Positions 1-64,000 of a stretch of 64,000 nucleotides of DNA are shown piece after piece. A program made the position numbers and the translations under genes. Numbering within the stretch: the first letter of the stretch is position 1; each line of letters starts with the position of its first letter. The DNA comes from Flavobacteriaceae bacterium (lineage in GTDB: Bacteria > Bacteroidota > Bacteroidia > Flavobacteriales > Flavobacteriaceae), in the NCBI GenBank assembly GCA_028280265.1, contig JANQMD010000010.1:30458-94457 (forward strand), in the 5' to 3' direction. Under the pieces are notes generated by a model. That model worked only from the letters and a program-made list of their open reading frames with translations. It made no database searches and was not told the DNA's origin.

Positions 1-1134
1 GTGAATGATTATGTAGCTTTGGAAAATTCTTTTCAAGCGATTAACCTTACCAATGGAATGGAATTTGGTTTGGTGAGGTATCAAAATAACCCTACTAATT
101 TATACGGGTATGTACGCTACGTCATTCCAAATACAGATGCTGCTTCCAAAGGAATCGTAAGAGGTATGATTTTTAATGAAGTAGATGGTTTTCAACTTAC
201 CGAGTCAAATTACAGAAGCCTACTCTTCTCAAATCAAAGCTATCGAATTACATTGGCTGACTTTAATAGTGGTAATCCTGTAAAAAACACCACTTCTTTT
301 ACATTGCAGAAGTCTCAAATTCAGGAAAATCCCGTAGCAGTTACCAAAGTGTTTAATGAAGGAACAAACAAGATTGGTTACATTATGTACAATCAATTTG
401 CTGCTAATTTTGATGTGCAACTCAATCAGGCATTTGCCAATTTAAAAGCTCAAGGTGTTACGGATCTCATTATTGATCTGCGTTACAATGGTGGTGGGTC
501 TGTAAGAACAGCTTCCTTTTTAGGAGCCATGATAACAGGTCAATTTAATTCGCAATTATTCTCCAAAGAAATCTGGAATAAGAAGGTGCAAAATGTATTT
601 TCTCCAGATACGTTTATTACCAATTTCACCAACCAATTAGCTACAGGTGAGCAAATTAATAGCCTTACACTAAATCGTGTCTATTTTATTACGACAAATG
701 GCTCGGCTTCTGCTTCTGAGCTGATTATGAACAGTTTGATGCCTTACATTACGGTACGATCAGTTGGTACAACCACAAGAGGAAAAGTTCACGGGTCTAT
801 TACATTGTATGATTCAGACAATTTTCTAAGAACAGGAGCAAATTTAAACCCCAACCATCGCTGGGCCATGCAACCATTAACCTTTGAAATAAAGAATTCC
901 AGTAACAATAATTTCCCTAATGGTATCGACCCTACTGTTGCTTTGCCAGAAGATTATGGCAATTTAGGTGTATTGGGCGAAAAGTCTGATCCTCTTCTCA
1001 ATAGAACGATTCAGCTTATTGTCACAGGAAATAGAACCTCCAGCGATCCTGCAAAAGCTTTGTATTCTTTCGATGAAATCACAGGCTCTCATCTTGGAAG
1101 ACCTGCTGCAGACAGAATGTACAAAGATTTATAA
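1..1134 (+). CDS. S41 family C-terminal processing peptidase, 5' end outside window
   Basis: Serine protease of the S41 (tail-specific/C-terminal processing) family. A PDZ-like segment lies at about residues 30-105 of the visible part, followed by the protease core. Seen directly: the core motif DLRYNGGG at 159-166, the nucleophile region GSASASE at 234-240 and the expected catalytic lysine in RGKVHG at 260-265. The reading frame is open from base 1, so the GTG at base 1 is probably not the start; the signal peptide and N-terminus are expected to the left of the window. In Bacteroidota such proteins are usually exported or lipid-anchored. The 3' end overlaps the convergent DUF72 gene by 6 nt. 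Confidence 0.85.
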   Translation: MNDYVALENSFQAINLTNGMEFGLVRYQNNPTNLYGYVRYVIPNTDAASKGIVRGMIFNEVDGFQLTESNYRSLLFSNQSYRITLADFNSGNPVKNTTSFTLQKSQIQENPVAVTKVFNEGTNKIGYIMYNQFAANFDVQLNQAFANLKAQGVTDLIIDLRYNGGGSVRTASFLGAMITGQFNSQLFSKEIWNKKVQNVFSPDTFITNFTNQLATGEQINSLTLNRVYFITTNGSASASELIMNSLMPYITVRSVGTTTRGKVHGSITLYDSDNFLRTGANLNPNHRWAMQPLTFEIKNSSNNNFPNGIDPTVALPEDYGNLGVLGEKSDPLLNRTIQLIVTGNRTSSDPAKALYSFDEITGSHLGRPAADRMYKDL

Positions 1135-2022
1135 GAGGGATATTTGTTGTTGCTGATCCTCGTTTGGAATTTTCAAGTTTGTACCCAACGCATTATTCAA
1201 GTTTTGAATTAAATGCGCACTTAACAAAGGAGATTCTTTTTCAATGTTTTGGTGTACAAAAAAGTGAATGTTTTTAAGCCCTTGTTCTTTCAATTGCTTT
1301 AATCTCTGTGTCCAATTGTCTAATCGGTTGTAATCTGAAGGATGGTTTGCTCCCACATAACGTATAAATGCTTCGTTATTCGTTAATCTCATGTGCATCA
1401 TATCTCTCCTGCCAGCTGTATCCACCAGAACATTTGCTACGGAATGATCCTCTAACAGTTGGAAAAAATCTTTTGAGATTGTTTCATCAGCAAACCAATC
1501 TGGATGCCTACATTCCACGGCAAGTGGCAATCCCTTCGGCCAACTCTTGACAAAATTCTCCAGCGCACTGAAATTTTTAGGTCCAAAATTAGCGTGAAGC
1601 TGTAAGAAAATAGTACCCAACTTTTCTCTTAAATGACTAAAGTTGTCGATATAAGAATTCACAGTATCTCCTACTCCAACTAATCGTTTCCAATGACTGA
1701 TTTCTTGACCAAGTTTCGGAAAAAATTTAAAACCATCGGGAGTCTTTTCATACCATTTTTGAAATTGCTCTGCAGGGAAGTTCCTGTAAAAAGTAGCGTT
1801 CAATTCAATACAATTAAATTGCCTTGAGTAATACGCTAGTTCATCTTTTGTACCTCTAGGGTAGAAACCTTTTAAATCAGCTTTGTTCCATTTCGCACAC
1901 CCCACATAAATTGAAAAATCAGTATTATCAGATGTTTTTTCCAATACATTGATCGTATCTGAATGAGTTTGTGGTATGGTAAAATCAATTAACTCAGGAT
2001 TGTCTACTTTTCCGAATTTCAT
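1129..2022 (-). CDS. DUF72 (YecE-like) family protein
   Basis: 297-residue cytoplasmic protein of the DUF72/YecE family, which has a TIM-barrel fold related to sugar isomerases and an unproven biochemical role. Family features visible here are YVGCAKWNKADLKGFYP near residue 40, the ELNATFYRNFP segment near 75, and AVECRHPDWF and VDTAGRRDMMH in the second half. Length is normal, if with a somewhat long N-terminal lead. The start ATG at 2022 is the only reasonable one and lies 43 nt from the divergent lipoprotein gene, so the two promoters share a short region. It runs tail to tail into the S41 gene. Confidence 0.85.
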   Translation of the reverse strand: MKFGKVDNPELIDFTIPQTHSDTINVLEKTSDNTDFSIYVGCAKWNKADLKGFYPRGTKDELAYYSRQFNCIELNATFYRNFPAEQFQKWYEKTPDGFKFFPKLGQEISHWKRLVGVGDTVNSYIDNFSHLREKLGTIFLQLHANFGPKNFSALENFVKSWPKGLPLAVECRHPDWFADETISKDFFQLLEDHSVANVLVDTAGRRDMMHMRLTNNEAFIRYVGANHPSDYNRLDNWTQRLKQLKEQGLKNIHFFVHQNIEKESPLLSAHLIQNLNNALGTNLKIPNEDQQQQISLL

Positions 2023-2065
2023 CTACTTAAAATTTTCATATTTTCGTGTGACTAAATTACGCATA

Positions 2066-3106
2066 ATGAAGCAGATCATTTTATTCTTAGGAGCAATCTT
2101 TTTACTTTCCTCTTGTAAGAAAGAATACAAAGCCAGAAATATTGTATCAGTTGATATCAATGAATTTGAAATTGATAGTACGAGTATCCGATCTATTCAG
2201 GCAATCGATCAAAATACATTTTATTATGCAGGATCAAATGGAAAAATTGGACATACAAAAGATGGTGGAAAAACATGGTTTCATCAAAAAATCACTTATC
2301 AAGATTCGATAAAACCTTATTTTAGAAGTATTGCCTCTAATGGGTCAGCAATTTTTGCGCTTAGTATTGGGAATCCAGCTTTGTTGTACAAACTCGATGA
2401 ACTAGAATCTGATGTTGTTTATAAAGAAGAACATGAAAAGGTTTTTTACGACTCTATGAAGTTTTTCGATTCCACAAATGGAATTGCCATGGGCGACCCT
2501 ACTGAGGACTGCTTGTCGATTATTATTACAAGAGACGGAGGAAAAACATGGAGTAAAATTCCATGTAGCAAACTTCCAAAGGTTGCTGAAGGAGAAGCTG
2601 CCTTTGCTGCTAGCAATACAAATATCAAAGTACTGGGAACCACTGCCTGGATAGTAACTGGAGGGAAAAAAGCGCGTATTTTTAAAACCACAGACTACGG
2701 AGATACATGGGAAGTATACACAACCCCAATTGTGCAAGGAGAAGGATCACAAGGGATTTATTCTGTAGATTTCGCTGATGAAAACAACGGTATTATCATT
2801 GGAGGAGATTATTCAAAACCCAAGGGGAACATTGCCAATAAAGCGATTACAAAAGATGGAGGGAAAACATGGCTATTGGTTGCAGATGGACAAGATCCAA
2901 ATTATAAAAGCTGTGTGCAATATGTTCCTGATACTGATGGAAAAGAAGTTTTTGCTGTCGGAAAAACAGGAATTTCATTCTCTAATGATGGCGGAATTAC
3001 TTGGAAAGAGGTCAGTAAAGAACCGTATTATGTGATTCAGTTTGTAAACAAACACCATGCATGGCTTGCAGGAAATAAAAAAGTAGGAAAACTAAGTCTT
3101 CAATAA
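2066..3106 (+). CDS. Asp-box (YCF48/BNR-like) beta-propeller lipoprotein
   Basis: 346-residue predicted lipoprotein. I chose the ATG at 2066 rather than the upstream in-frame start at 1976 because it gives a clean lipoprotein signal ending LLSSC at Cys17, followed by KKE. The mature part has five Asp-box motifs (DGGKTW three times, DYGDTW, DGGITW) spaced through the chain, as expected for a YCF48/HCF136-like or sialidase-like beta-propeller. Flavobacterial homologues are often labelled oxidoreductase without proof; no catalytic motif of that kind is visible. It probably acts at the cell envelope as a binding or assembly protein. The next lipoprotein gene begins 2 nt after its stop, so the two are probably cotranscribed with pepT. 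Confidence 0.8.
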   Translation: MKQIILFLGAIFLLSSCKKEYKARNIVSVDINEFEIDSTSIRSIQAIDQNTFYYAGSNGKIGHTKDGGKTWFHQKITYQDSIKPYFRSIASNGSAIFALSIGNPALLYKLDELESDVVYKEEHEKVFYDSMKFFDSTNGIAMGDPTEDCLSIIITRDGGKTWSKIPCSKLPKVAEGEAAFAASNTNIKVLGTTAWIVTGGKKARIFKTTDYGDTWEVYTTPIVQGEGSQGIYSVDFADENNGIIIGGDYSKPKGNIANKAITKDGGKTWLLVADGQDPNYKSCVQYVPDTDGKEVFAVGKTGISFSNDGGITWKEVSKEPYYVIQFVNKHHAWLAGNKKVGKLSLQ

Positions 3107-3107
3107 C

Positions 3108-3656
3108 ATGCGTAACATACTCTTTTATCTTAGCCTTGCCCTACTGATCTCTTGCAATTCTCAATCTGAGATTTCTAAAAATTTGAATTGCAATCCTGAA
3201 TCGTATTCAAACTTAGAGACCATTGAAGATTTTAAAAAGCTTTTTACTGTGAAGTTTCCAGACAACTGGAAAACCAACTTGTATTACGATAACAACCAGT
3301 CCTCTATATACTCTGGAGATACCACAAAACAGCTCACAGAAACATTTTTGATAGATGTTACCCATATCAGTAAAGGCGTTGATTTTTCAGGAGATTTTAT
3401 TCAGGAATTCAAAACAAGCCTAGCAAATCAAAAATTAGTAGAATCTACTTCTTACGACCTTAAATTTCAGAAGCAAAACGCCTATTATTCCAGAGCTATG
3501 GGGCAGAAAGGAAAGTTTGCGTACCAAATTTGCAATCTTTTTATCCAAATAGACCCTAAGAATTACATTCATGCAAAAACAGAAATTTACGGTGACTCTC
3601 TAGTCAATGAACGTATCTGTAATGCGATGAGTTTGATAGAAAAAATCACATATTAA
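3108..3656 (+). CDS. hypothetical lipoprotein
   Basis: 182-residue protein I do not recognise. The N-terminus is a typical lipoprotein signal (MRNILFYLSLALLISC, Cys16). The rest resembles small flavobacterial lipoproteins with a PsbP/DUF-like alpha-beta fold: a segment with FKKLFTVKFPDNWKTNLYY near residues 44-62, then alternating beta strands. The FPDNWKTNLYY-like phrase is common in secreted proteins that describe membrane-associated folds, but no function can be given. It sits between the Asp-box lipoprotein (2-nt gap) and pepT (stop immediately followed by ATG), which points to one transcript. Confidence 0.7.
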   Translation: MRNILFYLSLALLISCNSQSEISKNLNCNPESYSNLETIEDFKKLFTVKFPDNWKTNLYYDNNQSSIYSGDTTKQLTETFLIDVTHISKGVDFSGDFIQEFKTSLANQKLVESTSYDLKFQKQNAYYSRAMGQKGKFAYQICNLFIQIDPKNYIHAKTEIYGDSLVNERICNAMSLIEKITY

Positions 3657-4916
3657 ATGAACAAACAAAAAATCATCGATCGGTTTATTAGCTATGTAAC
3701 CATTGATACAGAATCCGATCCTGAAAATCCAGATTTCCCTAGCACTGAAAAGCAATGGAATTTAGCCAAGCTTTTAGTAGAAGAATTGACCAATATAGGA
3801 ATGCAAGAGGTAACATTGGACGACAATTGTTACGTGATGGCAACGCTACCAAGTAATATCGATTATGAAGTACCTACCATTGGGTTTATCTCACATATAG
3901 ATACGAGTCCTGATTTTACAGGCGCGAATGTCAATCCACAAATTCATGAAAATTATGATGGGCAAGACATTGTTCTTAATGAGAGAGAAAACATTGTTTT
4001 AAGTCCCTCTTATTTTGAAGACCTCCTTCAATACAAAGGGCAAACCATAATTACAACGGATGGCACTACCCTACTCGGTGCAGATGATAAAGCGGGCATC
4101 ACTGAAATTGTCTCTGCTATGGAGTATCTCATTCAACACCCAGAGATTAAACACGGGACCATTCGCACCTGTTTTACTCCAGATGAAGAGGTTGGTAAGG
4201 GAGCTCATAAGTTTGATGTAGAAAAGTTTGGTGCACAATGGGCTTATACCATGGACGGAAGTCAGATTGGTGAGTTGGAATATGAAAACTTTAATGCTGC
4301 TGGTGCCAAAGTAACTGTTACAGGTAAAATCGTTCACCCTGGCTATGCAAAAGGTAAAATGATCAATTCTATGACAATTGCGAGTGATTTTATCAAGAGG
4401 CTACCTGCAAATGAAGTTCCTGAGCATACGGAAGGATATGAGGGCTTTTTTCACTTGTATGCTACTGAGGGAAAGGTAGAAAAAACAGTTTTGCAATACA
4501 TCGTCAGAGACCATGACAAAGTATTGTTTGAGCGACGAAAAAATTTGATGCAAGAGATTGCTGCAGAGATGAATAATGAGTTAGGAGCTGAATTGATTCA
4601 CGTAGAACTCAAAGATCAGTACTACAATATGAAAGAAAAAGTAGTCCCTGTGATGCACATTGTAGACATTGCTGAAGAGGTGATGAAAAACCTCGGGATT
4701 ACTCCATTAATTAAACCCATCCGTGGAGGCACAGATGGGTCTCAATTATCCTATATGGGATTGCCTTGTCCCAACATTTTTGCAGGCGGACATAATTTTC
4801 ATGGGCGTTATGAGTATGTTCCTGTAGAATCTATGCTCAAAGCAACAGAAGTAATTGTAGGAATAGCACAAAAAGTTGTAGAAAATTTTTCATCTAAAAA
4901 TAGATCAAGCTATTGA
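3657..4916 (+). CDS. pepT: peptidase T (tripeptide aminopeptidase), M20 family
   Basis: 419-residue cytoplasmic dizinc aminopeptidase that removes the N-terminal residue from tripeptides. Metal and catalytic residues are visible: His80 and Asp82 in [12 protein letters not shown], Asp143 in LLGADDKAG, Glu177/Glu178 in [10 protein letters not shown], Asp200 in YTMDGS, and the C-terminal His in [15 protein letters not shown]. The length fits the family (about 405-415). The ATG follows the previous stop codon with no gap, indicating translational coupling. It is the last gene of the plus-strand group; the next gene is convergent. Confidence 0.96.
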
Positions 4917-5006
4917 GTTTTTGTAACAAAACTTTTTTGAATTGATTCGATTTTTTTACACTATCGTTTAGATATGTAAACAACTTTTGTGCAATTGTTG
5001 TAATTT

Positions 5007-8000
5007 CTATGTTCTAATGATAACAGAAATATCCAATTCTTCTTCAATTTTACCTATCATATGACATTCATTTATGACATTACCTACATCTGAAAAATTT
5101 GTTTGAATTGTATTGGTTATGTTTGAAACTACAGTACCAACATTGGATGCATCGTTGATATAATCAACAAAATAGAGATTAAATGATGAATCATCGTCCA
5201 TTACATAAGATGAACAATTTCTAACAACAGGATTTGTATTTGATTTAACTTGTAGGTTAGTACTTGTATTACGTTGCCATGTTACTCCATCGTCACTTAC
5301 CCTAAACCCAATTAAATCTGTACCTGGAATCACATAAGCAAAGTAAATTTTAGAATCGTGTGCCGTTGCCTGAATGCGTCTATTGGAGTCAATAAAATTA
5401 GTACCAATTGTTTGACGCGACCCCATCTTTTTAGAAATATCATACGTAATATTAGTGTTTGTAGGTGGTCCTGCATACATAGATAAGTCCTCCAAAATAA
5501 AGCTACGAACAACAGTTCCCGACTGAGATGTTTCTGTATAAATAATACAAATCATATCGTTAAAAGTTGTAATAGCCACATCATTTCCAGGGAAGCCTGT
5601 TTCAAAAATAGCAAAAGCTCTGCAGTCTTTTTTTCTGGCAATACAAAGCTTGCCTTTAGGATCAAAATAAGCTAAAAAAATATATTCTTTATAACCTGTT
5701 GCAGCAAAATTGTTTTGAGATAAAATCCCTGTGTCTTGAGAATTTGTCCAAGTACCTGCATTTCCACTACTGGATTGTATCGACAAAATACTGTGTGAAC
5801 CACTATTTGACTTAAAGAAAACATATACATTTCGATAGTTTTTTTTGTTGATTGTATCATCATAGTCTATTGCAGCAATTACAGGGCTTGTATTAGCTAA
5901 AACTTGTTCTTTAGTATCGTTAAAATCAAAATAAGGATTGCCTTTATAATCCATTTTTGTTGTCATAAGAGTATCTGATACACATACAAAAACGTTATGG
6001 TCTAAAAAGTTTACCATATCCGCACCATATCCTCTGGGTTGAAGAGCAGGAGTTACTGATATTTCTGAAAAACTCTTTCCTCCATTTGTAGAGCTATAAT
6101 ACGGCATTCCGCCATTATAATTTGCTATACAAGTAAAAAGGATAGGAATTTCACTATCAAATGGCGTAGAGGTCAGACCATATAACAAATTAGGACTGAC
6201 ATGTTCAACACCACTAGAAAAAGAATTTTCGTAGATCGGATAATAACCATAAGTAGGTTTGTATAATTCTATGGAAGAAGTACCTGGATTGTTATAGGCA
6301 ATAATAGGATACACCGTTCTAGAAGCCTTATCAAACAATGTAGAAACCTGAAAATTTTTAAACCCAGCACTACGTAAAATTGGAGTCGTAATAACGCCTT
6401 TTCCTGTATCCCCTACTATATTAAAATAATAACGAAGAATTCCTTGATTATATGGCTGTTGCCCTCCAGTCTGCTCAAAACCAACAAAAACATTTAGTTG
6501 AGTACGTTTTAATGTATATTTTCCAGGGACATGACCATAACTTTGACTTAATGCACACTGTACACTGTATACCATGTTTTTTGACAGGTCTAAATTAAAT
6601 GGTTGTATGTAAGTTTTTGTAGTTTCTAGCTGTGTACCTAAACTAATTTGAAATACATTGAGATAAGCTTTTCCTGTATCTGTACTAACTGATAAAGCAG
6701 ATACATAAATTTTGTTAGAGAAATTATCATAACACATACCACATTGTGGATCTTGGCTAAAAGTATATGTAGTTGAAGGACCTTCTGATCCAGTTGGATA
6801 AAATATAGAAAATTTGGAGGAAGTTTGAGTAGTTAAATTATATTTATAAAGAGTTATATTAGCTTTACTTGGCACTGTGTAATAAACTATTGGATTATCG
6901 TCACTCTTTGAGGGTGGTACAGTTATTACAGCTCCTTTATAAACTTTACTCCCAGAAGGATTAGGGATGTAGGTTGCTAGAAACATAGATTTAGATGATG
7001 AAGCTATCGTAACAACCAATTTTACGTCAAAAAAACCAGGTTTATTTTGACTTGCTAGAATGGCCAGATACCCTGAATAAGTATCTTGGTCGTAAAGTTT
7101 GTAGCTGCTAGAGCCTATACGATAGATTTGAGATACTTTATCAGAAATTTTATCTATGCTACTATGTGAAATTAACATTCCTACGCAACGCATCTTTGTA
7201 TCATAAACTCCAGCTCCCGAATCTCCTTCTTGCGCAAAAAATTTATTTGTTGGAACGTCTATATATGTTATACTTTTAGAAACTAACATTAGACCCTCTA
7301 TATCACGAGATGATCTCTTTGTGACATGGATATAGCGGACAAAGCCTATAGTAAATCCAGTCGTTACTCCTCGTTTCCATATAGGGTAACCGTCGTTAAT
7401 AATATCAGACAATACAATATGATATGTTCCTACGATTTTAGTTGCTTGTGGTTGTTTTTTTGGCCCTAATTGTCTTAAATTACTTCCCGCTGCATAATCT
7501 GTTACACCAGGTTTCATTGGACAAAAAACTGCATCTATATTACTGTTATTAGATTGAACTGATGCAACAACGCGGTTCGCTTGAGTAACATCTTGGTTAA
7601 TCCTATTTTCAACTACATGTTTGGCCGTTAAAAAGCCTTTTTTTCCAGTTGTGGTATTCAAACAGAATGGCCCCATTGTTCCTTGGTCTATTGTTTCAGG
7701 TGAACTATACACACTGATCACACAGCCAGGTATCATTGGACTATAAGGATTTTTATCAGGAAAAGTTACAGGAGAAGTACCAACGCCTTCTTTATTCATC
7801 TCAATTAAAGGTGCATCAAAATGTTCTTTCACATTGACAGATGCTTCTTCTTGTGGTAGAATTCCAATTTCCTTCAATTCTTGCTCACAAACCACATCTG
7901 TAAGCAATCCATCTAATTGATCAGGAATATGATCAGATGCATGCAAGATATCCAAAGGAACTTTCTTTTTTACAAAAACTACAATAGCAGGTTCCTTTGT

Positions 8001-8123
8001 ATAGGAGCCTTTTTTACGTTTCTCTCCCAAACCAATGGCAAAGACATGCTTTTTGGATAAAATTTGTTTTTCAAATTTCTCTTTGGTTTGAAGATGCAAA
8101 GTGTGGGTAATACTGTTTGACAT
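5007..8123 (-). CDS. Nal1-like trypsin-fold serine protease fused to a large beta-propeller-like C-terminus
   Basis: 1038-residue protein without signal peptide or T9SS tail, so export is not obvious. Residues 20-90 match the N-terminal signature I associate with bacterial Nal1-like proteases (AIGLGEKRKKGSYTKEPAIV, then an IPDQLDGLLTDV motif). Residues about 130-360 are a trypsin-like domain with a plausible triad His169 (FLTAKHVV), Asp197 (SNIDAVF) and Ser302 (EGDSGAGV). From about 365 to the end the chain is beta-rich with repeated phrases such as YYSSTNGGKSFSE, FRVSDDGVTWQR and KIYFAYVIPG, as in sialidase/Asp-box propellers. The gene is isolated: convergent with pepT on one side and a 474-nt gap on the other. 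Substrate and role are unknown. Confidence 0.75.
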   Translation of the reverse strand: MSNSITHTLHLQTKEKFEKQILSKKHVFAIGLGEKRKKGSYTKEPAIVVFVKKKVPLDILHASDHIPDQLDGLLTDVVCEQELKEIGILPQEEASVNVKEHFDAPLIEMNKEGVGTSPVTFPDKNPYSPMIPGCVISVYSSPETIDQGTMGPFCLNTTTGKKGFLTAKHVVENRINQDVTQANRVVASVQSNNSNIDAVFCPMKPGVTDYAAGSNLRQLGPKKQPQATKIVGTYHIVLSDIINDGYPIWKRGVTTGFTIGFVRYIHVTKRSSRDIEGLMLVSKSITYIDVPTNKFFAQEGDSGAGVYDTKMRCVGMLISHSSIDKISDKVSQIYRIGSSSYKLYDQDTYSGYLAILASQNKPGFFDVKLVVTIASSSKSMFLATYIPNPSGSKVYKGAVITVPPSKSDDNPIVYYTVPSKANITLYKYNLTTQTSSKFSIFYPTGSEGPSTTYTFSQDPQCGMCYDNFSNKIYVSALSVSTDTGKAYLNVFQISLGTQLETTKTYIQPFNLDLSKNMVYSVQCALSQSYGHVPGKYTLKRTQLNVFVGFEQTGGQQPYNQGILRYYFNIVGDTGKGVITTPILRSAGFKNFQVSTLFDKASRTVYPIIAYNNPGTSSIELYKPTYGYYPIYENSFSSGVEHVSPNLLYGLTSTPFDSEIPILFTCIANYNGGMPYYSSTNGGKSFSEISVTPALQPRGYGADMVNFLDHNVFVCVSDTLMTTKMDYKGNPYFDFNDTKEQVLANTSPVIAAIDYDDTINKKNYRNVYVFFKSNSGSHSILSIQSSSGNAGTWTNSQDTGILSQNNFAATGYKEYIFLAYFDPKGKLCIARKKDCRAFAIFETGFPGNDVAITTFNDMICIIYTETSQSGTVVRSFILEDLSMYAGPPTNTNITYDISKKMGSRQTIGTNFIDSNRRIQATAHDSKIYFAYVIPGTDLIGFRVSDDGVTWQRNTSTNLQVKSNTNPVVRNCSSYVMDDDSSFNLYFVDYINDASNVGTVVSNITNTIQTNFSDVGNVINECHMIGKIEEELDISVIIRT

Positions 8124-8597
8124 ACTATAAATTTTTTTGATTCCTTATAAATTTAGCATGTATTTATCATAAAATCAATACGTTGTAACACGTACATCTT
8201 AAGAGTTAGATGATGCTAACTTTACAGTTGCACACAACAGTTGTTTTTTTGACTATTTTTAAGCTCTTTTACTCATTTGCTATTTGGTGCTTAGTGCTTA
8301 AAGTCACTTATATTGGTATGATTTTAACTCGGTAGTGAAGACTCTTAAAGCATACAATAAATCAAAGTCGACAAACTTTTAAAGAAAATTTTAAAAAGCA
8401 ATCAATTTTGTTCTTGACTCCACAAAGTAGTTTTAAAGTAAAAATGATTAGTTTGTCATTCCGACATCTTGCCTGTCGGCAGACAGGGAGTGAAACGACG
8501 AGGAATCTCAGATTTCCTGCCCGAAGCAGGCGGGCTCAATCGATTCTATGAATCTCATTTCGAAATGACACATAACAATGATTGAATCATTCACTTT
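8124..8597. other. 474-nt non-coding region with a dispersed repeat
   Basis: No credible gene. It holds the divergent upstream regions of the large protease (minus) and the HAD phosphatase (plus). The right third is a GTCATT...AATGAC repeat listed separately. The remainder is AT-rich with no clear TAnnTTTG promoter that I could assign to either gene. Confidence 0.6.
8455..8569. repeat. GTCATT...AATGAC dispersed inverted-repeat element
   Basis: 115-nt element that begins GTCATTCCGAC and ends TTTCGAAATGAC, giving complementary outer ends. Inside are two shorter GC-rich palindromes, CCTGTCGGCAGACAGG near 8474 and CCTGCCCGAAGCAGGCGGG near 8517, and the marker phrase GAGGAATCTCAG. The same end sequences recur at 44527 and throughout the his operon. 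It ends 28 nt before the HAD phosphatase gene. Confidence 0.75.
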
Positions 8598-9233
8598 ATG
8601 AAATACAAATGCATCATTTTCGATTGCGACGGTGTTCTTGTTGATAGTGAGCACATCTCAAACCAAGTCATTGTAGATTTGGCTAATGCACAAGGGGCAA
8701 GTATTGATTTAAATTATGCTATAAAACATTACGCCGGAACTTCACTAGCTTTTGTTAAAAATGATATTGAGAAAATTATAGGTAAAAAATTGCCTTCTAA
8801 TTTTGATCAAGAGTACAGGAGGATTTCATTTTTAAAGTTTCAAACCGATATTCGTCCTGTAAAGGGAATTCGTGAATTCTTAGATTCTTTGGAGGTGCCA
8901 TTTTGTGTTGCATCAAACGGACCTCTGAATAAAATGGACCTCAATTTAAGAGCTACAGGGCTGTATCCTTTTTTTAGAGGGAAAATGTTTAGTGCTTATG
9001 AGATTAATGCATGGAAACCCAATCCCAAGCTCTTTTTATATGCTGCTGAAAGCATGGGGTTTCAACCAAAAGAATGTGTAGTTATAGAAGACAGTCTATC
9101 CGGGATTAAGGCTGCTGTTGCTGGAGGTTTTGATGTTTACGGGTACACTGATAAACATCATCAAAAAGTGTTTCAAAACTCTGGAGCTATCCCTTTCTCT
9201 TCAATGGAAGAATTATATGAAAAGCTAAAATAG
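8598..9233 (+). CDS. HAD family hydrolase (phosphatase/phosphoglucomutase-like subfamily)
   Basis: 211-residue HAD-superfamily enzyme of subfamily IA. Motif I is FDCDGVLVDSE with nucleophile Asp9 and Asp11; motif II is the VASNG segment near residue 104; the motif III lysine is in AWKPNPKLF near 138; motif IV is VIEDSLSGIKAA near 160. A helical cap lies between residues 18 and 85. The closest functional relatives known to me are 6-phosphogluconate phosphatase, GS1-like phosphatases and beta-phosphoglucomutase, which cannot be separated by reading. Cytoplasmic. The gene stands alone, with a repeat element directly upstream. Confidence 0.88.
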   Translation: MKYKCIIFDCDGVLVDSEHISNQVIVDLANAQGASIDLNYAIKHYAGTSLAFVKNDIEKIIGKKLPSNFDQEYRRISFLKFQTDIRPVKGIREFLDSLEVPFCVASNGPLNKMDLNLRATGLYPFFRGKMFSAYEINAWKPNPKLFLYAAESMGFQPKECVVIEDSLSGIKAAVAGGFDVYGYTDKHHQKVFQNSGAIPFSSMEELYEKLK

Positions 9234-9234
9234 T

Positions 9235-9558
9235 TTATTTAGGTTTCATACCTATTTTAGAAATATCATCTTTGGGTGGGAACTTTTTTTCTATTCTATT
9301 TATTATTATATCTCTGTGATGAGCCCAATTAGGATAGTTTTCCCATTCTTCTTCACTTTTAAAACAAGGGACAAAAGTTCCAATATCAATTCTTGCTTCT
9401 ATTTCTATTTCTTTCCAAACTTTATCAATTTTTTCTTTGTAAATTATTTTTTTATAGCTCTCTTTACGAAACTTCCAACCCCGTTTTTCGTTTCTAATAT
9501 ATTTTATTAATCTCTCAACTATTAAGGCTAATAAAAAAAATAAGAATATAAGTAACAT
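9235..9558 (-). CDS. small single-pass membrane protein of unknown function
   Basis: 107-residue protein not recognised. Residues 1-14 are a hydrophobic segment (LLIFLFFLLALIV) that can serve as a membrane anchor, followed by a strongly basic stretch and then a charged, probably helical domain containing NYPNWAHHRDIIINRIEKKFPP. A tail-to-head position 1 nt from the HAD gene on the opposite strand and unremarkable codon use support a real gene, but no family can be named. It could equally be a recent or lineage-specific gene. Confidence 0.5.
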   Translation of the reverse strand: MLLIFLFFLLALIVERLIKYIRNEKRGWKFRKESYKKIIYKEKIDKVWKEIEIEARIDIGTFVPCFKSEEEWENYPNWAHHRDIIINRIEKKFPPKDDISKIGMKPK

Positions 9559-9606
9559 AGCATAGTATTTAGACCAATTTATTAGGATAGGAGATGAATG
9601 AACATA

Positions 9607-10146
9607 TTAAAATAATTCTGGTTTTTTTCCTTGGACTCCTTCATAAAAAGAGTGAAAGTGATGGAAGTCTTTTTCTATATCATCAGTAGGAACATAAGGG
9701 TCAGATATTTTAATCTGCTTTTTACCAAAATCGAGTGTAGCCATCACTATTGGTACTCCAGCACCTTTTGCAATAAAATAAAAACCTGTCTTCCACTTCT
9801 CTACCTTTTTTCGTGTTCCTTCAGGTGACAAGCCCAAGCGAAATTCATCTCGAGAATTAAAAACATGTACAATTGCATCTACAAGATTGTTATTCTTACT
9901 ACGATCAACTGGAGCCCCTCCTAAAGCCCTAAAAAGAAAACCAAAAGGTCCTTTAAAGAGAGAATCTTTTCCAATATAATTGATTTTTTCTCCCGAGGCA
10001 TTTCTTGCTATAATGGCAATTGGAAAATCAAGCCAGCTCGTATGAGGAGCAGCAATAACCACGTATTTCTTTAAATGTCTAGGGAAATTTCCAGCGAACT
10101 TCCACCCCATCATTTTTAAAAATACAAACCTCCAAAAACCTTTCAT
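9607..10146 (-). CDS. lysophospholipid acyltransferase family protein (PlsC-like)
   Basis: 179-residue membrane-associated acyltransferase of the LPLAT/PlsC superfamily, which transfers an acyl chain to a lysophospholipid or related glycerolipid. The catalytic HX4D motif is His35-Asp40 (HTSWLD). The second and third blocks are the GGAPVDRS phrase near residue 77 and SPEGTRKK near 107; PIVMATLD near 131 corresponds to block IV. It is shorter than classical PlsC (about 240), as in a compact flavobacterial subgroup, so the exact acceptor is uncertain. The start is 41 nt from the divergent rmuC start. Confidence 0.85.
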   Translation of the reverse strand: MKGFWRFVFLKMMGWKFAGNFPRHLKKYVVIAAPHTSWLDFPIAIIARNASGEKINYIGKDSLFKGPFGFLFRALGGAPVDRSKNNNLVDAIVHVFNSRDEFRLGLSPEGTRKKVEKWKTGFYFIAKGAGVPIVMATLDFGKKQIKISDPYVPTDDIEKDFHHFHSFYEGVQGKKPELF

Positions 10147-10187
10147 TTTTACTCAATAAAAGACTAAATTTAAGGACTTATTTTTTA

Positions 10188-11480
10188 ATGATGAGCGAAT
10201 TAGTTATCTATTTAATTGTTAGTATTTTAGGAATTGGACTTGGTTTTTTCATCGGAAAACTCCAAAGTAAAGCGAAATATGGCACTTCTGATCAAGAGAA
10301 TAATATCTTAATAGAAACCTCCAATGAACTACGAAAAAATTTACAGAGTACACAGTCAGAAAAAGAGGAACTTTTAGCTCAGAATGCGGCTCTTAGCACA
10401 GAGCTCAAAAACCTACAATCCAAGCTTGACGAAAACCAAAAAGACGTTGAAAAAATTCAAGAAAAATTCACAAAGGAGTTCGAAAATTTAGCGAATAAAA
10501 TTCTCGATGAGAAGTCGAATAAATTCACGGAACAAAACAGAGAAAATATCAAAAACATATTGAACCCTTTACAAGAGAAAATCAAGATTTTTGAAGACAA
10601 AGTTGATAAAACTCATAAAGAAAGTATTGACTATCATGCAGCCTTACGTCAACAAATACTGGGTTTAAAGGAATTAAATCTTCAAATGAGCAAGGAAGCC
10701 ATTAACCTTACAAAAGCTTTAAAGGGAGATAGCAAAGCGCAGGGAAACTGGGGAGAGCTGGTACTTGAAAGAGTTCTGGAAAAATCTGGATTGGAAAAAG
10801 ATCGAGAATACTTTGTTCAACAATCATTTACGGATAGTGAGGGAAAAAGAGCCTTACCCGATGTGGTCATACATCTTCCAGATAACAAAAAAATGATTGT
10901 CGATTCTAAAGTATCTCTCACAGCATATGAACAATACATCAATAATGATATTGAAGCCGAAAAAGAGCAACTTTTGAAAGAGCATGTGAACTCTTTAAAA
11001 AGACATGTGGTTCAATTAAGTGAAAAGAAGTACGAAGATTTGTACGAGATTGAATCTCCTGATTTTGTCCTTTTATTTGTCCCTATTGAACCTGCTTTTG
11101 CTCTGGCATTAAAACAAGACACACATATTTACAATCAAGCATTTGAAAAAAACATTGTGATTGTTACACCCGCTACTCTATTGGCTACGCTTCGAACCAT
11201 TGATACGATGTGGAACAATGAAAAACAACAAAAGAACGCCATAGAAATAGCCAGGCAAGCTGGTGCCTTGTATGATAAATTCAATGGACTATTGACTGAT
11301 TTGATTGGTATTGGTAAAAAGATAGATGCTTCTAAATCTGATTACAATGCTGCGATGAATAAATTGGTAGAAGGAAAAGGAAATTTAATTACCAGTGTAG
11401 AAAAGCTCAAGAAAATGGGTGCCAAAGCCAAAAAAGCTTTGCCTGAAAATATCATAGAAAGAGCTACGAGGGATGAATGA
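10188..11480 (+). CDS. rmuC: DNA recombination protein RmuC homologue
   Basis: 430-residue RmuC-family protein, thought to limit rearrangements between inverted repeats and to have a nuclease-like fold. An N-terminal membrane helix (about residues 4-24, LVIYLIVSILGIGLGFFIG) is followed by a long coiled coil to about residue 150 and the RmuC core, with GNWGELVLERVLEKSGL near 185, a VDSKVSLTAYEQY segment near 240 and VFLFVPIEPAF-like region near 295. Two adjacent ATG codons (10188 and 10191) can serve as start. The gene is followed by a dispersed repeat and the convergent glyA. Confidence 0.9.
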   Translation: MMSELVIYLIVSILGIGLGFFIGKLQSKAKYGTSDQENNILIETSNELRKNLQSTQSEKEELLAQNAALSTELKNLQSKLDENQKDVEKIQEKFTKEFENLANKILDEKSNKFTEQNRENIKNILNPLQEKIKIFEDKVDKTHKESIDYHAALRQQILGLKELNLQMSKEAINLTKALKGDSKAQGNWGELVLERVLEKSGLEKDREYFVQQSFTDSEGKRALPDVVIHLPDNKKMIVDSKVSLTAYEQYINNDIEAEKEQLLKEHVNSLKRHVVQLSEKKYEDLYEIESPDFVLLFVPIEPAFALALKQDTHIYNQAFEKNIVIVTPATLLATLRTIDTMWNNEKQQKNAIEIARQAGALYDKFNGLLTDLIGIGKKIDASKSDYNAAMNKLVEGKGNLITSVEKLKKMGAKAKKALPENIIERATRDE

Positions 11481-11510
11481 AAAAAGTATACTGAAAAGAT
11501 TGAGAAAAAC

Positions 11511-11578
11511 TGTCAAACTGAGCTTGTCGAAGTTGTATCTGTAGGTTAGCAATATCTTTCGACAAGCTCAAGATGACA
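11511..11578. repeat. dispersed inverted repeat between rmuC and glyA
   Basis: 68-nt element with outer ends TGTCA/TGACA and long inner arms GAGCTTGTCGAAG and CTTTCGACAAGCTC that are complementary. It lies between two convergent genes and may form a transcript-ending hairpin. The CTTCGACAAGCTC phrase recurs in degenerate form (GCTTCGACAGGCTC) at about 54858. Confidence 0.7.
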
Positions 11579-11621
11579 AATCTCTAATCTAATTAATTTT
11601 CAGAAAAAAAAGTATGACTAT

Positions 11622-12899
11622 TTACGACATCACAAACAAAGGTCTGTGACTCATAAAATTGTGTACTTTTTCTGCGATTTGCTCCAATCGGTCGTCATCT
11701 TCATAATTCTGAATCGCTTCGTCAATGAATTCAACAACAGTTAGCATATCTTCTTCTTTCAATCCACGCGTTGTAATCGCTGGGGTTCCCACACGGATAC
11801 CTGAAGTCACAAATGGAGATTGATCATCAAAAGGTACCATGTTTTTATTGACTGTAATTTCCGCTTTTCCTAAAGCAGCTTCTGCATCTTTTCCAGTGAT
11901 GTTTTTATTTCTTAAATCAATTAACATCATGTGATTGTCTGTTCCTCCTGATATCAAATGATAGCCTCTGTCTACAAACGCTTTGGCCATCGCTGCAGCA
12001 TTCTTTTTTACCTGAATCTGATAATGTAAGAACTCATCAGTCAACGCTTCTCCAAAAGCAATGGCTTTCGCTGCTATGATGTGCTCTAGAGGACCTCCTT
12101 GATTTCCTGGGAAAACTGCTCCGTTTAACAAAGCCGACATTTTTTTCAATTTTCCACTCTTCAATTTCAATCCAAATGGGTTTTCAAAATCTTTCCCCAT
12201 TAAGATCAATCCTCCTCTTGGTCCTCTTAGGGTTTTATGAGTAGTGGTAGTAACTATATGGCAATGAGGAATAGGGTCATTTAAAATTCCTTTAGCAATC
12301 ATCCCTGAAGGATGGGAAATATCAGCTAATAAAATGGCTCCTACACTATCTGCAATTTCACGAAATCTCTTAAAATCAATATCTCTAGAATATGCTGAAG
12401 CCCCAGCAATGATCATTTTGGGTTTTTCTTCATTCGCAATCTCTTGAATTTTATCATAGTTCAGAACACCTGTTTCTCTTTCTACTCCATAAAAAGAGGT
12501 TTTATATAGTTTTCCAGAAAAATTCACAGGAGAACCATGTGTCAAATGTCCTCCGTGAGACAAATCGAATCCTAAAATTTTATCACCAGGCTTTAAGCAA
12601 GCAGCAAACACGGCAGTGTTCGCTTGTGAACCCGAGTGTGGTTGTACATTTGCATACTCAGCGCCATACAGCTCCTTAGCTCTGTCTATGGCAATTTGTT
12701 CTACAATATCTACCACTTCACAACCTCCATAGTATCGCTTGTTTGGATAACCTTCTGCATATTTATTCGTTAAAACCGATCCTGCGGCTTCCATTACTTG
12801 ATCACTTACAAAATTCTCAGAAGCAATCAATTCTATACCATTTAACTGCCGTTTTTTTTCGGCTTCAATCAATTCAAAAATCTGGGTATCTCGTTGCAT
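11622..12899 (-). CDS. glyA: serine hydroxymethyltransferase
   Basis: 425-residue PLP enzyme that interconverts serine and glycine while producing 5,10-methylene-tetrahydrofolate; central to one-carbon metabolism, cytoplasmic. The PLP lysine is Lys222 in [14 protein letters not shown]. Also visible are the [15 protein letters not shown] substrate segment at 45-59, the QPHSGSQAN loop near 86 and the ISHPSG stretch near 195. Length matches the family. The start is ATG 12899, with the fahA promoter region beyond it on the opposite strand. Confidence 0.97.
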
Positions 12900-12942
12900 T
12901 GTTAAAATTTAATTAAGAAAACCAAATGTAAACAAAAAACAT

Positions 12943-12972
12943 TTTGAGAAAACCAACTTTCTACTATATTTG
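12943..12972 (+). promoter_or_regulatory. candidate Bacteroidota promoter for fahA
   Basis: A TTTG at 12943-12946 and TATATTTG at 12965-12972, spaced 18 nt, match the flavobacterial consensus TTG...TAnnTTTG. The fahA ATG is 25 nt further on. Confidence 0.6.
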
Positions 12973-12997
12973 ATACAAACTTTATCAACAATTTTTA

Positions 12998-14278
12998 ATG
13001 GAAATAACAGCCAATAACCCCAACAGAAAATCATGGTTAACAGTAAGAGAAAATTCTGATTTTCCGATTCAAAATATTCCTTTTGGAGTTTTCATTACCA
13101 AAGATGACATTATTACGATTGGTAGCCGCATCGGTGATTATGCAATTGATCTAGGTGCTTTGCATCAATTGGGGTACTTTGAAGGTATTCCTTTAACTGA
13201 TGATATCTTTCTTCAAGACAATTTAAATGATTTCATCGCAGATGGAAGAAAGACATGGAGATTGGTACGTAACAGAATTGCTGATATTTTTGATGTAAAA
13301 AACAGTAAACTTCGTGACAATCCATCTCACAAAGACAAAGTTATTTTTCGAATGGATGAGATTGAAATGTTACTTCCTGTAAGTGTTGGAGATTATACAG
13401 ATTTTTATGCGAGCAAAGAACATGCAACCAACGTAGGAAGCTTGTTTAGGGATCCAGAAAATGCCTTACTTCCTAACTGGTTGCAAATACCGATTGGTTA
13501 CCATGGAAGGAGTTCTTCTATTATTCCATCTGGAACCCCTGTAAGAAGGCCTTTGGGACAGTCTAAACCCGCAGAAGGGAGTAAAACTCCTGGATTTGGT
13601 GCTTCAAAATTATTGGACTTCGAATTAGAAATGGCATTTATCACAACTGCTTCTAATAGTTTGGGTGAGAGGATTCCTATTGAAGAAGCAGAAGATTATA
13701 TTTTTGGATTGGTTCAGTTTAACGACTGGTCTGCAAGAGATATTCAGGCATGGGAATACGTTCCCTTAGGACCTTTCTTAGGAAAGAACTTTGCCTCTAC
13801 AATTTCTCCTTGGATTGTAACATTGGATGCTCTAGAACCCTTTAGAGTGGAAAATCCGAAACAAGATCCTCAACCACTTCCCTACTTGCAGCACGATAAA
13901 AATGGAAGTTTTGACATTCATCTACAAGTTGGTATTCAACCAGAGGGTGAAAAAGAAACCATTGTGGCGAATTCCAATTTCAAATACATGTATTGGACCA
14001 TGGCACAGCAGTTGGCGCATCATACAGTAAATGGTTGCCCAGTAAATTCTGGTGATATGATGGGAAGCGGAACCATCTCTGGTCCAACAAAAGATAGTTT
14101 TGGGTCTATGTTGGAGTTAACATGGCGAGGTCAAAACCCTCTTACAATGTCTGATGGAACCGAGCGTAAATTTATCAATGATCATGATACTGTAATCATG
14201 CGTGCTCACTGTCAGAATGAAAAAGTGAGAATAGGTTTTGGAGAGTGTATTGGAAAAATACTTCCTGCTAAGGAATAG
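12998..14278 (+). CDS. fahA: fumarylacetoacetase
   Basis: 426-residue enzyme that splits fumarylacetoacetate to fumarate and acetoacetate, last step of tyrosine and homogentisate breakdown. The N-terminal SH3-like domain (residues 1-118) contains NIPFGVFI; the catalytic FAH barrel follows, with the DYTDFYASKEHATNVG loop near 130, the PIGYHGRSSSI active-site segment near 166, and metal ligands in the ELEMAF and FNDWSARDIQAWE segments near 208-250. Length equals that of the eukaryotic and bacterial enzyme. No other tyrosine catabolism gene is adjacent. The start ATG lies close behind a good promoter. Confidence 0.96.
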   Translation: MEITANNPNRKSWLTVRENSDFPIQNIPFGVFITKDDIITIGSRIGDYAIDLGALHQLGYFEGIPLTDDIFLQDNLNDFIADGRKTWRLVRNRIADIFDVKNSKLRDNPSHKDKVIFRMDEIEMLLPVSVGDYTDFYASKEHATNVGSLFRDPENALLPNWLQIPIGYHGRSSSIIPSGTPVRRPLGQSKPAEGSKTPGFGASKLLDFELEMAFITTASNSLGERIPIEEAEDYIFGLVQFNDWSARDIQAWEYVPLGPFLGKNFASTISPWIVTLDALEPFRVENPKQDPQPLPYLQHDKNGSFDIHLQVGIQPEGEKETIVANSNFKYMYWTMAQQLAHHTVNGCPVNSGDMMGSGTISGPTKDSFGSMLELTWRGQNPLTMSDGTERKFINDHDTVIMRAHCQNEKVRIGFGECIGKILPAKE

Positions 14279-14430
14279 ATAAAACCCATTCTTGCCCTGT
14301 GTACCTTACCTAGTTAGGATGCTGGAGAACAGGTAGGTACAATCACGCAATGGTGTGATCACTCGAATTTGTGACAATTTTTATTGGTGTCAGATCTTAT
14401 GAGATCAATGCTAAAATAAATGATTCAATA

Positions 14431-15975
14431 TTAATCAACTGGAGGATGACCGTGAATTTTTTCGTAATCTTCATCGAAATTGGATCTTAGATAAGCATTC
14501 AATTTTTTACGATAATCATCTTTCAACCAAGTCACAAAATTGTGAGTACTTTTAGAAATGCATTTCGCATATCTGTCAATTCGATCATCAATCTCTTCTC
14601 CTAGCTTTTTTGCTAAAATCAATGCATCAAATACATCTTCACTATTCTCTATACACATTTTCGCATGATGAACAATCGACTTCTGTAGTACAGATTTAGT
14701 AGATTCTCCCGCTGCAACGGCATTTCTGTATTCCTTTTTTACATCGAAATAAACATCTTCTGAGTTTGCAAACTCTTTTTTAAGATCGGCAGAAAGTTCG
14801 TATTTAAAATTGCTTTCAATCTCTTCATCTGTAAGCATTGCATCTAAATACAAATGTGGCGATCTGAACATTCTTTGCCAATCTAAATTGGCGCTCCAAG
14901 GTCCAAATCGGTGGAAATTATTTCCTAAATCAACTACCTTGAAGGTCGACTTGTTATTAAAAATTCGAGAACCACGACCAATCATTTGGTAATACAAAGT
15001 CAATGATTTGGTGGCTCTATTTAAAATAATCGATTCGATAGAAGGTTCATCAAATCCAGTAGTTAAGATACTTACTGAAGTTATGATAGCATTTGGGGTC
15101 TTGTTGAACCAACGCAATATGAGCTCTCTTTGCTTTTTTGTATTTGTATTGTCTAAGTGGGCAATTGGGTAACCTGCATTTTTAAATGCATGGAATACTT
15201 GAATAGATGTATTAATTCCATTGTTAAAAATAAGCGTCTTCTTACCCAAAGAGGTTTCTTGATAGGCACTTACTAGCTTAGATAACATGTCAGCATTTGT
15301 ATACAAATCTTCAGAAGACTTTACGGTATAGTCTCCATTTGCTCCTACTTCTAATGAGGTTAATCCCACATTGAATGAATACATATCTGCTGAAGCCAAG
15401 TAATTATTTTCGATAAGATATTGGATGGATTCCCCTACAAACAATTCGTCGTAATTCTCATACATAGGAAGCTTTATGTTTGAGCTTAATGGTGTTGCAG
15501 TGACCCCTAATATTCTGGAGCTTTCAAAAAACTTAAAAATTTTAGTAAAAGAATTGTAATGCGCCTCATCTACAATGACCAAACCTATATTAGAGATATC
15601 TAGCCTATTATCATTGAGTCTATTTTTAAGCGTTTCAACCATAGCAACAAAACAATCGTAGTTGTGTTGATCATCTAATTTTGCCGTACTGTTGATAATT
15701 TTATTGTTAACGCCAAATTCATGAAGCATTTTAGAAGTTTGCTTACTCAATTCAATTCTGTGAGTAAGCACTAAAACTTTTTTGTTAAAATCTTTAATAT
15801 AACGTCTAACAATTTCAGAGAATATGACTGTTTTTCCTCCTCCAGTTGGGAGTTGGTATAACAAATGGTAGTCGTCTTTAGCTCCATCGAACCTTTGAAA
15901 GATTTCTTCGATGGCCTCTTTTTGATAAGAATAGAGTTTTTTGGGAGTTGGGTCTTTTATCGTTTCGATCTCAAT
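14431..15975 (-). CDS. DEAD/DEAH-box superfamily 2 helicase, apparent ATT start
   Basis: 514-residue SF2 helicase if translated from ATT at 15975. Walker A is QLPTGGGKT at about residues 41-49, motif II is DEAH (VIVDEAHYN), motif III the GVTATPL segment, and motif VI the QMIGRGSR segment; a C-terminal helical domain follows. The family-typical lead KKLYSYQKEAIEEI lies upstream of the first TTG (15864) and in the same frame, so the gene cannot begin at that TTG. Between the in-frame stop at 15982-15984 and this lead there is no ATG, GTG or TTG; ATT is the first plausible codon. A TAATTTTG promoter element on the minus strand ends 17 nt upstream. The alternative is a start lost by mutation or a sequence error. 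Confidence 0.75.
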   Translation of the reverse strand: MEIETIKDPTPKKLYSYQKEAIEEIFQRFDGAKDDYHLLYQLPTGGGKTVIFSEIVRRYIKDFNKKVLVLTHRIELSKQTSKMLHEFGVNNKIINSTAKLDDQHNYDCFVAMVETLKNRLNDNRLDISNIGLVIVDEAHYNSFTKIFKFFESSRILGVTATPLSSNIKLPMYENYDELFVGESIQYLIENNYLASADMYSFNVGLTSLEVGANGDYTVKSSEDLYTNADMLSKLVSAYQETSLGKKTLIFNNGINTSIQVFHAFKNAGYPIAHLDNTNTKKQRELILRWFNKTPNAIITSVSILTTGFDEPSIESIILNRATKSLTLYYQMIGRGSRIFNNKSTFKVVDLGNNFHRFGPWSANLDWQRMFRSPHLYLDAMLTDEEIESNFKYELSADLKKEFANSEDVYFDVKKEYRNAVAAGESTKSVLQKSIVHHAKMCIENSEDVFDALILAKKLGEEIDDRIDRYAKCISKSTHNFVTWLKDDYRKKLNAYLRSNFDEDYEKIHGHPPVD

Positions 15976-15992
15976 ATTATTTTAAGGAAAAA

Positions 15993-16000
15993 CAAAATTA
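15993..16000 (-). promoter_or_regulatory. candidate -7 element of the helicase gene
   Basis: Minus-strand TAATTTTG fits the TAnnTTTG consensus. Transcription would begin only about 10 nt before the ATT at 15975, which supports placing the helicase start there. No clear -33 element was seen. Confidence 0.4.
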
Positions 16001-16042
16001 AGAAAGAACCTATGATTTATACGAATAAAATGACAGGAGTTT

Positions 16043-16432
16043 TTATAAATATTTTTGGATATCTATTTGAGTAATATCATAATGTGAAGCATTTGCCACG
16101 CTTACACCATTTCTAATAATTAATAATTGTGGTGATTGATGTAGTACTTGAAAAGTGTATCCTACTTCATTAGAGAGTTCTCTATAATTCAATAAATCCA
16201 AATAATATACTTTGATATTTTCCATAGATTCATCGAACATTCTCTCAAACTGCTTAATAACCATGTTGCTGATACCACATCGAGTAGAATGCTTAAAAAT
16301 CAGAATGGTTTCAGCTTCAGATTGATTTTGTATTTCTTTTATTTGATCCAGAGATGTAAAAGGAATCCATTTCACATGACTTTTTTCTACTTGTTTTTCC
16401 TTATTTCCAAAGATCGAATTAAACAGGCCCAT
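16043..16432 (-). CDS. ytxJ: bacillithiol-system thioredoxin-like protein YtxJ
   Basis: 129-residue protein of the YtxJ family, a monothiol bacilliredoxin-type protein proposed to reduce bacillithiol mixed disulfides. The defining motif FKHSTRCGIS is present with Cys52 as the only redox cysteine, and a thioredoxin-like beta-alpha-beta pattern continues to the C-terminus (VLHQSPQLLIIRNG, corresponding to the cis-Pro loop region). Cytoplasmic. Single gene, convergent with nothing close; it lies divergent from the hybrid kinase gene, with a 121-nt shared upstream region. Confidence 0.88.
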   Translation of the reverse strand: MGLFNSIFGNKEKQVEKSHVKWIPFTSLDQIKEIQNQSEAETILIFKHSTRCGISNMVIKQFERMFDESMENIKVYYLDLLNYRELSNEVGYTFQVLHQSPQLLIIRNGVSVANASHYDITQIDIQKYL

Positions 16433-16514
16433 ATTGATGATTTTTTTATCAGTCTTTCATTCTGGAGAGACCTTTCAAATTTAGGTAGAATTTCTATTTA
16501 TCCATTCATTTTAC

Positions 16515-16522
16515 TACATTTG
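16515..16522 (+). promoter_or_regulatory. candidate -7 element of the hybrid kinase gene
   Basis: TACATTTG fits TAnnTTTG and lies 31 nt before the ATG at 16554. The -33 element is weak. Confidence 0.4.
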
Positions 16523-16553
16523 ATTGTCCCCATTATTAAATTCAACTTCAACC

Positions 16554-19130
16554 ATGAAAGCCAAACTAGTTTTTAAACTATTACTCTGTTTATGGGGTAC
16601 GCTACTTTTTTTTCCATCAATCACATTTGCCCAGGAGATTACTAAGGATAATTATAAAGAACGTTACAAAGAAGCCATTGAATTTGTTCGTAAAGATGAT
16701 GTTGCAAATGCTAGTAAACTGACTTACAGTTTGATTGACTATTTAAGAGCCAATAGAGCATACTATAAAGACAGCACAGATATTCTATTGTCAAAAAACT
16801 ACTGGAATTTAACCAATACGTACCTATGGAAAAATCAAGAGTTGAGTTTAAAGTATGCAGATTCAACGATCAATATTTCTCTGCGCACCAATAGTCCCGG
16901 TCTAAAACAAAGAGCTTACTCTATTAAATATTATTGCTTGTACGATGTAAAAGGTTATGAGAAAACTCTAGACTTTCTTGCAGATGAATGTATTAAGTAT
17001 TCTCTTTTAGCTAAAAATGATAAAATGCTGGGCGAATCCTATATGCATAAGTGCAATTCCATGGTAGAATTAGGAAAGCCAGATGGAGCTACTGTGTTTT
17101 GCAACAAAGCTGTAGATGTTTTTAAAAAAGTAGGTGATGAAGGGTATTTAGCCTCTGTGTACAACAATATTGGAAATGTATTTACTAAAAAGAAAGAAAC
17201 CAAGAGAGCTTTAGCATTTTATGAAAAATCTCACGAGATTTCTTTAAGAGTAGAACCTGCTATTGAAATTTCTAAATCAGCTAGAAACATTGCTGAAAAA
17301 AATGAGGAATTAAAAAACTACAAAAAAGCTTCCAGATATTACAGAGTTTATGGAGATAGTTTGCAGTCGCACATGGATCAGGTATTGAAATCTCAATTTA
17401 CCGAAGCAGAATCGAAATATCAAGTTGAACAGAAGGACAAAGAGATTGCCCAGCAACAACTACAAATAGCCAAAGAAAAGAACAATAGAAACTTATACAT
17501 TATTGTGAGTTTGATTGTCTTTATGCTAGTAATTGCCTATTTGCAATACAGATTTAACAAACAAAAAAGGTTAAAACTAGCTATTGAAAACAATCTAGCT
17601 AAAGAGCAAGAAATCAATGAGATGAGAGCAAAATTTTTAGGGAACATTTCACATGAAATTCGTACCCCTTTGACACTTATTTCTGGAAACATTCAAATAG
17701 CACTAGAGAAAATAAAAGATAATGCACAAGCTCAAGAGTACTTAAATACGGCCTTGCTGAATAGCAAAAGAGTCATTGATGATGCTAATGAAATTATGCA
17801 CATTTTGAAGTTTGATAAAAGCAAACAAAAAGTCCGCTATGAGAATGCTAATATTGTCAGCTTTGTCAAAAGAATCTTTTTGTCTTTTGAGTCTTCTGCC
17901 AAAGCAAAAGAACTGGATTTGCAATTCAAATCTGAACTCAACGACACTACTTCTCTTAAAATAGATCCCCAAAAAGTAGAGCGGATTTTAAACAATCTTA
18001 TTACCAATGCGATAAAATTTAGCCCTAGCAATCACCGTATTGAATGTCTTTTAAAGAAAGACGATAATCATGAGCTTTCCATTGCTATTAGGGATTATGG
18101 ACAAGGAATTTCAGATAATGAAAAAGAAAAAATATTTGAACGTTTTTACCAATCAGAAACGACAAAATCTATTGGTGGAATTGGCATTGGACTGGCTTTG
18201 AGTAAGGAATTTACTGAATTAATGGGGGGAACACTCTCCGTAGATTCTCAGCTTAACAAGGGAAGTACATTTTCGTTAACACTGCCTTACACTGAAACAC
18301 AAGAGCAGCAGCTAGAGACTGTCAATATTATCAATAATCATATTAAACCTACTGAAAATACAGAAACTGATAAGACCTATAAGCCAAAAATTCTAATTGT
18401 TGAGGACAATACAGAAATGAATACTTTTCTGCAAAGTATTTTCAACGATCACTACAATTGTTCGGTTGCTTTTGATGGAAAAGAAGCCTATGCAAAAATA
18501 CTCAATGAAGATTTTGATTTGATTACATCAGATGTAATGATGCCCAGAGTTGATGGGTATGAGCTCAGAGAAAAACTCAATCAACTTCCAGAAAAGAAGG
18601 ACATTCCATTTATTTTAATCACGGCAAAAAGTTTAGAAGTCGACAAGTTGAAAGGGTTTCAATTAGGCATACATGATTACATTGTAAAACCTTTCAATAA
18701 AAATGAATTACTCGCTAGGGTAAACAATCTGATTGAAAATAATCAAGCTAAAAAAGCTTGGAAAGCAAAAAATGAAGATTTGTTTGACAAGAATGAATCA
18801 CACGATCAAAAATTGCTTGAAAATATTCAAAAAGTGATTGTGGATAATATGACCAACGAAGATTTTAAAGTGGACGACATTGCAAAAACAGTTGGATATA
18901 GTCAACGGCAATTGACACGCCTTTTAAAGCAATACACCGGAATGTCTCCCGTAAAGTTTATTTTAGAATTAAGGTTACAAAAGGCTTATCAGCTTTTAAA
19001 AGACAATGCTTACCCTACACTCACGGAGGTAAAATATGATATTGGAATTTCTTCGACGCCTTATTTCAATAGGAAATTTAAAGAACGTTTTGGCATCAAG
19101 CCCAGCGAGTTTATTGATGAAAACAAATAA
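16554..19130 (+). CDS. hybrid histidine kinase with TPR sensor, receiver and AraC-type output
   Basis: 858-residue one-protein two-component system. ATG 16554 was chosen over an in-frame TTG at 16524 because it yields a signal peptide ending near FAQ (residue 27). Residues 30-300 are TPR-like helical repeats expected in the periplasm; a membrane helix spans 313-331; the kinase has phosphoacceptor His367 (NISHEIRTP), N box near Asn485, DYGQG at 514 and a GIGIGLALS G box at 542; the receiver has phosphoacceptor Asp660; residues 755-858 form an AraC-type DNA-binding domain. Unlike classical HTCS regulators of polysaccharide loci it has no two-component propeller and no SusCD genes nearby. Its convergent neighbour is the giant adhesin, a possible but unproven target. 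Confidence 0.92.
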   Translation: MKAKLVFKLLLCLWGTLLFFPSITFAQEITKDNYKERYKEAIEFVRKDDVANASKLTYSLIDYLRANRAYYKDSTDILLSKNYWNLTNTYLWKNQELSLKYADSTINISLRTNSPGLKQRAYSIKYYCLYDVKGYEKTLDFLADECIKYSLLAKNDKMLGESYMHKCNSMVELGKPDGATVFCNKAVDVFKKVGDEGYLASVYNNIGNVFTKKKETKRALAFYEKSHEISLRVEPAIEISKSARNIAEKNEELKNYKKASRYYRVYGDSLQSHMDQVLKSQFTEAESKYQVEQKDKEIAQQQLQIAKEKNNRNLYIIVSLIVFMLVIAYLQYRFNKQKRLKLAIENNLAKEQEINEMRAKFLGNISHEIRTPLTLISGNIQIALEKIKDNAQAQEYLNTALLNSKRVIDDANEIMHILKFDKSKQKVRYENANIVSFVKRIFLSFESSAKAKELDLQFKSELNDTTSLKIDPQKVERILNNLITNAIKFSPSNHRIECLLKKDDNHELSIAIRDYGQGISDNEKEKIFERFYQSETTKSIGGIGIGLALSKEFTELMGGTLSVDSQLNKGSTFSLTLPYTETQEQQLETVNIINNHIKPTENTETDKTYKPKILIVEDNTEMNTFLQSIFNDHYNCSVAFDGKEAYAKILNEDFDLITSDVMMPRVDGYELREKLNQLPEKKDIPFILITAKSLEVDKLKGFQLGIHDYIVKPFNKNELLARVNNLIENNQAKKAWKAKNEDLFDKNESHDQKLLENIQKVIVDNMTNEDFKVDDIAKTVGYSQRQLTRLLKQYTGMSPVKFILELRLQKAYQLLKDNAYPTLTEVKYDIGISSTPYFNRKFKERFGIKPSEFIDENK

Positions 19131-19131
19131 T

Positions 19132-19205
19132 AAGGAGTTACCTAGAAAGACATAAAACTTAAAATGTCATATCGGGCAGAATTATTACTTTTTAGATAAC
19201 TCCTT
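19132..19205. terminator. long stem-loop between convergent genes
   Basis: Arms AAGGAGTTACCTAGAAAG (19132-19149) and CTTTTTAGATAACTCCTT (19188-19205) pair over 18 positions with two wobble pairs, closing a 38-nt loop. It lies between the hybrid kinase and adhesin stop codons and probably ends both transcripts. Confidence 0.5.
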
Positions 19206-19226
19206 CATTTATTGTTAACCTTTTTC

Positions 19227-22200
19227 TTATCGTTGTTTAAGAATCTTTTTTACAATTCTTCCCTGATCTGTTTGAATCTGTACAATGTAAATTCCTAACT
19301 TCATGTTGGATATAACAATGGTATTTGCTCCGTTTCCTGTGAAAGAAGACCTCACTACTTCTCTACCCTGAATATTATAGATGCTTAATTCTACCTTTTG
19401 ATCGTGAATTCCCACAACTTTTAACTCATTCTCTGATGAGAAATACGTGCTTACATGAATCTCTTCTGCTACAGTTTCTTCAGAACTCAGTACAGCAGTC
19501 ATGTGCAAGAAAAACCTTCCAATACCATCTAAATTACTTGTTAATGTCTTATTATAACTAGAACTTGGTATGTCTAGTCGAGTCATGGTTCCATCAACTT
19601 TATCCTCTAAAGTAATTTGATAACCAGAAGGAATATTTGTTGCATTAAGTGTAAACGTTAAGCTTGCCCCAGAATTTGCTTTCACTCCAATAGGAATAAT
19701 CATGCTGCCATAATTAGAATTCGGTAGTGATTGTATATTCAATTTTTGTCCAAATCCATCAGAAATTAAATGTGTGTATACTTGAAAATTACTAGGAATC
19801 AACTCAAAAACTGAGCTATCAAATCCATCATCGAAACCTGTAGTTCCTCCATTTTCTGTATAAATAATTTCTGTGCTCTTTATTACTGAGCCATTATTCA
19901 AATTCAATTGGATGGATGGATTGGTATTGGCTGTTCTCTGGAAATTATCATTTTGATGGCTTTGCATGCTTTCTTGAAAGTTGAAAACTCCATCATATTT
20001 TGCATTTACAAAGAACCCTTGCCCTGGAGCAATGTATCGAGCTCTTGAAGCCTTGTTTATAGCTTCAAATGACTGATTATTTTCATTCCATAACCATAAG
20101 GTTTCTTCTGACAACAACCCGTTATTCGCTTCAAAAACATTGCTATTACCAGCAGCCTTATTCAGCGCGATGTAGGATGGGTATGGATTTCCAACAAAAT
20201 TAAACCCATTTACATTTACAGAAACTGGAATACCAACATCTTTCGTAGAGATTTGCCCGGTAAACAAAACATCACCTTGTGCTGCCAAACGTACTCCATA
20301 ACCTTTACCGGAAACTAAGTTACCTGTAGCCCCAGTTCCATTCTGATACAATTCCCAATTTTCTATTTGATTGTTATACGTTCGCAGCCCTCTATTAGAA
20401 GGCGTTGATGGATCTGTCCATAATGAATTCGTAGAAACAAATCCATTGGTATCTTGTGTTGTTACAGGAGAAGACATATAATACCAATTTCCAGTAGCCA
20501 ATGTTCTTTTGTAAATAATACTTCCCTCAGAATCTCCTTTCACCATAATAGAACTTCCTGGGTTAGCCAACAGAATTCCTGCATTAGAAGGATTTGAAAA
20601 ATTTTCATCAATCGTAATACGAGCATTTGAATTTAAAACCAAAGTAGTTCCTACATTCAAAGTCAACGACTTCAATTCTACAAGCTCTCCAGACTTTATG
20701 ACAGGCATGTTACTTCCGGTTCCAATGATGGCATCGGATTCCTTTGTAGGGACTCCATGAGACCAATTACTTCCTTTTTTCCAATCGTTATCTGTATTTC
20801 CATTCCATGTTGTTACGCGTATGGTTATTCCTCCTTCAATAGCCCCTAAATCTATCTTTGATCCTTTTATACGTTGATTTCCTCTGATATCGGTCTGTAG
20901 TGCATTCAAACTATTGTCTCCAGCGTCTACGATCACAGAAGTAGATAGAAACCTAAAATCTCCTTTTGTAGCTGGAGCATTTGCTGGGTTTATGGGTCGG
21001 GCAAAAACAGGATCTGAACTTAAAATAACACCTGTTACATTCGTAAAGTTCGCTATTAAGCTGTTCTTGTACGTTGTACTACTTCCTTTACTCTCAAAAA
21101 CAGAAGAAGCTATCGTATTTGTAACTCCGTTTGCTTGATTGTTCCAAACAATCGTATTGTGAACATTTGGTTGGGCATTGTCATTGAAGATTCCGCCTCC
21201 ATCTGAATCTGCTTTATTCCCTGTTATGGTACAGTTTACAAAAGTCGGTGAAGAAGACGTCCAGTTGAAAATTCCACCTCCTGTAGCAGCTTTATTTCCA
21301 GCAATCAGGTTGTTTGTAAAGGTTGGATTCGCAGAATTGATATTGTAAATGGCTCCTCCAGAGCTTGCAGCGTTCCCTAAGAACCTGGAATTAATTACAT
21401 TCGGAGAAGCCCCATCATTCAGCATTCCTCCTCCACTTCCCGTTGCTGTATTATTAATAAAAGTACTAGATACAAATATTGGAGATGATTGAAAGTTGAA
21501 TACGGCTCCTCCAGTATTTTCAAAAAAGGTACAATTAGTAAATGTCGAAGATGCTCCTAACTTATTCGTGACCACAGCTCCTGCCGACATACTATGCGAA
21601 AAACTTGTGTTCATAACTATAGGGCTTGAAGCCTCAATGTATAAGCACGCTCCTTCAACATTTGCGCCATTTTCAATAAAAGAACAGTTACGAATTGTAG
21701 GTTGTCCATTTGATTTTAGATACATTCCTCCCCCAAATTGTAAATCAACGGTTGAACCATTTGCCCAACCTCTGGTGATTATAAAACCATTTAGCTCGGC
21801 CAAAGGAGATAGCATTCCGCTTCCTGAAACGACATGATAACTATTATTTCCAATAGGGTGAGTGGTATCATTTTGTTCTAAATCTCCACTTAGCACAGTA
21901 AGATTAGTTGCAATATTTCTTAGTTTCAGTAAGGTTTCACTTCCTGAAAACCCTCCATAGATAATCACTCCATCTTTCAGTGCAAAAGAAGATGTACGAT
22001 CATTATCAGTCTGACTAGCGCCTTCATCTGGATAATAAGTTCCTTTTGCTACCCATATTTGATCTCCAAAACCAGCTCTTGACAATGCCGTTTGTAAGTT
22101 TCTCAATGAAGTTTTCCATGAGAAACCATCATTAGTATCACTTCCTCTTGTTGAAACATGATAAATTTTTTGAAAACTTCCTTCATAGGCCCCCAAGTCG

Positions 22201-24641
22201 ACTGCATTGTTTTGGATACGCTTATTTCCTAATAAATCTTTTGATAGAGTGACTACAGTATTATCTCCTGAATCTGTAGCTGGAGACCCTTGCTTTAAAC
22301 GGTAATCGCCTCTTAAATTCCCCGAAGTAGTGGCAAGAGCTTGCTGAATAAACATAGGATCTGCATTGCTGATAACCCCATTGGTACCTCCGGTTTGTCC
22401 GGCTGGTGTGTAATTAGCTACCAAAGAGATATGAAGCCCCAGACTTTGAACGTTTGTAGCTGCAATAGAAGATTGGGGAGAGTTTGTACTATTACTTGCC
22501 TGATTGTTCCAAATAATTGCGTTCCTAATAGAGATCGCAGAGCCAAAGTTGTAGATGCCACCTCCTGTATTTACGGCGACATTTCCAGTAATTGTTGCAT
22601 TTGTAATTCCTATTACGCCACCCTCTGTAAAAATTCCACCTCCATTATTAGAAGCATAGTTGTTGGCAATTAAAAGATTCTCGTGTTCAGTCCCTTTTAC
22701 TGTTGCTGCATTTGGGTCACTCATCTCATAAATTCCTCCACCATCATTCGCTGAATTTCCTATGATTTTACAATTGATAAATTTTGTTGCTGAAGTTTGT
22801 ATGTAATAGATCGCTCCTCCATTTACAGCTTTATTATTCTTAAAAACACAGTTGGAATAGGTACTTGTTGCATTATACACTCCACCTCCAGAATTTAATG
22901 GGACTTGTACACCATCTGCCAATCCTCTCATGATCGTAAATCCATCTAAATATGCTGATACTCCATCTCTTATAACATTATAACTGTTGGTGCCCTTAAA
23001 TGTTGAATCATCATTTTGATCTAAATCCCCACTTAAAATCGTTTCATTTCTTGCTGGATTTCTAGGTCTTAGAGAATTGACTTTCCCGCTAAAACCACCG
23101 TACATTTTCACATTATTCTTTAATTGAAAGGTAGAATTTCGATCGTTATCAACTTGATTTTGCCCTTCATCTGCATAGTAAATTCCTTTCGCTACCCATA
23201 TTTGATCTCCTGGTCCTGATTTAGCTAAAGCCGTCTGCACATTTCGTAGTGCACTACCCCATGAGAAACCATCATTACTATCATTTCCTCTTGTAGAAAC
23301 ATGAAAAATGACATTCACTCTAGGTCCAGTTGTACAAGATGTATTATAGCTAGCACCAGAATCTTTCACCCAACTAGTAGGAGTAAAATTTGCATCTATC
23401 TGGATACAGGTAAGATTAGAATTCCCTGATGCATCTAAAAATAAATTCGCATTATTTCCATTTGCAACATTTAAACTCGTCAATTGATTTGTACTACACA
23501 CAAATTCTCCCATACTTGGTGAATTAGAGATATCAAGGGCCGAAATTTTATTGTTCTGACCAAAAAACTGAAGTAATTGTGTATTCTTCGTTAAATCCAA
23601 ACGTGCAATTTTATTGTTTCTACAAGCTATTTGCGTAATGCTAGTATTCTTAGTAATATCTAACGAGGTAAGCTGATTGTCATCAACACTCAAACTAGTT
23701 AGGCTAGTATTTTTAGAAACATCAATACTGGATAGTTGATTAAATGAAATGTCTACATCTTTCAGAGCTGTGTTTTTGGTAAAATCTATAGATGTTATTT
23801 TATTGCTAGAAGCAGAGAATACCTCTAAAAGAATGTTCTGAGTTAAATTTATTCCTGTTAATTGATTACTACGAATGGTTAGTTTTTTGAGTGCACTGTT
23901 TTTGGTAAGATCAATGTTTGTCAACTTGTTACTTTCTGTATATAACTCTCTTAGATTTATATTTTTTGTAACATCGAGACTTATTAACTGGTTACTTGCT
24001 ACTCCCAAGACTTCTAAACGCGTATTTTTAGAAACATCAATAGAATTCAGGCTATTATTTGAATAGCCCAGTTCAGTTAATGAAGTGTTTTTAGACAAAT
24101 CCAAGGTTGAGATATTATTGTAATGTATAAACAGCTTTAATAACTGTGTGTTTTTTGTAATATCTAGACTACTTAAGCTACACCCTGAGGCAACAAACTC
24201 TGTCAGTGCAGTATTCTTTGTAATATCAATCGTTGATATGCTATTTCCAGAAATATTTAACTTCACCAAAGTGGTATTACTTGCAACATCTAAGGAGTTA
24301 AGCCTATTTGAATCACAACGAAGTTCTGTTAGCTTAGTATTTTTACTTACGTCTAATGAAGTAATTAGGTTATTGTAACAAAACAATTTTGTGATGTTTA
24401 CAAAAGCTTCAATTCCCGTCAGGTCTAATATCTTCTGAGAATTTAACTTTCCATTCCCATTTACATTGATGGTACCCGTGAACGCTTGTGCTTCTGTAAG
24501 CTGAATCTCAGTATCATTATTGGTATTGATAGCTGAATTGCTTAAGAGAAGAGATTTAAAATTTGCATCTGGTATGTTGACGTCTTGTCCATACACAGTA
24601 AAGGTCAGGATTGTTAATAAAAGTGTAATCGCTTTTCTCAT
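19227..24641 (-). CDS. giant T9SS-exported adhesin with LRR and duplicated beta-helix domains
   Basis: 1804-residue secreted protein. ATG 24641 (MRKAITLLLT) gives a normal signal peptide ending about VYGQ; an upstream ATG at 24683 would add 14 hydrophilic residues and is less likely. Residues 96-389 are fourteen 21-residue leucine-rich repeats of the pattern LDxxKNTxLxxLxxxxNxLxS. Two homologous right-handed beta-helix (Pmp/choice-of-anchor Q type) modules begin at about 447 and 827, each opened by HVSTRG..DGFSW. A beta-sandwich region follows from about 1275, and a T9SS type A sorting domain ends the chain from about 1740 (LSIYNIQGREVV ... GIYIVQIQT ... VKKILKQR). Role inferred: surface adhesion. 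It is isolated, convergent with a hybrid kinase. Confidence 0.9.
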   Translation of the reverse strand: MRKAITLLLTILTFTVYGQDVNIPDANFKSLLLSNSAINTNNDTEIQLTEAQAFTGTINVNGNGKLNSQKILDLTGIEAFVNITKLFCYNNLITSLDVSKNTKLTELRCDSNRLNSLDVASNTTLVKLNISGNSISTIDITKNTALTEFVASGCSLSSLDITKNTQLLKLFIHYNNISTLDLSKNTSLTELGYSNNSLNSIDVSKNTRLEVLGVASNQLISLDVTKNINLRELYTESNKLTNIDLTKNSALKKLTIRSNQLTGINLTQNILLEVFSASSNKITSIDFTKNTALKDVDISFNQLSSIDVSKNTSLTSLSVDDNQLTSLDITKNTSITQIACRNNKIARLDLTKNTQLLQFFGQNNKISALDISNSPSMGEFVCSTNQLTSLNVANGNNANLFLDASGNSNLTCIQIDANFTPTSWVKDSGASYNTSCTTGPRVNVIFHVSTRGNDSNDGFSWGSALRNVQTALAKSGPGDQIWVAKGIYYADEGQNQVDNDRNSTFQLKNNVKMYGGFSGKVNSLRPRNPARNETILSGDLDQNDDSTFKGTNSYNVIRDGVSAYLDGFTIMRGLADGVQVPLNSGGGVYNATSTYSNCVFKNNKAVNGGAIYYIQTSATKFINCKIIGNSANDGGGIYEMSDPNAATVKGTEHENLLIANNYASNNGGGIFTEGGVIGITNATITGNVAVNTGGGIYNFGSAISIRNAIIWNNQASNSTNSPQSSIAATNVQSLGLHISLVANYTPAGQTGGTNGVISNADPMFIQQALATTSGNLRGDYRLKQGSPATDSGDNTVVTLSKDLLGNKRIQNNAVDLGAYEGSFQKIYHVSTRGSDTNDGFSWKTSLRNLQTALSRAGFGDQIWVAKGTYYPDEGASQTDNDRTSSFALKDGVIIYGGFSGSETLLKLRNIATNLTVLSGDLEQNDTTHPIGNNSYHVVSGSGMLSPLAELNGFIITRGWANGSTVDLQFGGGMYLKSNGQPTIRNCSFIENGANVEGACLYIEASSPIVMNTSFSHSMSAGAVVTNKLGASSTFTNCTFFENTGGAVFNFQSSPIFVSSTFINNTATGSGGGMLNDGASPNVINSRFLGNAASSGGAIYNINSANPTFTNNLIAGNKAATGGGIFNWTSSSPTFVNCTITGNKADSDGGGIFNDNAQPNVHNTIVWNNQANGVTNTIASSVFESKGSSTTYKNSLIANFTNVTGVILSSDPVFARPINPANAPATKGDFRFLSTSVIVDAGDNSLNALQTDIRGNQRIKGSKIDLGAIEGGITIRVTTWNGNTDNDWKKGSNWSHGVPTKESDAIIGTGSNMPVIKSGELVELKSLTLNVGTTLVLNSNARITIDENFSNPSNAGILLANPGSSIMVKGDSEGSIIYKRTLATGNWYYMSSPVTTQDTNGFVSTNSLWTDPSTPSNRGLRTYNNQIENWELYQNGTGATGNLVSGKGYGVRLAAQGDVLFTGQISTKDVGIPVSVNVNGFNFVGNPYPSYIALNKAAGNSNVFEANNGLLSEETLWLWNENNQSFEAINKASRARYIAPGQGFFVNAKYDGVFNFQESMQSHQNDNFQRTANTNPSIQLNLNNGSVIKSTEIIYTENGGTTGFDDGFDSSVFELIPSNFQVYTHLISDGFGQKLNIQSLPNSNYGSMIIPIGVKANSGASLTFTLNATNIPSGYQITLEDKVDGTMTRLDIPSSSYNKTLTSNLDGIGRFFLHMTAVLSSEETVAEEIHVSTYFSSENELKVVGIHDQKVELSIYNIQGREVVRSSFTGNGANTIVISNMKLGIYIVQIQTDQGRIVKKILKQR
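23475..24356 (-). repeat. tandem 63-nt coding repeat, 14 units (LRR)
   Basis: Fourteen consecutive 63-nt units encode the 21-residue leucine-rich repeats of the adhesin. Units are diverged in sequence but keep the period exactly, with recurring codons for KNT and LDxxK. Confidence 0.85.
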
Positions 24642-24962
24642 TTTGGTAATTTTATTTAGTTGATTTATGATAATGTAGCGCAACTGGTCACTCTAGAATA
24701 TCCCCTATTGTTAGTTATTATTAATGACACAGTTACGCTCATTACCAAAATTTATTCAAAGCTATTTTCATCTTTGTTTTCTCACATTCTGGTTTTGGAC
24801 AAATAGTGTCTCATTTTCTACATCGATCTCATTTTTCACAATAAACAAGTCAAAAAGTCAGTGTTTGCAAAGGTTTTACAGACAAAATGGCTGCCCTTTT
24901 TTAAATAAAAGCGTTGGTACCAATTTTGATTTCACCCATAGTGAAATGAAAAAAGGAAACAA
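24642..24962. other. 321-nt divergent intergenic region
   Basis: Upstream region of the adhesin (minus) and clpB (plus). AT-rich; I see no clear TAnnTTTG promoter for either gene and no heat-shock inverted repeat of the CIRCE type. An 80-codon open frame within it is not convincing. Confidence 0.5.
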
Positions 24963-27569
24963 ATGAACTTTAATAATTTTACGATAAAATCACAAGAGAC
25001 CATTCAGCAAGCACAACAACTTGCACAGGAGTATGGTCATAATCAAATTGAGAATGAACACATTTTCAAAGCCATTACACTAGTGGATGAAAATGTACTT
25101 CCCTACTTGCTTAAGGAGCTGAATATCAATACAGAGATGGTTCAACAAGTTTTAGACAAACATTTAGAGAGCATGTCTAAGGTATCCGGAGCAGACATAA
25201 TGCTCTCCAGAGAAGCAGGAAAAACCCTGACTGAGGCTTCGGTCATTGCAAAAAAAATGAATGACGAGTATGTTTCTGTCGAGCACATCGTCTTGGCTAT
25301 TTTGAAATCAAAAGGTAACATTGCTCAGCTATTAAAAGATCAAGGAGTTACAGAGAAAAACTTAAAAAGTGCCATTGAGAACCTTCGAAAAGGAGAGCGA
25401 GTTACTTCACAAAGTGCTGAAGAAACCTATAATGCATTGAATAAATATGCCAATAACTTGAATCAATTGGCGCAAGATGGTAAGCTAGATCCAGTCATAG
25501 GACGAGATGAAGAGATTCGACGTCTGTTGCAAATTTTATCTCGTAGAACCAAAAACAATCCTATTTTGGTTGGAGAACCAGGAACCGGTAAAACAGCCAT
25601 TGCAGAAGGCCTTGCACATCGAATCATTCGAGGTGATGTCCCAGAAAATCTAAAAGAAAAGCAAATTTTCTCTTTAGATATGGGGGCTTTGATTGCTGGT
25701 GCCAAGTTTAAAGGAGAATTTGAAGAACGATTAAAATCTGTGATCAAAGAAGTCACTACCTCAGAAGGAGACATTGTGCTTTTTATTGATGAAATCCATA
25801 CGCTTGTGGGTGCTGGTGGTGGTCAAGGAGCCATGGATGCTGCCAATATCTTGAAACCTGCATTGGCAAGAGGTGAACTGAGAGCTATTGGAGCGACTAC
25901 GCTTGACGAATATCAAAAATATTTTGAAAAAGACAAAGCACTAGAGAGGCGTTTCCAAAAAGTGATGGTCGATGAACCTGATACAGAAAGTGCTATTTCC
26001 ATCTTGCGTGGTATCAAAGAAAAGTACGAGACACATCACAAAGTACGTATCAAAGACGAAGCGATTCTTGGAGCTGTAGAATTATCGCAACGATACATTA
26101 CCAATCGTTTTTTACCTGATAAGGCGATTGATTTAATGGACGAAGCTGCCTCTAAATTACGAATGGAGATCAACTCCAAACCCGAAGAGTTGGATGCTTT
26201 GGATCGAAAAATTATGCAGTTAGAGATTGAAATTGAAGCCATTAAAAGAGAAAACGATAAAAATAAGTTGAAGTCTCTCAATGCTGATCTGGCAAACTTA
26301 AAGGAGGAAAGAAACGGTATCAATGCCAAGTGGCAATCGGAAAAGTCTGTTGTTGATGCGATTCAAAAGTTGAAAACAGATATTGAAAATTATAAACTGG
26401 AAGCTGAGAAAGCGGAAAGAAACGGTGATTATGGAAAAGTTGCTGAACTGCGTTATGGAAAAATAAAAGAAACCCAAGAACAATTGGAGGTACAACAGGA
26501 AATTCTTGCGGGACAACAAGACAATGCCTTGATTAAAGAGGAAGTGAATTATGAGGATATTGCTGAGGTTGTAGCCAAATGGACAGGCATTCCTGTGACT
26601 AAAATGATCCAGTCGGAACGAGAAAAGCTATTAAAATTAGAAGATGAGCTACACAAACGAGTTGTAGGTCAGGAAGAAGCGATTGAAGCGGTATCGGATG
26701 CTGTAAGACGCTCGAGAGCAGGATTGCAAAACCCTAACAAACCTATTGGTTCTTTTTTATTCTTAGGAACCACAGGAGTTGGAAAAACGGAGTTGGCAAA
26801 AGCCTTGGCTGAATATCTATTTGACGATGAAAATGCCATGACTCGTATTGATATGAGTGAATATCAAGAACGTCATTCTGTAAGTAGATTGGTAGGAGCG
26901 CCTCCAGGGTATGTAGGATATGATGAAGGTGGTCAGTTGACAGAGGCTGTCCGAAGAAAGCCTTATTCAGTCATATTGCTAGATGAAATCGAGAAAGCGC
27001 ATCCTGATGCTTTTAATGTGCTACTACAGGTTCTAGATGAAGGAAGATTAACAGATAACAAAGGAAGGGTTGCTGATTTTAAAAATACGATTATTATTAT
27101 GACCTCTAACATGGGTAGTCATATTATTCAAGAGAAGTTTGACAACCTAAAAGGTGATATCTATACTACCATGGAATTGGCGAAATCTGAGATTTTAGGG
27201 CTTTTAAAACAGTCGGTAAGGCCTGAATTCTTGAATCGAATAGATGATATTATCATGTTTACTCCTCTTTCCAAAGAGAACATTCAGTCCATTGTCAGCT
27301 TACAATTAGATCATGTAAAGAAAATACTGGCTTCTCAAGAAATTACGTTGGACGCGACAGAACAGGCGATTGATTACTTAGCAGAAAAAGGTTATCAACC
27401 TGAGTTTGGAGCTCGTCCTGTAAAGCGTGTCATTCAGAAAGAAGTATTAAATCAATTATCAAAAGAGATTCTTGCTGGTAAGATTACGACAGATAGTATC
27501 ATACTTCTGGATTCATTTGATGAAAAATTGGTTTTTAGAAATCAATCGGATTTGATCCTTAACTCTTAA
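24963..27569 (+). CDS. clpB: ATP-dependent chaperone ClpB
   Basis: 868-residue Hsp100 disaggregase that works with DnaK to rescue aggregated proteins in the cytoplasm. Domains in order: Clp N-terminal repeat (about 1-145), first AAA+ module with Walker A GEPGTGKTA ending at Lys210-Thr211, the middle coiled-coil domain (about 405-530), second AAA+ with Walker A GTTGVGKTE near 605, and the C-terminal small domain. Length is typical (about 860). The ATG is preceded by AAAAAAGGAAACAA, an A-rich leader. A strong terminator follows, so it is a single transcription unit. Confidence 0.97.
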   Translation: MNFNNFTIKSQETIQQAQQLAQEYGHNQIENEHIFKAITLVDENVLPYLLKELNINTEMVQQVLDKHLESMSKVSGADIMLSREAGKTLTEASVIAKKMNDEYVSVEHIVLAILKSKGNIAQLLKDQGVTEKNLKSAIENLRKGERVTSQSAEETYNALNKYANNLNQLAQDGKLDPVIGRDEEIRRLLQILSRRTKNNPILVGEPGTGKTAIAEGLAHRIIRGDVPENLKEKQIFSLDMGALIAGAKFKGEFEERLKSVIKEVTTSEGDIVLFIDEIHTLVGAGGGQGAMDAANILKPALARGELRAIGATTLDEYQKYFEKDKALERRFQKVMVDEPDTESAISILRGIKEKYETHHKVRIKDEAILGAVELSQRYITNRFLPDKAIDLMDEAASKLRMEINSKPEELDALDRKIMQLEIEIEAIKRENDKNKLKSLNADLANLKEERNGINAKWQSEKSVVDAIQKLKTDIENYKLEAEKAERNGDYGKVAELRYGKIKETQEQLEVQQEILAGQQDNALIKEEVNYEDIAEVVAKWTGIPVTKMIQSEREKLLKLEDELHKRVVGQEEAIEAVSDAVRRSRAGLQNPNKPIGSFLFLGTTGVGKTELAKALAEYLFDDENAMTRIDMSEYQERHSVSRLVGAPPGYVGYDEGGQLTEAVRRKPYSVILLDEIEKAHPDAFNVLLQVLDEGRLTDNKGRVADFKNTIIIMTSNMGSHIIQEKFDNLKGDIYTTMELAKSEILGLLKQSVRPEFLNRIDDIIMFTPLSKENIQSIVSLQLDHVKKILASQEITLDATEQAIDYLAEKGYQPEFGARPVKRVIQKEVLNQLSKEILAGKITTDSIILLDSFDEKLVFRNQSDLILNS

Positions 27570-27584
27570 GGGTAGATGTATTCT

Positions 27585-27617
27585 AAAAGCGGCATTTTTA
27601 ACGATGTCGCTTTTTTT
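27585..27617 (+). terminator. intrinsic terminator after clpB
   Basis: AAAAGCGGCAT pairs with ATGTCGCTTTT (one G-U pair) around an 8-nt loop, followed by a run of seven T. Confidence 0.75.
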
Positions 27618-27626
27618 ACGATTATT

Positions 27627-27646
27627 AATATACCATTCGGTATATT
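27627..27646. promoter_or_regulatory. palindromic operator upstream of the TetR gene
   Basis: AATATACCATTCGGTATATT has perfect 8-nt arms around ATTC and ends 17 nt before the TetR start. The inverse-orientation near-copy at 28409-28428 precedes the thioesterase gene, suggesting that the regulator binds both. A TACATTTG -7 element at 27652-27659 follows immediately, so binding would block the promoter. Confidence 0.65.
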
Positions 27647-27663
27647 TTTAGTACATTTGATGC

Positions 27664-28260
27664 ATGTCAACAAAAGCAGCCATCACAACACAGTTTATCA
27701 TAGAGACTTCTGCTCCTATTTTCAACAAATATGGATATGCTGCTACTAGCTTAAGCACACTTACAAAAGTAACTGGGTTGACCAAAGGTGCTATTTATGG
27801 AAACTTTGAAAATAAAGAAGATTTAGCCATTAAATGTTTTAATTACAACATCAAGCGTTTGTTCAAAGCATTGATGACTACTGTGGAAAACATTGATTCA
27901 GCCACTGGCAAGCTAGCCGCCATTATTGACTTTTACCGTGATTATTACAACTACAGTCAGCGGTTTGGTGGCTGTCCTATTATCAATGTAGGTGTCGATT
28001 CCAACAATCAAAATACTGCTTTGATCAATCATGTGAGAAAAACAATCAAGCGTTTTCACAGGTATATTGCTGACATTATTGATCTTGGTAAAAAACAAGG
28101 AGAAATAAAAAAAGAGATCGATACCATGGAATGGTCTATACGAATTGACAGTATGATACAAGGAGCGACCTTTATGACCACTACCATGGATGACAATAGA
28201 TATGTAATTGATGTGATGAATCAATTGGATGAAATTATTAAAAATGAATTATCAACATAA
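27664..28260 (+). CDS. TetR/AcrR family transcriptional regulator
   Basis: 198-residue regulator. The N-terminal helix-turn-helix is visible at about residues 10-55 (IIETSAPIFNKYGYAATSLSTLT, followed by KGAIYGNFENKEDLA); the C-terminal half is the ligand-binding helical domain. The family usually represses its own gene and neighbours and releases DNA on binding a small ligand, often fatty acyl compounds when neighbours are thioesterases. The palindrome at 27627 and its copy at 28409 make autoregulation and control of the thioesterase likely. The start at 27664 is within about 5 nt of the -7 element end, so the mRNA may be nearly leaderless. Confidence 0.9.
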   Translation: MSTKAAITTQFIIETSAPIFNKYGYAATSLSTLTKVTGLTKGAIYGNFENKEDLAIKCFNYNIKRLFKALMTTVENIDSATGKLAAIIDFYRDYYNYSQRFGGCPIINVGVDSNNQNTALINHVRKTIKRFHRYIADIIDLGKKQGEIKKEIDTMEWSIRIDSMIQGATFMTTTMDDNRYVIDVMNQLDEIIKNELST

Positions 28261-28262
28261 AA

Positions 28263-28345
28263 GTCATTGCGAGTCAGGCTGTAAGTCTGAAGAAGCAATC
28301 TCAAATATTAGAGTTTCTATTACTGAGATCACTTCGCCATGTTCC
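28263..28345. repeat. degenerate dispersed repeat between tetR and thioesterase
   Basis: Begins GTCATTGCGAGTCAGG and contains GAAGCAATCTC; the right arm is decayed (GAGATCACTTCGCC). Left arm matches the GTCATTGCGAA copies at 44527 and 56436. Confidence 0.6.
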
Positions 28346-28408
28346 CAAATCAAATTTGATACACGCCTCGTGATGATATTAAATAACTGAACTATTTTTT
28401 TAATTAAA

Positions 28409-28428
28409 AATATACCGAATGGTATAAT
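28409..28428. promoter_or_regulatory. second copy of TetR-type operator, upstream of thioesterase
   Basis: AATATACCGAATGGTATAAT is the reverse complement of the 27627 site except near its right end. It lies 12 nt before the thioesterase ATG, a position suited to repression. Confidence 0.65.
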
Positions 28429-28440
28429 AAATAAAAACTT

Positions 28441-28932
28441 ATGAACTATCCGAAAATTGTAGAAACAAAAGCAACCATCAGGTTTCAGGACTGTGATCCT
28501 TTCAATCATTTAAACAATGGAAAGTATATCGATTATTTTATGAATCATCGTGAAGATGTTTTGATCAAACATTATGGTATAGATATCTATGAAATGGCAA
28601 GGACTATTGGAAAAAGCTGGGTTTCTGGCAGCAATCAGATTGCCTATTTACGTCCTGCTCTTTTAATGGAAAATATCATTATTGAATCTCAATTAATCAA
28701 ATTCGATACCTCTAGTATATGGGTTGAAATGCGTATGTATAATGAAGATAAATCGCAATTGAAGTCTGTATTTTGGGCTCAAGTAGTTCATTTCAACCTT
28801 TTAAAACAGAAAAAAGAGATACACAGTGAAGAATTGATGAAACTATTTGCTTCCATTGAAAATCCATTGTCATCTAAAACATTTGAAGAGCGCATCAAAC
28901 AGATAAAGTCTAAAATGTACCAATCAGTGTGA
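28441..28932 (+). CDS. acyl-CoA thioesterase (hotdog fold, 4HBT/YbgC-like)
   Basis: 163-residue hotdog-fold thioesterase of the 4-hydroxybenzoyl-CoA thioesterase group, expected to hydrolyse acyl-CoA in the cytoplasm. The active-site phrase FQDCDPFNHLNN (about residues 15-26) contains the conserved Asp and His. The downstream strand pattern (VEMRMYNE, VFWAQVVHFN) is typical. The natural substrate is not predictable. Its own operator-like site and the preceding TetR gene suggest ligand-controlled expression, perhaps to remove excess acyl-CoA. A strong hairpin terminator follows. Confidence 0.85.
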   Translation: MNYPKIVETKATIRFQDCDPFNHLNNGKYIDYFMNHREDVLIKHYGIDIYEMARTIGKSWVSGSNQIAYLRPALLMENIIIESQLIKFDTSSIWVEMRMYNEDKSQLKSVFWAQVVHFNLLKQKKEIHSEELMKLFASIENPLSSKTFEERIKQIKSKMYQSV

Positions 28933-28961
28933 AATTTGTTAACTACATTTTATTCTTGAAG

Positions 28962-28988
28962 AAAACGATGGCCACAAGCCATCGTTTT
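28962..28988 (+). terminator. intrinsic terminator after the thioesterase gene
   Basis: AAAACGATGGC pairs perfectly with GCCATCGTTTT around CACAA, with T-rich downstream sequence. Confidence 0.8.
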
Positions 28989-29018
28989 TATTTTTATCTT
29001 CGTAGAAATTACCACTCC

Positions 29019-29513
29019 ATGAAAAAAATACTTTTTATCCTAGCTTTTACAATGATCTCCTTAGCGTCTTATGCTCAAGAGATTACTACTTACTATTTTA
29101 TAAGACATGCTGAGAAGCAACGACAAAACCCAAAAGACAGGAATCCTCATTTGAATTCCGACGGTTATAAAAGAGCTAATGCATGGAAAGAAGTTTTTAA
29201 GAACATACCTTTAGATGCTGTGTACTCTACAGAATACAACAGAACGAAAGAGACCGCTAAACCAACAGCGGACAGTAAAGATCTTCCTATTTTGGTATAT
29301 GATCCTCGCAAGATGTATAGTGAAGCTTTTCAACACAATACCAAAGGAAAAAAAGTGTTGGTCGTAGGTCATAGCAATACCACACCTATGTTTGTGAATA
29401 AAGTTTTGGGCAAAAAAGTGTACGAGTGGATTGATGATCGAAACAATGCCAACTTGTATATTGTAACTATTATTGATGGGAAAGCATCTAGTACAATCTT
29501 GTATGTGAATTGA
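29019..29513 (+). CDS. secreted histidine phosphatase (phosphoglycerate mutase/SixA-like)
   Basis: 164-residue protein of the histidine phosphatase superfamily. The ATG at 29019 gives a clean signal peptide (MKKILFILAFTMISLASYAQ); longer in-frame starts upstream would place the signal behind 30 extra residues and overlap the terminator of the previous gene. The catalytic RH motif is Arg29-His30 in YFIRHAEKQ; the second conserved His lies in VVGHSNTTP near 130. The family acts on phosphohistidine, phosphosugars or phospholipids; the substrate is unknown, but it is expected to be periplasmic. Confidence 0.87.
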   Translation: MKKILFILAFTMISLASYAQEITTYYFIRHAEKQRQNPKDRNPHLNSDGYKRANAWKEVFKNIPLDAVYSTEYNRTKETAKPTADSKDLPILVYDPRKMYSEAFQHNTKGKKVLVVGHSNTTPMFVNKVLGKKVYEWIDDRNNANLYIVTIIDGKASSTILYVN

Positions 29514-29523
29514 TTTAAATGCT

Positions 29524-31062
29524 ATGAAGAAAAAGAAAGTGAGCTTATTATTATGTCTCTTGATGGTTTCCATCTGTGAATCACAAGTGCTTTATGTAAA
29601 ATTGAAAAAACCGATTCAAGAATCGAGAGAATTATTTTCAAAAACACAGCAAAGGTTTTCTATTCGATACAAGAAAAATGAAGCTACTTCAAAACTATTA
29701 GGTGCTCATATATATAAGATTGACCATTCTCTAGATAAGCAAATTATCAATGAGTTAGTTCAACTTTTGGAAAATAATAGTGATGTTATATATACCAGTT
29801 TGATGCATGAGTCTCCTTCTCCTCCCAATGACATCCCTCCCACAACGATCGATTTTATTTCCAATCAAGGTTATCTGGAATCCAATCCAGGAGTAAATGC
29901 TCGCTATGCCTGGTCTCAAGGAGCTAATGGGGTTAATATTGCACTACATGTTCTTGAATATGGAATGAATATAGATCATGAAGAATTTGTAGGCAGGGCT
30001 GCAAAAATTGCAGACAATATGACCATTTCTTCAGACCTACCATTTAGATTTAAAACACATGGGACTGCCACTGCTGGAGTAATTTATGGAGATAATGGGA
30101 ATTATGGAGTAAAGGGAATTGCATACAATGCTTCTCAATATGTACTATATCCTGAATGGCAAGAGGGCAAAGATTGGGATCGAATAGAAGCCGTTACTAA
30201 TGCTGTTAATGCAGCTCAAAAAGGAGATATTATTGTTTATCAAATGCAAATTAGGGCAAGATCTCAGACGAATTACGTAATGGCTGAATACGATCCTTTG
30301 GTTTGGGACCTCACTCTTGAAGCTACAAAAAAAGGACTTGTAGTAGTAGCTGCTGCTGGAAATGGAGGTGTAAACACAAATAATTCTGAATATGATGACT
30401 ACCATGCAAGAGGAGATAGTGGAGCCATTATAGTTGGTGCTGGTTTACCAGATTTGTCTCATGCGACTGGAGTGTTTTCAACATATGGATCAAGAGTAAA
30501 TGTTCATGCTTGGGGAAGATCTGTATACACTAGCGGTTATGGACATATTCAATTTGGAAATGATATCAATCAATATTATACAGGTTTTTATTCTGGTACA
30601 AGTTCTGCTACTGCAATTGTTGGGGGTTGTGCTGCTGCCCTACAATCTTATTATTACGGGTTGACGAATGAGTATTTATCTTCCATAGAAATGAGAGATC
30701 TATTAAGGTCTACTGGAATTCCTCAACATAATGGAACCTTTAAACACGTTGGCCCAATACCTAATTTAAGGAATGCTATCGATAAAATAGATAGGGATTT
30801 AAATGAGAAGAACAATCTCAATAAGTCTTTAACTCATTTATCTCTTTACCCCAACCCCGCAAGTGACTTTTTAACGATCAAACAAATTAATATTGAACCA
30901 AAAGAAGTATTAATTTTTGATTACTTAGGAAAACTTTTAATGAGGACTCAAATTGATAAAAAAATCAATACAATAGATTTCTCTAACTTCAGTAAGGGAA
31001 TATATCTTGTCAAGATAGTATTTGAGAATCAAGTACTGGTTAAGAAAGTCATTAAAAATTAA
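29524..31062 (+). CDS. T9SS-exported subtilisin-like (S8) peptidase, Glu in place of catalytic Asp
   Basis: 512-residue secreted protease. Signal peptide ends near CESQ (residue 21); a propeptide-like region runs to about 110; the S8 domain covers about 120-385. The usual DxG position is Glu145 (HVLEYGMN); His179 (KTHGTATAG), oxyanion Asn280 (AAAGNGG) and nucleophile Ser360 (SGTSSATA) are present. From memory a subgroup of S8 enzymes has Glu here, so activity is plausible. Residues from about 440 to the end form a T9SS type A sorting domain (LYPNPASDFLTI ... YLVKIVF ... VKKVIKN). It follows the phosphatase gene by 10 nt and may be cotranscribed; its stop overlaps the convergent lipoprotein gene. 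Confidence 0.9.
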   Translation: MKKKKVSLLLCLLMVSICESQVLYVKLKKPIQESRELFSKTQQRFSIRYKKNEATSKLLGAHIYKIDHSLDKQIINELVQLLENNSDVIYTSLMHESPSPPNDIPPTTIDFISNQGYLESNPGVNARYAWSQGANGVNIALHVLEYGMNIDHEEFVGRAAKIADNMTISSDLPFRFKTHGTATAGVIYGDNGNYGVKGIAYNASQYVLYPEWQEGKDWDRIEAVTNAVNAAQKGDIIVYQMQIRARSQTNYVMAEYDPLVWDLTLEATKKGLVVVAAAGNGGVNTNNSEYDDYHARGDSGAIIVGAGLPDLSHATGVFSTYGSRVNVHAWGRSVYTSGYGHIQFGNDINQYYTGFYSGTSSATAIVGGCAAALQSYYYGLTNEYLSSIEMRDLLRSTGIPQHNGTFKHVGPIPNLRNAIDKIDRDLNEKNNLNKSLTHLSLYPNPASDFLTIKQINIEPKEVLIFDYLGKLLMRTQIDKKINTIDFSNFSKGIYLVKIVFENQVLVKKVIKN

Positions 31063-31802
31063 TAAAGAGATACTTCTACATTTTCTAAATTAATTTCAGA
31101 AAGCTTTTTAAGTGTACCATTTTCATAAGCTTTGTCTAGTTCTTCCAATCTTGTTTCCTTGCGAGTAGGTCCGTAATTGTTATAGTCTACAAAACGGATT
31201 CCTTCAATGAGATGCTCTTTTCTAACTTCCCTGAAACGCATTCCCCCTCCGTTTACCTGAAAGCTATAGGCTAAGTAATCTAATTCAAAATTTTCTTTAT
31301 CAAACCAATAAATAAAAACATCTTCAAAGTCTACTCCTCCTCCATCTTGATTGAACGAAACTTTCACTTTGTAATACTCTTTTCCTTTGATGGTAGAAGA
31401 TGATAACAATTTTTTCTTCACTGCTCCATCATTTAAACCATAGGGTAAAACAGAAAAATAATGTACTGAATTTACTGATTCACTATATTTTAATGCCATC
31501 GAATCAGCTACTTGAGTGGGCTCGTCATTTACCAATCTCTGGAAACCTTCATTAGACAACACGTCAGTAATCACATCATTTTCTAAGTTCGTAATTCTTT
31601 TCAATGAATACATCCCTCCTTTTCTACTGGCTGTATATATTCTGTCTCGAAACTTGAATGAAATGTTTGCATCAGCTACTTTATTTAACTGAGCAGCTTG
31701 AATAGATTTATCAATAATTTCTTGAGCAGATAGCTCTTTATCTGCTGGTTTACAAGAGGCGAATAAAATAGATACAATTAGAAAGTAAAATAAATAGCGC
31801 AT
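31059..31802 (-). CDS. DUF6503-like lipoprotein
   Basis: 247-residue predicted lipoprotein with signal MRYLFYFLIVSILFASC (Cys17). The mature sequence resembles the DUF6503 family of Bacteroidota (ADANISFKFRDRIYTASR near 43, YFSVLPYGLNDG near 115, and the GGGMRFREVRKEHL region near 190), often annotated with doubtful metabolic names. The fold is probably a beta-rich LolA-like or lipocalin-like one with an envelope role. No enzymatic motif is visible. Convergent overlap of 4 nt with the subtilase gene. Confidence 0.7.
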   Translation of the reverse strand: MRYLFYFLIVSILFASCKPADKELSAQEIIDKSIQAAQLNKVADANISFKFRDRIYTASRKGGMYSLKRITNLENDVITDVLSNEGFQRLVNDEPTQVADSMALKYSESVNSVHYFSVLPYGLNDGAVKKKLLSSSTIKGKEYYKVKVSFNQDGGGVDFEDVFIYWFDKENFELDYLAYSFQVNGGGMRFREVRKEHLIEGIRFVDYNNYGPTRKETRLEELDKAYENGTLKKLSEINLENVEVSLY

Positions 31803-31872
31803 GTTTCTTTGTTTGCTGTGTCTGTCGAAAATTTCGATGCTAAATTACAGCTATCCAACTAGAGCAAAAGTG

Positions 31873-31880
31873 TATCTTTG
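31873..31880 (+). promoter_or_regulatory. candidate -7 element of the smpB operon
   Basis: TATCTTTG matches TAnnTTTG, 18 nt before the smpB GTG start. The -33 element is not clear. Confidence 0.45.
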
Positions 31881-31898
31881 TGAAGATTTTCTTAAAGC

Positions 31899-32360
31899 GT
31901 GCAAAAAACAATCAACATACAAAACAAAAAAGCTCGGTTTGAATTTGAAATTCTAGACAAATATGTGGCTGGAATTCAGCTTACAGGTACCGAGATTAAA
32001 TCCATCAGGCAAAGCAAAGCGAGAATTACTGAGAGTTTTTGTGAATTCAATGAACGTGGCGAATTGTTTGTTGTGAATATGTACATTGAAGAATATATGT
32101 ATGGAAATCACTACAACCACAAACCCAAAAGTGAGCGACGTCTTTTGTTGAACAAACGAGAGCTACGTAGCTTAAAAAAAGATGTCGATCAAAAAGGAAA
32201 TACCATTGTTCCTCTTCGTCTTTTTATCAATGAAAATGGTTGGGCAAAGTTAGAGATTGCACTAGCGAAAGGAAAGAAAGTACACGACAAGCGTCAAACG
32301 ATGAAAGATCGCGATAACAAACGTGATTTGGCACGAATAAAAAAGAGCTTTAATTCATGA
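31899..32360 (+). CDS. smpB: SsrA-binding protein SmpB
   Basis: 153-residue RNA-binding protein needed with tmRNA for rescue of stalled ribosomes. Starts with GTG. Family features: the beta-barrel motif KKARFEFEILDKYVAGIQLTG near 9-30, the EIKSIRQSK segment, YNHKPKSERRLLL near 77, and the basic C-terminal tail ending DLARIKKSFNS, which enters the A site. Length is typical (about 150). The ssrA gene itself is not in the window. Its stop overlaps the ubiA start by 4 nt. Confidence 0.96.
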   Translation: MQKTINIQNKKARFEFEILDKYVAGIQLTGTEIKSIRQSKARITESFCEFNERGELFVVNMYIEEYMYGNHYNHKPKSERRLLLNKRELRSLKKDVDQKGNTIVPLRLFINENGWAKLEIALAKGKKVHDKRQTMKDRDNKRDLARIKKSFNS

Positions 32361-33259
32361 TGAATTATCTGAGGCTTGTTCGTTATCCAAACCTCTTGAT
32401 GGTTGCCCTGACCCTATTTTTGACGAAATATGCTTTGATACATTCTTATGTGGTTCCCTCCTTCTCTGATTTTGATTTTGTGATCCTAACTAGTAGCATA
32501 CTATTTATTACGGCTGGAGGCTATGTAATTAACGATATTTTTGATGTTAAAACTGATAAAATAAACAAACCAAAAAAAGTAATTATAACAGAGCACATTT
32601 CGAAAAGAACAGGCTGGACACTTTATTCTTTTCTAAATGTTATTGGTTTATCATTAGGCTTTTACATATCTTTCAAAAGTGACCTTAACACTTTTTCTTT
32701 CTATTTTTTTGGGTCCATTATCTTATTGTTTATTTATTCAAAATTCCTCAAAAGACTTCCATTGGTAGGTAACATAGCTATTTCGATATTAATTGCTCTT
32801 ACGATATTTTTAATTGTTGAATTTCAAGATCAAATAGCCATAAAAAAAGGAATGTTTACCAATCTTACTTTATCGCTACTCACTTTTTACTATTTAGTAT
32901 TTTCCTTCATTACAACTTTAGTAAGGGAAATCATAAAGGATATAGAAGATGTAAATGGAGACCATTCAGCTAACATGAAAACCTTGCCAATCATTCTAGG
33001 AATTAGAAGGACTAAAAACATAGCTCTTGGTATTACCATGATGTTGTTTCTATTTTTAATTCTCTTTTTGAAAGATTTGTATTCATACAATTATACTGTT
33101 GGTACCATAACTATAACTCTCATTACTGCTCTTACTGCTTTGTGTATTTATAAAATGTGGTTAGCTAAAAACAAAATTCAATTTCATCAAGTAAGTCAAT
33201 TGCTAAAATTCATCATGCTCATAGGTATTTTGTCCATGGCTTCTTTTAAATTTATCTAA
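32357..33259 (+). CDS. UbiA family prenyltransferase
   Basis: 300-residue polytopic membrane protein of the UbiA superfamily, which transfers prenyl chains to aromatic or glycerol-phosphate acceptors. Two Asp-rich metal-binding motifs are visible: NDIFDVKTD near residue 55 and DIEDVNGD near 195. Around eight hydrophobic helices are expected. In flavobacteria members of this group are commonly called geranylgeranylglycerol-phosphate geranylgeranyltransferase, but acceptor specificity is unproven. ATGA overlap with smpB and TAATG overlap with maf imply one operon. Confidence 0.88.
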   Translation: MMNYLRLVRYPNLLMVALTLFLTKYALIHSYVVPSFSDFDFVILTSSILFITAGGYVINDIFDVKTDKINKPKKVIITEHISKRTGWTLYSFLNVIGLSLGFYISFKSDLNTFSFYFFGSIILLFIYSKFLKRLPLVGNIAISILIALTIFLIVEFQDQIAIKKGMFTNLTLSLLTFYYLVFSFITTLVREIIKDIEDVNGDHSANMKTLPIILGIRRTKNIALGITMMLFLFLILFLKDLYSYNYTVGTITITLITALTALCIYKMWLAKNKIQFHQVSQLLKFIMLIGILSMASFKFI

Positions 33260-33843
33260 TGCTCAAAGAAAAATTATCTAAATACAACGTCATCTTGGCC
33301 TCTGGTTCACCAAGAAGGCAGAACTTCTTAAAAGAGTTAGACATTCCATTTACCGTTCAAGTAAAGAGTGTGGATGAAGTGTACCCGAGTCATTTAAAGG
33401 CTTCTGAAATCACAGAATACCTTTCAGAATTAAAATCCAATGCTTTTACCGATTTAAAGGAAAAGGATCTTCTCATTACTTCTGATACCATTGTTTGGTT
33501 TGAAGGTAGCGCTTTAGAGAAACCCAAAGATAAAAAAGAAGCTTTTCAAATGTTAAAGCAACTATCGGGTAAAACCCACAAAGTATACACTTCTGTGTGT
33601 TTAAGGACTTCGTCTTCTCAAAAAACGGTGACAGATGTAACTTCTGTGGAATTTGATGATCTTACCGATGAAGAGATTTCTTACTACGTAAAAACTTATC
33701 AACCATATGACAAAGCAGGGAGTTATGGCATACAGGAATGGATTGGACTTATTGGGGTAAAAAGCATTCGCGGAAGCTATTTTAACGTCATGGGGTTGCC
33801 TGTTCATAAATTGTATAAAGAATTGATGAACTTATCCTTTTAA
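33259..33843 (+). CDS. maf: Maf family nucleotide pyrophosphatase
   Basis: 194-residue Maf/Ham1-fold enzyme that hydrolyses non-canonical nucleoside triphosphates (dTTP/UTP or modified pyrimidines). The signature LASGSPRRQNFL is at about residues 13-24, with the downstream SDTIVWFEGSALEKP segment near 73 and the GSYGIQEW loop near 153. Third gene of smpB-ubiA-maf, overlapping ubiA by one nucleotide. The subtype (YhdE or YceF) is not decided. Confidence 0.93.
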   Translation: MLKEKLSKYNVILASGSPRRQNFLKELDIPFTVQVKSVDEVYPSHLKASEITEYLSELKSNAFTDLKEKDLLITSDTIVWFEGSALEKPKDKKEAFQMLKQLSGKTHKVYTSVCLRTSSSQKTVTDVTSVEFDDLTDEEISYYVKTYQPYDKAGSYGIQEWIGLIGVKSIRGSYFNVMGLPVHKLYKELMNLSF

Positions 33844-33889
33844 CACTCAATTAAAAACTTATTTTTACGGCAAATTACAACACAACAAA

Positions 33890-34843
33890 ATGAAAAAATA
33901 TACATACACGGAAATGAAAGACACTCGTTCTGGATTTGGAGATGGTCTTACAGAACTTGGGAAAACGAATCCAAATGTAGTGGCGCTTTGTGCCGATCTT
34001 ACAGGTTCTCTTAAAATGAATGAATTTGAGAAGAATCACCCTGAGCGTTTCTTTCAAGTAGGAATTGCAGAAGCCAACATGATGGGCATTGCTGCAGGAC
34101 TTACGATCGGAGGTAAAATTCCTTTCACTGGTACTTTTGCTAACTTTTCAACTGGACGTGTATATGACCAAATTAGACAATCTATTGCTTATTCAGATAA
34201 GAATGTAAAAATCTGTGCTTCTCACGCAGGTCTAACATTGGGAGAAGATGGTGCTACGCATCAGATATTAGAAGACATTGGATTGATGAAAATGTTGCCT
34301 GGAATGACAGTGATCAATACTTGTGATTACAATCAGACCAAAGCAGCTACTATTGCTATTGCAGATTACGAAGGTCCTGTTTATTTACGTTTTGGGCGAC
34401 CTAAAGTTCCTGTATTTATGCCAACTGATCAACCTTTTGAAATTGGAAAAGCTGTTACTTTAACTGAAGGAAAGGATGTTACAATCGTAGCCACAGGTCA
34501 TTTGGTTTGGGAATCTCTACAAGCTGCTGAAAAATTGGAAGCAGAAGGAATTAGTGCAGAAGTAATCAATATTCATACCATCAAACCTTTGGATGAAGAG
34601 GCTATTTTAGCATCAGTTTCCAAAACAGGATGTATTGTCACTGCTGAAGAACACAATAAATTTGGTGGTTTAGGAGAAAGTGTTTCAAGATGTTTGGCTT
34701 TGAACAATCCTACTCCACAAGAATTTGTGGCTGTGAATGATACATTTGGTGAATCAGCTACTCCAGCTCAATTGATGGAAAAATACAATATCAATGATGA
34801 TGCTGTCGTTGAAGCTGTGAAGAAAGTTTTAAAAAGGAAATAA
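33890..34843 (+). CDS. transketolase C-terminal subunit (pyrimidine and TK-C domains)
   Basis: 317-residue protein equal to the C-terminal half of transketolase: pyrimidine-binding domain (about 10-175, including FQVGIAEANMMGIAAGL near 62 and the PVYLRFGRPKVPVF stretch near 165) and transketolase C domain (about 190-310). The N-terminal TPP/PP half (with GDG and NH-type motif) is absent. Split transketolases occur in Bacteroidota and archaea, usually with the two subunit genes adjacent; here the preceding gene is maf and the next is a beta-barrel protein, so the partner must be elsewhere or outside the window. Cytoplasmic pentose phosphate or DXS-like use is possible. Confidence 0.85.
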   Translation: MKKYTYTEMKDTRSGFGDGLTELGKTNPNVVALCADLTGSLKMNEFEKNHPERFFQVGIAEANMMGIAAGLTIGGKIPFTGTFANFSTGRVYDQIRQSIAYSDKNVKICASHAGLTLGEDGATHQILEDIGLMKMLPGMTVINTCDYNQTKAATIAIADYEGPVYLRFGRPKVPVFMPTDQPFEIGKAVTLTEGKDVTIVATGHLVWESLQAAEKLEAEGISAEVINIHTIKPLDEEAILASVSKTGCIVTAEEHNKFGGLGESVSRCLALNNPTPQEFVAVNDTFGESATPAQLMEKYNINDDAVVEAVKKVLKRK

Positions 34844-34898
34844 AATAACCTTTCCTCTTTTTAAAGCGTCTACTTAATATCACAAAATTATAAAAATT

Positions 34899-35510
34899 AT
34901 GAAAAAACTTTTTTTTGCTTTGACCTTGATGATAGGTCTTAGTCAGATTTCTAATGCCCAATTGCAGGTAGGTGTAAAAGCAGGGGTCAATTATAACTCT
35001 GGTTCTTTTAAAAATGTATCGAACAATGTTTTAAGCGGTGCAGATAGTAGAACTGGGTATCATGCAGGACTCTGGTTTCGAGTAAAGCTTCCCGTAATTG
35101 GATTGTATTTAAGACCCGAAGTTATTTATACAGAATTGAAAAATAAGGTGAATTATAATAATTCTACCTTTATTAGAAGTACGAATTTCAAATTTCGGAA
35201 AATAGATGTACCTGTATTACTTGGTAAAAAGGTCTTAGGAATTGGAAATATTTTTGCAGGACCATCATTTCAGTATGCATTATCTTCAAACTTTGGAATC
35301 AATGACCTATCAGAAATTTCAACGAGTAATTTTTCTTTAGGGTTACAGTTTGGCGGTGGAATTGAGCTGGGAAGATTGGGAATAGATGTACGATGGGAAA
35401 GAAGTCTCACCAATGCTGAAGCTCGCTTTGTAGATACAGTCATCAGTAGTAACGTGAATTTTGATACTAGAGTGAATCAAATTATATTTGGTTTGTCGTA
35501 TAGATTGTAA
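34899..35510 (+). CDS. outer membrane beta-barrel protein (PorT-like)
   Basis: 203-residue secreted protein with a signal peptide ending SNAQ (residue 20), followed by alternating beta strands with glycine and aromatic residues (VGVKAGVNYNSGSF, FAGPSFQYALSSNF, IIFGLSYRL at the end). This is typical of small eight-stranded outer membrane beta-barrels of the OMP_b-brl_2/PorT group. No specific transport or enzymatic role can be read. It is convergent with the FKBP-like gene; both appear to end at the hairpin at 35616. Confidence 0.82.
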   Translation: MKKLFFALTLMIGLSQISNAQLQVGVKAGVNYNSGSFKNVSNNVLSGADSRTGYHAGLWFRVKLPVIGLYLRPEVIYTELKNKVNYNNSTFIRSTNFKFRKIDVPVLLGKKVLGIGNIFAGPSFQYALSSNFGINDLSEISTSNFSLGLQFGGGIELGRLGIDVRWERSLTNAEARFVDTVISSNVNFDTRVNQIIFGLSYRL

Positions 35511-35615
35511 ACTTTTACCGAAAGGCAATAGTAAACTACATCGGTGCAAGCATAAGGTGTATCGATAGAAGACTATAAATGTGAATTTCGTGGCAAGTCT
35601 CTGGATGTTGCCAAC

Positions 35616-35649
35616 AAAAAAGCTCTTGTGTGAAAACAAGAGCTTTTTT
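35616..35649. terminator. bidirectional intrinsic terminator
   Basis: AAAAAAGCTCTTGT and ACAAGAGCTTTTTT form a 14-nt perfect stem around GTGAAA. It lies between convergent genes and has T runs on both strands. Confidence 0.85.
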
Positions 35650-35675
35650 ATGTTATCTAAAATTTCAATTAGGAA

Positions 35676-36551
35676 TTATCTATTATCTGGATCTCTATAA
35701 TCAGGTATTCCATCTTTATCTGTATCATCATCTCGAGGGTCGCCATTCCCATTTGCATCTTCATTTCTTGTTAGCACTCCATCATTATCATCATCGCTAT
35801 CATTAAAATCTGGTAATCCGTCACCATCAGTATCATCATTTCTCGGGTCGCCATCGCCATCGAGGTCTTCAAAACGAGAAGGGATTGTATCGCTATCGCC
35901 ATCAGTATTTTCAATTACATCAAATAAATTAATGTAAAACATTAGAATACTATTTCCTGGAATTCCAGTTCTAGCTATATTTCTATATCCTAAACCTGAT
36001 GGAAAAAATAATACTCCTTTTCCTCCATTGGCAAAAGTAATGGGCTCCCCAGGTTGTGTCACGTTCTGTCCTCCTTTAAAATTGGTAAATCCGTAAGTCC
36101 AGCCTCTTACAACTTTATCAAGGACAAACCAAGAGGGAACAATTTTCTCTTCAAAAACCAATGTTTCTGTAGTACTTACAAGGCGTTCTCCTTTGTAAGT
36201 TGTTAAGATAGAGTCAGCAACATAAGGAAATCCTTTTACTGGGTTTGGAGTACCTTCTCTTAACTTTAGGAAATACATTTTATAATTAATTTGATTCTCA
36301 GTAATATCAAGAACATTCATCCTTGAATCCGATATCAAAGCGGTCTTCCCTGTCACTAGAGGTAAAACTGTTTCAGTGGCATCATCGTAATAATGCTTTC
36401 CAAGAAAACTTGTCAGTGAGTCAGCATCAATAAGAGCCTGACCAGCATGATCGAAATTATCTACCGCAATTCCTCTATTTCTATTATTACATGCAAATGT
36501 TAATGCTATCAACACAATAACAAATGGGATATAAAATTTTGTCTTTGACAT
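35676..36551 (-). CDS. FKBP-type prolyl isomerase-like lipoprotein with calcium-binding tail
   Basis: 291-residue predicted lipoprotein. ATG 36551 is preferred over 36572 because it gives a normal signal with Cys21 (VIALTFAC). Residues about 75-215 resemble an FKBP-type peptidyl-prolyl isomerase domain (GFPYVADSILTTYKGE, VVRGWTYGFTNFKGG, FFPSGLGYRN ... GNSILMFYINLFDV). Residues about 218-291 are rich in DxDxDG-like calcium-binding repeats (thrombospondin type 3-like: DLDGDGDPRNDDTDGDGLPD, then DANGNGDPRDD and DTDKDGIPDYRDP). The combination suggests an envelope folding or binding factor stabilised by calcium; which of the two activities matters is unknown. Confidence 0.83.
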   Translation of the reverse strand: MSKTKFYIPFVIVLIALTFACNNRNRGIAVDNFDHAGQALIDADSLTSFLGKHYYDDATETVLPLVTGKTALISDSRMNVLDITENQINYKMYFLKLREGTPNPVKGFPYVADSILTTYKGERLVSTTETLVFEEKIVPSWFVLDKVVRGWTYGFTNFKGGQNVTQPGEPITFANGGKGVLFFPSGLGYRNIARTGIPGNSILMFYINLFDVIENTDGDSDTIPSRFEDLDGDGDPRNDDTDGDGLPDFNDSDDDNDGVLTRNEDANGNGDPRDDDTDKDGIPDYRDPDNR

Positions 36552-36560
36552 TAAAAATAA

Positions 36561-36593
36561 TTTGTGGCGCAATTTACCATTTTTATACCTTTG
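36561..36593 (+). promoter_or_regulatory. candidate promoter of the S4-domain gene
   Basis: TTTG at 36561-36564 and TACCTTTG at 36586-36593 with a 21-nt spacer fit the flavobacterial consensus; the ATG is at 36626. Confidence 0.55.
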
Positions 36594-36625
36594 TGTAAAG
36601 TGAATACTATATTTTTAACGTTTTT

Positions 36626-36997
36626 ATGAGAATTGACAAATACCTATGGTGTATTCGCGTTTTTAAAACCCGAAATATGGGTACTGAAGCTTGCAAAAAA
36701 GGACAAGTAAAAGTAGAAGGTATTAATGTGAAACCCTCTAAAGAAGTTTACGGAGGTGAAAAAATTACCATTCGAAAGAATCAAATGAACTTAGAGTATG
36801 AAATTCTCGATATTCCTGAGAGTCGTGTTGGAGCCAAATTGGTGCCACTTTTAGCAAAGAATGTTACCCCAAAAGAAGAATATGAGCGACTTGACCTTTT
36901 AAAATATTCGAAAGATTATTATAGAAAAAAGGGTACAGGAAGACCTACAAAGAAAGACAGAAGAGATATAGATGAGTATTACGAATCTCCAGAATAA
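36626..36997 (+). CDS. Hsp15-like S4-domain RNA-binding protein
   Basis: 123-residue protein with an S4 RNA-binding domain from the first residues (MRIDKYLWCIRVFKTR, then the ACKKGQVKVEGINVKPSKEV loop near 22-41), followed by a basic C-terminal tail. This is the organisation of Hsp15/HslR, which binds stalled 50S-peptidyl-tRNA complexes after heat shock. Length agrees with the family (about 130). Cytoplasmic. Followed 5 nt later by a phosphoribosyltransferase gene, likely cotranscribed. Confidence 0.88.
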   Translation: MRIDKYLWCIRVFKTRNMGTEACKKGQVKVEGINVKPSKEVYGGEKITIRKNQMNLEYEILDIPESRVGAKLVPLLAKNVTPKEEYERLDLLKYSKDYYRKKGTGRPTKKDRRDIDEYYESPE

Positions 36998-37002
36998 AGT
37001 GT

Positions 37003-37503
37003 ATGACAGCTGAAAATATTATTTTAAACAACAACCAAATCGTTCACAAAACAAAAAGAATTGCTTATCAAATTTATGAAAGCAATAGTTCAGAAAAAGA
37101 AGTTATACTTGCTGGAGTACAGGGTAATGGAATGCACTTTGCTAAGCAAATTGCATCAATCCTGAGAGAAATTTCTCCTATAGAAGTGACACTTTGCGAA
37201 GTATTCATCAATAAGAAAAAACCTTTGAATTCTGTAAGTACCTCTTTATCTGCCGATGATTACAAAAACAAATCTCTTATCCTAGTTGATGATGTTTTAA
37301 ATTCAGGGACAACTCTTATTTATGGAATTAAACATTTTCTAGATGTTCCTCTAAAAAGGTTTAAAACAGCTGTTTTGGTGAACAGAAACCATAAAAAATA
37401 TCCAGTAAAAGCAGATTTCAAGGGAATTTCTTTATCTACATCCATCAAAGAGCACGTAGAAGTTATTTTTGATCAAAAAAGTTCCAAAGCGTATTTAGTG
37501 TAA
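37003..37503 (+). CDS. phosphoribosyltransferase family protein (PyrR-like)
   Basis: 166-residue type I phosphoribosyltransferase. The PRPP-binding loop is LILVDDVLNSGTTLIYG at about residues 91-107. The N-terminal ILAGVQGNGMHFAKQIA segment at about 34-50 corresponds to the PPi loop. The family includes PyrR and nucleobase salvage enzymes; there is no pyr operon leader here, so regulation of pyr genes is not indicated. The convergent aroK overlaps its 3' end by 9 nt. Confidence 0.85.
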   Translation: MTAENIILNNNQIVHKTKRIAYQIYESNSSEKEVILAGVQGNGMHFAKQIASILREISPIEVTLCEVFINKKKPLNSVSTSLSADDYKNKSLILVDDVLNSGTTLIYGIKHFLDVPLKRFKTAVLVNRNHKKYPVKADFKGISLSTSIKEHVEVIFDQKSSKAYLV

Positions 37504-38013
37504 CTGAATACGGATATCAGCCACAATATTGCTTACAGATTTTTCATCTACTTTTATGGTGTATTTTGCTTCTTCATAAAAATTTCTTCGTTCAAAAAGG
37601 TGTTTTGCAATATATTCGGTTAGCTTCTCCTCATTCAACGATGCAATCAATGGTCTTCTTACACGATTTTTAGACAATCTCTCCTTTAAAGTTGGGATAG
37701 TAGCTTGTAGATAAAACGTTTGTATACTCTCATTTTCATTGATCCATTGCATATTCCCTGCATAACATGGAGTACCGCCCCCTAGAGAAAGCACATAAGC
37801 ATCATTAGTTTCTATAAATTCTTTTAAATACTCATGTTCTTTTTTGCGAAAATATATTTCTCCTTTGGATTCAAAAATTTGAGAAACAGTCATTCCTTCT
37901 TTTCTTTCGATATACCTATCCAAGTCAGAAAAAGGTAAAAATAACTTTCTTGCTAGTTCTTTTCCAGCAGTAGTTTTGCCGCTGGCCATATAACCTAAAA
38001 GGATAATTTTCAT
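37495..38013 (-). CDS. aroK: shikimate kinase
   Basis: 172-residue P-loop kinase of the shikimate pathway, phosphorylating shikimate at O3 with ATP. Seen: Walker A GYMASGKTTAG at residues 7-17, the substrate-binding SDLDRYIE at 29-36, the GGGTPC loop near 79-84, and the lid segment with SKNRVRRPL near 115. Length is typical. The ATG at 38013 gives MKIILLGYMASGKT. Overlaps the end of the convergent phosphoribosyltransferase gene. Confidence 0.95.
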   Translation of the reverse strand: MKIILLGYMASGKTTAGKELARKLFLPFSDLDRYIERKEGMTVSQIFESKGEIYFRKKEHEYLKEFIETNDAYVLSLGGGTPCYAGNMQWINENESIQTFYLQATIPTLKERLSKNRVRRPLIASLNEEKLTEYIAKHLFERRNFYEEAKYTIKVDEKSVSNIVADIRIQLH

Positions 38014-38161
38014 GAGCTTAATAAAAGGATTTTGATAGTTTACAGGCTAATTAATGGTGATTGTCTTTTATAAAATTACAACACAATCTAATTTTCTACA
38101 TAACACGACAAATATCGATAAAAAATACAGCAAAAAAGATGTTTTTCTAAGGGAATGCATT

Positions 38162-38169
38162 TATATTTG
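38162..38169 (+). promoter_or_regulatory. -7 element for the tRNA-Lys/tRNA-Leu pair
   Basis: TATATTTG followed by CACC matches the flavobacterial TAnnTTTG consensus and lies 36 nt before tRNA-Lys. Confidence 0.55.
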
Positions 38170-38205
38170 CACCACTTTTACGGGATCATCCTGAAAAAGT
38201 TTTTT

Positions 38206-38278
38206 GACCGGGTAGCTCAGTTGGTAGAGCATCTCCCTTTTAAGGAGAGGGTCCTGGGTTCGAGCCCCAGCCCGGTCA
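38206..38278 (+). tRNA. tRNA-Lys (anticodon TTT)
   Basis: 73 nt with acceptor GACCGGG/CCCGGTC, D arm, anticodon stem TCTCC/GGAGA around CTTTTAA (anticodon TTT), and T loop GGTTCGAGCC. CCA is not encoded. Followed after 10 nt by tRNA-Leu. Confidence 0.96.
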
Positions 38279-38288
38279 CTCTTTACTA

Positions 38289-38373
<85 letters not shown>

Positions 38374-38679
38374 CAAAATTATCTTAAAAACTGTATTACA
38401 GTATTTATAAAATACAGCTACCACTATTGTTGCTATTTTATTCCTCGTAAATTAAGCCATTCAATTAATACGTGCTTACCAACTAATCAATTTCTAGGAG
38501 GCTGATATTCCACCAATTCTGGGTATTGTGTTGTACTCTAATAAGTTCTAAATTTCTCTTTTGTTAACCTCTTCATCTTATGTTGCTGTATGACCATGTG
38601 TATTAGCCTACACATTATTCATTAATGCTTCCGTAGCTGTTGCAGATCATTGTGGACTTCAATAATAAAACATAATATC
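38374..38679. other. 306-nt intergenic stretch after the tRNAs
   Basis: Contains a weak TGTATT/AATACA hairpin near 38390-38420, but no U-run and no coding region. I see no other feature. Confidence 0.4.
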
Positions 38680-38889
38680 ATGATTAAATTATCAAAAACA
38701 TTATTACTTGTGTTAATAATATTAATGGCTTTACTTACCGTTGTATCTTATGCAATGATAGATTGGGTTGAATTTAATTCTGGATTTCAGGGTGTGATTA
38801 AAGAATTAAGATTGACTCTAGTTTTTTTTGGTATGGGAGTATATTTCATATTTCCTTATGTTAAAAAACTAAAGGAAGCAGGAAAATAA
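38680..38889 (+). CDS. small two-helix membrane protein
   Basis: 69-residue protein not recognised. ATG 38680 gives MIKLSKTLLL followed by a hydrophobic helix (about 8-27) and a second near 44-60 (LTLVFFGMGVYFIFPYV), with charged ends. A hairpin with T-run follows the stop at 38906, which supports a genuine monocistronic gene. Nothing indicates function. Confidence 0.5.
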   Translation: MIKLSKTLLLVLIILMALLTVVSYAMIDWVEFNSGFQGVIKELRLTLVFFGMGVYFIFPYVKKLKEAGK

Positions 38890-38905
38890 ATTTCTTTATC
38901 CTTAC

Positions 38906-38938
38906 AAAGTAACGTTTATATAGCATTACTTTCTTTTT
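38906..38938 (+). terminator. intrinsic terminator after the small membrane protein gene
   Basis: AAAGTAA pairs with TTACTTT around the TATATAGC region with one mismatch, followed by CTTTTT. Confidence 0.55.
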
Positions 38939-39111
38939 AGAAATCACCTCTCTTAATAACTATTTTCCCTATTTATCTAGAGAATATAAATTTATCATAT
39001 CTGGGTTTTATCCCTATATTTCTATTTTTGAATTCCTTATAAAAAAACACCATTTAGCTATAATTTTAAGACAATTTTCTCATTTATTTCACCATAGATG
39101 TAGTATCTTTG

Positions 39112-39186
39112 TAGTGTAGCGTTTCTATAACGTTACATTCTTTTTCATAGCAATTTTTCCCGCTCAATCTTTGAGCGGGTTTTTTA
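39112..39186 (+). ncRNA. candidate small non-coding RNA
   Basis: A TATCTTTG element at 39104-39111 is followed by a hairpin TGTAGCGTT/AACGTTACA (39115-39137), a T-rich linker, and a strong terminator CCCGCTCAA/TTGAGCGGG (39159-39179) with a T run. No reading frame with a start codon of note exists inside. It could alternatively be only the terminator of an upstream transcript. Confidence 0.4.
39159..39186 (+). terminator. intrinsic terminator CCCGCTCAA/TTGAGCGGG
   Basis: Nine perfect pairs around TCT, followed by TTTTTTT. Confidence 0.85.
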
Positions 39187-39209
39187 TTCTTTTCACAGAA
39201 AATTAACCC

Positions 39210-39238
39210 TTTGTTGTATGATTTAATGCTTACTTTTG
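39210..39238 (+). promoter_or_regulatory. strong candidate promoter of the carboxypeptidase-regulatory-like gene
   Basis: TTTG at 39210-39213 and TACTTTTG at 39231-39238 with a 17-nt spacer match the consensus. The ATG at 39243 is only 5 nt after it, implying a leaderless or nearly leaderless mRNA. Confidence 0.6.
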
Positions 39239-39242
39239 CTGT

Positions 39243-40055
39243 ATGCAGAAAAAATATACACTCCTACTCTTCTTTTTGCTATTTTCACTTGTTGCCCTCT
39301 CACAAACAGATAGCATACAAGTAACAAAGTTAAAAGGTCAGGTAATTGATTCCGAAACAAAGAAACCTTTGAGTGCTTCACATATTCTCAACTTAAACTC
39401 AGTTGTCGGTACAATTACAAATGACGAAGGTTTTTTTGAATTGATTGCTAAAGCAAGCGATACAGTAATAGTCTCTTACTTAGGTTATTCTTCCATTAAA
39501 ATAAAGGTAACCAATGACTTACTAAAAGGAAATGAGTTGCTAATTGCACTCTATGAAAAAGCTGAAGAAGTTAAAGAAGTCATCATACGTTCTACCAAAC
39601 TCATTGGTGTTTTAGAGGTGGATGTAAAAAAAGTTCCTAAAGATCGATTTACACGAATAAAAATTAATGGTATTCGTCAAACTTATGAAGTAGCAAGACC
39701 CAGAAGTGAATTCTCTTCACCTGTCGCGGCACTTTTTCAACCTGTTGACTTTCTCTACAAGCTCTTTGGAAAGAAACCAAAACAATTGCGCAAACTTCAA
39801 AAGATTAAAAAGCAAGATGACTTACGGAAAATCATGGCGGGTAAGTTTGACAGGGAAGTGATGATGGAATATCTTGAAATGGATAGAAGTGAGCTCCTCA
39901 AACTATTGTCTGATTGTAATTACTCTGAATATTTCATTAAAAAAGCTAGTGATTTACAGATGATTGAAGCTGTTCTCGATTGCTATGAAAACTACAAAGC
40001 ACTTAAAAAAGGAAAAATAGAACGTAGTAGGCTTCCAGAAAAAAATAGAAACTAA
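39243..40055 (+). CDS. carboxypeptidase-like regulatory domain protein
   Basis: 270-residue secreted or membrane-linked protein. Signal peptide ends near ALSQ (residue 21). Residues about 27-110 are a CarboxypepD_reg-like beta-sandwich (KGQVIDSETKKPLSASHI, FFELIAKASDTVIVSYLGYS, ALYEKAEEVKEVIIRS), the module that precedes TonB-dependent receptors. Here there is no plug or barrel; the remaining 160 residues are basic and helical (LRKLQKIKKQDDLRKIMAGK). It is therefore a stand-alone protein of unknown role, perhaps an envelope assembly partner. Terminator-like hairpins follow. Confidence 0.8.
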   Translation: MQKKYTLLLFFLLFSLVALSQTDSIQVTKLKGQVIDSETKKPLSASHILNLNSVVGTITNDEGFFELIAKASDTVIVSYLGYSSIKIKVTNDLLKGNELLIALYEKAEEVKEVIIRSTKLIGVLEVDVKKVPKDRFTRIKINGIRQTYEVARPRSEFSSPVAALFQPVDFLYKLFGKKPKQLRKLQKIKKQDDLRKIMAGKFDREVMMEYLEMDRSELLKLLSDCNYSEYFIKKASDLQMIEAVLDCYENYKALKKGKIERSRLPEKNRN

Positions 40056-40065
40056 AAAGAAACTA

Positions 40066-40098
40066 AAAAAAGGCCAAGCTAAGCTCGACCTTTTTACA
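40066..40098 (+). terminator. hairpin after the carboxypeptidase-regulatory-like gene
   Basis: AAAAAAGGCCAAGCT and AAGCTCGACCTTTTT form an imperfect stem with a T run. Confidence 0.6.
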
Positions 40099-40222
40099 AC
40101 TATTAAAAACTAACTAAATTTACTAACTAAAGTATTCTTCTTCTTTAGGAGTATATCTATCAGACGGCTACAATAGTTTTTCGTTACATGAATCTTTTTG
40201 TTTAACACAACTTTAAGAAATA

Positions 40223-40253
40223 AAAAATCCGATCGTATGCCGATCGGATTTTT
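40223..40253. terminator. perfect hairpin between convergent genes
   Basis: AAAAATCCGATCG and CGATCGGATTTTT form a 13-bp stem around TATGC; T runs on both strands. Likely ends the minus-strand prohibitin transcript. Confidence 0.85.
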
Positions 40254-40276
40254 CTATTGTTTAGAATTATATCTTT

Positions 40277-41110
40277 CTATTGATTTCCAAGTATGATAGG
40301 TAAACCATCTTTTCCAGAGCCTATTACCACTACTTTACTGTTGTTAGATTCAGACAGTTTTAAAGTTGCTTCTATTCCTTTATCTTGAAGGATTTTATCG
40401 GTAAGCGAAGCACTTAAAATTCTATTCGCATCCGCTTTTCCTTTCGCTTCAATTCTTTGTCTTTCTGCTTCCTTCTTAGCTTTAGCCAATCGAAACTCGT
40501 ATTCTAAAGACTCTTGCTCTTGTTTTAACTTACGTTCAATTGCGTCTTTAATTGTTGGTGGCAATGTTACATCGCGCACTAAAATTTCATCTAAAACAAT
40601 GTATTGATTGTTAACTATCTTCTTTGTCTCTTCAAATATTTCTTTTTGAATAGCATCTCGTTTGCTGGAATACAATTGTTCAGGTGTATACCTTCCCACG
40701 ACACTCCTAGCTGCAGAACGAATGGTTGGAAGTATGATTCTATTTAGGTAGTCTTCACCAATTTCTTGATGTAATTTTCCCAAATCATTTACAGCAGGTT
40801 TATACCAAGCAGAAGCATCTAACTGAATATCCAATCCATTAGAAGATAATACTTTCATTTTTTCAAAGATTTCTTGACGCCTTACCTCGTAGATATAAAC
40901 CTTATTCCATGGAGCTACAATATGAAACCCTTCACCTAATGCTGGGGTATCTGTAACAACTCCACCTCCGAAGGTCTTGTATAAAACTCCAGCTTGACCA
41001 GAACCTATAGTAACTGCAGATTTGAAGATAAACACCACAATCACGATTAATATGACGATTGTAAAAACCCCTCCTTTTGGGAATTTTAACTCAACTTGAT
41101 TATTAGACAT
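40277..41110 (-). CDS. prohibitin family (SPFH/Band 7) protein
   Basis: 277-residue membrane scaffold protein. An N-terminal helix (about residues 13-32, GVFTIVILIVIVVFIFKSA) is followed by the SPFH domain (KTFGGGVVTDTPALGEGFHIVAPWNKVYIYEVR near 45-76) and a coiled-coil (KRDAIQKEIFEETKKI to RIEAKGKADANRI). Proteins of this group form membrane rings that may protect AAA proteases. The start lies 22 nt after a TACCTTTG element. No FtsH gene is adjacent. Confidence 0.92.
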   Translation of the reverse strand: MSNNQVELKFPKGGVFTIVILIVIVVFIFKSAVTIGSGQAGVLYKTFGGGVVTDTPALGEGFHIVAPWNKVYIYEVRRQEIFEKMKVLSSNGLDIQLDASAWYKPAVNDLGKLHQEIGEDYLNRIILPTIRSAARSVVGRYTPEQLYSSKRDAIQKEIFEETKKIVNNQYIVLDEILVRDVTLPPTIKDAIERKLKQEQESLEYEFRLAKAKKEAERQRIEAKGKADANRILSASLTDKILQDKGIEATLKLSESNNSKVVVIGSGKDGLPIILGNQ

Positions 41111-41131
41111 TTTATTTTTATTTGATTAGAA

Positions 41132-41139
41132 ACAAAGGT
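41132..41139 (-). promoter_or_regulatory. candidate -7 element of the prohibitin gene
   Basis: Minus-strand TACCTTTG matches TAnnTTTG, 21 nt upstream of the start codon; implies a promoter separate from the thioesterase gene before it. Confidence 0.45.
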
Positions 41140-41177
41140 ACGATAAAAGTAAAAGCTGCACCAGTAGTATTCTGTTA

Positions 41178-41564
41178 TTACTTCAAACTATCTGAAACGT
41201 ATTCTACTTTTGTTTTTCCATGTTTCATAGGCTTTCCCTCCTCGTCTAAACTCACCATAATTATTTTATCAATCTCTATAATTGTTTTCTGAGTTAACTT
41301 ATTACGAACCTCACTCCTTAAAGTAATTGATGAGTTTCCAAAAGCAATAACTTCAATTCCAATTTCAATGATATCACCTTCTTTTGCAGAACTCACAAAA
41401 TCAATTTCTGACATATACTTTGTGACGGTTCGTGGTATTTCTAATTGAATAATTGCATATAGGGCAACTTCTTCGTCGATCCATTGAAGTAGCCTTCCTC
41501 CAAAAAGTGTTCTATTAGGGTTCAAATCCTCGGGTTTAACCCATTTTCTTGTATGAAATTTCAT
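41178..41564 (-). CDS. acyl-CoA thioesterase (YciA/BACH-like hotdog)
   Basis: 128-residue hotdog-fold acyl-CoA thioesterase. The family-typical phrase NPNRTLFGGRLLQWIDEEVALYA is visible from about residue 15, followed by the second-strand SEIDFVSSAKEGDIIEIGIEV segment. This is the acyl-CoA hydrolase group with broad medium/long-chain specificity. Its start is 2 nt after the VWA gene stop, showing the same transcription unit on the minus strand. A different subfamily from the 28441 thioesterase. Confidence 0.87.
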   Translation of the reverse strand: MKFHTRKWVKPEDLNPNRTLFGGRLLQWIDEEVALYAIIQLEIPRTVTKYMSEIDFVSSAKEGDIIEIGIEVIAFGNSSITLRSEVRNKLTQKTIIEIDKIIMVSLDEEGKPMKHGKTKVEYVSDSLK

Positions 41565-41566
41565 TG

Positions 41567-43594
41567 CTATATTTTTCCGTGATATTTTCTAACAAACCAT
41601 TCTATAGCTAACAATCCAGATATAAAAAGTAAAAGCCAATACCAATCGATAATGGAAATGTTCTTTGTAATTTCTTTTTGAATAATAACATACTTTTTGT
41701 TTTCTAGTAGATCATTAATAATCTCTTCGTAATTACTTCCATAAAATGTTTTACCAGATGAGTTATCTGCCAATCGACTCAACTTATCTTTGTTGGGATT
41801 GATAAACTGTTCTTCAATACTGAAATTGTTTACTTTCAGTATTCCTTTTCTCGAAATATTTTGATTTTGTACCGTAACAGTGTATTCATATTCACCAGAA
41901 GAAAGTGCTTCAATGGTTAACTCGTAAGAGTTTTTTACCAATGAAAAAGGAAATGAGGTCGTTTTATTAGTTTCTTTATTCTTTAAGGTTAGCAATAATG
42001 TAGCTCTATCATCAAACTCATAATTTTCATTGACATAGAATGCATTGATTCTTATTTTTTCATTTGCGTTGTAAGTTCTCTCAAGGTCTACATCCAATCG
42101 ATTTCGAATTTTCTTTGAGCTTGAGTATTGTGTTAAACTGCCTATAAAAGTATCGAAATCAGTAAATGAATTCGTATTTAAAAAACTAGCAGATCGCCAT
42201 TTCCAGAGTCCTTCACCAAGTAAGAATACTTTCTTATGATTGTTTTCATTCACAGAAAACAAAAGTGGCTCTTGAGATGAAAATCCATTAACACTTTGAT
42301 ACAAAAGAATTTGATGTGGTATAGCTACTTTTACCTGTCCAAATTTGTCTGTGAGTGGCGGAAAACTCTCAAAACCAATATTCTTCTGCGAAAAAACCAA
42401 ATAGCCAGGATTGTGTTTCGCTTCAAATTGTTCGGATTGATCTATGCTGTTTTTAGTAATCCCTAAATTTTGAGTGTTTAAAAACCTCCAATCAGTTTTA
42501 GTGCCTGTTATAATAACTGCATTGATTTTGTTTTTTTGGATTATACTAAGAACTTCTTGGAACTCAAAATTTGGTTGATAAAGAATTAGCAATTGATAAT
42601 CATTTAATTGAATCTCCTCTGAATTAATGAGCTTAATATCAACTTTTCTCTGTTTATCAGTTTCTATCGATTTTTTCAATGCTCCTAAATCGGGATGATT
42701 AATAGAACTCAACAAAAGAATTTTACTTTGTTTATCAATCACCTCCATAGAAAACTCACGGACATTGTTAATTCTATTTTTTTCATTCGCTAAATACTGA
42801 ATTTTAGCTGTATAAAAATTAACTCCTTCACGATCTGAAAGAATATTCGCTTGAATGCGTTGGGTAGTTTTATTTTTATTTAAAGCTAGTGTCTTACTAA
42901 AAACAACCTTTCCTCTGTTTTCTATAGTGAATCTTGCTCTAACATCATTAGAACCTTGGTATAAGACAAATGCTTCCAACGGAAACTGATTCTTTAAAAA
43001 GCTATATCTATTTACGTTTAATTGTGAGATACTTACATCTTCATATTGAGTAGTATCTCCTAGTATGATTGGATATATCTCTTTTTTTGAATTTACATAC
43101 TCATAATCATTTCCTACAGTTTGATTTCCATCTGACAGTAGAACAATAGCTCCATTATTATTCTTATCTAAATCATTGGCTAATTTGAGAGCATTGTAAA
43201 TATTTGTTTGAGATTCATCAAAAGAAGTTGAATCATTGAGAAGAAGATTGTTTCCAAATGTATAGTAATTGATGTTGAAACGATTGTTTAGGATGCTGTT
43301 TTTCCTGAAATAATTTAGGATGCTCTTTGCAAGACCATCTTGCTTTAGAAAGCCTGTTGATTTGGAATTGTCTGTTAAGACTTGTAGTACTGGCTTTTCA
43401 CTTTTATATACTTTAGATTCTATAGATGGATTGATCAATAAAAGGAAAAGGGAAAAGAATACAAGACTACGAAGTACAAATAAGAAAAGAGTTACTTTAC
43501 CTATTCTCTTAGATTTAAAATAGTATTGAAAATATGCAATACCAACACTTATCGCTAGACTTAGAACAATAAATATGATTGTTATGTTATCCAA
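41567..43594 (-). CDS. VWA-domain-containing membrane protein (BatA/CoxE-like surroundings)
   Basis: 675-residue inner-membrane protein. Two N-terminal helices (about 5-24 and 37-56) and one C-terminal helix (about 648-665) frame a large domain; the von Willebrand factor A part carries the MIDAS-like DNSKST near 75-80 and ALLLLSDGN-like segment (AIVLLSDGNQTVGND) near 150. The long central region contains Ig-like beta strands. The start is TTG 43594. In Bacteroidota such proteins are common in aerotolerance or envelope stress loci, but no Bat gene cluster is present here. A terminator hairpin separates it from fabG. Confidence 0.8.
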   Translation of the reverse strand: MDNITIIFIVLSLAISVGIAYFQYYFKSKRIGKVTLFLFVLRSLVFFSLFLLLINPSIESKVYKSEKPVLQVLTDNSKSTGFLKQDGLAKSILNYFRKNSILNNRFNINYYTFGNNLLLNDSTSFDESQTNIYNALKLANDLDKNNNGAIVLLSDGNQTVGNDYEYVNSKKEIYPIILGDTTQYEDVSISQLNVNRYSFLKNQFPLEAFVLYQGSNDVRARFTIENRGKVVFSKTLALNKNKTTQRIQANILSDREGVNFYTAKIQYLANEKNRINNVREFSMEVIDKQSKILLLSSINHPDLGALKKSIETDKQRKVDIKLINSEEIQLNDYQLLILYQPNFEFQEVLSIIQKNKINAVIITGTKTDWRFLNTQNLGITKNSIDQSEQFEAKHNPGYLVFSQKNIGFESFPPLTDKFGQVKVAIPHQILLYQSVNGFSSQEPLLFSVNENNHKKVFLLGEGLWKWRSASFLNTNSFTDFDTFIGSLTQYSSSKKIRNRLDVDLERTYNANEKIRINAFYVNENYEFDDRATLLLTLKNKETNKTTSFPFSLVKNSYELTIEALSSGEYEYTVTVQNQNISRKGILKVNNFSIEEQFINPNKDKLSRLADNSSGKTFYGSNYEEIINDLLENKKYVIIQKEITKNISIIDWYWLLLFISGLLAIEWFVRKYHGKI

Positions 43595-43640
43595 AGAATT
43601 TTATTTAAGCGAAAGATAGCAAGAACAATCTTAAAAAAGA

Positions 43641-43673
43641 AAAACCTAGGTTTGAAATCAACCTAGTTTTTTT
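43641..43673 (-). terminator. intrinsic terminator after fabG
   Basis: On the minus strand AAACTAGGTT and AACCTAGGTTTTT pair around GATTTCA, followed by T-rich sequence. It separates fabG from the VWA gene. Confidence 0.65.
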
Positions 43674-43693
43674 GAATTTATGTTAATGTTTTC

Positions 43694-44440
43694 TTAAGTC
43701 AACATTCCTCCATCTACACTTAATGTTTGTCCTGTTATGTAGCTACTCATATCTGATGCTAAAAACACACATGCATTGGCAATATCTTCAGGCCTTCCCC
43801 CTCTTTTTAAAGGAATAGAATCTGTCCAACCTTTCACAACAGCTTCGTCTAATTTCGCTGTCATTTCTGTCTCAATAAATCCAGGTGCAATGACATTGCT
43901 ACGAATATTTCTAGAGCCTAATTCTAAAGCTACCGATTTAGAAAATCCAATAATTCCTGCTTTAGAAGCAGCATAATTTGCTTGTCCAGCATTTCCTTTC
44001 AATCCTACCACAGAACTCATATTTATAATAGATCCACCTCTTTGTTTCATCATAGGTCTAATCACTGCCTTGGTAAGGTTAAAGACTGACTTTAAGTTTA
44101 CTTCAATTACCTTATCAAAATCGTCTTCTGAAATCCTCATTAATAGGTTGTCTCTGGTAATTCCAGCATTGTTGATTAAAACATCAATAGATCCAAATTC
44201 TTCTAAAACGCTTTTTGCCAATTCTTGAGCAGTATCGAACTCAGCAGCATTGGATTGGTATCCTTTTGCTTTTACTCCCAAACTATTTAACTCATCTTCT
44301 AGAGACTTTGCAGCATCAACGGAAGAACTGTAAGTAAATGCTACATTAGCTCCTTGTTTTGCAAACTCTATAGCGATTCCTCTACCAATACCTCTTGTTG
44401 CTCCGGTAATAATGGCATTTTTGTTTTCTAATAATTTCAT
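43694..44440 (-). CDS. fabG: 3-oxoacyl-[acyl-carrier-protein] reductase
   Basis: 248-residue short-chain dehydrogenase/reductase of fatty-acid synthesis, using NADPH to reduce 3-oxoacyl-ACP. The glycine-rich cofactor motif ITGATRGIGRGIA is at residues 11-23, NNAG at 89-92, catalytic Ser in NMSSVVG near 141 and the Tyr-x3-Lys motif in NYAASKAG near 154. Length is typical. Its -7 element is at 44463. Between it and sucD lie a terminator and a dispersed repeat, so they are separate transcripts. Confidence 0.96.
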   Translation of the reverse strand: MKLLENKNAIITGATRGIGRGIAIEFAKQGANVAFTYSSSVDAAKSLEDELNSLGVKAKGYQSNAAEFDTAQELAKSVLEEFGSIDVLINNAGITRDNLLMRISEDDFDKVIEVNLKSVFNLTKAVIRPMMKQRGGSIINMSSVVGLKGNAGQANYAASKAGIIGFSKSVALELGSRNIRSNVIAPGFIETEMTAKLDEAVVKGWTDSIPLKRGGRPEDIANACVFLASDMSSYITGQTLSVDGGMLT

Positions 44441-44462
44441 ATAATTACAATTAGTTGATTGT

Positions 44463-44470
44463 CAAATATA
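44463..44470 (-). promoter_or_regulatory. candidate -7 element of fabG
   Basis: Minus-strand TATATTTG, 22 nt before the fabG start. Confidence 0.5.
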
Positions 44471-44489
44471 ATTTTTCTTTTTTGAACTA

Positions 44490-44517
44490 AAAATTCCCGC
44501 AGTTTTACGGGAATTTT
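44490..44517 (-). terminator. intrinsic terminator after sucD
   Basis: AAAATTCCCG pairs with CGGGAATTTT around an 8-nt loop, with T's following on the minus strand. Confidence 0.7.
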
Positions 44518-44526
44518 ATTGTTTCT

Positions 44527-44601
44527 GTCATTGCGAACTAAGTGAAGCAATCTTCATAAAAGAAATTACTTCTTCCTATTTGCAGTAGGAATCGTAATGA
44601 C
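44527..44601. repeat. GTCATT...AATGAC dispersed repeat between fabG and sucD
   Basis: 75-nt copy beginning GTCATTGCGAAC, with internal GAAGCAATCTTC and ending GTAATGAC. Lies between the sucD stop and its terminator. Confidence 0.7.
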
Positions 44602-44609
44602 ACTAAATA

Positions 44610-45482
44610 TTAGTTTAATACACTAGCAACCATTTCGCCAATCTTTGCTGGTGATTCAACAACATGAATTCCGTTTTCTGCTAAGATTTTCATTTTGGCT
44701 TGAGCAGTATCATCTGCTCCTCCTACAATCGCTCCAGCATGTCCCATTGTTCTACCAGCAGGTGCAGTCTGCCCAGCAATAAAACCAACTACAGGTTTTC
44801 TATTACCATCAGCTTTGATCCATTTCGCAGCCTCAGCTTCTAATTGACCACCGATCTCTCCTATCATCACAATTGCTTCTGTTTCATCGTCATTCATTAA
44901 CAGTTCAACAGCCTCTTTTGTTGTGGTTCCAATAATTGGATCTCCTCCAATACCAATAGCAGTAGTAATTCCAAAACCTTGCTTTACAACTTGGTCAGCA
45001 GCCTCATAGGTTAATGTTCCCGATTTAGAAACAATTCCTACTCTCCCTTTTTTAAAGATGAATCCTGGCATGATACCTACTTTCGCCTCTTCTGGTGTAA
45101 TCACACCTGGACAGTTAGGACCTACTAGAGTACAATCTTTGTCTTCTATGTAAGATTTTACTTTTACCATATCAGCTGTAGGGATTCCTTCTGTAATACA
45201 AATAATTACTTTGATCCCAGCATCAGCAGATTCCATGATAGCATCAGCAGCAAATGCAGGTGGTACAAAGATGATAGAAGTATCAGCTCCCACTTTATCT
45301 ACAGATTCTTTTACTGTATTGAATACAGGCTTTCCTAAGTGCTCTTGTCCTCCTTTACCTGGAGTTACACCACCTACAACATTGGTTCCATAGTCAATCA
45401 TTTGACCTGCATGGAAAGTACCTTCACTCCCCGTAAAACCTTGTACAATAATTTTTGAATCTTTATTTACTAAAACGCTCAT
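44610..45482 (-). CDS. sucD: succinate-CoA ligase alpha subunit
   Basis: 290-residue subunit of succinyl-CoA synthetase; the TCA enzyme that makes ATP or GTP from succinyl-CoA. CoA-binding Rossmann segment [16 protein letters not shown] near 14-29 and the phosphohistidine loop GHAGAIVGG at about 245-253 are visible. The beta subunit sucC is not adjacent, as usual in many Bacteroidota. The start is near a minus-strand TATTTTTG at 45520-45513. Confidence 0.97.
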
Positions 45483-45549
45483 GGTTTATTTTTGTTTCTT
45501 ATTAATTGCTTGCAAAAATACTTCTTTGTTGAATGCTAAAAAAGGAAAA

Positions 45550-46476
45550 TTAGTCTTTCTTTTCGTCGCTTAACAATCTTTTGATATTTGCCATTTCTTT
45601 TAATTTATCTCTAGATTCTGAAATGGGAGTACCGAAGTATGTTTTCCCTCCTGACACAGATTTTGTAACTCCCGTTTGCCCCAGAATAACAGCTCCTTTT
45701 CCTATAGTAATGCCACTTGTGGTCCCTACTTGTCCCCAAAGTGTTACTTCATCTTCAATGACCACACAGCCAGCAATTCCAGTTTGTGAAGCAATCAAGC
45801 ATTTTTTTCCTATCACTGTATCATGTCCTACATGTACCTGATTGTCCAGCTTAGTTCCTATACCAATAGTAGTATCACCAGTTACACCTCTGTCAATTGT
45901 ACAAGAGGCACCTATGTGAACATTATCTTTTATAACGACTCTCCCACCTGAAATTAACTGATCAAATCCTTCTGGTCTATTTTTATAGTAGAATGCATCT
46001 GCTCCTAACACGGTATTTCCATGAATGACTACATCGTCGCCTATAACTGTGCCATCATAAATTGTAACATTGGGGTGAATCAAACAGTTTTTTCCTATGG
46101 ATACATTATTTCCAATAAAAACATTAGGTTGAATAATAGTCCCAGTTCCTATATTGGCAGAGTCAGAAATGGAAGATGTAGCCGCAATAAAAGGATTAAA
46201 ATGTTTCGTAATCTTATTAAAATCTCGAAATGGATCATCGGAAATCAACAAAGCTTTCCCCTCTGGGCACTCTACTTCTTTGTTAATTAGAATAATCGTA
46301 GCAGCTGAGTTTAATGCTTTTTCATAATATTTTGGGTGATCGACAAAGACAATATCACCTGGCTCAACAACATGGATTTCATTAATTCCCTTTACAGGAA
46401 AATTATCATCACCTACATAATCCGTATGAATTAGTTCAGCGATCTGTTTAAGAGTTTGTGTTTGCGTAAACTTCAT
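45550..46476 (-). CDS. LpxD-like UDP-3-O-acylglucosamine N-acyltransferase paralogue
   Basis: 308-residue left-handed parallel beta-helix (hexapeptide-repeat) acyltransferase. It has the LpxD N-terminal lid ([23 protein letters not shown] and the [14 protein letters not shown] segment) and the repeats with the catalytic-region phrase [16 protein letters not shown], containing a His at the LpxD active-site position. It is shorter than the true LpxD at 51040-50000. Its place in the lpx gene order suggests a role in lipid A or in another acylated amino-sugar. Start ATG 46476 lies 5 nt after the methyltransferase stop. Confidence 0.85.
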
Positions 46477-46481
46477 TTACA

Positions 46482-47252
46482 TTATCTCTTTTGTCCGTAT
46501 ATGATAACCCTTGCGAAGAGAACATACAGAAAAGGAATTTTTGAAATTACTACATCCAAAGCAAATCCAAATCTATTAATGATGTTTCCATACTTCTTAT
46601 CTCCAAAAATCTTTAAAGAGATAAACCCAAAGAAAACACTCATAAAATCGAAAAATTCATGACTGAATGTAAACTTCTTTTTTATAATCTTAAAATCTGT
46701 ACCTACTAAAGCATGTTCATCTGGAGTCCTCTCCTTAGGATTCATTTTTCTGTAAATCTTGTAGATAGGATTTATATTCATAGGCTCCAAAAAAAGAATG
46801 AACCCTCCTGGTTTTAGAACACGATAAACATGATTCATTGTTTTTTCTATATCTAAGTGATGAAGAATAGCCCCACCGTAAACGACATCAAAGCTTTCAT
46901 CTTCAAAGATCAATTCATTAGCATCCATAAGATGAAACTCTATCTCAAAAGGTAATTCTTTCACATTCTTAATTCCTTTGTCGAGTTCAACTTGTGATAT
47001 ATTAATACATGTGATTTTTTTTGGCTTTACTCGGCCTTTCACCCAACTAAGCCATTCATGAGAACCTAATTCTAATAATTCCTTTCCTTCAAAAGTTTTA
47101 CGGATAATTTTATTTAAAATTTTCTCTTGTCTTTTATAAGAAAAATGAAAAGCATGTCGTCTCAATCTTTTGATACTAGAACGTTCTAATTTGTTTTCAT
47201 CCCAGTATTCGCGTTCGGTTTTGTTAATGGTATCAAGAGACTTTCCAGGCAT
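46482..47252 (-). CDS. class I SAM-dependent methyltransferase
   Basis: 256-residue methyltransferase with a Rossmann-type core. Motif I is the KELLELGSHEWLSW region near residue 55-68, an unusual variant; motif II/III includes FDVVYGGAILHHLD near 122-135, and VLKPGGFILFLEPMN at about 146. A hydrophobic C-terminal region (FLYVLFARVIIYGQK) may associate with the membrane. Substrate unknown. It begins 1 nt after efp stop and is within an operon of lipid A genes, so a lipid, quinone or envelope sugar substrate is possible. Confidence 0.85.
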   Translation of the reverse strand: MPGKSLDTINKTEREYWDENKLERSSIKRLRRHAFHFSYKRQEKILNKIIRKTFEGKELLELGSHEWLSWVKGRVKPKKITCINISQVELDKGIKNVKELPFEIEFHLMDANELIFEDESFDVVYGGAILHHLDIEKTMNHVYRVLKPGGFILFLEPMNINPIYKIYRKMNPKERTPDEHALVGTDFKIIKKKFTFSHEFFDFMSVFFGFISLKIFGDKKYGNIINRFGFALDVVISKIPFLYVLFARVIIYGQKR

Positions 47253-47819
47253 CTATTCTTTGATTCTTTCAGTATAAGCTCCTTTTTCAGTATCAATTTT
47301 AATTTTATCTCCTTCATTAATGAATAAAGGTACATTGATTCTAGCTCCTGTCTCTACAGTGGCAGGTTTTGTAGCGTTTGTTGCTGTATTTCCTTTCACA
47401 CCTGGCTCAGTATGGGTAACTTCTAAAATTACATGAGAAGGCATTTCAACAGATAAAGGTAGGTTGTCTTCCGTATTAATAAGTACTGTTACCACCTCTC
47501 CTTCTTTCATTAAATCGGGTGAATCTAGCGTGCTTTTCTGAAGAGAAATTTGGTTGTAATCATCTGTATTCATAAAATGAAAGGTATCGCCTTCATTGTA
47601 TAAATATTGAAATTTATGGGTTTCAACTCTCACATCCTCAATTTTATGCCCAGCTGAGAACGTATTGTCAATTACTTTACCAGAAGTTACGCTTTTTAGT
47701 TTAGTTCTTACAAAAGCAGGTCCTTTCCCTGGCTTTACATGTAAGAATTCAATAATTTTATAAATATCATGATTGTATTTGATGCACAATCCTTTTTTAA
47801 TATCTGAGGTAGTTGCCAT
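47253..47819 (-). CDS. efp: translation elongation factor P
   Basis: 188-residue protein that relieves ribosome stalling at polyproline. The conserved lysine position is Lys32 in VKPGKGPAF; the KOW-like N-domain and two OB domains follow, with GVKGNTATNATKPATVETG near 143-161. Length is typical. Transcribed between lpxA and a methyltransferase. An EpmA or Ymfi-type modifying enzyme is not seen here. Confidence 0.97.
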   Translation of the reverse strand: MATTSDIKKGLCIKYNHDIYKIIEFLHVKPGKGPAFVRTKLKSVTSGKVIDNTFSAGHKIEDVRVETHKFQYLYNEGDTFHFMNTDDYNQISLQKSTLDSPDLMKEGEVVTVLINTEDNLPLSVEMPSHVILEVTHTEPGVKGNTATNATKPATVETGARINVPLFINEGDKIKIDTEKGAYTERIKE

Positions 47820-47828
47820 ATTATTTGA

Positions 47829-48614
47829 TTAACTTGTTTTGTAATATCCTTTCATAATTCCTCTATGAGAATCTTTAATGAACTGGATGATTTCGTCTCT
47901 TTCTGGTGTTGCTTCCATTTCTGCTTCAATAATTTCTATTGCTTGTGAATTATTATAGTTTCTCTGGAAAAGTATTCTATATATATCTTGAACCTCACGT
48001 ATCTTCTCCGTTGTGAACCCTCTTCTACGCAAACCAACTGAGTTAATTCCAACATACGATAAAGGTTCACGAGCCGCTTTAACGTAAGGAGGCACGTCTT
48101 TTCTTACCAAAGACCCCCCAGTAACAAAAGCATGTTTTCCTACAGAGGCGAATTGATGTACTGCTACCATACCTGCTAATACCACATTGCTTCCTACTGT
48201 TACGTGACCTGCAAGTGTAGAATTGTTAGAGAATATACAGTTATCTCCTACAATACAATCATGAGCAATATGACAGTATGCCATAATTAAACAGTTTTTC
48301 CCTATCTCAGTTTTCATCCTGTCCATAGTTCCTCTGTTAATTGTCACACACTCACGGATAGTTGTATTATCGCCAATGATCACTGTTGAGTCTTCATCAT
48401 CAAACTTTAAATCTTGAGGAATGGCGGAAATTACTGCACCAGGAAAAATTCTACAATTTTTTCCTATTCTGGCTCCTTCCATAATGGTTACATTGGATCC
48501 AATCCATGTGCCAGAACCTATAACTACATTTGCATGAATGGTTGTAAAAGGCTCAATGACCACATTTCTTGCAATTTTAGCCTGTGGATGTACGTATGCT
48601 AAGGGTTGATTCAT
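47829..48614 (-). CDS. lpxA: acyl-ACP--UDP-GlcNAc O-acyltransferase
   Basis: 261-residue first enzyme of lipid A synthesis; adds a 3-hydroxyacyl chain to UDP-GlcNAc. Hexapeptide repeat pattern from the N-terminus (HPQAKIARNVVIEPFTTIHA, IGKNCRIFPGAVISAI), the catalytic His-region MAYCHIAHDCIVGDN near 120-134, and the C-terminal helical domain (GLRRRGFTTEKIREVQDIY). Directly follows lpxC/fabZ (1 nt gap). Typical length. Confidence 0.97.
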   Translation of the reverse strand: MNQPLAYVHPQAKIARNVVIEPFTTIHANVVIGSGTWIGSNVTIMEGARIGKNCRIFPGAVISAIPQDLKFDDEDSTVIIGDNTTIRECVTINRGTMDRMKTEIGKNCLIMAYCHIAHDCIVGDNCIFSNNSTLAGHVTVGSNVVLAGMVAVHQFASVGKHAFVTGGSLVRKDVPPYVKAAREPLSYVGINSVGLRRRGFTTEKIREVQDIYRILFQRNYNNSQAIEIIEAEMEATPERDEIIQFIKDSHRGIMKGYYKTS

Positions 48615-48615
48615 T

Positions 48616-50013
48616 TTATTTTCGTTTAGATATCTGAGCCATCAATTCTGCTTCAACAACTAATTTGTTGTTTGCATAACCGTAAGCCTGCATTTGAGCG
48701 ATTCCTCTTCGTATGGGTGTTAATAGCTCACATTTAAAAATTAAAGTATCTCCAGGCAACACTTTTTGTTTGAACTTAACACTATCTATTTTCATGAAAT
48801 ATGTCAAGTAATTCTCAGGGTCTGGCACAGTGCTTAAAACTAAAATACCTCCACATTGCGCCATGGCTTCTACTTGTAAAACTCCTGGCATTACAGGTGC
48901 TCCAGGAAAATGTCCAACAAAGAAATCTTCGTTCATGGTTACATTTTTCATCCCTACAACGTGCCTTTCACTAAGTTCCAAAATTCTATCTACTAGCAAA
49001 AATGGAGGTCTATGTGGAAGAATATTCATGATTTGGTGAATATCCATCAATGGTGCTTCAGACAGATCAAATTGAGGTACATTGTTCCTTTTTTCTGTTT
49101 TGATAATTTTTGCCAGTTTCTTAGCAAACTGAGTATTTACCAAATGCCCTGGCTTGTTTGCAATAACCTTCCCTTTGATCTTAGTTCCCACTAAAGCTAA
49201 ATCACCAATAACATCTAGTAATTTGTGTCTCGCTGCTTCATTTGCCCAATGCAAGTTTAAGTTGTCTAGAATTCCATTTGGCTTTACTTTGATATCGTCT
49301 TTTTTGAATGCTTTCTTAAGCTTAGTCATAGTAGTCTCAGATAACTCCTTATCTACATAAACTATAGCGTTGTTTAAATCACCTCCTTTGATTAAATCAT
49401 TCTCTAGTAACATTTCTATTTCATGTAAGAAACTAAAAGTTCTTGCCGCAGCAATTTCTTCTTTGAAATCTGGGATATGCTCTAAAGTTGCATTCTGAGT
49501 TCCCAATATCTTTGTTCCAAAGTCAACCATAGCGGTTACCTGATATTCATCTGAGGGCATTAAAATAATTTCACTTCCAGTTACATCATCTTTGTAAGAA
49601 ATGATTTCTTTCACTACATATTCCTCAACATCAGCATCTTGTTCCTGAATCCCTGCGCTTTCTAATGCTTCTACAAAGAATTTTGAAGACCCATCCATAA
49701 TAGGAGGTTCAGAAGCATCTATTTCAATTAATAAGTTATCTACTCCTAACCCTACTGCGGCAGCTAACACATGTTCAGAAGTTTGAACCATAACGCCATT
49801 TTTTTCGATATTGGTTCCTCTTTGTGTATTGACTACATATTCAGCCTTAGCTTCAATTGTAGGAGTGCCCTCTAAATCTACTCTTACGAAAGCAAATCCA
49901 TGATTCACAGGAGCAGGTTTAAAAGTTAATGTAACATTGTTACCAGTATGTAATCCTACACCTGATAAACTTATCTCGTTCTGTATTGTTTTTTGTTTGT
50001 TACTCATCATCAA
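48616..50013 (-). CDS. lpxC-fabZ: bifunctional LpxC deacetylase / FabZ dehydratase
   Basis: 465-residue fused enzyme typical of Bacteroidota. Residues about 1-310: UDP-3-O-acyl-GlcNAc deacetylase with the [16 protein letters not shown] start, [13 protein letters not shown] (zinc His near 81), and [16 protein letters not shown] carrying the other zinc ligands. Residues about 320-465: FabZ, with [14 protein letters not shown] active-site His near 331 and [11 protein letters not shown]. Start at 50013 (or the following ATG, 50010); it overlaps the end of lpxD by 14 nt. Combines lipid A synthesis with fatty-acid elongation. Confidence 0.96.
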
Positions 50014-51040
50014 TGTTTTGAGTATTTAGCTCTTTTTCTAGTTTATTGATTTGTTGTGCCATTTTAGGTAAATTTCTAAAATACACATACGATTTGTTGT
50101 AATCTGGATAATGAAATGCTGGAGAGCCCTGAACAACTTCTCCATCTTTCAAATTTTTGGAGATACCAGATTGAGCCTGAATTTTTAAGTTGTTACCTAA
50201 TGTTAGGTGTCCAGAAATCCCTACTTGACCTCCAATCAAACAATTCTCTCCCACTTTGGTAGATCCTGCTATACCTGTTTGCGCTGCGATAACTGTATTC
50301 TTACCAATCTCTACGTTGTGGGCTATTTGAATCTGATTATCAAGTTTTACTCCTTTTCTAATCACTGTAGATCCTAAAGTAGCTCTGTCTATAGTGGAAC
50401 CAGATCCAATATCAACGTTGTCTTCTATGATCACATTTCCAGTTTGAGGAATCTTCTTAAACTCGCCTTTTTCGTCTGGAGCAAAACCGAAACCATCAGA
50501 ACCAATAATTGCCCCTGAATGAATGACACAATTACTTCCAATTTCAGTTTCTGAATATATTTTAACTCCTGAAAATAATACACAGTTATCACCTATAACT
50601 ACATTATCACCTATATAAACATTGGGGTAAATTTTTGTGTTATTTCCTATTTTAACATTCTCTCCAATGTATGCAAAGGCACCTATGTATTCATCACTAC
50701 CAATAGTAGCTGAGCTAGAAATATAATGAGGTTCTTCTCTACCTTGCTTATTATTCTTTACCTGATTGTAAAATTCTAAAAGCTTCGAAAATGATTTGTA
50801 GGCATCATCAACTTTTATAAGTGTTGATGACACTTCTTTTTCCAATTCCAAACTTTTATTTACAATAGTAATAGACGCTTTTGTTGTATATAGATATGGA
50901 TTGTATTTGGGATTCGATAAAAATGTAAGGGACCCTTCTTTGCCTTCTTCAATTTTAGAAAGCTTTGAGACCTCAACATCAGGATTTCCAACAATATCTC
51001 CTTCTAAGATATGAGCGATTTGTTTTGCTGTAAATTTCAT
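50000..51040 (-). CDS. lpxD: UDP-3-O-(3-hydroxyacyl)glucosamine N-acyltransferase
   Basis: 346-residue third lipid A enzyme. ATG 51040 ([16 protein letters not shown]) was chosen instead of 51049, since family proteins begin MKFTA. Features: N-terminal lid with the [18 protein letters not shown] segment, hexapeptide repeats, active-site [15 protein letters not shown] near 245, and a C-terminal helix ([16 protein letters not shown]). Its end overlaps the start of lpxC-fabZ. Gene order lpxD-lpxC/fabZ-lpxA is standard for this phylum. Confidence 0.96.
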
Positions 51041-51078
51041 CAATGGCAAAAGTATAAAAAAACTTAAGATTGCACTAA

Positions 51079-52308
51079 TTAGATTTTTTTAGGATAGCAG
51101 AGAAAATGCTTAGTAACAGGTTTAGAAAGCGCTTGTAAATTCAATTGATCAGATGCTTTTACAATGTCTTTCAATTTTCCTTTCTTATTTAAAATCTTAA
51201 TAGGCTGTTTTTTATTGTAAGCTTGATTTGATATTTGACCTGTAAAAACAAAATATTCTGCTTCTTTTTTGTCAATATGGAATTCCTCACTAACTTTTTC
51301 TAGAGCTTCAGCATAGTATGTATTCGATATCTTTTTATCATTCATTTCTATCCTTAATAACTCCCTATTAACAATCATTGTAGATAATTTAGACAATACT
51401 TTATCTGGGTGTTGAGTCCATTCTTTAATTGCTAAGAGTAGATCATAATCATCTAATCTAGAAAACACTTCTAGGACGTGATTATCAAAGTTTTTATGAT
51501 CTATTTTATTATACAGGAAAAATGTTAATGCTTTTGAACCAAAAACTTCTTCTTTTCTATCTGCTAGTTCTTTTGCCCTCATCAAGACTTTTACCAACAT
51601 ATTTTCAGCGACCAAACCTGTTTTGTGCAAATACACTTGCCAGTACATTAATCTTCTAGCAATCAAAAACTTTTCTACAGAATAAATTCCTTTTTTCTCA
51701 ATAACTAACTCATCATCCACAACATTCATCATCGCTATTAATCGATCTGAACTTATGTTTCCTTCTGCTACTCCAGTAAAAAAACTATCTCTCTTCAAGT
51801 AATCTAACCGATCTATATCCAACTGACTAGATATTAATTGATGTAGAAACCTTCTCGGATACGCGTCTGTAAATACTTGAATAGTCAAATCCAAACAGCC
51901 TCCAAATTCATCATTAAGTTTGTTCATGTACTTTAGGGAAATTTCTTCATGGGTAATACCTTCAACGATACTATGCTCTAATGCATGAGAAAAAGCACCA
52001 TGCCCTATATCATGTAGTAAGATTGCTATACAAAGGGCCGTTTCTTCCTCTTCAGAAATTTCAATTCCTTTCATTCTTAATACTCGGACAGTCTTTTGCA
52101 TCAATTCCAAGCATCCAATAGCATGATGAAAGCGAGTGTGATTGGCTCCAGGATATACAATATTAGATAGTCCCATTTGAGAAATTCTTCTCAATCTTTG
52201 AAAATATCTATGCTCTATGATGTCAAAAACAAGACTGTTTGGAATCCTTATAAATCCGTAGACGGGATCATTAAAGATTTTTAATTTGTTGGTTGAAGTC
52301 GTTTTCAA
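51079..52308 (-). CDS. HD-domain phosphohydrolase (dGTPase-like)
   Basis: 409-residue HD-superfamily hydrolase with metal-binding motif [16 protein letters not shown] near residues 108-123 and upstream His of [12 protein letters not shown] near 63. Domain organisation (N-terminal [14 protein letters not shown] through RFHHA) is the conserved YdhJ/SAMHD1-like bacterial type; substrates may be dNTPs or nucleotides. In Bacteroidota it often sits next to lpxD, as here (38 nt gap). A TACCTTTG -7 element is on the minus strand at 52340-52333. Confidence 0.9.
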
Positions 52309-52332
52309 ATTATAGCTTCATTTATTATTTCA

Positions 52333-52340
52333 CAAAGGTA
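52333..52340 (-). promoter_or_regulatory. candidate -7 element for the HD-lpx transcript
   Basis: Minus-strand TACCTTTG matches TAnnTTTG, 24 nt upstream of the HD gene. No clear -33. Confidence 0.45.
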
Positions 52341-52429
52341 TCTTTTTTATTGTGAATATCTTTCTAATGAGATTTCTATAGTTCCTATAAGATTTGGATA
52401 TTTTTATCGTTCAATTAGAAACCTTTTCT

Positions 52430-53977
52430 ATGAACAAAATACACATTCTTTGGGTAGATGATGAGATTGATTTGTTAAAACCTCATATTTTATTTTTAGA
52501 CAAAAAAAACTATCAGGTGAGCACTTGTACAAATGGTACTGATGCAATTGATTTGGTCGATGAGCAAAATTTTGACATTGTCTTTCTGGATGAAAATATG
52601 CCCGGTATTACTGGTTTAGAGACTTTGTCGGAGATTAAATTAAAAAAACCAAACCTTCCAGTGGTTATGATCACCAAAAGTGAAGAAGAATATATTATGG
52701 AGGAGGCTATTGGATCTAAAATCTCTGACTATCTTATAAAGCCTGTAAATCCCAATCAAATTTTATTAACTCTCAAGAAAAATTTGGATCATTCAAGATT
52801 GGTTTCAGAAAAGACAACTTCCAGCTATCAGCAAGAGTTCCGAAAAATTTCTATGGATTTAGCTATGGTTAATTCCTATTCTGAATGGATTGAACTGTAT
52901 AAAAAACTAATTCACTGGGAGTTAGAACTTGAAAACATTAATGATTCGGGTATGCTTGAAATTCTTGAGAGTCAAAAATCTGAAGCGAACAACTTATTTT
53001 TTAAGTTTATAAAAAAGGATTATCAAGATCGATTGATATCAGAAGATAAACCTACTTTTTCACATACATTATTTAAAAATTATGTAGCTCCAGAATTGAA
53101 AGTTAATCAGAGTCTCTTATGGATTGTGATTGATAATTTACGTTACGATCAATATCGCGTTCTGGAACCCTTGATCAATTTGCATTACAAAAAAGATGTT
53201 GAACACTCCTATTTTAGCATTTTACCTACTGCTACGCAGTATGCAAGAAATGCTATTTTTTCGGGTTTAATGCCTTCAGAAATGGAAAAGTGTCATCCAA
53301 ATCTATGGAAAAATGATACGGATGAAGGGGGAAAAAACCTTTATGAATTTGAGTTTCTAAATAAACAAATAAAAAGATTAGGGTTAAATATTGACCATGA
53401 ATATTACAAGATAACCTCTTTAAAAGATGGTAAAGACTTGGCCTTAAACTACAATGCTACCAAACAAAACAATTTAACAACCATCGTCTATAATTTTGTG
53501 GATATGCTATCTCATTCTAAAACTGAAATGGAAGTTATAAAGGAGTTAGCAGGAGATGACAAAGCTTATCGATCTTTGACGCTCAGTTGGTTCAAAAACT
53601 CTCCTTTGTTTGAAATCATTCAGAAGGCACAGCTTCTAGGGCAAAAGTTAATCATTACTACTGATCATGGGACTATTAACTGTCATCATCCTTCAAAAGT
53701 GATTGGCGATAAAAACATTAGTTCAAACCTGCGATATAAAACAGGTAGAAGTCTAAGCTATGAAGGAAAAGATGTATATGCAGTGAAAAATCCGAAAGAC
53801 ATCTTTTTGCCAAGTATTACCTTCAATAGTCCTTTTATCTTCGCAAAGGAAGATCTTTTCTTTGCTTACCCCAATAACTACAATCACTATGTAAAGTATT
53901 ACAAAAACACCTACCAGCATGGGGGTGTCTCATTGGAAGAAATGATTATTCCTTGTGCCATTTATAGCCCTAAATAG
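52430..53977 (+). CDS. porX: PorX-type response regulator with PglZ domain
   Basis: 515-residue protein. ATG 52430 starts MNKIHILWVDDEIDLL; a TTG at 52394 would add 12 residues. Receiver domain at 1-120 with acidic pocket Asp10/Asp11 and phosphoacceptor Asp54 (IVFLDENMPG); C-terminal PglZ (alkaline phosphatase-fold) domain from about 200, with IVIDNLRYDQ near 225, TTDHGT near 410 and HGGVSLEEMIIPC near the end. PorX is the regulator of the type IX secretion system and links PorY to SigP in Porphyromonas. Two T9SS-tailed proteins in this window are possible clients of the system it controls. Confidence 0.93.
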   Translation: MNKIHILWVDDEIDLLKPHILFLDKKNYQVSTCTNGTDAIDLVDEQNFDIVFLDENMPGITGLETLSEIKLKKPNLPVVMITKSEEEYIMEEAIGSKISDYLIKPVNPNQILLTLKKNLDHSRLVSEKTTSSYQQEFRKISMDLAMVNSYSEWIELYKKLIHWELELENINDSGMLEILESQKSEANNLFFKFIKKDYQDRLISEDKPTFSHTLFKNYVAPELKVNQSLLWIVIDNLRYDQYRVLEPLINLHYKKDVEHSYFSILPTATQYARNAIFSGLMPSEMEKCHPNLWKNDTDEGGKNLYEFEFLNKQIKRLGLNIDHEYYKITSLKDGKDLALNYNATKQNNLTTIVYNFVDMLSHSKTEMEVIKELAGDDKAYRSLTLSWFKNSPLFEIIQKAQLLGQKLIITTDHGTINCHHPSKVIGDKNISSNLRYKTGRSLSYEGKDVYAVKNPKDIFLPSITFNSPFIFAKEDLFFAYPNNYNHYVKYYKNTYQHGGVSLEEMIIPCAIYSPK

Positions 53978-53989
53978 ATGATGCTTTGT

Positions 53990-54038
53990 AAGTTCTAATA
54001 ACTAGAAATAAAACATTTAAATCCAAAATTTAGAACTT
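53990..54038. terminator. stem-loop between porX and DUF2461
   Basis: AAGTTCTAA and TTAGAACTT form a perfect 9-bp stem with a 31-nt AT-rich loop between convergent genes. Confidence 0.4.
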
Positions 54039-54051
54039 CCAAAAAGTTGGT

Positions 54052-54723
54052 CTAAATAAGGCTCTCGCCATTCAAGTTGGTAGTGAGTATATCACTAAAC
54101 AAATCAAAGAAAGGTCGTAAAGCTTGAAAAGACTGGTCCACTTCGTTAATAAAACCTGGATCCAAAACTTCCTTATCTGTAAAGCTTCGCACTGCAATAA
54201 AACCTTTCTTGCGTAGCAAATCTACATCAGGATGTTCTTTATCAAATCCCCTAGGAGCAGTTTTTAACTCCTCTCCTTCAAACTTACCTCCAAAATATTT
54301 TATGAAATTCTTATCCGTTAAAATATCTCGAATCTCAGTAGCATCCACTTCAATTTCTTTTCTAATTCGAAGCAGATCTTCTTTGTTGGGTTCCCAGAAG
54401 CCTCCAGCTAAGAAACTTTCTCCAGGTCGAATCCGCAAATAATACCCTCCTCTCAAATGCTTTCCTAAGCGCGAAAACGATCCTGCAAAATGAGCCTTGT
54501 AAGGGGTTTTATCTTTTGAAAAACGGACGTCTCTGTAGATTCTAAAAAGTTTAAATTTTTCTATTTCATCATGCTTCTCCAGATTATCTCGAATACCAGC
54601 ATACAACTCTTTGGCATTGTTTTGAGCTTCTGTAAATTTTGGTTTGTGCTCAGCAAACCAATCCCTATTGTTGTTTTTTTGTAGGTCTTTTAAAAAGTGT
54701 AAGCTAGATGTTGAGAATTGCAT
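54052..54723 (-). CDS. DUF2461 domain protein
   Basis: 223-residue protein of the DUF2461 (TIGR02453) family. Typical N-terminus SSLHFLKDLQKNNNRDWFAEHKP, central FRIYRDVRFSKDKTPYKAHFAGSF near 60-83, and RIRPGESFLAGGFW near 100. Function not established. Cytoplasmic, no motifs of known catalysis. Monocistronic; convergent with porX and divergent from a DUF1853 gene. Confidence 0.9.
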   Translation of the reverse strand: MQFSTSSLHFLKDLQKNNNRDWFAEHKPKFTEAQNNAKELYAGIRDNLEKHDEIEKFKLFRIYRDVRFSKDKTPYKAHFAGSFSRLGKHLRGGYYLRIRPGESFLAGGFWEPNKEDLLRIRKEIEVDATEIRDILTDKNFIKYFGGKFEGEELKTAPRGFDKEHPDVDLLRKKGFIAVRSFTDKEVLDPGFINEVDQSFQALRPFFDLFSDILTTNLNGESLI

Positions 54724-54786
54724 GATTCTGTATTTGGAAGGATGAATTTACGAATTTTCACTAAATTTAATTGTCATTTTTGGAGC

Positions 54787-54880
54787 ACAGTTTGAACTGC
54801 CTAGCGAGCAGGCTGTTGACGAAGCAGCTTCAATGCCTAATGGATTATTTTTGGTGGCTTCGACAGGCTCTTCTTAACAC
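54787..54880. repeat. decayed dispersed repeat upstream of DUF1853 gene
   Basis: Contains CCTAGCGAGCAGG, GACGAAGCAGC and GGCTTCGACAGGCTC, related to pieces of the copies at 11511 and 8455, but no intact outer ends. It extends the DUF1853 reading frame 5' of its real start. Confidence 0.4.
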
Positions 54881-54899
54881 CTCAGCCACTTTAACAATT

Positions 54900-55700
54900 A
54901 TGAATTTAACTCAACAACGCTTTTTAGGATTTCAAAACACTCCTTTTTTATGGAATAATGAGCTTTTAGGTTTAGAACAATTTAAGATTACTGACTTCAG
55001 TCAATCGATAGATGTAAAAATTGAAGATTCTACTCGACTAGGAAACTACATAGAGAGATTGGTGTCTTATCAACTACAACAACAAAAGAATATTCAAATA
55101 ATCGATGAGAATATTCAAATCATCCACAATAAAATTATTCTTGGCGAGATCGACAGCATACTATTTAAAGACAATCAACCCATTCACTTAGAGGTCGCTT
55201 ATAAATTCTATTTGTACGATCCGACTGTAGGTACTCGTTTTCTTGAACATTGGATCGGACCAAATCGAAGAGATAGCCTTTTGTTAAAGCTCAACAAAAT
55301 CAGAGAAAAACAATTCCCATTAATTTACACTCAAGTATGTCGGCATTTATTAGAGAGTCTAAATTTAGAAGCCAATTGCATTCAACAGTGTACATATTTT
55401 AAGGCTCAGTTATTTATTCCTTACAAACAGCATATTGATTTTCCCTTTTTAAATCAAGAATGTCTCACAGGGTATTACATTTATAAAAATCAGTTGAATG
55501 ATTTTCAAAACTGCAAGTTTTATCTCCCTAAAAAGTTAGATTGGATTATTTCTCCACATGAACGAGTAGATTGGTTGAATTTTGATAAAACAAAAATTCG
55601 TATTCAAGAGTTTCATAATAAGAAATCTGCACCACTTTGTTGGGTCAAGCAAGCAAATGGTGAAATCCTAAAGCTTTTTGTGGTGTGGTGGGAAAAATAG
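54900..55700 (+). CDS. DUF1853 family protein
   Basis: 266-residue protein. The ATG at 54900 (MNLTQQRFLGFQNTPFLW) is the family-typical start; the upstream in-frame extension to 54771 is repeat-derived. Conserved phrases: IGEIDSILFKDNQPIHLEVAYKFYLYD near 98-125, HWIGPNRRDSLLLKL near 136, and FKAQLFIPY near 185. Family function not established; a PD-(D/E)XK-like nuclease fold has been suggested for related sequences. Cytoplasmic. Confidence 0.87.
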   Translation: MNLTQQRFLGFQNTPFLWNNELLGLEQFKITDFSQSIDVKIEDSTRLGNYIERLVSYQLQQQKNIQIIDENIQIIHNKIILGEIDSILFKDNQPIHLEVAYKFYLYDPTVGTRFLEHWIGPNRRDSLLLKLNKIREKQFPLIYTQVCRHLLESLNLEANCIQQCTYFKAQLFIPYKQHIDFPFLNQECLTGYYIYKNQLNDFQNCKFYLPKKLDWIISPHERVDWLNFDKTKIRIQEFHNKKSAPLCWVKQANGEILKLFVVWWEK

Positions 55701-55805
55701 TACACTTTAGGGATTATAGCTCTGCTATTCACTTTCTTTTTATTATCAACATATTAATCTTGCCCCAAGACTCAGGGTATTAAACCTTTTGTGTTGCCAA
55801 TAAAA

Positions 55806-56429
55806 TTACTTTTCTCTCGATCTCAAAATATTTACCACATCTTTCAACTTAAATCCTTTGGCTTGCAATAGCATCAAATAATGGAATAACAAATCGGCAC
55901 TTTCATTTAAAAACAGCTCATCGTTGTTATCTTTTGCTTCAATGACTACTTCTACAGCTTCTTCTCCTACTTTCTGCGCCACTTTGTTGATTCCTTTATC
56001 AAAAAGAGAAACCACATAGCTCTTTTTGGCATCCTGACGTAAATCGGGGTCTATTTTTGAAATAGCAACCCGTTCAGCAATGGTGTCTTCTAATTTAGAT
56101 AAAAACCCATACGATTCATCATTTGATCCATTCCAGCATGTATCAGTTCCTGTATGACAAGTAGGTCCTATTGGATTTACAAAAACTAACAAAGTATCAT
56201 TGTCACAATCCAATTTCAAATCGACTAGCTCAAGAAAATTACCACTCTCCTCTCCTTTTGTCCACAATCGATTTTTCGTTCTGCTGAAAAAAGTCACTTT
56301 TTGAGTTTCTTTCGTTTTTTCATAGGCTTCTTGATTCATATAACCTAACATCAATACATTCTTTGTTTCTGCATCTTGAATGATTGCTGGCACTAAACCA
56401 TCACTATTCTTGTTGAAATCTATTTTCAT
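55806..56429 (-). CDS. hisIE: bifunctional phosphoribosyl-AMP cyclohydrolase / phosphoribosyl-ATP pyrophosphatase
   Basis: 207-residue enzyme for steps 2 and 3 of histidine synthesis. HisI part: 1-about 110, with the metal-binding PIGPTCHTGTDTCW near 86-99; HisE part: about 115-207 with the EEAVEVVIEAKDNNDELFLNESADLLFHY motif. I chose ATG 56429 (MKIDFNKNSDG) because the 13 codons upstream are encoded by a dispersed repeat. Last gene of the operon; the repeat at 56436 fills the gap to hisF and lies exactly 6 nt before the start codon. Confidence 0.95.
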   Translation of the reverse strand: MKIDFNKNSDGLVPAIIQDAETKNVLMLGYMNQEAYEKTKETQKVTFFSRTKNRLWTKGEESGNFLELVDLKLDCDNDTLLVFVNPIGPTCHTGTDTCWNGSNDESYGFLSKLEDTIAERVAISKIDPDLRQDAKKSYVVSLFDKGINKVAQKVGEEAVEVVIEAKDNNDELFLNESADLLFHYLMLLQAKGFKLKDVVNILRSREK

Positions 56430-56435
56430 ATTATT

Positions 56436-56509
56436 GTCATTGCGAAGCAAATTCATTTGCTGTGGCAATCTTTAAAAGATTACTTCGTCATTACATTCCT
56501 CGTAAAGAC
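56436..56509. repeat. his-operon repeat element, hisF-hisIE gap
   Basis: Starts GTCATTGCGAAGCAAATTC and ends with decayed CGTAAAGAC; fills the gap from hisF stop to 6 nt before hisIE ATG. Confidence 0.7.
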
Positions 56510-56511
56510 AG

Positions 56512-57267
56512 CTAAAGTCGCACTTCTATATTGTTATTTTTTAATTCTCTTTTTAATTCTGGAATGGGAATTTCTCCAAAGTGAAAAACACTAGCAGCTA
56601 AAGCTGCATCAGATTTTCCTTCTTTAAACGTATCGACAAAATGTTCTACTGATCCTGCACCTCCAGAAGCAATGATTGGAATATTTACGAGATCAGATAA
56701 CTTTGCCAATGCTTCATTGGCAAATCCAGCTTTGGTCCCATCATGATCCATGGAAGTAAATAGAATTTCTCCAGCACCACGTTGTTCCACTTCTTTTGAC
56801 CATTCGAATAAATCTAAATCCGTTGGAATAGTTCCCCCTGCCAAATGAACAAACCAGTTTCCATCTATTTGCTTTGCATCAATAGCCACCACTACACACT
56901 GACTCCCAAATTTCTGCGAGAGTTCATTAATTAATTCAGGTCTTTTTATTGCCGATGAATTGATGGATATTTTATCTGCTCCGCATTTCAATAGTACGTC
57001 TACATCTTCAACAGAAGAAATCCCTCCACCAACGGTAAATGGAATATTCACCTGTTCTGCCACTTTTAAAACCATTTCTCTCATGGTTTTTCGCCCTTCT
57101 AGCGTAGCAGAAATATCTAGGAATACCAGTTCATCTGCTCCTACTTCTGCGTATTGTTTAGCTAATTCTACAGGATCACCCGCATCTCTTAGGTTCACAA
57201 AATTGACGCCTTTTACAGTACGTCCATTTTTAATATCTAAACAAGGTATGATTCTTTTTGTTAACAT
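56512..57267 (-). CDS. hisF: imidazole glycerol phosphate synthase cyclase subunit
   Basis: 251-residue TIM-barrel cyclase that joins with HisH to make IGP and AICAR. Catalytic Asp11 ([10 protein letters not shown]) and Asp130 (VVAIDAKQ), phosphate loops GGGISS (80-85) and SGGAG near 205. Length typical. Start ATG 57267 lies exactly 6 nt from a repeat element in the leader. Confidence 0.97.
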
Positions 57268-57273
57268 GACTTT

Positions 57274-57317
57274 GTCATTCCTGCGAACCAGCCTGCGGCA
57301 GGCGGGGGCAGGAATCT
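57274..57317. repeat. his-operon repeat element, hisA-hisF gap
   Basis: 44 nt, GTCATTCCTGCGAACCAGCC...GGCAGGAATCT. It begins 6 nt before the hisF ATG (minus strand) and contains the last two bases of the hisA TAG stop. Its plus strand is identical at 41 of 44 positions with the minus strand of the hisC-end copy (60310-60353). Confidence 0.8.
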
Positions 57318-58041
57318 ATTTTTTAATTATATATTGCTCCAATTCTTTCAAACTAATTTTATTCTCATAAATAGCTTTCCCAATGATGACTCCTTCGCAG
57401 CCTAACTCAGCGAGTTTTGGCAGTTCTTCAAATGTGGAAATACCACCCGAAGCAATCAATTTAACCTCGTGGGATTTCTTTAAAATTCTTTCATACAAAT
57501 CAAAAGAGGGTCCTTGTAACATCCCATCTTTAGAGATATCTGTACAGATCACGTAATTGATTCCTTTGGATTGATAATCCTGAATAAATGGAATAACTTC
57601 CAAATTGGATTCTTCTTGCCAACCAGAAATAGCAATCTTTTCATTGTGACAATCTGCTCCTAAAATAATCTTCACTGATCCGAATTTTGATATCCAACTT
57701 TCAAATACGGTCGGATTCTTTACCGCAATACTACCTCCAGTAATTTGATTGGCTCCAGATTCAAAAGCAATTTTTAAATCTTCATCTGATTTCAAACCAC
57801 CTCCAAAATCAATCTTTAAACTGGTTTTAGCAGCAATCTGTTCCAATACTTTATAGTTAACGATATGACTCGCTTTTGCTCCATCTAAATCTACCACATG
57901 TAAGTATTGAATTCCTGCACCCTGAAATTCTTTGGCTACTTCAACTGGATTCTCATTGTATATTTTTTTTGTGTCATAATTGCCTTTTGTCAGACGAACA
58001 CATTTTCCTTCTATAATATCTATGGCTGGTATGATTCTCAT
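57316..58041 (-). CDS. hisA: phosphoribosylformimino-5-aminoimidazole carboxamide ribotide isomerase
   Basis: 241-residue TIM-barrel isomerase of step 4. Asp8 ([15 protein letters not shown]) and Asp130 (LGADCHN) are the acid-base pair; GGGLKS at 80-85 is a phosphate loop. The TAG stop (57316-57318) lies within the terminal bases of a repeat, so the repeat may have changed the 3' end slightly. ATG 58041. The 353-nt gap to hisH holds a repeat. Confidence 0.97.
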
Positions 58042-58394
58042 ATTTAATTTAAAAGTATGATGTTAGAAGCTTGGAGTTATGTCTACCACAACATGAAAGC
58101 TCTTTCTTTTGAGTTTGGTTTTATTATTATGTCATTTCGAAATGAGCTTTAAAGCGATTGAGAAATCTATCATTTAGACTCCTCCTCATCCTTCACTCGG
58201 AATGACATTGTGCTATTCAGTTTTTTTATAATCTCTCTTATTTTCCTAATTAGGAAATTTGTTTCCTATAGATGGTGTTGCTCTGATCTTTTATATCTTT
58301 CTTCCTAGGTCAAACTTTCACCATCAACATATCTTTTTACTCTAATCCATTTGTAAGAATTGAGAAATTCGTTTTTTAGCCTTGATTCATTCTT
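58042..58394. other. 353-nt gap between hisH and hisA
   Basis: Contains the GTCATT repeat at 58131 and otherwise AT-rich sequence without genes. Largest gap in the operon, so translation of hisA may depend on its own leader or promoter; none was recognised. Confidence 0.5.
58131..58206. repeat. his-operon repeat element, hisH-hisA gap
   Basis: GTCATTTCGAAATGAGC...CACTCGGAATGAC, with GAGAAATCT and an AT-rich middle. Confidence 0.75.
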
Positions 58395-58976
58395 TTATAG
58401 GTTTAAAAAATTCTGTAAAATTTTCTCCCCAGATTTTCCACTCTTTTCAGGGTGAAACTGTACTCCATAGAAATTATCTTTCTGAAGTGCAGAAGCATAT
58501 TCCAATTCGTAATCCGTTTTTGCTATGGATTCTGAAGAGTTTTTAGCATAATAACTGTGTACCAAATACATGTAATCATTTTCCTTAATCCCATCAAATA
58601 AAGGCGATTTAAGGCTAGAAATCGCATTCCAACCCATCTGCGGAACTTTTACCGTATTGGAAAATCGTTTCACATCTACATCAAAAATCCCCAAACCTTC
58701 AGTATCTCCTTCTTCTGTTGAATTGCACATCAATTGCATTCCTAAACAAATTCCCAAAACAGGCTGATTTAATTGAGGAATTAGTTCATCTAAGCCCGAT
58801 TCTTTCAGTTTTTTCATAGCGGAGCTTGCTTCTCCAACGCCTGGAAAGATAACTTTATCTGCTTTTTTAATTTCTTCTGGATTATCAGATAAAATAGCTT
58901 CAATTCCCAACCGCTTGAATGCAAATTGAATACTCTTTATATTTCCTGCTCCGTAGTCTATAATTACTAGTTTCAT
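58395..58976 (-). CDS. hisH: imidazole glycerol phosphate synthase glutamine amidotransferase subunit
   Basis: 193-residue class I glutamine amidotransferase. Nucleophile Cys77 (VLGICLGMQLM), His and Glu in GVQFHPEKSGKSG near 175. It provides ammonia to HisF. ATG 58976 (MKLVIIDYGAGNIKS). Typical length. Repeat element begins 46 nt before its start. Confidence 0.97.
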   Translation of the reverse strand: MKLVIIDYGAGNIKSIQFAFKRLGIEAILSDNPEEIKKADKVIFPGVGEASSAMKKLKESGLDELIPQLNQPVLGICLGMQLMCNSTEEGDTEGLGIFDVDVKRFSNTVKVPQMGWNAISSLKSPLFDGIKENDYMYLVHSYYAKNSSESIAKTDYELEYASALQKDNFYGVQFHPEKSGKSGEKILQNFLNL

Positions 58977-59022
58977 TTTATTTTGCCACTATCGTGAAAA
59001 TGATTGTTTATTTATTTGGTTT

Positions 59023-59112
59023 GTCATTTCGAATCTTTCGTGATCGCTCAAAACAGGCTAAATGTGAGAAATCTAATAGAGGTTTCTCGTCACTTCGTTC
59101 TGTTGGAATGAC
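59023..59112. repeat. his-operon repeat element, hisB-hisH gap
   Basis: GTCATTTCGAATCTTTCG...TCTGTTGGAATGAC with inner GAGAAATCT / GGTTTCTC arms. Confidence 0.75.
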
Positions 59113-59114
59113 AT

Positions 59115-60254
59115 TTACAATAGGCCTTTAGTACTTGGTAAAATCATCTTTTCTACATCTCTTTTTACAGCCATTTTAATCGCCTTAGCAAAGGCCTTAA
59201 AAATTGCCTCTATTTTGTGGTGCTCATTCGTTCCTTCTGCTTTGATGTTTAAATTGCACCTGGCACCATCAGTAAACGATTTAAAGAAATGAAAGAACAT
59301 TTCTGTAGGCATTTTTCCAACCATTTCACGTTTAAAATTAGCTTCCCAAACCAACCAGTTTCGTCCACCAAAATCAATAGCAGCCTGTGCAAAACAATCA
59401 TCCATTGGCAAGCAAAAACCATAACGCTCTATTCCTAATTTATTTCCAAGAGTTTGAGCAAACACTTCTCCTAAAGCAATGGCTGTATCTTCTATGGTGT
59501 GATGTTCATCAACTTCTAAATCACCATCTACCTTGATATCTAAATCCAACTGTCCATGGCGTGCAATTTGATCTAGCATGTGATCAAAAAAAGCAATCCC
59601 TGTAGCAATATCGCTTTCTCCAGTCCCATCTAAATTTAGATCAATTTTTATTTTGGTTTCATTTGTATTTCTTTCAATACTTCCTGTTCTATCCTGTACT
59701 TTTAAAAATTCATAGATCACTGACCAATCATTACTTTCTAAAGCAATATAGTCCTGTAACTTAGGCCTATCCATTGTCAACTCTTCATCTCCTGCTGTGC
59801 TGTTATCGTTGATGAAAATACCTTGAGCTCCTAAATTTTTTGCTAGCTCAATATCCGTCATACGGTCACCGATCACAAAAGAATTTTCAAGATCATATTC
59901 TTCAGAAAAATAATGTGTTAACAATCCTGTTCTCGGCTTTCTGGTAGGTGCATTGTCCTTAGCAAAAGTTCGATCAATAATTTGTTCCTTAAAGACAATC
60001 CCTTCTTGTTCAAAGGTTTTGACTAAAAAATTATGAACAGGCCAGAAAGTTTCTTCAGGAAAACTATCTGTTCCTAAACCATCTTGATTGGTCACCATTA
60101 CCAACTCGTAATCCAACTCTTTAGCTATCTTCCCCAAATACTGAAATACTTTTGGGTAAAATTCTAACTTTTCAAAACTATCTAATTGATAATCTATCGG
60201 TGGCTCTATGGCCAAGGTACCATCTCTGTCTATAAATAATACTTTCTTACTCAT
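59115..60254 (-). CDS. hisB: bifunctional histidinol-phosphatase / imidazoleglycerol-phosphate dehydratase
   Basis: 379-residue enzyme with an N-terminal HAD phosphatase (Asp9 and Asp11 in [13 protein letters not shown], residues about 1-165) and a C-terminal dehydratase (about 185-379) with metal-binding [13 protein letters not shown] near 250 and [12 protein letters not shown] near 345. This fused form is common in Bacteroidota and Enterobacteria. ATG 60254 lies exactly 6 nt from a repeat element. Confidence 0.97.
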
Positions 60255-60260
60255 AAGTCT

Positions 60261-60353
60261 GTCATTCCTGCTTTCGCAGGAATCTTATTATTTTAGTTTT
60301 TATCTCCTGAGATTCCTACTCCTGCCTGCCGCAGGCTGGTTCGCAGGAATGAC
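60261..60353. repeat. his-operon repeat element overlapping the hisC 3' end
   Basis: GTCATTCCTGCTTTCGCAGG...GTTCGCAGGAATGAC. Right part 60300-60353 codes for the hisC C-terminus; left part fills the hisC-hisB gap. Confidence 0.85.
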
Positions 60354-61403
60354 AAGTGAATTCAATTCTTTTAATACTTTAATTAATTCTTTGTTTTCCT
60401 CTTTTGTCCCTATTGTAAATCGTAAACAATTTTCACACAAAATTTGATTACTCCTATTCCGAACCACAATCCCCTTCTCTATCAATTGATTGTAGCGTAA
60501 GTTCGCATCATCTACTTTCACCAAAAGAAAATTTGCATCAGATTCGAATACTTTTTCCACATATTCAACTTCTAACAAATCATTCGAAAGTTGATTTCTT
60601 TCCAAAAGAATCTCACGAACTTCTTCCTTCGTTTCTTCACTATTACGCAACGCTTCTAATGCCGCTTTTTGTGTTAACTCATTAACATTATAAGGGGGCT
60701 TAATTTTGTTTAAAACGATGATGATTTCTTCGGATGCATAACAAACTCCCAAGCGAATTCCTGCTAAACCATAGGCTTTAGATAGCGTTTGTGTAACAAT
60801 TAGATTTGGAAATTCATTCAATCGGCTTAACCAACTTTCTTGAGTTGAAAAATCTATATAAGCTTCATCTATCACGACAATACCTTCAAATTTTTGAAGT
60901 AATTTCTCTACTTTCTCAGCATCAAAACTATTGGCTGTTGGGTTGTTGGGAGAACATAAGAACAAAATCTTAGTACATTCATTCTGAACATTCAGAATTT
61001 CTTCCACATGAGGCTGAAAATCACTTACCAAAGGAACGTTAATCAATTGTACATCGTTTGTGCTTGATAGAACCTTATACATTCCATAAGTTGGTGGCAG
61101 GGCAATAACAGCATCCGTTTTAGGTTCGCAGAAAACTCTGAAAATCAAATCTAATACTTCATCACTTCCATTTCCTAGCAAAATTTGCTCTTTTTGAACA
61201 CCTTTTAGCTTTGACAATTCTTCTTTGACTAAATTTTGTTGAGGGTCTGGATAGCGATTCAGCCCCGTATCAAATGGGTTTTCGTTAGCATCAATAAAAA
61301 TCATATCAGAGCTTGCCTCTTTAAATTCGTCTCTTGCAGAAGAATAAGGTTCTAAAAACTTAATGTTCTCTCTGATTATATTTTGTAAGTTAAATTTTCC
61401 CAT
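60300..61403 (-). CDS. hisC: histidinol-phosphate aminotransferase with repeat-encoded C-terminus
   Basis: 367-residue PLP aminotransferase of step 7. ATG 61403 (MGKFNLQNIIRENIKFLEPY) is preferred to the GTG at 61418, which lies in a repeat. PLP Lys is in TQTLSKAYGLAGIRLG; FIDANENPFDTGLNRYPDP near 42-60 and the FTIGTKEENKEL region near 332 are typical. The last 17 codons ([17 protein letters not shown]) are encoded by a dispersed repeat that reads GTCATTCCTGCGAACCAGCC at its start, so the normal end was probably near LKELNS. Confidence 0.95.
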   Translation of the reverse strand: MGKFNLQNIIRENIKFLEPYSSARDEFKEASSDMIFIDANENPFDTGLNRYPDPQQNLVKEELSKLKGVQKEQILLGNGSDEVLDLIFRVFCEPKTDAVIALPPTYGMYKVLSSTNDVQLINVPLVSDFQPHVEEILNVQNECTKILFLCSPNNPTANSFDAEKVEKLLQKFEGIVVIDEAYIDFSTQESWLSRLNEFPNLIVTQTLSKAYGLAGIRLGVCYASEEIIIVLNKIKPPYNVNELTQKAALEALRNSEETKEEVREILLERNQLSNDLLEVEYVEKVFESDANFLLVKVDDANLRYNQLIEKGIVVRNRSNQILCENCLRFTIGTKEENKELIKVLKELNSLVIPANQPAAGRSRNLRR

Positions 61404-61413
61404 ACTATATTTT

Positions 61414-61445
61414 GTCACATCGAGTGAATTTGATCTATTAAATTC
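61414..61445. repeat. his-operon repeat element, hisD-hisC gap (GTCACATCGAG type)
   Basis: GTCACATCGAGTGAATTTG..., matching CACATAGAGTGAATTTG at 62849 over about 30 nt. Ends 10 nt before the hisC ATG on the minus strand. Confidence 0.65.
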
Positions 61446-61550
61446 GTACCCGCCTTGTTACCTTCCTGACGGCTAGGCAGGGCAGACTGGTTGAGATATA
61501 ATTTGATTTCAATACAATTTTATTGACTTCCACAACTTCAGTCTGGCATG

Positions 61551-62834
61551 TTACTTCAATTCATTTAATCGTAAGGTCACTGCATTCTTATGCGCTTGTA
61601 AACCTTCAGCTTCAGCCATTAATTCTATGGATGGCCCTATCCTTTTCATCCCTTGTTTTGATATTTTTTGAAAAGTAATGCTCTTCATAAAGCTATCTAG
61701 ATTGACGCCTGAATATGCTTTTGTAAATCCATTCGTCGGTAGAGTATGATTTGTACCTGAGGCGTAATCTCCTGCACTTTCAGGCGTGTAATTACCAATA
61801 AATACGGAACCAGCATTTACAATTCTGTCTACAAAATAATTTTCATCTTTTGTACATACAATAAAATGCTCTGGGCCGTACTCATTAATAATACGTAATG
61901 CCTCTATATTACTCTTAACAAGAATGGATTTAGAGTTTTCGATCGCTTTTGAAGCTATTTCTTTTCTAGGTAATTTTTCTAATTGTTGATCAATTTCTAT
62001 GGAAACTTTTTCAATCAAATCATTGGATGTAGAAACTAAAATCACCTGACTATCAGTTCCGTGCTCTGCTTGACTCAATAAATCTGACGCAACAAATGCT
62101 GGGTTTGCAGTATCATCTGCAAGCACTAACAATTCACTAGGGCCTGCTGGCATGTCAATAGCAACACCGTATTTTGTTGCTAACTGCTTTGCTACCGTTA
62201 CAAATTGATTTCCAGGCCCAAATATTTTATAAACTTGTGGGATGCTCTCAGTTCCGAAGGTTAATCCAGCGATGGCTTGAATCCCTCCAACTTTAAATAT
62301 TTTTGTGACACCGCACAATTCAGCTGCATATAAAATCTCATTGGCAATTTTCCCTTCTGAGTTTGGTGGTGTACACAATACGATCTCTTTGCATCCCGCA
62401 ATTTTTGCAGGTATGGCAAGCATTAGTACTGTAGAGAACAATGGTGCTGTCCCTCCAGGAATGTACAAACCTACCTTTTGAATGGGTCGTTTTTCTTGCC
62501 AACACTCTACTCCTGCCATGGTCTCTTCAAATACCATATCTGTTTTTTGTGCTGAATGGAATTTTTCAATATTTCTTTTTGCAATTCGTAGGGCAGATTT
62601 CAACTCATCTGGGATGTTTTCCCAAGCTGATTTTAATTCCTTCCTTGAAACTTGATAAGAGTCTTGCTGAACCTTATCAAATTTAGACGTATACCTTACA
62701 ATAGCTGTATCTCCTTCTGTTTGAATATCTTCGAAAATCTGATTTACAATTGTTTCAATATCAGCAACTGTTTGAGTAGGTCTTTGTAAAATTGTTGACC
62801 AATCGCTTTCTTTTGGATACTTTATTTTTTGCAT
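61551..62834 (-). CDS. hisD: histidinol dehydrogenase
   Basis: 427-residue zinc enzyme that oxidises histidinol twice to histidine with NAD. Visible: VGLYIPGGTAPLFSTVLML near 117-135, GPGNQFVTVAKQ near 206-217, the LLSQAEHGTDSQ zinc/catalytic segment near 255 and NHTLPTNGFTKAYSG near 365. Length standard. ATG 62834 follows a repeat (62849) by about 14 nt. Confidence 0.97.
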   Translation of the reverse strand: MQKIKYPKESDWSTILQRPTQTVADIETIVNQIFEDIQTEGDTAIVRYTSKFDKVQQDSYQVSRKELKSAWENIPDELKSALRIAKRNIEKFHSAQKTDMVFEETMAGVECWQEKRPIQKVGLYIPGGTAPLFSTVLMLAIPAKIAGCKEIVLCTPPNSEGKIANEILYAAELCGVTKIFKVGGIQAIAGLTFGTESIPQVYKIFGPGNQFVTVAKQLATKYGVAIDMPAGPSELLVLADDTANPAFVASDLLSQAEHGTDSQVILVSTSNDLIEKVSIEIDQQLEKLPRKEIASKAIENSKSILVKSNIEALRIINEYGPEHFIVCTKDENYFVDRIVNAGSVFIGNYTPESAGDYASGTNHTLPTNGFTKAYSGVNLDSFMKSITFQKISKQGMKRIGPSIELMAEAEGLQAHKNAVTLRLNELK

Positions 62835-62848
62835 AATTCTTATTCTAT

Positions 62849-62880
62849 CACATAGAGTGAATTTGATTTATTAAATTAAC
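62849..62880. repeat. his-operon repeat element, hisG-hisD gap
   Basis: CACATAGAGTGAATTTGATT... a near copy of 61416-61445. No intact right arm. Confidence 0.6.
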
Positions 62881-62962
62881 TTTCGATACGATCGATCACG
62901 CTAAAGCATCATCATTCGAACCGACATTCTGTTTTGTTTTGAACTCAAAATGCACAACGGGT

Positions 62963-63820
62963 TCACATTACCATTTTTTCTATTGGACATACTAAAATTC
63001 CTTCGGCTCCTTTTTCTTTTAACTCGTCTATAATTTCCCAGAACTGATTTTTACTAATCACAGAATGTACAGAGCTCCATCCTTCCTCGGCCAGTGGCAA
63101 TACCGTTGGGCTCCTCATTCCTGGTAAAACACTAATAATTTCCTCTAACTTATCATTAGGAGCGTTTAACAACACATATTTGGAATCACGTCCTTTTAAA
63201 ACCGATTTAATACGAAATTGCAGTTTGTTGAGTATCGTTTGAGCCTCTGAAGAAATGCTAGGTGAAACTGCTAAAACTGCTTCAGACTTCATGAGCACTT
63301 CTACTTCTTTCAGGTTGTTTTTGAACAAGGTGCTTCCGGAAGATACAATATCACAAATCCCATCTGCCAAACCTATATTTGGTGCTATCTCAACAGAACC
63401 ATTAATGATGTGAATGTCTGGTAAAATTCCTTTTTCGTTTAAGAACTTTTTTACAGTATTGGGGTATGAGGTTGCTATTCTCTTCTCTCTAAAATAATCC
63501 ATTCCATTGTAGTCTTGATTTTTTGGAACGGCCAAAGAGACTTTGCACTTTGAGAAACCTAAACGTTCTACAAAGTTGATGTCTTCTCCTTTCTCTACCA
63601 ATACGTTTTCCCCAATAATTGCAATGTCTACCACCCCATCTCTTAAGTATTGTGGGATGTCGCCATTACGCAGATAAAATACTTCTAAAGGAAAATTTCT
63701 GGCGGAAGCCTTCAATTGATCTTTTCCATTATCGATGGAAATGCCACAGTCTTTAATCATTTTTAGAGAATCTTCATTGAGTCTTCCTGATTTCTGAATG
63801 GCTATTCTGAGTTTTGTCAT
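62963..63820 (-). CDS. hisG: ATP phosphoribosyltransferase, long form
   Basis: 285-residue first enzyme of the pathway (HisG_L). ATG 63820 (MTKLRIAIQKSGRLNEDS) preferred; an ORF extension to 63850 is repeat-derived. Contains the substrate segment SGRLNEDSL near 11, AIIGENVL near 70, and GICDIVSSGSTL phosphate-binding loop near 155. Residues about 215-285 form the C-terminal ACT-like domain for feedback by histidine. First gene of the his operon. Confidence 0.97.
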   Translation of the reverse strand: MTKLRIAIQKSGRLNEDSLKMIKDCGISIDNGKDQLKASARNFPLEVFYLRNGDIPQYLRDGVVDIAIIGENVLVEKGEDINFVERLGFSKCKVSLAVPKNQDYNGMDYFREKRIATSYPNTVKKFLNEKGILPDIHIINGSVEIAPNIGLADGICDIVSSGSTLFKNNLKEVEVLMKSEAVLAVSPSISSEAQTILNKLQFRIKSVLKGRDSKYVLLNAPNDKLEEIISVLPGMRSPTVLPLAEEGWSSVHSVISKNQFWEIIDELKEKGAEGILVCPIEKMVM

Positions 63821-63831
63821 GTTTTTATTTT

Positions 63832-63866
63832 GAGAACCAGTCTGCAACATGCAGGAACAGGTATCT
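63832..63866. repeat. decayed repeat in the hisG leader
   Basis: GAGAACCAGTCTGC...GGTATCT matches the 57274-57317 element at 26 of 35 positions. Confidence 0.55.
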
Positions 63867-63901
63867 TTTGTTTTTTGTTGAGACCATCAATTGAATTTTA
63901 A

Positions 63902-63928
63902 AATGAGTCGTCCTAAAATAGGTTGACC
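63902..63928. mobile_element. candidate IS3-type terminal inverted repeat
   Basis: ATGAGTCGTCCTAAAATAGG and following TTGACC resemble the TGA..CTGxCCxxAAAA..GTTGACC ends seen on IS3-family elements. The rest of an element would lie beyond the right edge, so it is unproven. Confidence 0.3.
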
Positions 63929-63959
63929 GATTAATTTATAAAATTACTACTTATAGTTG

Positions 63960-63987
63960 AATCCTTCAAAGCTAGCTTTGAAGGATT
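63960..63987. terminator. perfect 28-nt palindrome near the window end
   Basis: AATCCTTCAAAGC and its complement GCTTTGAAGGATT form a perfect palindrome followed by TTTTTTG on the plus strand. It looks like an intrinsic terminator of a plus-strand transcript, yet no plus-strand gene precedes it. Confidence 0.5.
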
Positions 63988-64000
63988 TTTTGTTTTCCAT

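Follow-up and report, generated by a model that had tools for sequence, protein, structure and literature searches.

Every gene junction of the his operon of a Flavobacteriaceae bacterium, and the leader upstream of hisG, carries an intact or decayed palindromic element, and these elements are likely to be mobile DNA that his operons tolerate rather than built-in regulators. We consider it probable that a non-autonomous palindromic element has inserted repeatedly at sites that tolerate it, those of the his and trp operons included; tolerance alone does not account for the ilv operon being almost element-free. The window, meaning the whole 64,000-nucleotide stretch analyzed (contig JANQMD010000010.1, positions 30,458 to 94,457 of the forward strand), had received a first-pass annotation whose observation we confirmed and whose interpretation is partly supported.

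Elements of several stem types occupy the his junctions

The operon, hisG-D-C-B-H-A-F-IE (gene identity and order as stated in the first-pass annotation), lies on the minus strand at 55806..63817; no strand is assigned to its elements. A single dispersed repeat family with GTCATT...AATGAC ends had been described, as such elements or decayed copies, at all junctions and in the hisG leader. Occupancy held throughout, with at least one intact hairpin at five of the seven junctions and decayed elements at the other two and in the leader. The exact ends, however, are present at three of seven junctions (hisH-hisA, hisB-hisH, and hisC-hisB) and not at the other four, and rather than one repeat the elements are, on sequence grounds, one superfamily with tag GTC, tail CT, and several stem types (ATTCCTGC, ATTTC, ATTGC/ATTAC, and ACATC). 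Their stems and loops are too variable for a good alignment.

Six matches to the intact hairpin pattern GTCATT...AATCT fall at five places. The hisF-hisIE junction (56436..56509) holds a head-to-head dimer with an intact first half (GTCATTGCG...GCAATCT) and a decayed second half ending in AAAGAC. Between hisA and hisF (57274..57317) lies a single element that has a long inner hairpin in addition to its 8-bp stem (ATTCCTGC/GCAGGAAT) and overlaps the hisA stop codon. Dimers of the form GTCATTTCG...AATGAC with decayed right halves are found at hisH-hisA (58131..58206), where the 353-nt gap contains other sequence besides the dimer, and at hisB-hisH (59023..59112). The hisC-hisB dimer (60261..60353) has ATTCCTGC stems, and its right half lies within the 3' end of hisC and codes for most of the HisC tail. 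The elements at hisD-hisC (61414..61520; GTCACATCGAG type, with an uncertain right end set by eye) and hisG-hisD (62847..62925; TCACATAGAG...CGAACCGAC) are of a diverged, decayed form (GTCACATCGAGTGAATTTGAT...). The leader upstream of hisG (63833..63867) contains a decayed copy identical to the hisA-hisF element at 25 of 35 positions, a score reached by none of 1,000 random 80-nt placements in stretches of the same genome (maximum, 20).

Elements are concentrated in his and trp operons

Because a bare count of GTCATT mixes elements with chance matches, hairpin patterns were used. Other gaps of the window are mostly empty (the first-pass annotation had noted that most other operons there have no such elements): strict hairpins occur in 2 of 25 codirectional gaps and 3 of 48 gaps in total, against 4 of 7 his junctions with the same gene caller (5 of 7 when gene ends were set by homology). 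That caller, used for these counts and for the Markov test below, was a simple open reading frame rule (ATG starts, at least 70 to 90 amino acids); homology-based gene ends served for the four operons in the junction survey, which left out junctions marked na, str, or far, and in the size-matched comparison.

Genome-wide there are 189 intact matches, six of them in the 8 kb that his occupies, where 0.46 would be expected (Poisson P = 9e-6), and the trp operon forms a second dense cluster with eight; the own-genome P values for his and trp are post hoc, his having been picked by the first-pass annotation and trp by inspection of dense places. Across 41 genomes, his gaps longer than 15 bp contain 66 strict hairpins, whereas Markov resampling of the gaps yields 0.75 on average. 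Among size-matched junctions of the genus, the motif is present in 64 of 169 for his and 40 of 95 for trp, as opposed to 7 of 299 neighboring codirectional (flank) gaps, 1 of 73 for ilv, and 0 of 110 for dcw, some of whose gaps contain coding sequence owing to start choice. The leu operon, with three junctions in one locus, was dropped as a further control. When distinct his clusters only are counted, 34 of 287 junctions compare with 5 of 430 flank gaps (P = 5e-10), the flank denominator coming from the simple caller; shared ancestry of the genomes inflates such P values, an issue that counting distinct clusters does not remove. Size-matched gaps elsewhere thus carried, in this sample, far fewer elements than the his gaps, which together with the occupied junctions of relatives supports the suggestion of preferential or recurrent insertion. 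At gathering scores, Rfam returned no family at his or trp junctions in the five sources searched. The family also failed to emerge from a de novo 9-mer enrichment over 464 kb of the same genome.

Relatives have different elements at the same junctions, and HisA contains an apparently recurrent insertion site

In the orthologous his operons sampled, the same junctions are occupied, mostly by different elements: elements at one junction vary from species to species, 77 carriers resolving into 56 sequence clusters, and unrelated hairpin-forming sequences occupy the same junction in different species. The median element lies 12 nt past the stop codon and 16 nt ahead of the next start. Occupancy of his correlates with genome-wide element load (Spearman rho = 0.65, P = 4e-6, n = 41). 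Genomes G010 and G014 have a compact his operon and no excess of element over control matches (33 versus 39 and 22 versus 24, respectively).

Insertion also occurs within a gene. HisA has an in-frame insertion at a single position in 31 of 118 Flavobacteriaceae, and on a 111-row tree this character requires at least 21 changes, 17 of them forced by starred branches. Palindromic elements are read in frame in HisA at, for example, L049, L051, L054, L016, L160, L182, and L209, the first three being complete dimers. In the genus, six of nine inserts match the element motif; among 20 inserts from named genomes judged by eye, about nine were clear elements, five partial, and six not elements. Many HisA inserts, though not all, are recognizable from their sequence as elements. 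Relatives with the HisA site filled and relatives with it empty are both present, with flanks too diverged to define insert boundaries, and neither a target sequence nor a duplicated site was found. The HisA insertion at one position across Flavobacteriaceae is new here; a literature search, with most subscription papers outside its reach, returned no recognized report of it or of a palindrome-loaded his operon.

A model of tolerated insertion and its alternatives

We propose that TGTC-tagged hairpin elements of the REP type are likely non-autonomous mobile DNA in their mode of spread and probably inserted repeatedly into his and trp operons, where they are apparently tolerated. An enzyme acting in trans would move them, perhaps in the form of single-stranded hairpins; a search of the genome for Y1 transposases identified no mobilizing enzyme, which counts against the model. 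Gene-disrupting insertions would be lost, and copies would survive between cotranscribed genes and in one loop of HisA, as reading frames and the stretch ahead of the start stay intact there.

The first-pass annotation had also offered selection for hairpins that partition the polycistronic mRNA. In a broader form, which we regard as unlikely, a hairpin of any sequence is kept at each junction to split or stabilize the transcript, and repeats are recruited since they fold. The filling of one junction by unrelated hairpin formers in different species fits this account, as does the folding of junctions without this family, which exceeds that of shuffled sequences in his (mean z = -2.7, n = 115), trp (-3.0, n = 44), and ilv (-2.5, n = 69), compared with -0.3 in dcw (n = 31) and -0.7 in divergent gaps of the same genome (n = 25). 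However, codirectional and convergent gaps of that genome fold too (z = -1.7 and -2.9), which means that hairpins are no peculiarity of these operons, and the values for window his junctions are mostly modest (-1.3, -2.0, -8.3, -1.3, -3.0, and -1.3; the test was limited to gaps of 35 to 260 nt, which covers six of the seven junctions and dropped three dcw gaps). Given that folding is as good on the antisense as on the sense strand (P = 0.17 to 0.97 in five tests) and that compact element-free operons exist, partition of the mRNA is not supported; occupancy that tracks element load and in-frame hisA copies without such a role also speak against it.

It seems improbable that some his or trp feature, such as single strands exposed at attenuated or stalled transcripts, directs the elements: they are also present at serC-serA, bioD-bioF, dihydroorotate dehydrogenase-pheT, a DNA-polymerase/S24-peptidase pair, and further gaps, and no target sequence or duplicated site was found. 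Such targeting would nevertheless fit the loading of his and trp but not of dcw or of ilv, the ilv junctions being equally open (73 of 94 measure at least 40 bp), and a His-rich leader peptide precedes the his operon in 38 of 41 genomes; neighborhood does not explain the difference from dcw, because trp and dcw lie 35 to 66 kb apart in the seven genomes compared for both operons. Multiplication of one element inside the operon through local duplication or gene conversion, the expansion raised by the first-pass annotation, we hold to be very improbable. Two pairs resemble each other as it would predict, the hisA-hisF element being 93% complementary over 46 nt to one half of the hisC-hisB dimer and the hisG-hisD and hisD-hisC elements sharing 37 nt at 89% identity, but the remaining junctions have other stem types, trp is loaded too, the same gaps of relatives hold different sets, and the long-loop form of the hisA-hisF element recurs elsewhere in the genome (C5:117045 and C30:41089, among the matches listed). 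More tentatively, and with considerable doubt, Flavobacteriaceae his and trp operons might be landing zones whose boundaries and HisA slot are refilled by unrelated kinds of hairpin, via targeting or any-sequence hairpin selection; if so, palindromic DNA would continually rewrite operon architecture.

Significance and comparison with known systems

It has long been debated whether REP elements are selfish DNA or act as intercistronic regulators. A conserved eight-gene operon in element-free, sparse, and loaded versions within one genus offers a natural experiment, and with one HisA position apparently hit many times, both views become testable in cultivable bacteria. For annotators, HisA length variation in Flavobacteriaceae sits at one insertion site.

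BIMEs, grouped with GTAG REPs, are intercistronic hairpins in dimer arrangement. The his elements share this with BIMEs and with GTAG REPs, which have RAYT transposases (PMC3733652 for GTAG REPs), and differ in their tag, GTC instead of GTAG, and in that no linked RAYT gene was found.

According to the available part of Di Nocera et al. (2013; PMC3733652), CGTC-tagged REPs have the tag CGTC or its variants TGTC and CCTC, a stem of 8 to 9 bp beginning with AT, a loop of 4 to 5 nt, and mostly a CCA tail; head-to-head dimers predominate, most copies are intergenic, some being read in frame within genes, a dedicated transposase is not known for them, and Bacteroidetes are among the phyla named. 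At the five junctions with intact hairpins the GTCATT ends are all TGTC, a listed variant, and four of the five hold head-to-head dimers. One hisC-hisB unit fits stem and loop exactly (ATTCCTGC-TTTC-GCAGGAAT), whereas the hisA-hisF element combines its 8-bp stem with a long loop and others have outer stems of about 5 bp and long loops. As with CGTC-tagged REPs, no transposase flanked by elements was found: a search of the Y1 family returned one Y1_Tnp gene in the genome, with no GTCATT in its 3.2-kb locus (L138). Because the tail in the six intact matches is CT, not CCA, we term the elements CGTC-REP-like rather than members.

Same-site insertion appears once in the available part of that paper (Xanthomonas recB), whereas the HisA position appears to have taken insertions on many branches; loading of every junction of one operon is not mentioned there. 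The same source equates the Rickettsia palindromic elements RPE-4 and RPE-6 with CGTC-4 and CGTC-1; by its description these are read in frame inside proteins, as HisA inserts are, and the difference is that the inserts here share a single position in one enzyme and span a bacterial family. RepRanger tabulates REP-rich Flavobacterium genomes, and the text available names no HisA insertion and lacks the terms "histidine" and "his operon" (PMC12306157). What these sequences appear to add to the known CGTC-tagged REPs is the loading of his and trp operons and the recurrent HisA site.

Repeat elements throughout the his operon

The his operon of the window is encoded on the minus strand and arranged G-D-C-B-H-A-F-IE. 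Reading each gap and scanning it with the pattern GTCATT-NY...RN-AATCT gave six intact matches spread over five junctions: F-IE (56436-56509), A-F (57274-57317), H-A (58131-58206), B-H (59023-59112), and C-B (60261-60353). The gaps D-C and G-D each contain a diverged form of the GTCACATCGAG type (37 nt at 89% identity between the two), and the leader before hisG holds a decayed copy matching the A-F element at 25/35 positions (equally good random placements, 0/1000). With five junctions intact and these three sites decayed, all eight are occupied, as the first-pass annotation had claimed. It had also seen a single repeat family; the elements do share a GTC tag and a CT tail, but their stems differ, and judged by sequence the his elements are one superfamily with several stem types. 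The C-B dimer, a head-to-head pair, extends into hisC, and the resulting HisC C-terminal tail was found in 0/40 other rows compared; C-terminal extensions occur in 4/40 HisC proteins, with the motif visible in one of these four.

Upstream of hisG, 38/41 loci (L001-L020, L041-L060, and the window, ending at 64000) have a short leader open reading frame (ORF) with a His run, of the type MxFIQNHHHHFYNCSQAI, mostly followed by a terminator-like hairpin. Together these are likely a his attenuator, although an Rfam search of three of the loci named none. Contig C55 stops at the end of the window, truncating the leader of the window itself.

Element load across the genome and in other operons

In the window's genome the pattern matches 189 times, versus 26 for the reversed control. 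The 8-kb his region has 6 matches against 0.46 expected (Poisson P = 9e-6; ~0.004 allowing for ~400 such windows). A second cluster, picked post hoc, has 8 matches in 7.5 kb of contig C22; it corresponds to the trp operon (trpE-G-D-C-F-(unknown)-B-A). The ORF between its trpF and trpB (157 aa, L061:6170-6643) had no NCBIfam match at E 1e-10. Elsewhere in this genome, elements occurred in 8/210 gaps of >15 bp in a 400-kb sample. Further element-bearing gaps are serC-serA, bioD-bioF, a dihydrolipoyl-acyltransferase/ilvE pair, dihydroorotate dehydrogenase-pheT, a DNA-polymerase/S24-peptidase pair, URO-D/aminotransferase, and PhoX/PriA; the theme is therefore not purely amino acid synthesis. On four contigs of this genome (C14, C36, C53, and C57) elements lie 13 to 38 bases from the first base and may have broken the assembly. 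Four near-identical GTCATTCTGAGGAGTTTTACCCTGAGCGG... copies lie inside 1.5 kb of one locus (L039:16391-17883).

The comparison across relatives took in 41 genomes for his, 21 for trp, and 20 each for ilv and the cell-wall/division cluster dcw. Under a strict rule (GTC-ANNNC, loop, perfect 5-bp complement), the his gaps of the 41 genus genomes held 66 hairpins versus 0.75 on average after Markov resampling of the gaps, and hairpin-bearing junctions numbered 45/287 in his, 24/109 in trp, 0/94 in ilv, and 0/237 in dcw. With a looser motif and gaps of at least 40 bp, the counts were 64/169, 40/95, 1/73, and 0/110, respectively. Gaps of similar size elsewhere are not as loaded as those of his: codirectional gaps of 40 to 2000 bp flanking these operons gave 7/299 (his plus trp versus flanks, P = 2e-31, without correction for shared ancestry). 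In seven genomes examined for both clusters (G001, G010, G013, G021, G028, G037, and G039), trpB and murD are 35 to 66 kb apart, so chromosome neighborhood does not explain the trp/dcw contrast. A further set of 80 Flavobacteriaceae loci, taken from titled records, had 526 measurable his junctions, of which 365 were at least 40 bp and 40 carried a strict hairpin.

Other hairpin-like sequences also fill junctions (hisA-hisF in L007, L014, and L046; ilv in L121, L131, and L135; trp in L083). They include CAAAAGC-rich inverted repeats, CCTGTCAGGTTT-type palindromes, CTTCCC...GGGAAG, and, in ilv, purine-rich/pyrimidine-rich arms; the length of ilv junctions stems from such sequences, not from TGTC elements. 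Long junctions in L005, L015, and L019 (hisH-hisA) and L007 (hisF-hisIE) apparently contain a whole small gene, presumably, by eye, for RidA-, GNAT-, or GIY-YIG-like proteins.

Probable independent arrivals and a recurrent site in HisA

Orthologous his operons have the same junctions occupied, but the elements mostly differ: the 77 his and trp junctions that carry an element fall into 56 clusters when grouped at 70% identity. Between hisA and hisF, relatives have TGTC elements of several stem types, quite different hairpin-like sequences, or nothing. Occupancy of his rises with a genome's element density (Spearman 0.65, n = 41, P = 4e-6). In G014 and G010 (loci L001 and L002), the two genomes in which all his genes abut or overlap, with gaps of at most 1 nt, element matches show no excess over control (22 versus 24 and 33 versus 39). 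Exceptions are L020 and L046, with hairpins in genomes lacking an excess, and L056, with none despite a high load.

In a tree of HisG-D-B-F, the window's proteins group with two small-genome relatives (L001 and L002) and a Flavobacteriaceae record (L141), outside the clade holding most of the window's genus; L052, L056, L057, and L060 form another distant group. These groupings may reflect exchange of his operons between lineages.

Elements also occur inside HisA. In 9/41 genus loci, HisA is 6 to 28 residues longer, and the additional residues fall at a single point, following the helix that ends YxxIL and preceding the strand KLIASGG; the motif is visible in six of the nine (39 proteins aligned), with in-frame dimers in L049, L051, and L054 and a single element in L016. 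Among titled Flavobacteriaceae, 20/73 readable HisA proteins have 4 or more additional residues at this point, those of Winogradskyella, Kordia, Lacinutrix, Dokdonia, Aequorivita, and Flavobacterium among them; by eye, about nine inserts are clear elements, five partial, and six unrecognizable. The overall frequency is 31/118. On the same HisG-D-B-F tree (FastTree, 111 rows, 30 with the insertion), no fewer than 21 changes are required, and starred branches force 17 of these; gains and losses are inseparable case by case. A scan of 34 proteins of the four operons found no other internal site with more than two carriers. In an AlphaFold model of Dokdonia HisA (mean pLDDT, 89.5), the insert sits between a helix and the next strand (pLDDT ~80 there). 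In TIM barrels, the helix-to-strand side faces away from the active site.

Insertion or selection on RNA folding

The elements could be kept because RNA folding of the junctions matters. Measured as z against dinucleotide shuffles, gaps without a strict TGTC hairpin still fold better than the shuffles (mean z of -2.7 in his [n = 115], -3.0 in trp [44], and -2.5 in ilv [69]), which keeps this hypothesis alive; dcw gaps averaged -0.3 (31), and the window genome's divergent, codirectional, and convergent gaps -0.7 (25), -1.7 (95), and -2.9 (23). Sense and antisense strands, however, fold alike (P = 0.17 to 0.97 in five tests), as DNA-level palindromes do, and not as would be expected had selection acted on RNA pairing by way of G-U pairs. 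Six of the window's own junctions, those other than the 353-nt gap, give mostly modest scores (-1.3, -2.0, -8.3, -1.3, -3.0, and -1.3).

The best-supported reading is recurrent insertion where little harm results: a nonautonomous palindromic element would insert repeatedly and persist at such places. Across the 77 elements, the median start is 12 nt after the stop codon and the median end 16 nt before the next start. Preferential insertion, one of three options raised in the first-pass annotation, is supported in this form, but tolerance by itself is an incomplete explanation, since ilv junctions are equally long yet almost element-free.

Comparison with known repeats

Literature searches found no report of the his and trp concentration, the near absence from ilv, or the repeated HisA site. 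The nearest published account (Di Nocera et al., PMC3733652) describes CGTC REPs as mostly head-to-head dimers, with the tag altered to TGTC in many cases, located inside genes in some species, with one same-site case in Xanthomonas recB. It also indicates that CGTC REPs seem to be without a dedicated transposase, and the window's genome agrees: its one Y1 transposase gene lies in a 3.2-kb locus free of GTCATT.
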